DNA of 32,309 bases, from NCBI GenBank assembly GCA_001829495.1, contig MIBJ01000061.1, positions 27,413 through 59,721 of the forward strand, read 5' to 3'. The position numbers and the translations under genes were made by a program. Below the pieces are notes generated by a model. The model saw nothing but the letters and a program-made list of their open reading frames with translations. It was not told the DNA's origin and searched no databases. Below, piece after piece: positions 1 to 32,309 of the stretch. The DNA comes from Spirochaetes bacterium RBG_16_49_21. GTDB taxonomy: Bacteria > Spirochaetota > UBA4802 > UBA5550. Every line of letters begins with the position of its first letter. The first letter of the stretch is position 1.

Positions 1-414
<414 letters not shown>

Positions 415-464
415 TCAGAATTGGCTCTCGGCGCAGTTTTTCGATGTGCCTGTAAAACAGATTT

Positions 465-493
465 TCTACTACAATAAGCGCCATATTTGTCAA
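465..493 (-). promoter_or_regulatory. Candidate sigma-70 promoter for mreB
   Basis: On the minus strand a perfect TTGACA (493-488) is followed 16 bases later by TAGTAG (471-466), about 80 bases before the mreB start. The -35 match is strong and the -10 match is weak, so the exact -10 is uncertain. The rest of the 385-568 spacer holds only the hairpin at 512-546. Confidence 0.4.
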
Positions 494-511
494 GTGATTA
501 TCGCGAGTAAC

Positions 512-546
512 GACAAAATGTGCGGGCCGGCCCCACACATTTTGTC
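512..546. terminator. Strong hairpin, likely bidirectional terminator or insulator
   Basis: GACAAAATGTG (512-522) pairs perfectly with CACATTTTGTC (536-546), and between them lies the self-complementary GGGCCGGCCC (524-533). The GC core flanked by A and T tracts resembles an intrinsic terminator working on either strand. It lies just after the stop of the TPR gene and before mreB. Confidence 0.55.
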
Positions 547-568
547 ATACCGGCTTTATTTCATTCGC

Positions 569-1567
569 CTATATGGCCTTCAATAATTCTTTGACTTCAC
601 TATTGGTTCCGTCATTGATCAGAACCTCGCTCCAGATCGCCTTTGCCTTATTCTTTTCCCCCATGGCTGAATAGTTTTTTCCGATCCATATTTTGGAGAG
701 CGCATCCCGCTCATCGATCCGGAGCGCGAGGTTGAACTGCTCAAGGGATTCTTTGTACAGGGACTGGCTGAAATAAATCTTACCGAGATTGACATGCACG
801 AGTTTTTGAATCTTATCATCCATCGTGCGGGCGAGCACATTCTTGTAGCTTACAATCGCCCGGGTATACTTCTTTGCCGTCCGCTCCGCCGTTGCGTAAA
901 AAAGGAGGCCCTTGATGTTATCCGAAACCATGCCGTACCGGGAAAGATACGGTAACCCATAATCCTCCCTCTTGTTGATAATGCTGATATACGCATAGAA
1001 TCTGATATTTTCAATATCGTCCAATTTTTTCGGATCCCCGCTTTTCTGAATAATCCGGTACATCTCGGCGGGAGAGCTGTAGTCTGCGTAAAAACATGAC
1101 TTGGCGAGAATAACAAGGTGCTCATCATCCGGGCCGGTGTTGTCGAGAGCGGATCCCTTTTTTATATCCTTAATCGCTCTCAAAAACTCCTTTTTCGCAT
1201 TCCTGTCGATGTCATTCAATCTGTCGTTGATGACAAGCTCTGAAAAACCGGCGGGCAGATAGGTTTCGCCCAGCAGGTAGGAAACCTCTCCCGACAGGTA
1301 AAAGGCGTCCGGGTCGGTTTGATGCTCAATTTTATACTGATCCATAGTGTCGGCGAGACCGGCAAGTATATCGCGCTTCCTTAGAATGTCTCTTTCCTGC
1401 CTCACGACCTCGATTTTCTTATAGAGCTTGTTCTGATTATATCTCCAGAAAGTCAGGTACCGCTGGTATTTGAACCCCACCAAGACCAGACCCGACATGA
1501 CCGCGAGAAGTATCACCGCCTTATAGATTCCGGCATTTCGCTTCCTGGTTTTATATCGATCATACAT
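569..1567 (-). CDS. Membrane-anchored TPR-repeat protein
   Basis: A 332-residue protein of unknown specific function. Residues 1-14 are basic, residues about 15-33 form one membrane segment, and a charged helical stretch with coiled-coil character follows. The C-terminal half has TPR-like helices (for example around residues 225-325: LLFYATAERTAKKYTRAIVSYKNV and LGKIYFSQSLYKESLEQFNLAL), so the bulk is probably periplasmic and mediates protein contacts. It starts two bases after the stop of the upstream single-TM protein, which implies co-transcription and translational coupling. Its position just upstream of mreB hints at an envelope role, but that is inference. Confidence 0.85.
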   Translation of the reverse strand: MYDRYKTRKRNAGIYKAVILLAVMSGLVLVGFKYQRYLTFWRYNQNKLYKKIEVVRQERDILRKRDILAGLADTMDQYKIEHQTDPDAFYLSGEVSYLLGETYLPAGFSELVINDRLNDIDRNAKKEFLRAIKDIKKGSALDNTGPDDEHLVILAKSCFYADYSSPAEMYRIIQKSGDPKKLDDIENIRFYAYISIINKREDYGLPYLSRYGMVSDNIKGLLFYATAERTAKKYTRAIVSYKNVLARTMDDKIQKLVHVNLGKIYFSQSLYKESLEQFNLALRIDERDALSKIWIGKNYSAMGEKNKAKAIWSEVLINDGTNSEVKELLKAI

Positions 1568-1568
1568 A

Positions 1569-2234
1569 TTATTCGGAATTCCCCGTATATTCTCTATATG
1601 CGGCGCTCGCCGTTGCTATCCCGCCGCCGTCGGCATCAAAAATAAATAATTTAACCGCATCGCTTCCCTGAAGGAACAGGGCGAGATGCCTGCCTCCGGT
1701 TTTAATGTCCCGAATCCGATGAAAGTCATAGCGGTAGAGCTTTCTTCCGGTAAAAAAATTGATGCCTCCCTTTTCAACTGAAAACTCGCCGCTTCCGATT
1801 CGCTTGATATGCCGGTATCCCTCCAGGGTCGGATCAATACCGCCGGGCTCGGTGCCGTAATCCATGACATGGGAGCCGTCATCATACAGGATTGCTCTCT
1901 GCTTCAGGGAGGAGTCGGCCTCTTTACGCGCCGGCTCAGGTTCCGTCACGCTGTCCCGCCCCGAAAAATCATTGCCTCCGGCGTATTCTTTCCGCTCCTG
2001 TTTTATATCCATTCCATCCGGAGAAACACGCAGAGCGCCAATGAATGGCCGTGCCTTCCGCCTCACTTCGGGATGCCTGTCCTTGACCGACAGTCGCTCC
2101 TTCTTTAACGCTTTTTTTCCGGTTTCTGCTGCCTGAGAATCAAGACCCTCCATCCGAGTCTTTGCATCCACAATAATGGAATATACAAAAATGAGTATCC
2201 CGAATAAGATGATGGCTAAGGAAAGATACAGCAT
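1569..2234 (-). CDS. Single-TM protein of unknown function
   Basis: A 221-residue protein I do not recognise. Residues 1-21 are a hydrophobic N-terminal anchor. A long charged, low-complexity linker (about 25-115) rich in Lys, Arg and Glu follows. The last 100 residues look like a compact beta-rich domain (GEFSVEKGGINFFTGRKLYRY, then HLALFLQGSDAVKLFIFD). It is the first gene of a pair with the TPR protein. The beta-rich tail could bind a ligand or surface, but no catalytic motif is visible. Confidence 0.75.
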   Translation of the reverse strand: MLYLSLAIILFGILIFVYSIIVDAKTRMEGLDSQAAETGKKALKKERLSVKDRHPEVRRKARPFIGALRVSPDGMDIKQERKEYAGGNDFSGRDSVTEPEPARKEADSSLKQRAILYDDGSHVMDYGTEPGGIDPTLEGYRHIKRIGSGEFSVEKGGINFFTGRKLYRYDFHRIRDIKTGGRHLALFLQGSDAVKLFIFDADGGGIATASAAYREYTGNSE

Positions 2235-2318
2235 AGAGCCCCGAATAGTTTGATTGGATCACACCATGATCTGAAGCCGCTAAGATCATATGAAGGATTT
2301 AAGACAAAATAAGGGCTG

Positions 2319-3302
2319 TCAACATCTTTTTATTTTCCAGAGCCCCGCCTTGAGATACGGACCTTCGAGGCGCGTAAAATCGGACGATTCATTGCCGTAC
2401 AGCTCAAGCTTCCAATTCGACGGATGAAAGGATTTGTACTGGTCGGCTGAAATTGAATATGAATTGATCGAGGTAAATACATAGCCTTTCTCAATCAGGC
2501 GGTCAACGAGGCTCAGCGAATCTTTATAGTTCTTCAAGGATGAGAACGTCCTTGTCCGGCTGCGGGAAAAGGTGGGGGGATCGAATATAATAAAGGAAAA
2601 GCTCCTTCTCTTCTTGTGAAATCGCCGTATCCAGTCTAAAGCGTCGCCGTAAATAAAGTCCCGGTCATCGATCCGAAGATGATTCAGCGCATAATTGGCC
2701 TTCGCCCGTTCAAGGACCCTCTTGGAAATATCCACGTTAACCGCTCCCGCTATTCCGTGTTTGACCGCATGCACGGAAAAGAGCGCCGTGTAGCAGAAGA
2801 GATTAAGCATGATATCGGATCTGCGGTAATATGAAGCGAGCTTCGTCCGCACCTCGCGCATATCAAGGAATATGCCGGTGCTCTGACCCCGCACGAGATC
2901 AACCAGAGCGGCTACGCCGTTCTGGCGCACGGCATAGCCTGCCGGAGGCAGCGAGCCCTGCAGGAGAATGCTCTTCCGGGCGGCTGAAACATCACCGGTT
3001 TCGGGAGGCTTAGTCCGCTGCTTCAGCAAAATACCCCGTGCCTTTACCGGGAGAAAATTCAATGATCGATTCAGATTCTGCAAAATATCATTGGTTTTCC
3101 GGACCAGGTGCGGAGAGAAATATTGGATCAGGATGAATTCTCCGTAGATATCGATAGTAAGGCCGCTGCACCCGTCGGCCTCGCCGTTGAACAGGCGGAA
3201 GCAGTTCGTATCGGGATCGGAAAATAAACTCTCCCTTTTTTCAAAAGCTCTGGCAAGAAGGATGTGGATTTGCATTTCAGGGGAGGATTCGAGCAGCTCC
3301 AT
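2319..3302 (-). CDS. Class I SAM-dependent rRNA methyltransferase, RlmI/RlmK-like
   Basis: Likely methylates a base of 23S rRNA using S-adenosylmethionine. The N-terminal part (about 20-65, FRLFNGEADGCSGLTIDIYG) matches the PUA/EEHEE region of the RlmI/RlmK group. GIFLDMRE (143-150) corresponds to the family GFYLDQRD signature. LNLFCYTALFSVHA (167-180) is the SAM-binding motif I, and FDPPTF (240-245) is the catalytic motif IV. DPPTF resembles RlmK (guanine N7) more than the DPP-K form of RlmI, so I leave the target base open. Its ATG overlaps the stop of the aldolase gene by one base (TAATG), so the two are translationally coupled. Confidence 0.88.
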   Translation of the reverse strand: MELLESSPEMQIHILLARAFEKRESLFSDPDTNCFRLFNGEADGCSGLTIDIYGEFILIQYFSPHLVRKTNDILQNLNRSLNFLPVKARGILLKQRTKPPETGDVSAARKSILLQGSLPPAGYAVRQNGVAALVDLVRGQSTGIFLDMREVRTKLASYYRRSDIMLNLFCYTALFSVHAVKHGIAGAVNVDISKRVLERAKANYALNHLRIDDRDFIYGDALDWIRRFHKKRRSFSFIIFDPPTFSRSRTRTFSSLKNYKDSLSLVDRLIEKGYVFTSINSYSISADQYKSFHPSNWKLELYGNESSDFTRLEGPYLKAGLWKIKRC

Positions 3303-3940
3303 TATTGCCGGCGGAGGCCTGCGACAATCTTTTTCATACGCTCGTCGAGAGCGGCGAAATCGCCCTTGTGTACGAGAGCGCCCTCCACGATATAGGACAT
3401 GCCCACGGAGATCACCCGCTCCTGATTCAGGTAATCAAGGTAATTGTCCTGATTGATTCCGCCGGTCGGAACCAGGTGGAAATTCCTGGTCTTAAAAGGC
3501 GCGGTCACGGCTTTAATATACTCAACGCCCCCGAGCATTGACGCAGGAAAGATCTTAATCACTCCGCACTTGTTGAGCGCGGTGTTGAGCTCGGTGGGAG
3601 TGGACACGCCGGGGATGAACGGCATACTCAGGGAGGATGCATAATCCAGAAGCTCGATATCCATGCCGGGCGCCACGCCGAAGGATGCGCCCGCGTCAAC
3701 GGCCCTTTTGAGCTGCTCAAGGGAAAGAACGCTGCCGGCGCCGACCATGAGGCCGGGGAACGCCCTTCTCACGCTGGTAATACTCTCGATCGCGGCGTCG
3801 GTGCGCAGCGTCACCTCAAGGACGCCTATGGCATGTTTCAACAGAAGCTCCGCGACCCTGAGCGCGGCTCGATCGTTCTCAAACTGAGCCACCGGTATGA
3901 CCCTGTTTTTTTTAAGCTCAGCTGTTAAATCGATAGCCAT
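3302..3940 (-). CDS. eda: KDPG / 4-hydroxy-2-oxoglutarate aldolase (Eda)
   Basis: A class I aldolase that splits 2-keto-3-deoxy-6-phosphogluconate into pyruvate and glyceraldehyde-3-phosphate, or 4-hydroxy-2-oxoglutarate into pyruvate and glyoxylate. The 212-residue length is normal. The general base is in LEVTLRT (E42, R46), GAGSV is at about 67-71, and the Schiff-base lysine is in IKIFPAS (K129). PTGGI forms the phosphate-binding loop. There is no edd (phosphogluconate dehydratase) in the window, so an Entner-Doudoroff role cannot be confirmed. The ATG at 3940 has no good Shine-Dalgarno. The gene overlaps the downstream methyltransferase. Confidence 0.95.
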   Translation of the reverse strand: MAIDLTAELKKNRVIPVAQFENDRAALRVAELLLKHAIGVLEVTLRTDAAIESITSVRRAFPGLMVGAGSVLSLEQLKRAVDAGASFGVAPGMDIELLDYASSLSMPFIPGVSTPTELNTALNKCGVIKIFPASMLGGVEYIKAVTAPFKTRNFHLVPTGGINQDNYLDYLNQERVISVGMSYIVEGALVHKGDFAALDERMKKIVAGLRRQ

Positions 3941-3965
3941 GAGGGCGGTTCGCTTTTGATAAAAA

Positions 3966-4337
3966 TTATATTATCATAGGATACGAAAGCTCTATCTGGT
4001 TACCGTCCGGATCAAGGAATACGACAACTTTCCCGTTCCGGATATTTTCCGGACCGTATATAATCTGAATGTCTCTCTGTTCGAGTTCCTCTACGGCATC
4101 ATCAAAATCCTGTTCATCAACGTAGAAGGATATCCGGTTCTTGGAATCATCCGTATTCTTATAACCCGGAGATTCATACAGACCGATGCTGATATCAGCC
4201 ACCCGCATGAAGGCTGTTCCGGGAGCGCTTGCCTTGTCCAGGAGTTCGAAATCGAAAAGGTCTCGGTAAAATTTAACCGACTCCTCCAGGTTGGACACCG
4301 TTATTCCTATATGATTGATACATTCAATTACTATCAT
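3966..4337 (-). CDS. VOC-superfamily protein (glyoxalase/dioxygenase fold)
   Basis: A 123-residue protein with the two beta-alpha-beta-beta-beta halves of the vicinal oxygen chelate fold. INHIGITVSNLEESVKFYRDLFDFELL begins the first half and RISFYVDEQDFDDAVEELEQRDI begins the second. VVFLDPDGNQIELSYP is the C-terminal metal-binding strand, with E117 a likely ligand and H9 in the first half. Members isomerise, epimerise or oxygenate diverse small molecules, and the substrate is not predictable here. It could be a methylmalonyl-CoA epimerase or glyoxalase I relative. AGAGG lies before the ATG. Confidence 0.9.
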   Translation of the reverse strand: MIVIECINHIGITVSNLEESVKFYRDLFDFELLDKASAPGTAFMRVADISIGLYESPGYKNTDDSKNRISFYVDEQDFDDAVEELEQRDIQIIYGPENIRNGKVVVFLDPDGNQIELSYPMII

Positions 4338-4423
4338 GTCAACCTCTTATCTCTCTTTACTGATAATTCCCTCATACGGGCTTTGTCCGCAACCCAAACT
4401 GGCGAAGTAATCCAATATCATTG

Positions 4424-4445
4424 GACTTGTTGCATAACTAAATTA
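4424..4445. repeat. 22-bp dispersed repeat, second copy at 25138-25159
   Basis: The 22 bases starting GACTTGTTGCATAACTAAAT are identical to 25138-25159. There the same bases form the left arm of an inverted-repeat element. No matching right arm is visible here, so this looks like a solo end or relic. It lies upstream of the VOC gene. Confidence 0.75.
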
Positions 4446-4473
4446 ATTCATTATCTTTATACTGATATTCAAA

Positions 4474-4493
4474 GGGCGGGTATAAACCCGCCC
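4474..4493. terminator. GC-rich hairpin downstream of the secreted orphan
   Basis: GGGCGGGT (4474-4481) and ACCCGCCC (4486-4493) form a perfect 8-bp stem with an ATAA loop. On the minus strand it follows the gene ending at 4583 by about 90 bases and is followed by only a short T run. It could be a rho-independent terminator or a repeat remnant. Nothing else but the 22-bp repeat is seen in the 4338-4582 spacer. Confidence 0.4.
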
Positions 4494-4582
4494 CTCAACT
4501 ATAATCTTCAAATCATAGGGATTATGTCAACTAATATACGTACCTCAGGTCGAAAAAAATAATTTTATTAATTTTTTTTCGA

Positions 4583-5134
4583 TCACTTCAGCAATCGCAC
4601 CGTATCCAGATAGATATGCACGATATCGCCGCCGGCGTCCCAATCGAGCTTATATCTTTTCAGCCTGCCGGTAACGGCAACCAGCATGCCGGAGCGCCAC
4701 CACCTCCGCAACACAGAGCCGTCGGAGCCGACGATATTTTTCACCGACTCGGCATCAAGTGCTCCGTGTATGTAAAGCCATCGGCAGTTCTGTAAATTGC
4801 AGGTCACTGTTTTATCAAAGACGCCTTCCGGGGAAGCGAGCATATAGTCATGCCCGGTTGTTATCTCCTTGCCGATCATCCCATACAGCAGCCTGATGAG
4901 CTTCCGCTCATAGTATCTTCTGCTGCCGAACAGTCCCTCATGCCATTTGGTATAACCCTGTCGAAGAACAAAATAGTTTCTCTCCCCTTCGGACATTTCG
5001 CCCGCAAATCCTGCAACACACCGAATTTTTAAGCCGCCGGCGATGTTCCCCGCATACCGGACAAAATCTGATGCCGGCGTCAAAACCGGAACAACGACGA
5101 GAAGCAGCCGGATTATGAAGCGCGCTGATCGCAT
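4583..5134 (-). CDS. Secreted protein of unknown function
   Basis: A 183-residue protein I do not recognise. From the ATG at 5134 it begins MRSARFIIRLLLVVVPVLTP, a good signal peptide. A start further upstream at 5203 would bury this signal inside the protein and overlap the DUF3467 gene, so I prefer 5134. The mature part has several aromatic and basic residues and two cysteines in the CNLQNC segment that could form a disulphide. The C-terminal half (WLYIHGALDAESVKNI, then VAVTGRLKRYKLD and IVHIYLDTVRL) is beta-rich and OB-like. It lies four bases after the stop of the DUF3467 gene, so they are probably co-transcribed. Confidence 0.75.
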   Translation of the reverse strand: MRSARFIIRLLLVVVPVLTPASDFVRYAGNIAGGLKIRCVAGFAGEMSEGERNYFVLRQGYTKWHEGLFGSRRYYERKLIRLLYGMIGKEITTGHDYMLASPEGVFDKTVTCNLQNCRWLYIHGALDAESVKNIVGSDGSVLRRWWRSGMLVAVTGRLKRYKLDWDAGGDIVHIYLDTVRLLK

Positions 5135-5138
5135 GCGT

Positions 5139-5438
5139 TTACTGGATGCTCCCCCCGTCTTCAATCCGGCCGTGAAGATCGATCTCGCCAAAGCGCTCCT
5201 CAAATTCCCTGATGTTTTCGCCCAATGTGAGAAAAAACCGTTTTGCGTGGGACGGAGTGACGATCAAGCGGGACATGAGCCTGCCGAATCCGGGCGGCGG
5301 CGCCGGATGAACGAAAACGAAATCGAGCACAAACTCCTCGGGAGAGTGGCTGATATTGGAAAAGTTGGCGTATATGCCTGAAGCTACCTCCTCATCAACC
5401 TTAACCTCGATTTTCAGATCCTTCTCTTTCTGTTGCAT
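5139..5438 (-). CDS. DUF3467-family protein
   Basis: A 99-residue cytosolic protein. IEVKVDEEVASGIYANFSNI, SHSPEEFVLDFVFV and RLIVTPSHAKRFFLTLGENI match the conserved order of the DUF3467 family, whose biochemical function is not established. A clear GAGGAG ribosome site precedes the ATG at 5438. It is the first gene of a pair with the secreted protein at 4583-5134. It contains no cysteine or histidine cluster suggesting metal binding. Confidence 0.88.
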   Translation of the reverse strand: MQQKEKDLKIEVKVDEEVASGIYANFSNISHSPEEFVLDFVFVHPAPPPGFGRLMSRLIVTPSHAKRFFLTLGENIREFEERFGEIDLHGRIEDGGSIQ

Positions 5439-5528
5439 GGATTACTCCTCTTTAATGAAAATTCGCCTAATAGATTGTCTAATAACCCCCTAAATCCCAC
5501 TTCGACAAGCTCAATGCAACGCCCAAAG

Positions 5529-5730
5529 GGGCTAACAACTACCCACAAGTGTGTAAGCAAGGGGGATAAGAAGATAGAAGAGATGATAGAGATACATTTT
5601 TAGCGGAATATTGTTAAAATTGAAGAGGAAAAACAATCATTTAAGCTCAAAAAATAAAATTATCTCTGATATCTCTTCAATTCCCCTATCCCCTGTTTTT
5701 ACACATGGAGATGTGGGTAGTTGTTAGCCC
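5529..5730. repeat. MITE-like inverted-repeat element in the 5439-5844 spacer
   Basis: GGGCTAACAACTACCCACA (5529-5547) is the exact reverse complement of 5712-5730, a perfect 19-bp inverted repeat. The similarity continues inward imperfectly (TGTGTAAGCAAGGGGGATA against TGTGTAAAAACAGGGGATA in reverse complement). The interior is AT-rich and has no credible reading frame. This is the architecture of a non-autonomous mobile element or a palindromic repeat relic. The remaining spacer up to 5844 is AT-rich and shows no other gene. Confidence 0.65.
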
Positions 5731-5844
5731 AAAGGGGGACTTAAAAAACAGGGTGGCAAGTTAAATATTAAAAAACAACAATAAAAAATTTGCAATTAAT
5801 AGCCCTGAAATATAATTGGTTTCAAAGCCATTGAGCCATCAGCC

Positions 5845-6603
5845 ATGAGAGTATTCGCCCTGTCAGACATCCATATCGATTACCGGGAGAACCGGAATTG
5901 GCTACTGAGCCTCTCCAAGGAGGATTACCGGGATGATATCCTGCTCCTTGCCGGCGATGTCTCGGACATGACTCACTTTCTGGAATTGGCCTTCCGCTCG
6001 CTCATGAAGCGCTTCCGCGAGGTTATGTTCGTCCCGGGCAACCATGACCTGTGGATATATAGAAATAACGTCCAAAACTCGCTCGTCCATTTCAACCGGA
6101 TTAAAGCCCTGGCGCATGAGAACGGCGTCCAAATGGGCCCGAAGAGCATCGGCCCGATCTCGCTTATTCCCCTGTACGGCTGGTATGACTATTCGTTCGG
6201 CGCTCCCAGTGAAGCGCTCTCATACATCTGGAGGGACTTTTCCGCGTGCGCATGGCCGCACAACTTCAGCGATCCGGAAATAACGCGCCTTTTCGTCGCG
6301 ATGAACGAGGATCACCTGTCAATGCGAAATGATCACATAATATCCTTCTCGCACTTCATGCCCCGGATCGACCTTATGCCGCCGATCATTCCCCAGGAGA
6401 AGCGGATCCTGTACCCGGTGCTCGGCACTGCCCTTCTTGAGGAGCAGATCCGAAGGCTCGGCTCAAAGATTCACGTGTACGGCCACACGCACGTGAACAT
6501 GACGGCGCACAAGGACGGGGTACTCTACGTTAATAACGCGTTCGGCTATCCAGACGAGACCAGGATAGCGAGAAAGGAGCTGGTCTGCGTTTTTGAGGCC
6601 TGA
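5845..6603 (+). CDS. Calcineurin-like metallophosphoesterase
   Basis: A 252-residue two-metal phosphoesterase. The full motif set is present: LSDIH (D8, H10), LLLAGDVSD (D38), VPGNHD (N66, H67), SFSHF (a metal histidine) and VYGHTHVN near residue 220. Members hydrolyse phosphomonoesters, diesters or nucleotides; no substrate-specific feature is recognisable. There is no signal peptide, so it is cytosolic. It is the only plus-strand gene in this part, transcribed divergently from the DUF3467 gene across the inverted-repeat element. Confidence 0.93.
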   Translation: MRVFALSDIHIDYRENRNWLLSLSKEDYRDDILLLAGDVSDMTHFLELAFRSLMKRFREVMFVPGNHDLWIYRNNVQNSLVHFNRIKALAHENGVQMGPKSIGPISLIPLYGWYDYSFGAPSEALSYIWRDFSACAWPHNFSDPEITRLFVAMNEDHLSMRNDHIISFSHFMPRIDLMPPIIPQEKRILYPVLGTALLEEQIRRLGSKIHVYGHTHVNMTAHKDGVLYVNNAFGYPDETRIARKELVCVFEA

Positions 6604-6642
6604 AAATACTTGAATCGAGCCCCTCCGGGAGCGACGATATCA

Positions 6643-7071
6643 TCACTCCTTCCTCTGCAGCTCTATGGACACACTCACCCGGTCGATGCCGGCCTGCTTG
6701 GCTGCATCGAGCACTTTTACGAAATAGTCAACCGCCGCCTGTTTGTCCGCCTTGACCATGACGCCGTTCTGCTTCGCCGCCTGCCCCTGTTTCTTAAGCT
6801 CATCTATCAGATTCTGCGAGGAGATCAGGCTGCTGCCTATGTAGATATCGTTCTTTGCCGTGACCGTGACGACGACCGGGTTTTCCCCCTTAGGCTGCAC
6901 CTGGGTGAGCCCCTTGGGCAGGTTTACCTTGATTTTCGATTCCTGGCGCGGATTGAAGGTATACAGGAGGCTGAAGCTGACGAAAAAGAAAATGAACATG
7001 TTGAGCACGATATCGGTCATTGCGACCGACTCAAGGGTCAGGAAAAGCTTGTTGGATGTTTTTATCCTCAT
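6643..7071 (-). CDS. exbD: ExbD/TolR-family biopolymer transport protein
   Basis: A single-TM proton-channel subunit that, with ExbB, turns proton-motive force into mechanical work on an outer-membrane process. The membrane helix at about 19-37 contains MTDIVLNMFIFFF with the essential aspartate (D20). The rest is a periplasmic domain ending in the usual strand that dimerises (VDYFVKVLDAAKQAGIDRVSVSIE). It overlaps exbB by four bases (ATGA), so subunit stoichiometry is coupled. No TonB, TolA or receptor gene is adjacent, so the client is unknown. Confidence 0.93.
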   Translation of the reverse strand: MRIKTSNKLFLTLESVAMTDIVLNMFIFFFVSFSLLYTFNPRQESKIKVNLPKGLTQVQPKGENPVVVTVTAKNDIYIGSSLISSQNLIDELKKQGQAAKQNGVMVKADKQAAVDYFVKVLDAAKQAGIDRVSVSIELQRKE

Positions 7072-7703
7072 CTTCTTTTCCTCATGGTCTTATCTTTCAT
7101 TATTTTCAAGAAATCTTCACCGTAATGGTTTAAATCCCTGGCCACTGTGTTTATCCGGTTCGTATAAAGACCGTAGATTATGTAAAACGGAATCGCGACC
7201 GAAAGCCCTCCGCCGGTCGTAATCATGGCCTGGTATATACCGGCGGCGAGCTGTTCCACGGTCACCGTCGTTGCGGCAATCTCCCATGCCATAAAGGCCT
7301 GGATAAGGCCGAGTATCGTTCCCAGGAATCCCATAAGGGGCTCTACCCCGATTATAATCATGAAGATACTCATGTTTTTTTCAAGACCCGCGACCAGGCC
7401 GCTTCCCGCATGCTCCATCATCCGCTCGACCTCTGCGGGCTCCTCTCCCCAATGTTCCAATCCGGTCTGAAACACCCTGCCGATGGGATGCTGTATCATG
7501 CGGCATACGGCCTGCGCCTGTTTCAAATCATCATTTTTGAGGAGCGACAAAATATCATCGGCGAACTTCCGTATGTCGAGCCTCACCCGCCATAAAGCGA
7601 CCCCCCGTTCAATCGTCAACGCAAGGGCGACGATGGAGCCCAGGATAATGGGCACCATCATCCATCCTCCCTTCATGATAATATTGTCCGTAAATATGTT
7701 CAT
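7068..7703 (-). CDS. exbB: ExbB/TolQ/MotA-family proton channel protein
   Basis: A 211-residue inner-membrane channel. It has an N-terminal TM helix (about 14-34, MMVPIILGSIVALALTIERG), a cytosolic segment, and then two TM helices (about 115-137 and 155-185). The conserved glycine-rich signature GFLGTILGLIQAF and the ITTGGGLSVAIPFYIIY helix with the pore-lining small residues are both present. It is the upstream partner of exbD. A GGGG-rich ribosome site precedes the ATG at 7703. Confidence 0.94.
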   Translation of the reverse strand: MNIFTDNIIMKGGWMMVPIILGSIVALALTIERGVALWRVRLDIRKFADDILSLLKNDDLKQAQAVCRMIQHPIGRVFQTGLEHWGEEPAEVERMMEHAGSGLVAGLEKNMSIFMIIIGVEPLMGFLGTILGLIQAFMAWEIAATTVTVEQLAAGIYQAMITTGGGLSVAIPFYIIYGLYTNRINTVARDLNHYGEDFLKIMKDKTMRKRR

Positions 7704-7736
7704 CCTATACCCCTTTAAATCTGCATGAGCTTCTCC

Positions 7737-7930
7737 GACCTCACCCGCGCTCCGCGCACCCTCTCCCCTGTAGAGACGCAGTGCACTGCGTCTCTACAGG
7801 GGAGAGGGTTTCCGCTAAATTAGCTTTATCCTTCTACTCCCCCTCTCCAATGTGGAGAGGCCGGCTTCCGCCCTCCTGGCTCCGCCGGCATTGGGACATC
7901 CATGTCCGGCAGGTTCCGGGGGGTGAGGTC
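7737..7930. repeat. 194-bp palindromic intergenic element with a 52-bp perfect palindrome
   Basis: The spacer between exbB and the HIT gene (7704-7973) holds an element bounded by GACCTCACCC (7737-7746) and its inverse GGGTGAGGTC (7921-7930). Inside, 7758-7809 is a perfect 52-bp palindrome centred at 7783/7784, whose core (7770-7797) has the half-site GTAGAGACGCAGTG. A further 8-bp stem lies at 7842-7860 and a GGACAT..ATGTCC stem follows. No coding frame is credible. A diverged copy of the left part lies at 23977-24042. Confidence 0.8.
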
Positions 7931-7973
7931 ACTTTGCGAGAACATCTTTTAAACGGCCTCTAAGTCAATTCAT

Positions 7974-8459
7974 TTAAAAGCTTTCAAATCCTTTCCGCAG
8001 CCGGTCGCGGATATCAACCGGGTCTACAACCACCAGACGCGCTCCGGCGAGTACATCCAGATATCCCACCTCGTTGCCGAAGCGCGGCACGACATGCAAA
8101 TGAAGATGCGAGACGCTCGCTCCGCTGTTTTGACCCAGGTTGTATCCGACATTGAACCCGTCGGGATTAAATTCCTTCTGTAATATTTTCAGGCTCTTGG
8201 TGAGTATGCGGTGCATGGCCAGAGCCTCCTCGTCGGTGAGCTCGTCTATTTTCTCTGTATGCCGGGAAGGAAAGATCATTATGTGGCCGGGATTAAAGGG
8301 ATACAGGTTGACTGAAACGATAAAGCCTTGCCTGCGCGCAATTTCAAGATTTACGACGTCCGGATGCTTATCTCTCAACGCGCAGAGGATGCAGTCGACC
8401 TTCGGCTTGTCCCCCTTGACGTATTTCTGCTTATTGGTATTGAAAAGGTAATGTCTCAT
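7974..8459 (-). CDS. HIT-family nucleotide hydrolase/phosphorylase
   Basis: A 161-residue histidine-triad protein. SHLHLHVVPR (H118, H120, H122) is the catalytic HxHxHxx motif, and NPGHIMIFPSRH contains the upstream conserved histidine. VDCILC (C23, C26) gives the zinc CxxC pair seen in the Ap4A-phosphorylase-like branch. Members cleave dinucleoside polyphosphates or AMP conjugates, which makes Ap4A turnover a reasonable guess. It is the last gene of the lolA-to-HIT run, 12 bases after the cytochrome stop. Confidence 0.92.
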   Translation of the reverse strand: MRHYLFNTNKQKYVKGDKPKVDCILCALRDKHPDVVNLEIARRQGFIVSVNLYPFNPGHIMIFPSRHTEKIDELTDEEALAMHRILTKSLKILQKEFNPDGFNVGYNLGQNSGASVSHLHLHVVPRFGNEVGYLDVLAGARLVVVDPVDIRDRLRKGFESF

Positions 8460-8471
8460 TACTGTTTTTCA

Positions 8472-9335
8472 TCAGTCTCTGCCATATTTTCTGCGCTTAC
8501 TGTACATGACCAGTGTATAAATCGATATCCCACCGATGAAAATAAGCTGAAACACGACCATAACAATGTAGAGGAGGTCTATCCGGCCGATAAGGGAAAC
8601 CTTTGTTTTGACGTCGGCCTCGAGACTCGAGACCTCCACACCGAGGAGTTTTCTGGTTGATTCCATCTCCTCCTTCGGGGACACATGCACAAACCGGTAA
8701 AACCGGGTTCGCGCTGTATCAAGCCGGTTCTGTAGATCAAGAGTATCCCCATGCTTGCTCCCGATATATTTGATATCCCGGCCCATATCCTCTATTGCCC
8801 GGTTCGTTTCCCGGATGAACAGTACCGTATTCCGGGAAAAATCAGCCGTATGGCAGGATGAGCAGGTTTTTTCGCTGATTATCCCGGCAGTGGAACGCTG
8901 TATGTTATGCGCCCCGTGGCAGGATGCGCAATTGGGATGATTATTCCTGAGCACCGACGGATAGTGGGGGCCGAGTCTGAACTGCCCGGCAGCAGCGGCG
9001 TGGCATCCATCCCTGCCGCAGAAATCGGCGATTAGTATTTTATCAGGCTTTCCCGTAAAGCCGCTCTGTTTAGTCTTGGCCAATTTTTTATCGTTGACGC
9101 CCGGATCCCCTCTATGACAGACGTTGCATCTGCCGGCCGAGCCGTCATGAACGCTCATACGCCATTCGATAACCGGCCGTTTCAAACCGCCTTTCAGCCC
9201 CTCATGGCAGACGATGCAGAAATCCTTCTTTTCAGCGTATGCCGGTTTGCCGGCCTCCCGTTCATCTGCAAAGGATACAGCTCCTACAAAAGTGACGGCG
9301 CAGAGAATCAATATGCTCAACAACGCTCCCCTCAT
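8472..9335 (-). CDS. Multihaem c-type cytochrome with C-terminal membrane anchor
   Basis: A 287-residue exported electron carrier. Residues 1-23 are a signal peptide. There are four standard haem sites, CIVCH (40), CNVCH (70), CASCH (136) and CSSCH (158), and one expanded site, CGRDGCH (106), in which four residues separate the cysteines. Several additional histidines (for example H63, H124, H133, H143) could serve as distal ligands. A long helical stretch (175-250) leads to one TM helix (about 253-277) and a basic cytosolic tail. It resembles membrane-bound quinol-linked NapC/NrfH-type or cytochrome c3-like carriers, but the redox partner is not in the window. Confidence 0.9.
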   Translation of the reverse strand: MRGALLSILILCAVTFVGAVSFADEREAGKPAYAEKKDFCIVCHEGLKGGLKRPVIEWRMSVHDGSAGRCNVCHRGDPGVNDKKLAKTKQSGFTGKPDKILIADFCGRDGCHAAAAGQFRLGPHYPSVLRNNHPNCASCHGAHNIQRSTAGIISEKTCSSCHTADFSRNTVLFIRETNRAIEDMGRDIKYIGSKHGDTLDLQNRLDTARTRFYRFVHVSPKEEMESTRKLLGVEVSSLEADVKTKVSLIGRIDLLYIVMVVFQLIFIGGISIYTLVMYSKRRKYGRD

Positions 9336-9371
9336 ATCAGTTTAACAGTTCCTCCGCGTAAGGATGGCGCA

Positions 9372-9851
9372 CTAGTAAATATTGATCTGGAAAAGTTTGA
9401 GAATGAAAATCGCACAGAACAGTATCAGATTCGTATACAAACCGGCCAGACAGTCGTCAATCATAATTCCCAGGCCTCCGCCCAACTTATGGAGAAGGCC
9501 TATCGGATACGGCTTGACCACGTCCATAAGCCTGAACACGAAGAAGGCCGCCACGGCAACCTTGAGGTTGAAGGGATAAAAAAGAACGCTGACCCAGTAC
9601 CCCATGAGCTCATCAAGAACCACCTCGGGAGGATCCTTTCTCCCGAAAAAGCGCTCCCCCTCCCCGGCAATCTTAAGAAAGGGATAAAACAGGACAAGTA
9701 CCGCGCCGAGATTCACGATCCAGCTGACACGGCCGAAGAGCAGGTACTCGAGAAAATAGAAAGCCATCCCCACCAGGGTGCCGGCGGACCCGGAGGCGAT
9801 CGGGCAGTATCCTGCGTAAAAGACGGTGAACAATAGCTCCTTGATCCTCAT
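9372..9851 (-). CDS. pgpA: Phosphatidylglycerophosphatase A
   Basis: An inner-membrane phosphatase that removes the phosphate from phosphatidylglycerophosphate to give phosphatidylglycerol. The PgpA signatures appear in order: IASGSAGTLVG (18-28), DPPEVVLDELMGYW (73-86), FRLMDVVKPYPI (106-117) and GIMIDDCLAGLYTN (128-141). These include the conserved acidic residues expected for metal binding, and several TM helices are present. It overlaps pgsA by four bases (ATGA), so two consecutive steps of phosphatidylglycerol synthesis are encoded back to back. Confidence 0.95.
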   Translation of the reverse strand: MRIKELLFTVFYAGYCPIASGSAGTLVGMAFYFLEYLLFGRVSWIVNLGAVLVLFYPFLKIAGEGERFFGRKDPPEVVLDELMGYWVSVLFYPFNLKVAVAAFFVFRLMDVVKPYPIGLLHKLGGGLGIMIDDCLAGLYTNLILFCAIFILKLFQINIY

Positions 9852-10447
9852 GCCTGATTGTCGTTCTCCCGTTTGCTGTGTCCCGGCACAAGGAGCTTCC
9901 AGTTGGTGAAGAGGTAGCGCAGGCCGGAGAGCGCCGTGAGGAGCGTGACGCCCACCATAATCCAGTAGGGAACCGATTTATTCGTAACGTAGATCCCCCG
10001 CGTCCTCACCACATAGATCATGATGATGATGACGATTGAGACCATCTGGAATGTGGTTTTTATTTTGCCGAACCTGCTCGTCACAAGAATCTGCCCCCTG
10101 CTCATCGCCACGTACCTCATGAACGTGATCATTAAATCCCTGCCCACGATCACGCCGATCATCCAGAAATCGAATATCTCAAGGTAGGGATCGAGCGCGA
10201 TAAGGGCGGAAAGTACCGAAATGACCAGGAACTTGTCTGCCAGAGGGTCGATGAAAATTCCGAATTCGGATTCCTGGTGTAACTTCCGCGCGCTCCAGCC
10301 GTCCAGAAGATCGGTGAGCGAGGCGAGAATAAAAAGAACGAGGGCCCAGAGCCATAATTTAACGGCAAGCAGATAGATTACCAGCGGGATCAATACTATC
10401 CGCGACATGGACACGAGATTGGGAATATTCATGACAAACCGAGGCAT
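9848..10447 (-). CDS. pgsA: CDP-diacylglycerol-glycerol-3-phosphate 3-phosphatidyltransferase
   Basis: Transfers a phosphatidyl group from CDP-diacylglycerol to glycerol-3-phosphate, the committed step to phosphatidylglycerol. The CDP-alcohol phosphatidyltransferase motif is complete: D46-x2-D49-G50-x2-A53-R54-x8-G63-x3-D67-x3-D71. NIPNLVSMSRI at the N-terminus is typical, and the remainder is a string of hydrophobic helices. The ATG at 10447 has GGAG upstream; an ATG five codons later is the alternative. It overlaps pgpA. Confidence 0.96.
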   Translation of the reverse strand: MPRFVMNIPNLVSMSRIVLIPLVIYLLAVKLWLWALVLFILASLTDLLDGWSARKLHQESEFGIFIDPLADKFLVISVLSALIALDPYLEIFDFWMIGVIVGRDLMITFMRYVAMSRGQILVTSRFGKIKTTFQMVSIVIIIMIYVVRTRGIYVTNKSVPYWIMVGVTLLTALSGLRYLFTNWKLLVPGHSKRENDNQA

Positions 10448-10490
10448 TAAAAAACATCTCCGTCAAAGTATGCTGCTCAAGCCGCTGCAT

Positions 10491-11831
10491 CTAAACAGCG
10501 GACTCACCGATCAAATCATAGTCCAGCGCGTCGGTTACCCGGGCCGTTGCAATTGTGTTAACCGGAACGCCGGCGCCGGTCAAGTAAAAAACGCCGTCAA
10601 CCTCAGGGGCGTCATATTCCGTCCTGCATATCCAGGTTGATTCATCGAGCCGCTCCTCCACGAGCACCCGCACCCGGCTTCCTATCATGCTCCGGAGGTT
10701 TCGGGCCGATATTTCCCGCTGGCGCGCCATGATGCGGCAGAACCGCTCCCTCTTGGCCTGTTCAGGCACCGGATCGCCGAGTCCATACGCCCGGGTGCCT
10801 TCCTCCGGCGAATAGATAAACACACCCGCCCGGTCCGGACGCGCTGCTTCCAAAAACTCGTCCAGTTCATCAACATCCTGGTCCGTTTCGCCCGGATAAC
10901 CAACCATGAATGTGGACCTGATCCGGATATCCGGCACCTGGGTGCGCAACCGGGCAATGAGTCCCCGGTACGCCGGGGCGTCGCCCGTGCGCCCCATGGA
11001 GCGGAGCAGACGGGCGCTCGCATGCTGAAAAGGAATGTCGATATAGGGGACCACCTTTTTCACGCCTGCAAGGACCTCGGTGATCATCCCCCCGACACGG
11101 TCGGGATGGCAGTACATGAGCCGTATCCATTCGACGCCGTTGATTCCGGACATATCGCGGACAAGATCGTACAGGCTCGTATTCGCCCCCTGGTACGAGG
11201 ATATGTCCTGAGCCACGACGACCAGCTCCCTGGCGCCGCGTTCGGCTGCCGTGCGCGCCTCATCCAGTATCATCTCGGAAGGGTATGAGCGCTGCGGCCC
11301 CCGGATGATGGGAATGGCGCAGTAGGAGCAGTTGTTGGAGCATCCCTCGGCTATCTTGATATACGCGTACGCAAGCCCGGGAACCAGCGGCTCCCGTTCC
11401 GGGCCGGGAGAGGCAAGGACGGCAACGCGCAGCCTCCTGCTCATCCGCGCCACAAAGCTCTCGTCCGGGATTCCGTATGCAAAATCAACCTCCGGGATCT
11501 CGGCGGACACGGCGGAAAAATAGCGCTGGGTAAGGCACCCGGTCACGACAACCTTCCTGCCGAAACTCCCGCCCGCGCCGTCACCGGGGCCGGACGAGCA
11601 TGCGCCGCGGCTCCGCATTTCAAGAGCATCAAAGATCGCCGCTATGGACTCCTCCTTGGCCGGCTGAATAAAACCGCAGGTGTTTATGATAAGGATATCG
11701 GCATCTTCGGGTTTTTCCGCGGTTCGGTAACCGGCTGCCTTCATCGAGCCGTTGACGCGCTCCGAATCCACAAGGTTCTTTGAGCAGCCGAGCGAGGTGA
11801 TGTAATAGGATATGTCTGTTGAGGAAAACAA
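10491..11831 (-). CDS. rimO: Ribosomal protein S12 methylthiotransferase RimO
   Basis: A radical-SAM enzyme that methylthiolates the conserved aspartate of ribosomal protein S12. The N-terminal UPF0004 domain has its three cluster cysteines (C16 in SLGCSKN, C52 in INTCGF, C99 in VTGCLTQRY). The radical-SAM domain has C164-x3-C168-x2-C171, and a C-terminal TRAM-like domain completes the protein. SLGCSKNLVDSE is characteristic of RimO rather than MiaB. Between residues about 76 and 91 there is a Gly/Ser-rich insertion that I do not expect in the family. The start is TTG, because no in-frame ATG or GTG fits before the rodZ stop 11 bases upstream. Confidence 0.96.
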   Translation of the reverse strand: MFSSTDISYYITSLGCSKNLVDSERVNGSMKAAGYRTAEKPEDADILIINTCGFIQPAKEESIAAIFDALEMRSRGACSSGPGDGAGGSFGRKVVVTGCLTQRYFSAVSAEIPEVDFAYGIPDESFVARMSRRLRVAVLASPGPEREPLVPGLAYAYIKIAEGCSNNCSYCAIPIIRGPQRSYPSEMILDEARTAAERGARELVVVAQDISSYQGANTSLYDLVRDMSGINGVEWIRLMYCHPDRVGGMITEVLAGVKKVVPYIDIPFQHASARLLRSMGRTGDAPAYRGLIARLRTQVPDIRIRSTFMVGYPGETDQDVDELDEFLEAARPDRAGVFIYSPEEGTRAYGLGDPVPEQAKRERFCRIMARQREISARNLRSMIGSRVRVLVEERLDESTWICRTEYDAPEVDGVFYLTGAGVPVNTIATARVTDALDYDLIGESAV

Positions 11832-11841
11832 AATCGAGGTA

Positions 11842-12975
11842 TTACCAATCCTTTACCACAATATGGTACAGATTGGGATTCTTAACGTCTTTTTTCCAGG
11901 TGACGACCTTGTTCGCGACCTGGCCGGCGCCTCCAAAGGAATATTCCCTGCCGTTGATCCTGGCTTTGATGCCGCCGGCGTTCCCGATCTTTATCTGGAT
12001 ATACTCCGTCGCCTCCCACCGTTCCGACTGGCCCTGGGGTATGAAGCCGCGCACTTTGCGCACCCCGTCGAGATACAGCTCGATAAAGGACTTCTGTACG
12101 AATTCAGCCTCGAAAACGATCTTCAGGCTCTGCCTGCTCTGGGCCTCCACCGATGTGTTGTCGGCGTTCATCGCCGCGCTCTCCTCTTCCTTTGTGGTCG
12201 CCTCTTCCTCGATTTTTTTCTCGCCGAGTGAGACCATGATTTTGGCCCTGTTTTCGGTGAGACCCTTAAGGGTAAAGGTCACATCGCGGGGGCATCCTTC
12301 CAGGGCGACGCTCCGCGGCTCTTCCATCCTGAATTTTTCAAGCCTCTTGCCGGGAAATATCTCCAGGGTCACCGCATCCCCCTTGATGTTTTTCAGGAGG
12401 AACACCACTTCCTTATTGTCAACGAGAAACTGAACCGCCTCGTTCTTGGATACCAGGATGAAGCCTTTATTGTTGGCGAGCTGGAGGGGGCGAAGATTCT
12501 CGATCTCGTTTTCCTTGTTCTTCACGTATTCGTTTTTGATGGCATCCGTAGTATCGCCGCCGGAGAGGTCCACCTCGGATGACGATATGAGGGCCCTGAT
12601 CCCCCATATCACGAATATCGCCGCAACAGCGGCGCCTGCCATGAAGAGTATGTTCCGGTGTCTGTTGACGAACGATGATGCCGTAATGCTCAGATTCGAT
12701 TTAGTCGGCTTGGTCAATTCTTCGAGGGGGGTGGCGCTTTCACCGATCTTGTACCCCTTATAGGCTTGAACGATCGCCTCGACATCAAGTCTCAAAAACT
12801 CGGCATAGGAGCGCAGAAAGCCGATGAGGTAGGTCTCGCTCGGAAATTTGTCGAATTTCTCCTCTTCCAGGGCCTGAAGGTAGGTCGGGCTGATATTGGT
12901 CTCCTTGACTACATCCTTAATGGTAATCTTTCTGGCTTCCCTGGCGGAACGCAACTTTTCGCCTATGCTCTCCAA
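11842..12975 (-). CDS. rodZ: RodZ-like cytoskeletal adaptor (HTH, TM helix, DUF4115)
   Basis: Links MreB filaments to the membrane and wall machinery. Residues 1-70 form the Xre-type HTH domain (EKLRSAREARKITIKDVVKE, then ISPTYLQALEEEKF). A basic linker leads to one TM helix (about 109-130). The periplasmic part ends in a DUF4115 domain (about 280-375, LKIVFEAEFVQKSFIELYLDG and IKIGNAGGIKARINGR). At 377 residues it is somewhat long, with an additional inserted stretch rich in Glu and Lys around 240-265. The start codon is TTG, three bases after the lolA stop and six bases after GAGGAG, so the ribosome site lies inside the end of lolA. Confidence 0.93.
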   Translation of the reverse strand: MESIGEKLRSAREARKITIKDVVKETNISPTYLQALEEEKFDKFPSETYLIGFLRSYAEFLRLDVEAIVQAYKGYKIGESATPLEELTKPTKSNLSITASSFVNRHRNILFMAGAAVAAIFVIWGIRALISSSEVDLSGGDTTDAIKNEYVKNKENEIENLRPLQLANNKGFILVSKNEAVQFLVDNKEVVFLLKNIKGDAVTLEIFPGKRLEKFRMEEPRSVALEGCPRDVTFTLKGLTENRAKIMVSLGEKKIEEEATTKEEESAAMNADNTSVEAQSRQSLKIVFEAEFVQKSFIELYLDGVRKVRGFIPQGQSERWEATEYIQIKIGNAGGIKARINGREYSFGGAGQVANKVVTWKKDVKNPNLYHIVVKDW

Positions 12976-12978
12976 TTC

Positions 12979-13677
12979 CTACTCCTCGGCTATCATGGGA
13001 TTCTTTATGACGCGGGCGCGCGCCGGAATATCGAATTTAAACATGCTGTTGGACAAGCCGGCATCAATTTTTAGATTGGAGAAGGTGATGTCAATCGTTT
13101 TCCCCGATGTCGTCTCTCCCCTTGCTCTGACGATAAAATATTTTTCCGTTACCCAGAGCTTAAGCTTCCGGAACCCCCTCCTGCTCTCCTTCTGTTTCAG
13201 AAAGAGCGTATATTCCTTGGTGCCGTCTTCCTGCGCGGCCGGCTGATCCTTTGAGTCAAAACGGTAATGGTATTTTGAGAAGAGCCAGTTCAGGCCGCTT
13301 TTCGTCCCGGGGGAAAAAATTCCGGAATCCGGATTCAGGTCCTGCTCCGCAACCACGTTCATGGAGGGAATATAGATCCACATCATCCTGCCGTTGGACA
13401 CGATCTTCTGCCCATACGGCTGGGTGAACTCTATGCTGAGCTTGTTGTCGGCCTTGTACCGGATAATGCCGGTCTGCTGTTTTGTCTTCCCCATCTTTTC
13501 GGATACGATCGTAAAATTTGCCTGGTAGGAGTCTATCTTCGAGAATCTCTTTTTGATATTATCAACGATGTCGCTTACGGTGGTAAAATCAAACCTGAAG
13601 GCTGAGGCATCGGAATTCAACATCATTATTATCAGGAGGATAATCTGTAAAAATGCCGCTTTTCTTGATATTTTCAT
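12979..13677 (-). CDS. lolA: LolA-family outer-membrane lipoprotein carrier
   Basis: A periplasmic chaperone expected to carry lipoproteins from the inner to the outer membrane. A signal peptide of about 25 residues ends near SDASA. The mature part begins with helix IVDNIKKRFSKIDSYQANFTI and continues with the LolA strand pattern: GIIRYKADNKLSIEFTQPYGQ, VSNGRMMWIYIP, and later TEKYFIVRARGETTSGKTIDITFSNLKI. The ATG at 13677 is chosen; a GTG two codons upstream is possible. It is the first gene of the rodZ-rimO-pgsA-pgpA run. Confidence 0.92.
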   Translation of the reverse strand: MKISRKAAFLQIILLIIMMLNSDASAFRFDFTTVSDIVDNIKKRFSKIDSYQANFTIVSEKMGKTKQQTGIIRYKADNKLSIEFTQPYGQKIVSNGRMMWIYIPSMNVVAEQDLNPDSGIFSPGTKSGLNWLFSKYHYRFDSKDQPAAQEDGTKEYTLFLKQKESRRGFRKLKLWVTEKYFIVRARGETTSGKTIDITFSNLKIDAGLSNSMFKFDIPARARVIKNPMIAEE

Positions 13678-13813
13678 GCTCACGCGAACCAGACGGAATT
13701 GTTGACGGATAATTTGGCGACAATTAATATAATCACGCGTTTAAAAGTCAATCGTAAAATTCGGATAAAAAATCTCACTATACTATAAATAGATCGGCAT
13801 TGTCCATATAATT

Positions 13814-13846
13814 GCGGTCTCCCCCGCCGGAGGCGGGGGAGACCGC
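13814..13846. repeat. Perfect 15-bp inverted repeat with 3-base loop
   Basis: GCGGTCTCCCCCGCC (13814-13828) pairs with GGCGGGGGAGACCGC (13832-13846) around a GGA loop. It lies upstream of lolA in the 13684-14021 spacer and is not followed by a T tract on either strand, so it fits a palindromic repeat better than a terminator. The same spacer has weaker inverted repeats, TAATTTATTT (13863-13872) with 13893-13902, and CTGCAATTATGCAG at 13907-13920. Confidence 0.7.
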
Positions 13847-14021
13847 ATCAAATGCGGAAAACTAATTTATTTATGGCATAAAAATGCTGGACAAATAAAT
13901 TAACAACTGCAATTATGCAGCACAATTCGGGTTTATTCTAATTTTTATACTTGCACGTTTTAACTATGCCTTTGCTGCTGCTCTCAGCTGGCGGGCTTGC
14001 ATATTACCACTAGGATTTGCC

Positions 14022-14210
14022 ATGAAAGCGATATTTATCGGAAATAAAAAATTCAGGGAAATCGAGCTTCTGGATCTCAGAAGGGATGAGGATTTCATAC
14101 GGCTGATCGACGAGTATTCTCTCATGGAATCGCCGGTAATATATTTCTCCGCCGGGGATTCAAAAATCAAGGAGATACTGATCAAGAAGGACCCCACCTT
14201 TTCGGTTTGA
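14022..14210 (+). CDS. Small protein of unknown function (62 residues)
   Basis: A short plus-strand gene between minus-strand operons, ending five bases before the converging stop of the response regulator. The sequence MKAIFIGNKKFREIELLDLR, then DEDFIRLIDEYSLMESPVIYFS, looks like a globular alpha/beta protein, and base use in the third codon positions agrees with the neighbouring genes. A weak AGGA precedes the ATG. I recognise no family, but the coding look makes it likely real. Confidence 0.55.
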   Translation: MKAIFIGNKKFREIELLDLRRDEDFIRLIDEYSLMESPVIYFSAGDSKIKEILIKKDPTFSV

Positions 14211-14215
14211 CCGGA

Positions 14216-15319
14216 TCAAATCATATCCACCAGCATCAGGGTGCAGTCATCCGTGACCTCAGTCTCGCCGCTGGTTATATTCTTTTGTATCATTTTAAAC
14301 TTTTCAAGGGAGGGCTTGCCGCTGGTATTCAAGATCTCAAGAAGCAGTTTTAAGCCGACCGGGGCGTCTTCCTTTTCGCTCACAATATCGATGATGCCGT
14401 CCGTGTACACAAGAAGGCTGGAGGCGTCCTCAAGCTTTATTCTATGCGTCCGGTATGTCGCATTTGCAATGGGCCCAAGAAAAGAGTCATACTCCGTGAG
14501 CTGTTCCACACCTTTGCCGGTCATCCAGTAAGGCTGGGGATGGCCCGCATTGGCATACTCAAGCACGCGGCGGCTGGGGTCGTATAAACCGCAGTACGCG
14601 GTGACGAAAGATTCTGCCGGGATATTCCCGGCAAGCTCCTGGTTCATGATGGTCATTACATCCCCCGGGACCACGGACTTCTGCAGCGCGTTGCGGAAGA
14701 CCATCTTGACGATCGCGGTATACAGGGCCGCGGATATGCTGTGGCCGGAAACGTCGGCGACGAGGAATATCAGCCTGCCGTCCTGATAGGCGACATAGTC
14801 GTACAGGTCTCCACCGATATCCGAAAGCGGCAGCGACCAGGTATAGATGCTCGCCCTACCGGTCTTCATGATTGGGTCCGGGAACAGATATTTCTGCAGT
14901 TTCCGCGCCATCAGCAGCTCCACCCGGATAAATTCATTAAAATAAATCATCTCGCCGATCTTCAGGCCGTTTTCCACCCTCTTGAGCATTACCTCGGTCT
15001 TTTCCGGCTTTCGGATAAAATCATAAACGCCGAGCTTGTAGCTTTCGACGATATTGGCGGGATTCACGTCCCCGGAAATCATCAGCACCGGGGCATGGGT
15101 TATATCATGTTCCTTGACCCTTCTCAGGAAGTTCAGACCATCCATCTCGGGCATGTTCATATCAAGCATGATCAGATCCACGGACACGGTTTCAAGCTTA
15201 TCCAGGGCTTCCTTTCCGTTCGAGGCGATGGCCACCTCATAGCCCGCATTGCTTAAGATCCGGGAGAGAATCTTCTGAATTCCCAGCTCATCATCAATGA
15301 CCAGTATCTTTTTCTTCAT
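14216..15319 (-). CDS. Response regulator with SpoIIE/RsbU-type PPM phosphatase output
   Basis: Residues 1-118 are a CheY-like receiver with the acidic pair D9/D10, phospho-acceptor D53 in LIMLDMNMPEMDG, and K104 in FIRKPEK. A helical linker (120-150) leads to a PPM phosphatase domain with D167 and D171 in SDIGGDLYDY, D189 and G192 in VADVSGHS, and LLVYTDGI plus TDDCTLMLV near the end. These are the metal-binding motifs. Known relatives dephosphorylate anti-anti-sigma factors in partner-switching pathways. It is the last gene of a three-gene unit. No anti-sigma or STAS partner lies nearby, and no histidine kinase is present. Confidence 0.94.
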   Translation of the reverse strand: MKKKILVIDDELGIQKILSRILSNAGYEVAIASNGKEALDKLETVSVDLIMLDMNMPEMDGLNFLRRVKEHDITHAPVLMISGDVNPANIVESYKLGVYDFIRKPEKTEVMLKRVENGLKIGEMIYFNEFIRVELLMARKLQKYLFPDPIMKTGRASIYTWSLPLSDIGGDLYDYVAYQDGRLIFLVADVSGHSISAALYTAIVKMVFRNALQKSVVPGDVMTIMNQELAGNIPAESFVTAYCGLYDPSRRVLEYANAGHPQPYWMTGKGVEQLTEYDSFLGPIANATYRTHRIKLEDASSLLVYTDGIIDIVSEKEDAPVGLKLLLEILNTSGKPSLEKFKMIQKNITSGETEVTDDCTLMLVDMI

Positions 15320-15326
15320 TCACAGA

Positions 15327-15758
15327 CTAGCGTACCGCGGTACTTCGTTCATTAAAAAATAATATCCAGGCTGCCATAGACAAAAGAAAAAAATAAACCA
15401 TGGTGTTTCTGCCGAGGAGCGAGCCCTCCTTTCTCCTTTCCAGAAGGACTTCCAGATAGATCTTACGCTCCTGGTCGATCTTTTCATCGGCATAGATTTT
15501 ACCGTCAAAAAAAGTCAATGAGTTCCTCACCCTGTCGGAGTCGAAATTGTCGTACCCGGCGAATATCTGGGGATCACGCAAAATAATATATGCCTTTTTA
15601 TAATTTGCGTCGATATTTTCCCTGGCGGACAGTAATTGCTCCACCGCAGGCTCCACGACGAGGATCGAATAAAACGAAACCGCTCCCAGGGTAATCCCGA
15701 TGATCAGGGTGATGATGGCTGAATACCGGTATATTCTGCTGTCATTAATTTTTTTCAT
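15327..15758 (-). CDS. Two-TM protein with an extracytoplasmic helical domain
   Basis: A 143-residue protein with TM helices at about 13-35 and 118-136 and a charged helical loop of about 80 residues between them. The topology matches the sensing half of a four-helix-bundle receptor without any cytosolic output domain. I do not recognise the family. Its ATG overlaps the end of the lipoprotein gene by 14 bases, and it is followed 7 bases later by the receiver-phosphatase gene, so all three are likely one transcript. A role as membrane partner of the phosphatase is inference. Confidence 0.8.
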   Translation of the reverse strand: MKKINDSRIYRYSAIITLIIGITLGAVSFYSILVVEPAVEQLLSARENIDANYKKAYIILRDPQIFAGYDNFDSDRVRNSLTFFDGKIYADEKIDQERKIYLEVLLERRKEGSLLGRNTMVYFFLLSMAAWILFFNERSTAVR

Positions 15759-16239
15759 TAAGCTTATCCTTCAATACATCCCGGATATCATCTTTTTTAT
15801 AGCCTGAAATTTCCAGTTTGACGATTTTATCATCGAAGAATGAACGCTCCACACCCTTATCTTTCAAGAGCTTTTCTTTGTCGGATCCCAGAAGAATCAC
15901 GAGCGGCATGATCTCGTTCTCAGGATAGGTCTTCGTAAGCTCAATAATGCCGGTCTCAAGGGGAAGTATGACCGGAAGCTCGAACGGGATGCTCATAATC
16001 ATGGTGCTGCCGTCCGGATCAACGAACGAAACAGCGCCCGTTACGTTCATCAGCGCGGTAGAGCTGTTTTCGTTCTGGATCCCGGCATTGAATCTCAGGA
16101 TATAGTGCTCCGTATTGTCCTTTATGGCCTGCTCAATCTTTACTATCGGGGATATCAGTTTATCCGGAATCTTCGCGCACCCCGCCGCCAGGAGGCAGGC
16201 AGACAATAAGGCGCACATCGCGGCTTTATTGAAATGCAT
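15745..16239 (-). CDS. Lipoprotein of unknown function (LEA/WHy-like layout possible)
   Basis: From the ATG at 16239 the protein begins with a short signal and a lipobox LLAAGC, so it is a 164-residue lipoprotein. A start further upstream would place the signal at residue 71, so it is rejected. The mature part alternates beta strands (YILRFNAGIQNENSSTALMN, AVSFVDPDGSTMIMSIPFEL, LETGIIELTK), similar in layout to single beta-sandwich domains such as LEA type 2. That resemblance is only a guess. First gene of the unit with the two-TM protein and the receiver-phosphatase. Confidence 0.82.
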   Translation of the reverse strand: MHFNKAAMCALLSACLLAAGCAKIPDKLISPIVKIEQAIKDNTEHYILRFNAGIQNENSSTALMNVTGAVSFVDPDGSTMIMSIPFELPVILPLETGIIELTKTYPENEIMPLVILLGSDKEKLLKDKGVERSFFDDKIVKLEISGYKKDDIRDVLKDKLNEKN

Positions 16240-16275
16240 CGCTTCCACTCTCTCATACGGAATTTTAAGCGCTTT

Positions 16276-16303
16276 CCTGTGCTGTTCTTCCTGTGCTGTT
16301 CTT
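16276..16303. repeat. 14-bp tandem duplication upstream of the lipoprotein
   Basis: CCTGTGCTGTTCTT occurs twice in exact tandem (16276-16289 and 16290-16303), starting about 37 bases upstream of the lipoprotein start, in the probable promoter/leader. It is a recent duplication by appearance, since the copies are identical. Confidence 0.8.
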
Positions 16304-16427
16304 AAAGTATGATACGATTTAGTCAAGAAAAATATACCGCTTCGCAGGAGTTCACTCCCCGCTTTGCCATAAAAGCTTGACATATAGGTGAGTGATGGCA
16401 CATCTAGTCCGATCCGGAAGTTACAAG

Positions 16428-17588
16428 ATGAATTTAACCAACCGATCACTATTGAACGCGGCCGTAAGCTGCCTGCTTATATCATTTACCCTTTGCGGAA
16501 AAAGCGACCATGGCTTTGCCGTCAACAGAGAATCGGTTCAGCTTAACGAAGCTGCCCTCCTGCTTGCCGGCAAGGACCTGCCGAAAGACTCAAAAATTTA
16601 TCCCTATACTCAAACGGCATTCTATCGATCCTATAAGGAGCAGATCAATGGCGCATGGAACAGGTTCCAGAAGCCGAATCTGCAGAAAATCAAAGACTGG
16701 TGGCGAAAATACGGGTCTGCCCCCGATAGCCGCACCGTGCTGTATCCCTTCAGCGGCCCGGACATTATGAACGCGCTCGTATTTTTCCCCGATAATGATA
16801 CCTACATACTGTTCGGGCTCGAGCCTCCCGGCGTCATCCCCGCTCCCGGAAGCATGAGCACGGAAGAGATCACCCGCGGGCTGAACGGCCTTAAAAGCTC
16901 CCTCGGTGATATTTTAAGAATGAATTTCTTCAAAACCGAGGGGATGGCTGCGGAGCTTTCCAGCAAATCATTCAACAGCATCACCGGTCTTATCATGTAT
17001 TTTCTTGCCACCAACGGCTGCACCCTGCTCAATGTGCGCAAGATCGCCATCGACGCACAGAGCAACCTCGACCCGGGCACGCCGGCGGACGAGCGGATAC
17101 AATGGCAGAATCCGCCCCGGTCGCGGGTGCCGGGTGTCGAGATATCATTCAAAAAAAATTCCGGAAAGGTGCAAATTATACGATACTTCATGCTGAACGT
17201 CATCGACTATGCGCTCACCGCTTTCTCTCCGAATTTCATCCCGTATCTGAAAAAGGAGGGCCCGTTCGCCACCATCATAAAATCAGCATCATACCTGATG
17301 CACAACGATACGGCCAAATTTACGCAGATTCGGGCGGCGATACTGGCTGAGACAAAATACCTTCTTCAAGATGATTCGGGAATACCGCTGCGCTATTTCA
17401 AGCCGGATCAATGGAAGCTCGGATTCCATGGATATTACGACCAGCCCATCGGGTTATTCAGCAACCGGATGCAGCCGGATCTAAAGAAGGCAATGGCAGC
17501 CGGGTCAACGGGGCCCCTTCCCTTCAGCTATGGGTATGACTGTAAGCCCGGCCAGTCCAATCTGATGACCGCCCAGAGGATAAAATAG
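16428..17588 (+). CDS. Secreted or lipid-anchored protein of unknown function
   Basis: A 386-residue protein starting at the ATG at 16428, which has GGAAG upstream. An earlier in-frame ATG lacks these features. The N-terminus is a signal sequence ending near SFTLCGKS, where the cysteine may be lipidated although the lipobox is imperfect. A conserved-looking core reads VLYPFSGPDIMNALVFFP and YILFGLEPPG, followed by a long helical part with ITGLIMYFLATNGCTLLNV and later GKVQIIRYFMLNVID. I have seen YPFSGPD-type sequences in uncharacterised exported proteins but cannot assign a function. Divergent from the lipoprotein unit. Confidence 0.85.
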   Translation: MNLTNRSLLNAAVSCLLISFTLCGKSDHGFAVNRESVQLNEAALLLAGKDLPKDSKIYPYTQTAFYRSYKEQINGAWNRFQKPNLQKIKDWWRKYGSAPDSRTVLYPFSGPDIMNALVFFPDNDTYILFGLEPPGVIPAPGSMSTEEITRGLNGLKSSLGDILRMNFFKTEGMAAELSSKSFNSITGLIMYFLATNGCTLLNVRKIAIDAQSNLDPGTPADERIQWQNPPRSRVPGVEISFKKNSGKVQIIRYFMLNVIDYALTAFSPNFIPYLKKEGPFATIIKSASYLMHNDTAKFTQIRAAILAETKYLLQDDSGIPLRYFKPDQWKLGFHGYYDQPIGLFSNRMQPDLKKAMAAGSTGPLPFSYGYDCKPGQSNLMTAQRIK

Positions 17589-17610
17589 CCGGTCGCACCG
17601 GTTACTTTTT
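17587..17610 (+). terminator. Rho-independent terminator
   Basis: AGCCGGT (17587-17593) pairs with ACCGGTT (17594+3 to 17603, one G-T pair) around a CGC loop and is followed by ACTTTTT. It begins inside the stop codon of the secreted orphan and overlaps the stop of the converging transporter gene. Confidence 0.6.
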
Positions 17611-18990
17611 ATTATTAATAAACCTCAGCAGCACCCGCCAGGCATAGTAGGCGGCGATTCCCGCGAAGACCGCGCCGATCGCGTAAAGGGAGGAGTACCG
17701 GTACGCGCTCGCGTGAAACGTGGTGAGGATGAAGGTCGCCGCCATTATAATGACCGTCAGGGAAATGTATACAAGCGGTATGATCGGAAAGAGCGGAACC
17801 TTGTAGGGCCGCCGGATTTCCGGCCTCTTATAGCGGAGGTACACCATGCCGATAACCGACATCAAGGGGAATATGCTCAGGGCAAAGCCCATATAAATGA
17901 GCATAGCCAATATCGCGTCAAAGCCGATGAACACGTAGGTGACCGCAACGGCCGTTTGGACGATAATCGAAAGGTCCGGGGTCCGGAACCTTGGATTGAT
18001 CCTCTCCAGGGTGTGAAATATGGCCCGGTCCCTTGCCATGGCGTAGGAGATGCGCGGGCCTATCATCATCTGCACGGACACGGATGAAAGAAGGATAACC
18101 ACAAAGCTTATATTAAATACCGGCGATATCTCTTCGCCGAAAAGCTTTTTTGCGGAGAAATCGCCGATCATAAACCGGCCCTCGCTTATTATCTGGGCGC
18201 CGGTACCGGACATCAGGTATACTATATTGAGAGCGAGATATATCACGATTATGAGAAGCGTGGCCGTGATAAGAGCGCGCGGCAGGTTCTTCTCCGGATT
18301 TTTTATCTCACCGGCGATATAGGTGGTGCCGTTCCATCCCGAATAGGCGTACATAATGGTGATGAGGGCCGCGCCGTACCCGAGGAAGGATCCGCTTCCC
18401 TCGACCGGATAGGACTGTATGAGCCTTGTGCTCTGACCCCAATCGATATAGTAGAAACCCAGGGCGATGAAGACAACTACGACGAGGAGCTTGACCACGG
18501 TAAGGACGTTCTGAATCAGGCTCCCCTTTTGCACGCCGATAATGTGGATGATGCCGAAAAAAACTATGATCCCTGCAGCGGCGAATTTAGGAAGCCACGT
18601 CCCGGGGATGACGCCGCCCGAAGAGAGCCTGTTGAAATAATTCACCGCCTGTATCGACGACATTGCCGCGGAAAGGGAAAAGCCGATGATGAGGGATACC
18701 CATCCGGTCAAAAAAGATGGGAGAGGCCCGTATATCCTCTTCAAATATACGTATTCGCCGCCGTCCTCAGGCCACATGGCTGCCAGCTCGGCGTAGCAGA
18801 GAGAGCCGGTCAGAGCGATGAGCCCGCCGAGCGCGAAGAGCACCAATATCGACAGGGCGCTTCCGGTTATCCCCATCACCTCGCCCGTGGTCGTCAATAT
18901 TCCCGTTCCGATAACGTCCGCAATGATGATAAGCACGGCGGTAACTGCGCCGATCTGCCGTTTTAACTCCACAATACTCTCCTTAATCAT
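17602..18990 (-). CDS. APC-superfamily amino-acid permease
   Basis: A roughly 462-residue inner-membrane transporter. IIIADVIGTGILTTTGEV is the APC TM1 signature with the unwound glycine segment that binds the substrate. GGLIALTGSLCYAELAAMWPEDGGEYVYL is the TM2-TM3 signature, and about 12 hydrophobic helices follow. Members exchange or import amino acids or polyamines, and the substrate cannot be read from the sequence. I choose the ATG at 18990 because the extension up to 19047 is basic, low in hydrophobicity and has no ribosome site. Confidence 0.93.
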   Translation of the reverse strand: MIKESIVELKRQIGAVTAVLIIIADVIGTGILTTTGEVMGITGSALSILVLFALGGLIALTGSLCYAELAAMWPEDGGEYVYLKRIYGPLPSFLTGWVSLIIGFSLSAAMSSIQAVNYFNRLSSGGVIPGTWLPKFAAAGIIVFFGIIHIIGVQKGSLIQNVLTVVKLLVVVVFIALGFYYIDWGQSTRLIQSYPVEGSGSFLGYGAALITIMYAYSGWNGTTYIAGEIKNPEKNLPRALITATLLIIVIYLALNIVYLMSGTGAQIISEGRFMIGDFSAKKLFGEEISPVFNISFVVILLSSVSVQMMIGPRISYAMARDRAIFHTLERINPRFRTPDLSIIVQTAVAVTYVFIGFDAILAMLIYMGFALSIFPLMSVIGMVYLRYKRPEIRRPYKVPLFPIIPLVYISLTVIIMAATFILTTFHASAYRYSSLYAIGAVFAGIAAYYAWRVLLRFINNKK

Positions 18991-19131
18991 TTTGACGGGC
19001 TGACGCCGCTTCCGACGACAGCCGGGGCCGTCTATCCCACCCTCCAAAGGGGGATATTAGACAATCCCGGCATCACAACGTCAAGCACGATACTGCCGCC
19101 GGCAAGGCACTGATATTCATTAAAATTCCGT

Positions 19132-19164
19132 TTGACAATTTCCGGCAAAGCCCATATTTATAAT
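19132..19164 (+). promoter_or_regulatory. Promoter of the zinc-ribbon gene
   Basis: A perfect TTGACA (19132-19137) is followed by TATTTA at a 17-base spacing (19155-19160) and by an overlapping perfect TATAAT (19159-19164) at 21 bases. Either way transcription would start just before or within the palindrome at 19166-19203, placing a hairpin at the 5' end of the message. Confidence 0.6.
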
Positions 19165-19165
19165 A

Positions 19166-19203
19166 GACGTGTAGGGGCGTATCATGATACGCCCCTACAC
19201 GTC
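19166..19203. repeat. 38-bp perfect palindrome (copy C of the 28-bp family)
   Basis: A perfect palindrome centred at 19184/19185 with core half-site GTAGGGGCGTATCA (19171-19184). Compared with the copies at 7770-7797 and 24010-24037 it has several base changes, each matched in the other arm. It lies between the promoter and the ribosome site of the zinc-ribbon gene, so it would fold in the leader RNA. Confidence 0.85.
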
Positions 19204-19215
19204 GCGGAGGCTTAC

Positions 19216-19521
19216 ATGGAATATATGAGAATCTGGAATGAAGTCGACATCAAAGAAGTTGAAACCCACATCATTATCGTGGACGATAAATACGGCCACT
19301 GCCCCGGATGCAAAAAGATCGGTATTGAGCTGAAGGATCTGAAAAAATGCCCCTCGTGCGGACGGGAGTTCAAATATGTGACGTCAAAGGAGGCGCGGGG
19401 CGGAAAATTCGATATTGTCATGAGAACGCGCAAGAAACTGCCTCACCTTACCTTTGTAGACTACGGCGACTACGAGCACGAAATCGGCAAGAAAAAGGCG
19501 GAGAGCCTGTTCAAGGTTTAA
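19216..19521 (+). CDS. Small zinc-ribbon protein
   Basis: A 101-residue protein with CPGC and CPSC pairs about 17 residues apart (around residues 33-36 and 50-53), a likely structural zinc site. FDIVMRTRKKLPHLTFVDYG and a Lys-rich C-terminus follow. I know no specific function. The ATG at 19216 has GGAGG seven bases upstream; an earlier in-frame ATG at 19132 would translate through the promoter and palindrome and is rejected. Its stop overlaps that of the converging HEPN gene inside GTTTAAAC. Confidence 0.82.
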   Translation: MEYMRIWNEVDIKEVETHIIIVDDKYGHCPGCKKIGIELKDLKKCPSCGREFKYVTSKEARGGKFDIVMRTRKKLPHLTFVDYGDYEHEIGKKKAESLFKV

Positions 19522-19940
19522 ACGCCGCCCGAAGCTGAGGTCTTTTTTTTGATATATTCCCGCACAGTATTGATAAATACATGAGCCTTTCTGATAAACG
19601 GTTCAATCTGGTCTTTAGATATCTCGACATATTCTCCATAATCAGATGAAAGACGCAATTCAAATGCTTCATTGATCGTTCTTCCAATTTCCTTCGCAAA
19701 AATACCTTTCTTGATGAAATGTTTATTGAAATAAGAGAGGACACCGCTATGTTTCGATGATGTATATTGCTCGTAAACCAGGATGGCCAGAACAGCATAG
19801 AACATTGAATAATAGAGACGATTGATTATTGAGCGCGGATTCTTATTCCCCGCGAAGAGATAAACCGCTTCATCATAAGTCTCATTAGCCTGCTGTAGTC
19901 GATACTGGGCGAGCAGGATTTTTTTTTCATTAGAAGTCAA
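19518..19940 (-). CDS. HEPN-domain protein, partner of the MNT nucleotidyltransferase
   Basis: A 140-residue all-helical protein with the HEPN signature NRLYYSMFYAVLAIL (40-54), typical of the HEPN proteins encoded next to minimal nucleotidyltransferases. In characterised MNT-HEPN pairs the HEPN protein is an RNase toxin neutralised by AMPylation. I do not see a clear RX4-6H RNase motif here, so the toxin activity is uncertain. The start is TTG overlapping the stop of the MNT gene (TTGA), so it is translationally coupled. Confidence 0.88.
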   Translation of the reverse strand: MTSNEKKILLAQYRLQQANETYDEAVYLFAGNKNPRSIINRLYYSMFYAVLAILVYEQYTSSKHSGVLSYFNKHFIKKGIFAKEIGRTINEAFELRLSSDYGEYVEISKDQIEPFIRKAHVFINTVREYIKKKTSASGGV

Positions 19941-20272
19941 AGAGACAGTCCTTCCCGTTTGATTGATTTATAAAGAGGGGATTCCGATAGAGGGCCCTCA
20001 ACGATTTGCCTGCGACTCATAAAAAGCGGAGTGATAAACACGTCATTTTCCAGATTGATATCATATATAACGCTGAATATATCGGATTCCAGTTTATAAT
20101 CCCGTTCCTCAAGCTCGATCATAATGTCTATGTCGGATTCAGGAGTATGGTCTCCTCGAGCTTTGGATCCATACAGCTTCATCTCAATGATGTTGAATCG
20201 GGACATTAGCTTTTTTTTCAGCAATTCAATGGCTCTTTTTTCGTTAGGAGATAATATGGCCTTATTTATCAT
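19937..20272 (-). CDS. MNT-type nucleotidyltransferase (antitoxin of a HEPN-MNT module)
   Basis: A 111-residue minimal nucleotidyltransferase. YGSKARGDHTPESDIDIMIE (34-53) carries the complete GS-x10-DxD motif (G35, S36, D47, D49), with a third acidic residue likely further along. In known MntA-HepT systems this enzyme AMPylates and silences its HEPN partner. The pairing and overlap with the downstream HEPN gene support this. A weak ribosome site precedes the ATG at 20272. Confidence 0.9.
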   Translation of the reverse strand: MINKAILSPNEKRAIELLKKKLMSRFNIIEMKLYGSKARGDHTPESDIDIMIELEERDYKLESDIFSVIYDINLENDVFITPLFMSRRQIVEGPLSESPLYKSIKREGLSL

Positions 20273-20345
20273 GATAAGAACGTAAAAAAAAATAGAAGGA
20301 TGTCAAGTAATAATCAAAGAATCCTCGTATATCCTTGCCCCCAAA

Positions 20346-21311
20346 CTATATCCTTACCCCTGAATAAAACTCCATGGCCAGATCGCCGCTCCACATCTCC
20401 AACTTGAACCGGTAGCTGGGTATAAGAGCCGCTTCCAGGACGAATGATACCCCGGCGAAGAAGGAGCCGCCGTTATATCCGGCGTATATCTTCCCCTGTC
20501 CTTTGAGCGAATCGATTCTGAACTCCCTGTTCACGTGCACAAGGGTGTAAAACTCCTTATGCAGCGGGCGCACCATGAGCGAGATTGAGGATGACACGAA
20601 CAAATCCCCGGGCAGCACCAGCGTGCCGGCGAATCCGACTCCGAAGCCGAACCCGGCGAACCGCCACCCCTTCAACCCGTACAGGTCCATAAAAAGGAAC
20701 AGATCGTGCGCATATGCCGGTATCAGGGGGACGTTGTTGCGGACGCGCAGATAATCGGCCGACAGGAGCACGAGCAAGGTGCCGCTGGTCTTAACCGGCT
20801 GCTCTGTCTGCAAAAATGCGGCGTTGTATGAAAAATTTTCATTGAGGGAAAGAAAGTCTTTCATGAAGAGAAACAGGTTCAGTCCCGCCCCCTCGGATTT
20901 GACGCCGGATCCGCTGTGCGAATCATTCCACAGCCTTCCGATGCCGTACGGACTGCTCGATATATAGAAACGGCTGTACCGGCTATAGTAGAGCTCGGCG
21001 CCGAAGGCGCTGGAAAAATAACTCGCCTTCAGGTCATAACTATCGACTTTCTTATGGTTCTGATTCTTTACATCGAACACGCCCAGGCGGCCTGCCAGTC
21101 CGAAATTATTATAAGAAGCGGCAGCGCCGGCATACAATTCCTCGTCGCGCATGTACCGGATGGTCCGCTCTGCAAATTTTCTGTCCCTGAGATCGAGGGC
21201 CATGATATTGTATGACAGCGACGCGCGAATAGCCGGCCCGCGCTCCGCCTTCGTTTGGAGGGAACAGAACACAAATAGTACGATACCGGCTGAGATTATG
21301 CAATTCTTCAT
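20346..21311 (-). CDS. Putative outer-membrane beta-barrel protein
   Basis: From the ATG at 21311 the 321-residue protein starts with a signal peptide (MKNCIISAGIVLFVFCSLQT, cleavage near KAERG). The rest alternates aromatic-ended strands and Gly/Ser turns (LYAGAAASYNNFGLAGRLGVF, AFGAELYYSRYSRFYISS, GFGFGVGFAGTLVL, GSFFAGVSFVLEAALIP), typical of an outer-membrane barrel. It resembles the DUF4421 type, but I cannot confirm that. An upstream in-frame start at 21374 precedes the signal and is rejected. It is the third gene of a unit with the TPR and membrane proteins. Confidence 0.82.
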   Translation of the reverse strand: MKNCIISAGIVLFVFCSLQTKAERGPAIRASLSYNIMALDLRDRKFAERTIRYMRDEELYAGAAASYNNFGLAGRLGVFDVKNQNHKKVDSYDLKASYFSSAFGAELYYSRYSRFYISSSPYGIGRLWNDSHSGSGVKSEGAGLNLFLFMKDFLSLNENFSYNAAFLQTEQPVKTSGTLLVLLSADYLRVRNNVPLIPAYAHDLFLFMDLYGLKGWRFAGFGFGVGFAGTLVLPGDLFVSSSISLMVRPLHKEFYTLVHVNREFRIDSLKGQGKIYAGYNGGSFFAGVSFVLEAALIPSYRFKLEMWSGDLAMEFYSGVRI

Positions 21312-21379
21312 TATATCGCGCCCCGGGCGGATGTCCGCAAGAGGTTCATGCAGACGCCCCGGAAAAAACAACACATAAT

Positions 21380-21895
21380 TTAAAATATAACGTCTTCCTC
21401 TTTCTTAACCCTTTCCGTGAGATAGCGGGTGAAATAAACCTGCGATTCATACCGTTTGCCTATGATCTCATAGATCGCGCCGAGGTTATACAGGGCCTCA
21501 ACATACGATGCGTCGAAGGAATACGCAGCCTTAAAGGCGGAAGCGGCGAGCCGGTACTTTTTCGCCAGAAAATAGGCGACGCCGAGATAGAAATGCCCCT
21601 TCACAAATTTCCGGTCAAGATTCACTGAAGTTCTGAGGTGCTTGATTGCTTCCTGAAGCATCCCCTGTTTGTACAGATACGCCTTCCCCAGGCCATAGTG
21701 CCCCATGCAATAACAAGGACTCACTTCGATCACCCGCTTGAATATCGGGATGGCGCTGTCGAGCTCCCCGGACGCGGCGAGGCGCGCCGCTTTCCGATAA
21801 AGCTCGGTCGAACTATCCCGCGGATACAACGCGTTCAAGCAGAAGAGGAGAAAAGGCAGCGCGGCTGCACCGATTATAATGATTCTATTTGGCAT
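21380..21895 (-). CDS. TPR-repeat protein with N-terminal anchor
   Basis: A 171-residue protein. Residues 5-22 form a signal anchor (IIIGAAALPFLLFCLNAL). At least three TPR units follow, for example LYRKAARLAASGELDSAIPI, GHYGLGKAYLYKQGMLQEAI and ALYNLGAIYEIIGKRYESQV. Probably periplasmic and used for protein assembly. It overlaps the end of the upstream membrane-protein gene by 11 bases and lies upstream of the barrel protein, consistent with a shared envelope function. Confidence 0.85.
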   Translation of the reverse strand: MPNRIIIIGAAALPFLLFCLNALYPRDSSTELYRKAARLAASGELDSAIPIFKRVIEVSPCYCMGHYGLGKAYLYKQGMLQEAIKHLRTSVNLDRKFVKGHFYLGVAYFLAKKYRLAASAFKAAYSFDASYVEALYNLGAIYEIIGKRYESQVYFTRYLTERVKKEEDVIF

Positions 21896-22328
21896 CAGGC
21901 ATCATTTTTTTCAAATTTTGAAAAAGAAATTCGTCGATCCCCTTGCTGAAGAAAAAATATGCTATAAATATGACCCACAGCACGAGGGTGAGCACGCACA
22001 AAAACTTCAGGAGCTTTTCCGATCCGACCGTATCGGACTTGTAAAACATGATGATCAGCGCAAGCGGCCATATGAAGAACAGGTTGACGAAAACCAGCGC
22101 CGCCAGCTCGCGGAGAAAATTAATGATAAAACCGTACCAATCGGCGTCAAAGCTCTCGTATCCGCTCGATATCTCATTCCAGAAAAACCAGAAGTAGAAC
22201 GCCAGAATAACCGTTGCGATCATTTTCCATACGACCTCAATGCGGGATCTGAACCATAACATCAAAATTCCGATGCTCCAGAAGATCATGAAGAAAAACG
22301 TCGATTTTATCATAAAGGCTTCATTCAT
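21885..22328 (-). CDS. Polytopic membrane protein of unknown function
   Basis: A 147-residue protein with about four hydrophobic helices (near 6-26, 32-50, 67-93 and 105-128) rich in Phe and Trp. I know no family name for it. It starts a three-gene overlapping unit with the TPR and barrel proteins. Confidence 0.8.
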   Translation of the reverse strand: MNEAFMIKSTFFFMIFWSIGILMLWFRSRIEVVWKMIATVILAFYFWFFWNEISSGYESFDADWYGFIINFLRELAALVFVNLFFIWPLALIIMFYKSDTVGSEKLLKFLCVLTLVLWVIFIAYFFFSKGIDEFLFQNLKKMMPDAK

Positions 22329-22454
22329 ATTTTTTCCCCGTGTATCAGTATAAAGCGGATGACCGGCGCGGCCATGAAAAAATCCTTTCCCGTATACTAT
22401 TTCGGAATAAATCCATTAATTCATGATTAAATCGCCGGCGGAGTTTTTCTCATT

Positions 22455-23462
22455 TTATCCGCCGCGCGAAAAGACGAGCCGCTTCGCCAGCTTGATCGCT
22501 TCCGCCATGCTGGTGAAGCGGGAGACGTTCCTTCCCGCTATGTCGTAAGCGGTTCCGTGATCCGCCGACGTCCGCACCAGGGAGAGTCCCAGCGTGACAT
22601 TTACCCCATCGTTGAAGGCGAGCATCTTAAAGGGGATGAGGCCCTGGTCATGGTACTGGGCGATGACCAGATTGTATCTCTTCCACGTTGAAGGAATGAA
22701 GAGGGTATCGGCGGAGAAGGGTCCGCTGATCGGGATCCCCTCCCGGCGGGCGGCCGCAACAGCCCGAAGCGTGACCTCCCGGTCGAAGGAGCCGATAGCG
22801 CCGTCGTCCCCGCAATGGGGATCGAGGCCGGCTATGGCGAGGCTTACCTCCTCCCCGTCAATGGAGCGGATGCAGCCGTACCCTGAGCGCATAACATTCA
22901 GCAGGCGATCCTCGGAGATGGATTCCCTGATGCGCGAAACAGGCAGGTGCATTGTGGCGAGCAGGACCCGGTATTTGCGGGAGTACATCATCATGTACGG
23001 ATCGCGCTCCCCGATCCGTTCGGCTATGTACTCGGTATGGCCGGTGAAGGCGATGCCGGATTTCTCAATATAGCTTTTGCTCACCGGAGCGGTGACGACG
23101 GCGTCGATCGCACCGCTCCTCCACAGATCAAGGGCGCGGTCTATATAGGAGCGCGATTCCGAGCCGGTTGCCGCGCTGCCGCTTCCGGGAACCGGCAGCG
23201 GCAGGTCGAGGGGAATATCATAAACGTATTTTTTTCCGGTCTGAAGATGAGCGAGGTCTTCCGCCCCGGCGGATTTCGAATCGATTATTTCATAAGCGGA
23301 AAAAATATCCGAATACAGATTTTCAAGAATGCTTTTGCGGCAGAATAAAACCGGAATAATTGCGCTGTCGCGGATCGAGTTGATGGCCTTGAGGGAAACT
23401 TCGGGGCCGATGCCGGCCGGATCGCCGGCGGTGATGCCGATTTTAAGAACTTTTTTTCGCAA
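22455..23462 (-). CDS. pdxA: 4-hydroxythreonine-4-phosphate dehydrogenase PdxA
   Basis: Oxidises 4-phosphohydroxy-L-threonine in pyridoxal-phosphate synthesis; a PdxA2-type 4-phospho-D-threonate dehydrogenase is the alternative. Signatures in order are GITAGDPAGIGPEVSLKA (9-26), VTAPVSKSYIEKSG, FTGHTEYIAE, LDPHCGDDG, GPFSADTLF, YHDQGLIPFK, and LSLVRTSADHGTAYDIAG with the metal-binding histidines. The 335-residue length is normal. The start is TTG, overlapping the end of the bactofilin gene by 20 bases, with GAGGAG five bases upstream. This links cofactor synthesis and cytoskeleton genes in one transcript. Confidence 0.96.
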   Translation of the reverse strand: MRKKVLKIGITAGDPAGIGPEVSLKAINSIRDSAIIPVLFCRKSILENLYSDIFSAYEIIDSKSAGAEDLAHLQTGKKYVYDIPLDLPLPVPGSGSAATGSESRSYIDRALDLWRSGAIDAVVTAPVSKSYIEKSGIAFTGHTEYIAERIGERDPYMMMYSRKYRVLLATMHLPVSRIRESISEDRLLNVMRSGYGCIRSIDGEEVSLAIAGLDPHCGDDGAIGSFDREVTLRAVAAARREGIPISGPFSADTLFIPSTWKRYNLVIAQYHDQGLIPFKMLAFNDGVNVTLGLSLVRTSADHGTAYDIAGRNVSRFTSMAEAIKLAKRLVFSRGG

Positions 23463-23874
23463 GAAACTCCTCAGGAACTATCCTGTTCTTTTCATATTCC
23501 GTTGCTATGAGGTCCTTGGCGGACGATCGCAGGTCATTGGCAATGGTGCACCGCCCTTCGAGGAGCACGCCGTTCTGAATGATGAGCTCCGGCGTCTTGA
23601 TATCGCCGAGAATCCTGGCGGTGGGCATGAGGAGCACCCTGCTGGAGGCGTTGATATTCCCGATCACCATTCCTTCAATGATGACGGATACGGCATTGAT
23701 GTTGGTCTTGATTTTTCCGAGCGCCCCGATATAGAGCTGCTCCGCCTGAAGGTATTTTCCCTCGAATCTTCCGTCTATCCGAAGAGATCCGTTTATCACG
23801 AAAGTTCCGGTAAAGTATGAATTTTCGCCGATGACGTTGCTCGCCACATCGCCGCTTGCCCGCGCAATAGCCAT
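23443..23874 (-). CDS. Bactofilin (polymer-forming cytoskeletal protein)
   Basis: A 143-residue protein with the bactofilin right-handed beta-helix: SYFTGTFVINGSLRIDGRFEG, YLQAEQLYIGALGKIKTNIN, AVSVIIEGMVIGNINASSRV and ARILGDIKTPELIIQNGVLL. Bactofilins form membrane-associated filaments that locally direct wall growth. The ATG at 23874 has AGAGG upstream, while an earlier start at 23934 has none. The LysM-M23 peptidase gene is transcribed divergently 238 bases away, a pairing known for bactofilins, and pdxA follows. Confidence 0.94.
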   Translation of the reverse strand: MAIARASGDVASNVIGENSYFTGTFVINGSLRIDGRFEGKYLQAEQLYIGALGKIKTNINAVSVIIEGMVIGNINASSRVLLMPTARILGDIKTPELIIQNGVLLEGRCTIANDLRSSAKDLIATEYEKNRIVPEEFLAKKSS

Positions 23875-23976
23875 GTCAACCTCTGCCCAATAAAAATTTA
23901 CACCACTATGGATGCCGGCAATAACGGCTGTCAATATGAATTTGCGCGATGAGCGTAATTTTTGAGATAAAATCGC

Positions 23977-24042
23977 CTCTCACCCGCGCCGCCGTCCCCC
24001 CTCCCGCCTGTAGAGACGCAATGCATTGCGTCTCTACAGGCG
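23977..24042. repeat. Diverged partial copy of the 7737-7930 element, with a 38-bp perfect palindrome
   Basis: CTCACCCGCGC at 23977 and the following GC-rich stretch match the left side of the element at 7737. A perfect palindrome follows at 24005-24042 (centre 24023/24024, core half-site GTAGAGACGCAATG at 24010-24023). The right half of the 7737-7930 element is missing. It lies in the spacer between the divergent bactofilin and peptidase genes. Confidence 0.8.
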
Positions 24043-24112
24043 CCAAATATAACTCTAAACCTTATGCGGAAATTTTCCGAAAATAAAATAAATCCTTTTA
24101 TAGATTTGAGCC

Positions 24113-25033
24113 ATGAAAAGACTGATCCTCTGCATATCGTCCTTAATTCTTTTCCCCATCACTCTTGCCGGGAACATTAACAATATCCCGGAGCTCAAAA
24201 ATCTCAACCCCTATTCCAATGAATTACTCAAATCGGTCAGGAACGACATAAAACAAGGCATCTATGTCGTCAAGAGCCGCAGACCCGCGCAGGAGATGCC
24301 GGATCTTAAATTCTTTATATACAGCGTGAAAAAAGAGGACACCTTCTGGTCAATACTCTCCCGCTGCTCCCTCGACATCGACACCCTTGTTTCGGTGAAC
24401 GGCTTTTCAACGCCAAAGGACATTGCGCCGGGGAAAAAAATCTATGTGCCCAACATGAGGGGAATAATCGTTAGCGGGGAAGACGGGTCGGCCGTTCAGG
24501 GAATTCTCAGGGAAAACATGATCGGGCCGGAATATGTTTTCAGGATCAACCGGTGCAGCGACTTGAAGAAAAAATACCTCTTCATTCCCAACGGTAAAAT
24601 CTCAAACCTGGAGCGCTCCCTGTTCCTCGGCACCGGATTCATCTATCCCCTCCCCCATCCCCGCGCCGTAAAGAGGACGTCCGGGTTCGGAGTGAGGAGG
24701 GATCCCTTTGACCCGCGGCACATCGAATTCCACGCCGGCGTTGACATCGCCTGCCCCCGCGGCTCGCAGGTCCTGGCGGCGCGCGACGGAAAGGTCGTGT
24801 TCACCGGCTTTCAGGGAGGATACGGGAATCTCGTTGTGGTGGAGCATGAATACGGGTACCGGAGCTTCTACGGCCATCTCGCCAGGCCGCTCGTCAAGCC
24901 CGGAGACGCAGTGAAGCGGGGGGCGGCCATCGCCCTGTCCGGGAACACCGGCAGAACCACCGGCCCGCATCTCCATTTTGAGGTGCGGCGCAGCGGATCA
25001 GCGGTGAATCCCGGCGTGCTGTTTATGAATTAG
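24113..25033 (+). CDS. LysM and M23 (LytM-type) peptidoglycan endopeptidase
   Basis: A 306-residue secreted enzyme. Residues 1-20 are a signal peptide. A LysM-like peptidoglycan-binding domain lies at about 68-112 (YSVKKEDTFWSILSRCSLDI, then GKKIYVPNM). The M23 domain at about 185-303 has all metal and catalytic residues, H207-x3-D211 in HAGVD, H255 in FYGHL, and H286/H288 in GPHLHFE, so it should be an active zinc endopeptidase that cuts peptide cross-links. It is divergent from the bactofilin, whose homologues work with such peptidases in shape control. The ribosome site is weak. Confidence 0.94.
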   Translation: MKRLILCISSLILFPITLAGNINNIPELKNLNPYSNELLKSVRNDIKQGIYVVKSRRPAQEMPDLKFFIYSVKKEDTFWSILSRCSLDIDTLVSVNGFSTPKDIAPGKKIYVPNMRGIIVSGEDGSAVQGILRENMIGPEYVFRINRCSDLKKKYLFIPNGKISNLERSLFLGTGFIYPLPHPRAVKRTSGFGVRRDPFDPRHIEFHAGVDIACPRGSQVLAARDGKVVFTGFQGGYGNLVVVEHEYGYRSFYGHLARPLVKPGDAVKRGAAIALSGNTGRTTGPHLHFEVRRSGSAVNPGVLFMN

Positions 25034-25106
25034 ATGTAATTGTCAAGACTTCAATTGGTTTTCCTGCAATTATGCTTGAATCAAATGTAATTCGTTCCTG
25101 CCACAT
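25023..25106 (-). pseudogene. Possible DUF433 N-terminal remnant
   Basis: A 27-codon minus-strand frame starting MWQERITFDSSIIAGKPI resembles the first residues of DUF433 (VapB45-like) proteins, in which the pattern R-I-x-x-D-x-x-I-x-x-G-K-P is followed by x-I-x-G-T-R. Here it breaks off after GKPI and runs into unrelated sequence within the end of the peptidase gene. This is a decayed fragment at best. Confidence 0.35.
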
Positions 25107-25135
25107 AAAAACCTCGAAATCATCATTTTAATTAT

Positions 25136-25234
25136 TAGACTTGTTGCATAACTAAATTATAATTGAAATTGCCCTCCGCCACCGCAGGCGACGAAGAGCA
25201 ATTCAAATATTATTGCAGTTTTGCAACAAGTCTA
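25136..25234. repeat. 99-bp MITE-like inverted-repeat element
   Basis: TAGACTTGTTGCA (25136-25148) and its exact inverse TGCAACAAGTCTA (25222-25234) bound the element. Imperfect inner pairing (ATTGAAATTGC against its near complement) suggests a foldback structure. The left end shares 22 identical bases with 4424-4445. It lies between two gene remnants. Confidence 0.65.
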
Positions 25235-25270
25235 TTATATATCTCAAAATATGAAATTAAAACATCAAAA

Positions 25271-25360
25271 TCAAGCATTATTTAATTGTCTATAACCACG
25301 ATACAATACGCCTGGCAGGTCATCTAGTGCAGCCTTCCGGATTGTGACTCTATCATGCAT
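25271..25360 (-). pseudogene. Possible GNAT acetyltransferase N-terminal remnant
   Basis: A 29-codon minus-strand frame beginning MHDRVTIRKAALDDLPGVL looks like the start of a GNAT acetyltransferase (first strand then the AxxDLPxVxxL helix), followed by YRQLNN and then a stop. All acetyl-CoA-binding sequence is missing. It lies immediately upstream of the foldback element, which may mark the break. Confidence 0.4.
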
Positions 25361-25397
25361 ATTTGATACCAGGCCTTCTGGATTTAAGCCCCTTCTG

Positions 25398-26486
25398 TCA
25401 GAAGGCGTTAACCACTTTCCCTATTTCTTCAATAAGCGCTGTGACCGCATCGCGATGATCCACAACCTTTACTTTTTCCCCTTTCGCGAAAAGAAGGAGC
25501 CTGCCGTCGCGAATGCCGGCAAGGCCGGCGTCCGCCTCTTTTGCCTCGCCCGGTCCGTTCACCTCGCAGCCCATAACCGCGACCTGCAGGGTTGTATTCT
25601 TTTCCGCAAGGATCTTCTCAAACCGCGCCGTCACTTCCTGATCCACCCTCTGTGCCAGGTCCAGGATATCGAGCGAGGGGTCGGTCCGGCCGCAGGTCGG
25701 GCATGAGACTATTCTGACCAGGCATCTGCGCTCTCCCACAGACTCAAGTATCCTGCGCGCGACGATGATCTCTTCGGCCGGGTCGCCGGTCATGGACACG
25801 CGTATGGTGTCGCCGATCCCCAGCATCAGGAGATGCCCGATCGCCACCGAGCTCTGGACCATGCAGGTGACGCCGTAGCCCGCCTCGGTAAGGCCGATAT
25901 GCACCGGGTAGTCGCGCTCGTCCGAAAATAATTTGTTCGCTTCAATGGTTTGTAAAATATCCGACGACTTTATGGACACGACGATATCGGTAAAATCGTT
26001 GTCCTCGAGAATCCGGACATGCTCCATCGCTGAAGCGACCAGGCTCCCGGGAGTGACCTCGGGGAATTTGCGCCGGTCGACCGAGCCGCTGTTCACGCCG
26101 ATCCGGATCGGCACGCCGTGATCCCTCGCAGCTTTCACCACTTCGCGCACGCCGACAGCGTCGCCGATGTTCCCCGGGTTGATCCGCACCTTGCTTGCCC
26201 CGGCCCTGATCGCCGCGACCGCGATCCGGTAATCGAAGTGTACGTCCGCGCACAAGGGAATGCTTACGGCCGGGATTATCTTCTTTAAATATCCGGCCGA
26301 TTCCGCGTTTCGTAAGGCGAGCCGCACAAGCCCTGCTCCCTGGTCCGCCAATTGCATTATCTGCGCTATGGTCTCGTCAACCCGCTCGATCGGAATATTG
26401 GTCATGGACTGGATCGATACGGGCGCGCCGCCGCCGATGGCGAGGCTGCCGGCTTTGACTTGTTTTGTTTTCTTTCGTTGTCTCAT
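25398..26486 (-). CDS. ispG: 4-hydroxy-3-methylbut-2-en-1-yl diphosphate synthase IspG
   Basis: A 4Fe-4S enzyme of the MEP isoprenoid pathway that converts MEcPP to HMBPP. The 362-residue length fits the short bacterial form. Signatures are VSIQSMTN, LVRLAL, ADVHFDYRIA, VRINPGNIGD, IRIGVNSGSVD, HIGLTEAG, and in the C-terminal cluster domain SCPTCGRT and VMGCEVNGPGEAKEAD, which supply the three cluster cysteines and the conserved glutamate. Other MEP genes are not in the window. Confidence 0.97.
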   Translation of the reverse strand: MRQRKKTKQVKAGSLAIGGGAPVSIQSMTNIPIERVDETIAQIMQLADQGAGLVRLALRNAESAGYLKKIIPAVSIPLCADVHFDYRIAVAAIRAGASKVRINPGNIGDAVGVREVVKAARDHGVPIRIGVNSGSVDRRKFPEVTPGSLVASAMEHVRILEDNDFTDIVVSIKSSDILQTIEANKLFSDERDYPVHIGLTEAGYGVTCMVQSSVAIGHLLMLGIGDTIRVSMTGDPAEEIIVARRILESVGERRCLVRIVSCPTCGRTDPSLDILDLAQRVDQEVTARFEKILAEKNTTLQVAVMGCEVNGPGEAKEADAGLAGIRDGRLLLFAKGEKVKVVDHRDAVTALIEEIGKVVNAF

Positions 26487-26591
26487 TATATGATCTTCAG
26501 CCCTATAAAGGGCTCACTTTCCATGTGCTGAATTTCACCATATAGGATTCAGACAGAACCGCAGACAAGAACTTTTTTATGCACAATATAA

Positions 26592-26620
26592 TTGACAGAT
26601 AAAGACCGGTTAAATAAATT
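26592..26620 (+). promoter_or_regulatory. Promoter of tRNA-Ala
   Basis: A perfect TTGACA (26592-26597), then 17 bases, then TAAATT (26615-26620), 16 bases before the tRNA. It fits a sigma-70 promoter for the tRNA. The spacer from 26487 to here holds nothing else I can identify. Confidence 0.6.
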
Positions 26621-26636
26621 ATCTATACATAAACGA

Positions 26637-26709
<73 letters not shown>

Positions 26710-26762
26710 CAGGAAAAAATAGAGGCAACACCATGACCGGCAATCCCACCATGAAGTAAGAT

Positions 26763-26954
26763 ATGAGAGTCGATAGAGCACAGGTACGAGTGTCAAGAAT
26801 AGAGTCTGAAGGGACGGAAGAAGCTGTTTCTTTGACAAAATCGGAAGCACTCTCGTTTATTTGGGAATTAAGTCAGGAGGTCTTCTCCTTATCCGGGAGA
26901 TACGATGTTGAATCAAGACTACAGAGACATGTTGTCTCTGTTATTAGAAAATAA
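26763..26954 (+). CDS. Small protein paired with the nucleotidyltransferase
   Basis: A 63-residue protein whose second half (SEALSFIWELSQEVFSLSG, then DVESRLQRHVVSVIRK) resembles short proteins encoded just before nucleotidyltransferase genes in many bacteria. It overlaps the next gene by 50 bases in another frame, which indicates co-translation. It may act as a partner or antitoxin, though this is inference. The exact start is uncertain, as the ribosome site before 26763 is weak. Confidence 0.6.
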   Translation: MRVDRAQVRVSRIESEGTEEAVSLTKSEALSFIWELSQEVFSLSGRYDVESRLQRHVVSVIRK

Positions 26955-27348
26955 GGTTGATTTTCTGCTTGTCGGAGCCTATGCGCTGGCGGTTCACGGC
27001 TTTCCACGTGCGACTGCGGATATCGACGTTTTCGTAAAACCGTCTCAGGGAAACGCCCGGCGCGTTTATAAGGCTCTGTCCGAATTTGGAGCTCCTCTTG
27101 GCAATGTATCTGTAGCTGATTTTGAATCACCGGGAACAATTCTGCAGATCGGCGTTGCCCCACGGCGAATTGATCTGATTACGGAAATTGGCGGATTGTC
27201 CTTTGATGAAGCGAGCGAAGATAAGGATATTGTTGAAATAGAGGGTCTTTCAATACCGGTTATTTCCAAAGCCAAGTTGATTATCAACAAATTAGCGACC
27301 GGAAGAGAAAAAGATCGTCTTGATGCCGAGGCTCTAAAAAATTCATGA
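26905..27348 (+). CDS. Nucleotidyltransferase-fold protein (AbiEii / DUF6036-like)
   Basis: A 147-residue protein. LLVGAYALAVHGFPRATADIDVFV (22-44) is the nucleotidyltransferase motif in the form G-x-x-A-L-A-x-H-G-x-P-R-x-T-x-D-I-D (D39, D41). ISKAKLIINKLATGREKDRLDAEAL at the end is the usual C-terminal signature of this group. Relatives serve as toxins in AbiE-like TA systems or as adaptation enzymes. GGGAGA precedes the ATG, which lies inside the preceding small gene. First full-length genes after the tRNA. Confidence 0.88.
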   Translation: MLNQDYRDMLSLLLENKVDFLLVGAYALAVHGFPRATADIDVFVKPSQGNARRVYKALSEFGAPLGNVSVADFESPGTILQIGVAPRRIDLITEIGGLSFDEASEDKDIVEIEGLSIPVISKAKLIINKLATGREKDRLDAEALKNS

Positions 27349-27482
27349 CAATCGCTTTAATACAAACTGAGATTAAAAAAAAATTGCACCAGATAGAATT
27401 CCCGGATAATAATCGTTCGGCGACATGAAGAAAAGACGCAGAGCTGGAAAAAGGACAATGATTCTCAGGAGGTACTGTAACA

Positions 27483-27977
27483 ATGATTAACCAACTGCTT
27501 TTCGCCTTAATGCTTCTTACCACACTCGGCACCGGCCTGATGGCCGGGCTCTTTTTTGCTTTTTCGATCTCCGTGATGAAGGCCCTCGGCCGCCTCTCCC
27601 CGGCAGAGGGCATCGCCGCCATGCAGTCCATCAATATCGCCATCATCAATCCGCCGTTTCTCCTGGTTTTCTTGGGAACGGCCGCAGGCTGCGTGCTCGT
27701 GACGATCGTCTCTCTGTTGCGCTGGCACGATCCCGGCTCCGTTTACCTGCTCGCCGGCGCCGCGCTCTATCTGGTCGGCGGCTTTTTGGTGACCATGGTA
27801 TTCAACGTGCCCAGGAACAACGCGCTGGCGTCGGTCGCGCCCGCCGGTCCCAACAGCGCCGGCCTGTGGGCCGGTTACCTCTCGTCATGGACCGCATGGA
27901 ACCACGTCCGCACGGTTGCAGCGCTCGTTGCAGCGGCCCTGCTTACCATAGGGCTCTGCATTCGATCCGTGCATTAA
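27483..27977 (+). CDS. DUF1772-family membrane protein
   Basis: A 164-residue protein with four TM helices (about 5-30, 55-75, 85-110 and 135-160). It carries the DUF1772 signatures: ALMLLTTLGTGLMAGLFFAFS at the start, FNVPRNNAL in the third helix region, and SSWTAWNHVRTVAAL near the end. DUF1772 includes anthrone oxygenase-like proteins; the function in bacteria is unclear. A strong AGGAGG precedes the ATG. Confidence 0.88.
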   Translation: MINQLLFALMLLTTLGTGLMAGLFFAFSISVMKALGRLSPAEGIAAMQSINIAIINPPFLLVFLGTAAGCVLVTIVSLLRWHDPGSVYLLAGAALYLVGGFLVTMVFNVPRNNALASVAPAGPNSAGLWAGYLSSWTAWNHVRTVAALVAAALLTIGLCIRSVH

Positions 27978-27988
27978 AAAGCATCGGC

Positions 27989-28120
27989 ATGAGGCTCGCA
28001 AGCGACTACAAACGACAATTCGGCTGGCGCGATTGGCCCGCAGTCTTCGATGCTCTACCTTCGTTTCAAGGCAGTACCATACGTGATCTGGCGTGCGGAG
28101 CAGGCGACTGGGGTATCTAA
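27989..28120 (+). pseudogene. Truncated SAM methyltransferase (N-terminal fragment)
   Basis: Only 43 residues remain, MRLASDYKRQFGWRDWPAVF then DLACGAGDWG, which is the N-terminus and SAM motif I of a class I methyltransferase of the UbiE/type-11 kind. The family is normally about 200-250 residues. The frame stops just after motif I, six bases before the hicB gene, so the 3' part was lost at the junction with the hicAB module. Confidence 0.75.
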
Positions 28121-28126
28121 TACCCT

Positions 28127-28342
28127 TCAGGCATACATTAATTTCCCGCGGGGTTCCGGGATAGGACGCTCCAAATTACGCGCAGTTTCAATCCATTCGT
28201 CAATAATGATACGGACGTTCTGTAACGCTTCTTCATAACTTTCACCATCCGCGAGGCACCCCGGTAGTTCCGGCACCTCCGCAATATAGGCACTATCTTC
28301 GTCACTCCAATAAATAATCACTTCATATTTATAATTCTTCAT
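28127..28342 (-). CDS. hicB: HicB-family antitoxin (first hicAB module)
   Basis: A 71-residue HicB partial-RNase-H-like domain: EVIIYWSDEDSAYIAEVPELPGCLADGESYEEALQNVRIIIDEWIE. It would neutralise the HicA toxin encoded just upstream, with which it overlaps by 14 bases. It lacks a C-terminal DNA-binding domain, so any autoregulation must come from elsewhere. Confidence 0.93.
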   Translation of the reverse strand: MKNYKYEVIIYWSDEDSAYIAEVPELPGCLADGESYEEALQNVRIIIDEWIETARNLERPIPEPRGKLMYA

Positions 28343-28592
28343 GCTTTTTACCTAATTGGTATTTCAAGAAAAGATTTCTTACTTGTTTTACCTGGTACGG
28401 TTTTGCCTTACTTGCCTTTGGCTGAATATTGATTATCTCTACAATATCTTTCTGATAAAAAATATGATGATCTCCTTTAATTCGCTCTTGAAAACCAAAT
28501 CGCCTCAGCAGGGAACAAAGCTCATCAAAGCCGATATTCGCATCGCTTCTACCGGAAAGAATCCTGTTCAATAATTTATCAAATTGTGTCAT
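28329..28592 (-). CDS. hicA: HicA-family mRNA interferase toxin (first hicAB module)
   Basis: An 87-residue double-stranded-RNA-binding-fold RNase. The catalytic histidine lies in GDHHIF (H42 or H43), where the usual form is GSHHIF, and SKAKPYQVKQVRN is the conserved tail. I take the ATG at 28592; a TTG three codons earlier is possible. It precedes and overlaps hicB. Confidence 0.92.
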   Translation of the reverse strand: MTQFDKLLNRILSGRSDANIGFDELCSLLRRFGFQERIKGDHHIFYQKDIVEIINIQPKASKAKPYQVKQVRNLFLKYQLGKKHEEL

Positions 28593-28623
28593 TATTGTCA
28601 ATTAATGGAAACTTTAAAATAAA

Positions 28624-28755
28624 TCAAAAGCCTTTAAGCAATTGGTCCGTGGACACGATTTCCAGGCCCATATCGGCGAATTCCTTGATCTTCCTGTCGC
28701 GCTTTTCATCCGTTCGGGAGCCGATGGCGTCCTTAACCACCTCCCTGTTTCGCAT
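28624..28755 (-). pseudogene. Isochorismatase-like hydrolase, C-terminal fragment
   Basis: The minus-strand frame NREVVKDAIGSRTDEKRDRK, then EFADMGLEIVSTDQLL, resembles the last 40 residues of cysteine/isochorismatase-fold hydrolases (VVxDAxxSR, then a helix and GxxIVSTxxxL). No catalytic residues remain, as the upstream part is gone. It lies 32 bases upstream of hicA on the same strand, so the hicAB module sits between two broken genes. Confidence 0.6.
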
Positions 28756-28797
28756 CGGTCATTTCACAAGCTCTGAGCAACTGGTTGCAAGGAATTG

Positions 28798-28815
28798 TCC
28801 TTCTGTCAAGAAGGA
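28798..28815. repeat. Small perfect hairpin
   Basis: TCCTTCT (28798-28804) and AGAAGGA (28809-28815) with a GTCA loop, just upstream of the relB promoter. It may be an operator or the remains of a terminator. The 28756-28914 spacer otherwise contains the promoter and no gene. Confidence 0.4.
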
Positions 28816-28831
28816 ATATCAACGATTTTTG

Positions 28832-28861
28832 TTGACATTTCCATAAAACTTCTTTTTTAAT
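28832..28861 (+). promoter_or_regulatory. Promoter of the relBE module (copy 1 of a duplicated sequence)
   Basis: TTGACA (28832-28837) with TTTAAT (28856-28861) at 18 bases. The surrounding AACGATTTTT, TTGACATTT and TGAAATA blocks recur at 30948-30996 in front of the TM2 gene. Confidence 0.65.
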
Positions 28862-28914
28862 TGAAATAGGAATATGGAATTCAGCAATAATAATTCTTGA
28901 AGAGGAAAAATAAA

Positions 28915-29100
28915 ATGTCAACCGTGAAAGAAAAAATGGCCGAAATTATACGGTCACAGCCGGATGATGCTTCATATGAAGAAATAATGCGTGAGTTGGC
29001 CTTTGAGCGTATGGTTGAAAGAGGGCTCGATGACTCCAAAAAAGGGCGCGTCATTTCAAACGAAGACGTGGAACGTCAAATTCGCTCATGGCAGAAATAA
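28915..29100 (+). CDS. RelB/ParD-type antitoxin
   Basis: A 61-residue acidic helical protein (MSTVKEKMAEIIRSQPDDAS, then YEEIMRELAFERMVERGLDD, then GRVISNEDVERQIRSWQK). The tail resembles addiction antitoxins that wrap their toxin. AGAGGA precedes the ATG at 28915. It overlaps the toxin gene by 13 bases. Confidence 0.87.
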   Translation: MSTVKEKMAEIIRSQPDDASYEEIMRELAFERMVERGLDDSKKGRVISNEDVERQIRSWQK

Positions 29101-29384
29101 GATGGACACTGGAAGCCGCGAAATGGCTCCAAGATATTCATGACTATATTGCTCAGGAAAACCCAAACGCATCGCAGAACGTTATCTCCGATATACATGA
29201 AAAAGCGCAGATTCTAAGGAATTTTCCACAGATAGGATACCTGTACAGATCAGAGCCGGAAGGAGATATCCGGATTCTTTTATACGGACACTATCGAATA
29301 ACATACCTGATAAAAAATCAAGACACTGTTGAAATCTTGGGAGTGTTCCATGGTGCATTGGATATCGATAAATATTTTCCATGA
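29088..29384 (+). CDS. RelE/ParE-family toxin
   Basis: A 98-residue protein with the ParE/RelE fold: IRWTLEAAKWLQDIHDYIAQ, AQILRNFPQIGYLYRSEPEG, DIRILLYGHYRITYLIKNQD and VEILGVFHGALDIDKYFP. It acts either as gyrase poison (ParE) or ribosome-dependent RNase (RelE); the residues visible do not decide which. Its start lies inside the antitoxin gene. Confidence 0.92.
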   Translation: MAEIRWTLEAAKWLQDIHDYIAQENPNASQNVISDIHEKAQILRNFPQIGYLYRSEPEGDIRILLYGHYRITYLIKNQDTVEILGVFHGALDIDKYFP

Positions 29385-29426
29385 ATTGAAGGATCGGAAA
29401 ACAAAAATTCAAGTGCCTCCAACAAA

Positions 29427-29697
29427 ATGTCTATAAACAACGTCCTCTCACATATCCTCCCCCCATGCTGCAACCTGGCTGCCGTACCGGTCCAAGTATT
29501 GCCTGAGCGCGAAAAACGGTTCTTCGCCTCCTCCATGCCGGATGCGGTCACTGCCATTGTGACGGCGCATCATGTGTTAACTGAAGAGGAGTGGACCTGG
29601 TACGCAACGCCCGGTAGCGAAGAACGCTGCGACGCGGATGATCACCTCAGGGGCCTGTGCGAAGCGATCAGGGACCAACTGGAGAAACAGGAATACC
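29427..29697 (+). pseudogene. N-terminal fragment of a QueG-like / 4Fe-4S family protein (tentative)
   Basis: A frame from the ATG at 29427 looks coding (PEREKRFFASSMPDAVTAIV, then TAHHVLTEEEWTWYATPGSE, then CDADDHLRGLCEAIRDQLEK), and I think it resembles the N-terminal part of epoxyqueuosine reductase-like 4Fe-4S proteins. The cluster-binding cysteines and the rest of the protein are missing. The frame meets the start of the ORF6N gene at 29698, whose ribosome site lies within the fragment. The family assignment is uncertain; that it is a truncated gene is more secure. Confidence 0.5.
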
Positions 29698-30225
29698 ATG
29701 CCGGAGAACGGCGTGAAAGAAATAATACCTCCAGAAAGAATTCTTGCCAAAATTTATTTAATTCGAGGCATGAAGGTTATGCTCGATAAGGACCTTGCCG
29801 ATTTGTATGAGGTTGCAACGGCTCAATTAAAAAGACAGGTGCGAAGAAACCTGGAACGGTTTCCCGATGATTTCATATTTGAATTAACCGCGGATGAATT
29901 TGAAAACTTGAGATGCCAAATTGGCACCTCAAGATGGGGAGGCGAAAGATATATGCCTATGGCTTTTACCGAACAGGGCGTTGCCATGCTTTCCAGCGTG
30001 CTGAACAGTAAACGGGCAATCCAGGTTAATATCCAGATTATGCGAACGTTTACCAGGCTACGCCGGATGATATCAACGCATGATGATTTACGGAAGAAAA
30101 TCGAAGCAATGGAAAAAAAATATGACAAACAGTTTCGGATTGTTTTTGATGCAATAAAAGAGTTGCTCAAGAATGGATCGAAACCAAAAAAGAAGATTGG
30201 TTTCAACGTGAAAGATACGAAATAA
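29698..30225 (+). CDS. ORF6N-domain DNA-binding protein
   Basis: A 175-residue protein. The ORF6N domain occupies about 12-98, with RILAKIYLIRGMKVMLDKDL, LADLYEVATAQLKRQVRRNL, RFPDDFIFELTADEFENLR and YMPMAFTEQGVAMLSSVLNS. A charged coiled coil follows (about 125-160) and then a basic tail. Such proteins are widespread in prophages and accessory regions and are thought to bind DNA as regulators. The ATG at 29698 has GGAG upstream within the truncated gene before it. Confidence 0.92.
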   Translation: MPENGVKEIIPPERILAKIYLIRGMKVMLDKDLADLYEVATAQLKRQVRRNLERFPDDFIFELTADEFENLRCQIGTSRWGGERYMPMAFTEQGVAMLSSVLNSKRAIQVNIQIMRTFTRLRRMISTHDDLRKKIEAMEKKYDKQFRIVFDAIKELLKNGSKPKKKIGFNVKDTK

Positions 30226-30321
30226 AAAGGATGTTCGTTGTGGCTGATCTGATTGGTCAGATGCGGCGATAATATGCTAAACAATTCAAATCAGGTGAAT
30301 TGAATCACTGTGAGGTCGGTC

Positions 30322-30906
30322 ATGACCGATAGTTGGGTTTTCATCCCCGGGCTGGCGTTACTGTTTGTGCTAGGTATGGTGATTAGGAACCGCCTGGCAC
30401 GAGAGTACAGGAGTCGTCCGGGTGCCAGCATCCAGACGGTAGCGTTGGTGTGGACTTTCTACGCAGTTCATTTCAGTCTCGTGGTGTTCGCTGCCGTGAA
30501 GTCGACATGGCGATTAATCCTTCACCCGTCGCTAGCGCTTGGTGGTGGAATAGTGCTTGCAGGCGTCGGGGTTGTGCTAAACCTGAGTGCGGCATATGCG
30601 TTTCGGTCCCTCAAGCGCCTGTCGGGCCTAGATAATGCGCGCTTAGTGACCGAAGGAATCTACCGGTGGAGTCGGAACCCGCAGCTCCTTGGGTGGACTC
30701 TTGTCCTGGTGGGGCTTGGGCTAATCCGCGAATCGGCAATGCTTATCTTGCTGGCGCTATTTTTTTGGGTGAGTTACCGTCTCTGCCTGCCGCTCGAAGA
30801 AGTGCTCCTCGAACGCCTCTTCGGGAAAGAATATGAGACATATCGGCGTCACACACATCGATACTTCGGACCCCCAAGGAAGAGACGGAAAGAATGGCAA
30901 TCTTAA
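30322..30906 (+). CDS. Isoprenylcysteine carboxyl methyltransferase-like (PEMT/ICMT) membrane protein
   Basis: A 194-residue polytopic membrane protein. LVTEGIYRWSRNPQLLGW, then LEEVLLERLFGKEYETYRRH and THRYFGP, is the C-terminal signature of the ICMT/phospholipid methyltransferase family, which uses SAM at the membrane. The natural substrate in bacteria is usually unknown. I use the ATG at 30322 with GAGG upstream; a GTG four codons earlier is possible. Base composition is close to that of the neighbours. Confidence 0.88.
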   Translation: MTDSWVFIPGLALLFVLGMVIRNRLAREYRSRPGASIQTVALVWTFYAVHFSLVVFAAVKSTWRLILHPSLALGGGIVLAGVGVVLNLSAAYAFRSLKRLSGLDNARLVTEGIYRWSRNPQLLGWTLVLVGLGLIRESAMLILLALFFWVSYRLCLPLEEVLLERLFGKEYETYRRHTHRYFGPPRKRRKEWQS

Positions 30907-30958
30907 TCCCCGAAGCAGAGCTTCGAGGTATTCTCACGCTGCGATAAAACGATTTTTA

Positions 30959-30987
30959 TTGACATTTTCAAAAAACTTTGTTTTAAT
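30959..30987 (+). promoter_or_regulatory. Promoter of the TM2 gene (copy 2 of the duplicated sequence)
   Basis: TTGACA (30959-30964), 17 bases, then TTTAAT (30982-30987). The block from 30948 matches 28821 onward, the relBE promoter. Confidence 0.65.
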
Positions 30988-31059
30988 CTGTGAAATATAT
31001 ATGAGATTTCTTAATAATACCATACAGCCTTGAAATTTGAAAAAAAAAGGAGGCCCGCC

Positions 31060-31397
31060 TTGGCGCTCGTGAATTGCAGGGAATGCGGCAAGCAAATTTC
31101 CGATCAAGCGGCAGCGTGTCCCCACTGCGGCGCCCCCCTAACGAATCGTCCTCAGCCAACAGCAACACCTGTAATAATTATTGCTCCTAAAAGCCGATCA
31201 GCCGCTGTTCTTTTTGCTATGTTACTTGGCGGTTTAGGCATTCACAAGTTCTATCTTAATAGTCCGGGATGGGGCGTCATTTACCTGCTCTTTGCTGGAC
31301 GTTTATTCCCGCAATCATCGGATTCTTCGAGGGACTTGGTTACCTTTTTATGTCTGACGAAGAGTTCCGGGAGAAATATGACGGAGTCACGATCTAA
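31060..31397 (+). pseudogene. Zinc-ribbon plus TM2-domain protein, broken by a one-base frameshift
   Basis: A TTG start at 31060 with a strong AAGGAGG upstream gives a zinc ribbon (C6, C9, C20, C23 in CRECG and CPHCG) and a TM2 domain beginning SRSAAVLFAMLLGGLGIHKF and YLNSPGWGVIYLLF. After F78 (31291-31293) the frame becomes meaningless, but the -1 frame continues the TM2 domain: CWTFIPAIIGFFEGLGYLFM, then SDEEFREKYDGVTI and stop at 31395-31397. One T in the run at 31291-31293 appears to have been lost, either in the genome or in the assembly. Intact, it would be a 112-residue membrane protein. Confidence 0.85.
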
Positions 31398-31542
31398 TAA
31401 AAGCGCTGCAACGGACCGCTATTTCGTTGCGCTCCCGGGCTACCAAAGTGCTGGAAGAATTGAGTCAGAGTATAACTACTTGAATGATCCTGATCTCGGC
31501 TCAATACATCGTGGGCATTTAACAAAAGTTAATGAGAAATAA

Positions 31543-31797
31543 ATGAAAAAAAGTAAATTGATAAAAAAGTTGCTTTCTGGATCAAAAAATATTAGATTTG
31601 CAGAAGTAACAGCTTGTGCTGCGGCATTCGGATTTCATTTGGATCGCATCAATGGGAGCCATCATATTTATATGCATCCGGATATTCCGGAATTAATAAA
31701 TCTCCAAAATGTCAAGGGGAAAGCAAAACCTTATCAGGTAAAACAATTATTACAAACCATTGAACGATATAATCTTCAATTGGAGGATAAAGAATGA
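31543..31797 (+). CDS. hicA: HicA-family mRNA interferase toxin (second hicAB module)
   Basis: An 84-residue protein with the catalytic GSHHIY segment (H40/H41) and the GKAKPYQVKQLLQ tail. It overlaps the next gene by four bases (ATGA). It is similar in design to the first HicA (28329-28592) but clearly different in sequence, so the two modules are not a recent duplication. Confidence 0.93.
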   Translation: MKKSKLIKKLLSGSKNIRFAEVTACAAAFGFHLDRINGSHHIYMHPDIPELINLQNVKGKAKPYQVKQLLQTIERYNLQLEDKE

Positions 31798-32012
31798 AAG
31801 ACTATCATATCAATTTATTTTATAGCGAAGAAGATGAAGGATATATTGCAGATATACCGGATTTGAAACATTGCTCGGCTTTTGGCAAAACCCCCGAGGT
31901 AGCACTTCGGGAGGTTTTGAATGCAAAAAAGGCATGGATTGAAGCAGCACAAGCCAATGGAAAGCCTATACCGCCTCCTCATTATCGTCCATTGATTTAT
32001 CAAATTGCCTGA
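31794..32012 (+). CDS. hicB: HicB-family antitoxin (second hicAB module)
   Basis: A 72-residue HicB domain: INLFYSEEDEGYIADIPDLK, HCSAFGKTPEVALREVLNA, then KKAWIEAAQANGKPIPPP. Like the first HicB it has no DNA-binding tail. The order hicA then hicB is the same in both modules. Confidence 0.93.
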   Translation: MKDYHINLFYSEEDEGYIADIPDLKHCSAFGKTPEVALREVLNAKKAWIEAAQANGKPIPPPHYRPLIYQIA

Positions 32013-32309
32013 ACAAAACTTCACCACCCTCCCTTGGCAATCCCCCATTGAGGGCGTGCGCCACAAATACATCGACCAGAATAATGTCCGCATGCGCCTG
32101 GTGGAGTACTCGAAAGTAATGCCTTCACACTGGTGCGAAAAAGGCCATTATGGCTATCTCATTGAAGGCCAAATGGAAATTGAATTTGAAAACGCGAAGA
32201 TGATCTATAACCCGAGCGACGGCATCTCCATTCCGGACGGCCCCGGTCACCGACACACGGGAAAAGCCCTCACTGAAAAGGTATCGGTTTTCTTTATCGA
32301 AAAAGTCTG
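32005..32309 (+). CDS. Cupin-domain protein (3' end at or just past the window edge)
   Basis: The frame from a TTG at 32005, overlapping the end of hicB by eight bases, reads EQNFTTLPWQSPIEGVRHKY and VRMRLVEYSKVMPSHWCEKG, then HYGYLIEGQMEIEFENAKMI, YNPSDGISIPDGPGHRHTG and VSVFFIEKV. These are the two cupin motifs, with metal-type histidines in HWCEKGH and HRHTG. The last base pair TG probably begins a TGA stop one base beyond the window. Codon use and the overlap suggest it was joined to hicB secondarily; there is no ribosome site before the TTG. Confidence 0.85.
   Translation, partial: MPEQNFTTLPWQSPIEGVRHKYIDQNNVRMRLVEYSKVMPSHWCEKGHYGYLIEGQMEIEFENAKMIYNPSDGISIPDGPGHRHTGKALTEKVSVFFIEKV

Follow-up and report, generated by a model that had tools for sequence, protein, structure and literature searches.

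A patchily distributed 28-bp GTAG...CTAC hairpin element with arms that may be perfected by fold-back copying

The three perfect palindromes present in the window, a stretch of 32,309 nucleotides from Spirochaetes bacterium RBG_16_49_21, are probably copies of a 28-bp mobile hairpin element whose symmetry comes from fold-back copying (probability of about 0.6). The mobility of the element is suggested by its patchy distribution, by identical 28-mers that recur in viral contigs and in distant phyla, and by its presence or absence at phage gene junctions. The frequent placement of the element exactly at the tip of an older hairpin, one case of loop replacement and a rewritten arm in two copies point to a mobile hairpin and to fold-back copying.

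The palindromes of the window are located at positions 7758-7809, with 26-bp arms, and at 19166-19203 and 24005-24042, with 19-bp arms each. An unpaired centre is absent in all three. At site 1, the 28-bp GTAG...CTAC element (7770..7797), made of the core GTAGAGACGCAGTG and its inverse, is bordered by the flush 12-bp arms ACCCTCTCCCCT and AGGGGAGAGGGT of a host hairpin, the whole forming the 52-bp perfect palindrome. The element sits here in the hairpin loop of a copy of a dispersed host repeat of approximately 194 bp, with inverted ends GACCTCACCC and GGGTGAGGTC (7737..7930, boundaries set by eye). At site 2, the element (19171..19198, core GTAGGGGCGTATCA and its inverse) lies inside a 38-bp palindrome within the 5' leader of the gene directly downstream (19216..19521, plus strand), which encodes 101 aa, has no Pfam match and is conserved in relatives. 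At site 3, the element (24010..24037, core GTAGAGACGCAATG and its inverse) lies inside the other 38-bp palindrome, between divergent genes. What looks by eye like a remnant of the host repeat's left arm, CTCACCCGCGCC...CCTCCCGCCT, is present at 23979..24009, and no right arm matching it was found beyond 5 bp.

The original prediction described these three sites as perfectly self-complementary over 52, 38 and 38 bp. The coordinates were verified, and the half-site sequences that it gave are correct as written. In 200 first-order Markov resamplings with the dinucleotide make-up of the window, palindromes with 11-bp arms occurred at a mean of 0.01 per window and longer arms did not occur. The three copies lie within 16.3 kb, which is a mild cluster noticed post hoc (P of about 0.03). 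An Rfam search of the window returned tRNA only. In the same-genus relatives that were aligned at sites 2 and 3 (five at site 2), no palindrome was present at these places. The same-genus regions at the window sites are too diverged or rearranged to place the junction, and site 1 adjoins a rearrangement. Site 2 is held in a short gap (19048-19215 of the window), and the same-genus relatives exhibit approximately 1.7-2.0 kb between the flanking matches; in locus L211, the corresponding gap is occupied by one more gene, which by eye would encode a tRNA-dihydrouridine synthase.

The genome assembly from which the window derives (G000; 3.80 Mb, 83 contigs; C denotes its contigs, and L the loci viewed in this and other sequences) was searched with the two-ended pattern GTAGRGRCG-N4-34-CGYCYCTAC. 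Eighteen forward matches were obtained, one of them an overlapping longer reading, which leaves 17 distinct two-ended sites. Perfection of all copies, as claimed, is true of the window but not strictly of the genome, where 14 of the 17 sites are perfect. The imperfect copies are C15:37442, with an odd 29-nt centre, C46:102696, with one mismatch, located at the apex, and C17:98935, with two adjacent uncompensated mismatches at pairs 10-11. The genome search that had been proposed to look for scarce or uncompensated copies yielded 17 two-ended copies, one of which (C17:98935) has uncompensated mismatches outside the apex. When the CTAC end was left open, three further one-ended sites were found (C45:113086, C79:26882 and C81:18642), to be read beside the 2 forward and 1 reverse matches of a backward control pattern. 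All 17 two-ended copies have GTAG at one end of a short stem-loop, as demanded by the search pattern, and the GTAG is paired with CTAC in every one of them, i.e., in 17 of the 20 sites of the genome. Of 23 GTAGRGRCGYA half-sites in the genome, four lie outside the palindromes listed above, and two of the four (L016 and L029) have the look of decayed copies by eye. No predicted frame of at least 90 aa spans the copy in nine of the 14 loci examined.

The anatomy of the element was deduced from 129 distinct viral sites among the matches listed, dereplicated by site and 15-nt flanks. No mismatched pair is present in 65 of these sites, for an expectation of 0.00065 per site if the arms were independent; one mismatched pair is present in 50, two in eight, three in five and four in one. 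The mismatches are distributed as follows: one at pair 5, two at pair 7, 11 at pair 10, one at pair 11, nine at pair 12, 46 at pair 13 and 15 at pair 14, these counts bearing only on the pairs other than 1-4, 6, 8 and 9, which are set by the search pattern. As the viral mismatches gather at the apex and the testable stem pairs are mostly kept, the GTAG...CTAC palindrome is a hairpin element, composed of GTAG, a stem, an apex of 0-5 nt, a stem and CTAC. In the 29 distinct viral cores that are perfect, each of the four bases occurs at pairs 10-13, which gives no support to a fixed dimeric protein site. When the viral contigs were searched with an open CTAC end, the ratio of two-ended to one-ended sites was 67:57 for the AGA type and 64:77 for the GGG type; a requirement for four or more inner pairs out of five changed these ratios to 61:38 and 59:37, respectively. 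Two-ended sites are over-represented in this pool, part of whose contigs were themselves retrieved with the two-ended pattern, and a number of the one-ended sites match by chance.

The distribution of the element is patchy. It is absent from all five same-genus genomes, and one to five copies are present in eight of the 14 other genomes of the family. In a sample of the phylum, 38 of 296 genomes exhibit copies, from 0 to 131 per genome, and the forward matches summed per genome total 392, compared with 6 for the backward control pattern. The highest copy numbers in this sample are 131 (G054) and 48 (G110), whereas G000 has 17. The pattern GTAGAGACGCRATGCATYGCGTCTCTAC, which covers the form of the third window palindrome, occurs in at least 119 stretches of named-genome contigs. 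Among the matches listed (80 titles), its carriers include Bacteroidales and other Bacteroidota, Planctomycetaceae, Kuenenia, Fibrimonadales, Chitinispirillia, Desulfamplus, Parabeggiatoa and Wallbacteria. In four loci from named genomes (L144, L116, L136 and L057), a shared ACCGTACC-type stretch follows the palindrome, suggesting a larger composite repeat. At least 120 stretches with the palindrome are present in viral contigs, some of which may include host DNA. A search of annotated phage and plasmid records with a 30-mer gave no phage match and four weak plasmid matches. The element thus forms a patchy family common to viral contigs and several phyla, which goes beyond what the original prediction could see.

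Presence and absence of the element can be compared at the gene junctions of a family of tailed-phage contigs, recognised by eye from a major-capsid-like protein and expanded to 72 loci. The GATTCATGAATC palindrome, with up to four substitutions, is found in one to six copies in 11 of the 31 phage contigs examined, some of which share near-identical stretches, and is absent from the other 20. The exact GATTCATGAATC 28-mer occurs twice in G000 (C56:49506 and C78:13395). The palindrome at L266:8548 is absent in the seven homologues compared, in which the stop codon adjoins the next ATG or lies a few bases from it. The gained stretch is of about +54 bp net and is not a clean 28 bp. These junction states were read from the sequences, as the filled and empty labels derived from loose matches are wrong in some rows, e.g., for L547 at L266:8548. 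In this phage family, the junctions of L266, L280, L525, L515 and L547 exhibit GTAG palindromes, ATGGAAAATTGAGAATGG-type or AGAGTACAAAAGTAC-type repeats depending on the phage, and the gene gaps look as if they were interchangeable between repeat families. At the place matching L266:6657, L287 and L547 run from GTAGGG straight into CTGAT, as though the interior of a palindrome had been deleted.

A possible, still tentative, alternative to fold-back copying is that the element is a classical GTAG REP moved by a RAYT, which would bind the GTAG and the hairpin on single-stranded DNA, cut at CT and join the repeat elsewhere, the symmetry being kept because either strand must fold. The element has a GTAG start, a hairpin and a CT adjoining the 3' stem, as in the TnpA-REP substrates described in PMC8266576, and some copies are one-ended, namely three in G000 and many of those in viral contigs. 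Four Y1_Tnp genes are present in G000, and a Y1_Tnp match was obtained in 23 of 27 further palindrome-bearing genomes (above the family cut-off in 22), with one or more matches each. On the other side, four of these 27 carriers have no Y1_Tnp match; Mucilaginibacter sp. BT774, whose record is not marked as a MAG, is a carrier without one. Among the 34 Y1_Tnp loci viewed, four from G000 and 30 of the matches in other genomes, none has intact copies on both sides, and 32 have no GTAGRGRCG hairpin within the fetched flanks. L485 and L489 exhibit only a half-site, the matching stem being absent. The nearest pairing seen is at L507 of a Planctomycetaceae genome (G021): a Y1_Tnp frame there, which has a HUH-like motif, is preceded upstream by a decayed copy at a distance of approximately 0.1 kb. 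At L486 of the same genome, a broken Y1_Tnp gene lies between an exact copy, at approximately 1 kb, and a degenerate copy, at approximately 1.2 kb. As G021 is rich in copies, this nearness may be due to chance. Y1_Tnp genes were rejected as linked neighbours within the 34 loci, there being no clear link apart from the partial exceptions L486 and L507; a linked gene may exist among the other matches. The pairing of the GTAG in the two-ended form also argues against a classical GTAG REP. It is nevertheless plausible that a TnpA-REP-like HUH enzyme acts in trans to place new copies, for which the gene neighbourhood gives little support.

The symmetry of the copies often continues into the flanking DNA. 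In 12 of the 17 G000 copies, at least 4 bp beyond the element are flush and symmetric: 23 bp in L001, 17 in L005, 15 in L003 and L011, 12 in L010 and L013, 10 in L006, seven in L008, six in L602, five in L014 and L015, and four in L009. The five other copies show little flush symmetry, with 0 bp in L002, L004, L012 and L603 and 2 bp in L601. Applying the same limit of 4 bp, flush symmetry was observed in eight of the 13 copies with fetched flanks, out of 19 family copies from other genomes, and in 14 of 129 named-genome sites (28-mer set, among the matches listed), compared with 0.7% for mispaired flanks. In viral contigs, only two of 127 sites, also among the matches listed, exhibit it. Stems of at least 8 bp begin at offset 0,0 in all six own cases, in nine of ten named-genome cases and in neither of the two viral cases, out of 16 own, 141 named-genome and 126 viral sites kept after dropping duplicates and short flanks. 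Placement at hairpin tips is thus lineage dependent, given the flush symmetry of only 0-2 bp in five of the 17 own copies, its rarity in viral contigs and the viral long stems that are not flush.

The replacement of a hairpin loop was observed at L001, a 15-base flank probe of which is unique in G000 within one mismatch. In all five same-genus genomes, a terminator-like hairpin is found at the orthologous place. Its stem, AGATTGG / CCAATCT, is lengthened by A and T runs, its loop measures 14-16 nt, and in each case it lies downstream of a gene, with a T run after the stem. In G000, the element takes the place of this loop, with GGCGCT before it and AGCGCC after it. Of these six extra pairs, from zero to two are present in the relatives. 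Over the best matching stretch, identity between the orthologues is no more than 64-70%, so the ancestral loop of G000 may have differed from theirs. No usable orthologue was found for sites L006 and L008.

The dispersed host repeat, whose hairpin is ACCCTCTCC-loop-GGAGAGGGT, houses several copies of the element, including that of window site 1. The loop of this hairpin is usually 18 nt. Matches to the host-repeat pattern that do not contain the element number 32 in G000, 24 in the same-genus genome G011, four in G012 and two in G008, and there are none in G009 and G010. Thirty-one distinct unfilled G000 copies were compared, the 32nd (L621) being dropped as a flank duplicate; the table of unfilled copies has 33 rows, since L617 and L631 occur in both orientations. 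In all 31, GC precedes the left arm and TT follows the right arm, outer symmetry is absent, and the inner symmetric bases are never more than two. In contrast, all four filled copies (L005, L010, L011 and L013) exhibit three inner symmetric bases, which is seen in none of the 31 unfilled copies (Fisher P 1.9e-5, or 1.7e-4 without L013). L010 and L013 may represent one event, as they have the same filled state and their likeness is limited to the repeat. Outer symmetry is present in two of the four filled copies and in none of the 31 unfilled copies (P 0.010). In L011, the left arm is preceded by GAA, which inverts the TTC of the ancestral right flank, and in L005, the right arm is followed by GTGCG, which inverts the left flank of L005 itself. 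At the positions where the ancestral arm, as judged from the 31 unfilled copies, was different, the left arm of L011 and the right arm of L005 now match the opposite arm in reverse complement. These opposite directions of rewriting fit with either arm serving as the template.

With two clear copies and inner-base changes in four filled copies, the arm rewriting supports the copying alternative of the original prediction, in the form of fold-back template switching. This prediction had opposed selection for a hairpin or a dimeric site to the copying of one arm from the other. The rewritten arms of L011 and L005 favour copying and the apex-clustered mismatches favour a hairpin, whereas the fixed dimeric site finds no support.

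Flush symmetry could also belong to the target only, if the element simply selected the loops of hairpins already in place for its insertion. The terminator-like hairpin at the empty place of L001 in all five relatives fits with such a choice. Moreover, GTAG and CGTC repeats have been noted inside palindromes (PMC3733652), and insertion sequences are known to target REPs (PMC1525189). Nevertheless, target choice predicts that loop bases are left on both sides of the element, whereas the long stems are flush in 6/6 own and 9/10 named-genome cases (0/2 in viral contigs). In addition, no more than two of the six extra pairs at L001 are found in its relatives, and the outer and inner symmetry of the filled host copies is absent in the unfilled ones. 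Target choice alone is accordingly an unlikely explanation.

Fold-back copying could account for these features as follows. The hairpin would form on single-stranded DNA during replication, and the growing strand would fold back. The folded strand would then use the opposite arm as its template, at times together with the flank next to it, before returning. Such copying would correct differences between the arms and carry the symmetry flush into the host DNA. As an existing inverted repeat would offer a place for the strand to return, old hairpins would be enriched among the sites and their loops would be lost. A more radical version, in which a transposase-free mobile hairpin would spread and be perfected solely by replication strand switching, from tip to tip, and travel between hosts on phages, seems improbable to us. 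Least probable is a functional RNA hairpin (a terminator or 3' end stabiliser) or a dimeric protein site, with selected pairing and without mobility of its own: the mostly kept stem pairing, the free apex, the lack of a spanning frame in nine of 14 own loci and the terminator-like hairpin under one copy (L001) speak for it, and against it stand the patchy distribution, with none in the five same-genus genomes and the same 28-mers across phyla, the location of window copies in a 5' leader (site 2) and between divergent genes (site 3), unlike terminators, and the four bases found at pairs 10-13 among the perfect viral cores.

When the two arms of a repeat change in concert, this is commonly taken to mean that its structure is under selection. 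Here, the comparison of filled with unfilled host copies and the orthologous empty site point to a copying process able to make matched changes alone. If this is true, covariation in mobile palindromes would be weak evidence of function. The family also provides a natural system for watching arm correction, and is a case of very small elements common to several phyla and viral DNA.

In searches of the open-access literature, we found neither a description of arm copying for REP-like repeats nor one of a GTAG...CTAC family in phages. The cyanobacterial SDR4-6, which Elhai described in 2008, are reportedly mobile hairpins of very small size, in which compensatory changes and nested insertion occur. 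Compared by description only, the element resembles SDR4-6 as a small mobile hairpin with compensatory changes. SDR5 inserts between bases 3 and 4 of HIP1 (PMC4390886). The rewriting of one arm as the reverse complement of the other, which makes the hairpin perfect, is similar to template switching at quasipalindromes; the latter is known as a mutation process at inverted repeats and, in the part of PMC8794818 that was available, is not described as shaping a mobile repeat family.

The closest likeness is to REP repeats, which the element resembles in its manner of working. For TnpA-REP, the available part of PMC8266576 presents GTAG, the hairpin and CT as recognition and cleavage features, with cleavage at CT, and proposes a model in which A3G4 of the GTAG guides CT; group 3 enzymes act on perfect palindromic REPs. 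The element likewise carries GTAG, a hairpin and a CT by the 3' stem (in CTAC), and is a perfect palindrome as in group 3 (PMC8266576, same part). It differs from the REP/RAYT system in that no clearly linked gene lies near it and 4/27 carriers have no Y1_Tnp match. The GTAG REPs (Di Nocera 2013) occur in phyla that include cyanobacteria and Planctomycetes, and some of their families lie inside host palindromes, such as the GTAG-23 repeats of T. roseum and the GTAG-15 dimers of A. variabilis (PMC3733652, in the sections available). With these REPs, as far as those sections describe them, the element shares the GTAG start, a short stem, complementary subfamily changes, a small apex and a spread over several phyla (PMC3733652). 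However, their GTAG is unpaired at one end, whereas it is paired with CTAC in the two-ended form described here, and the same sections do not mention a presence in viral contigs or the rewriting of arms, both of which are seen here (PMC3733652). The element also has no clear RAYT neighbour and a low copy number in G000. As the two-ended form has neither a free GTAG nor, in the 34 loci viewed, a repeat-flanked RAYT, we do not claim membership of the GTAG REPs; the element is a double-ended relative in kind of these GTAG-tagged repeats.
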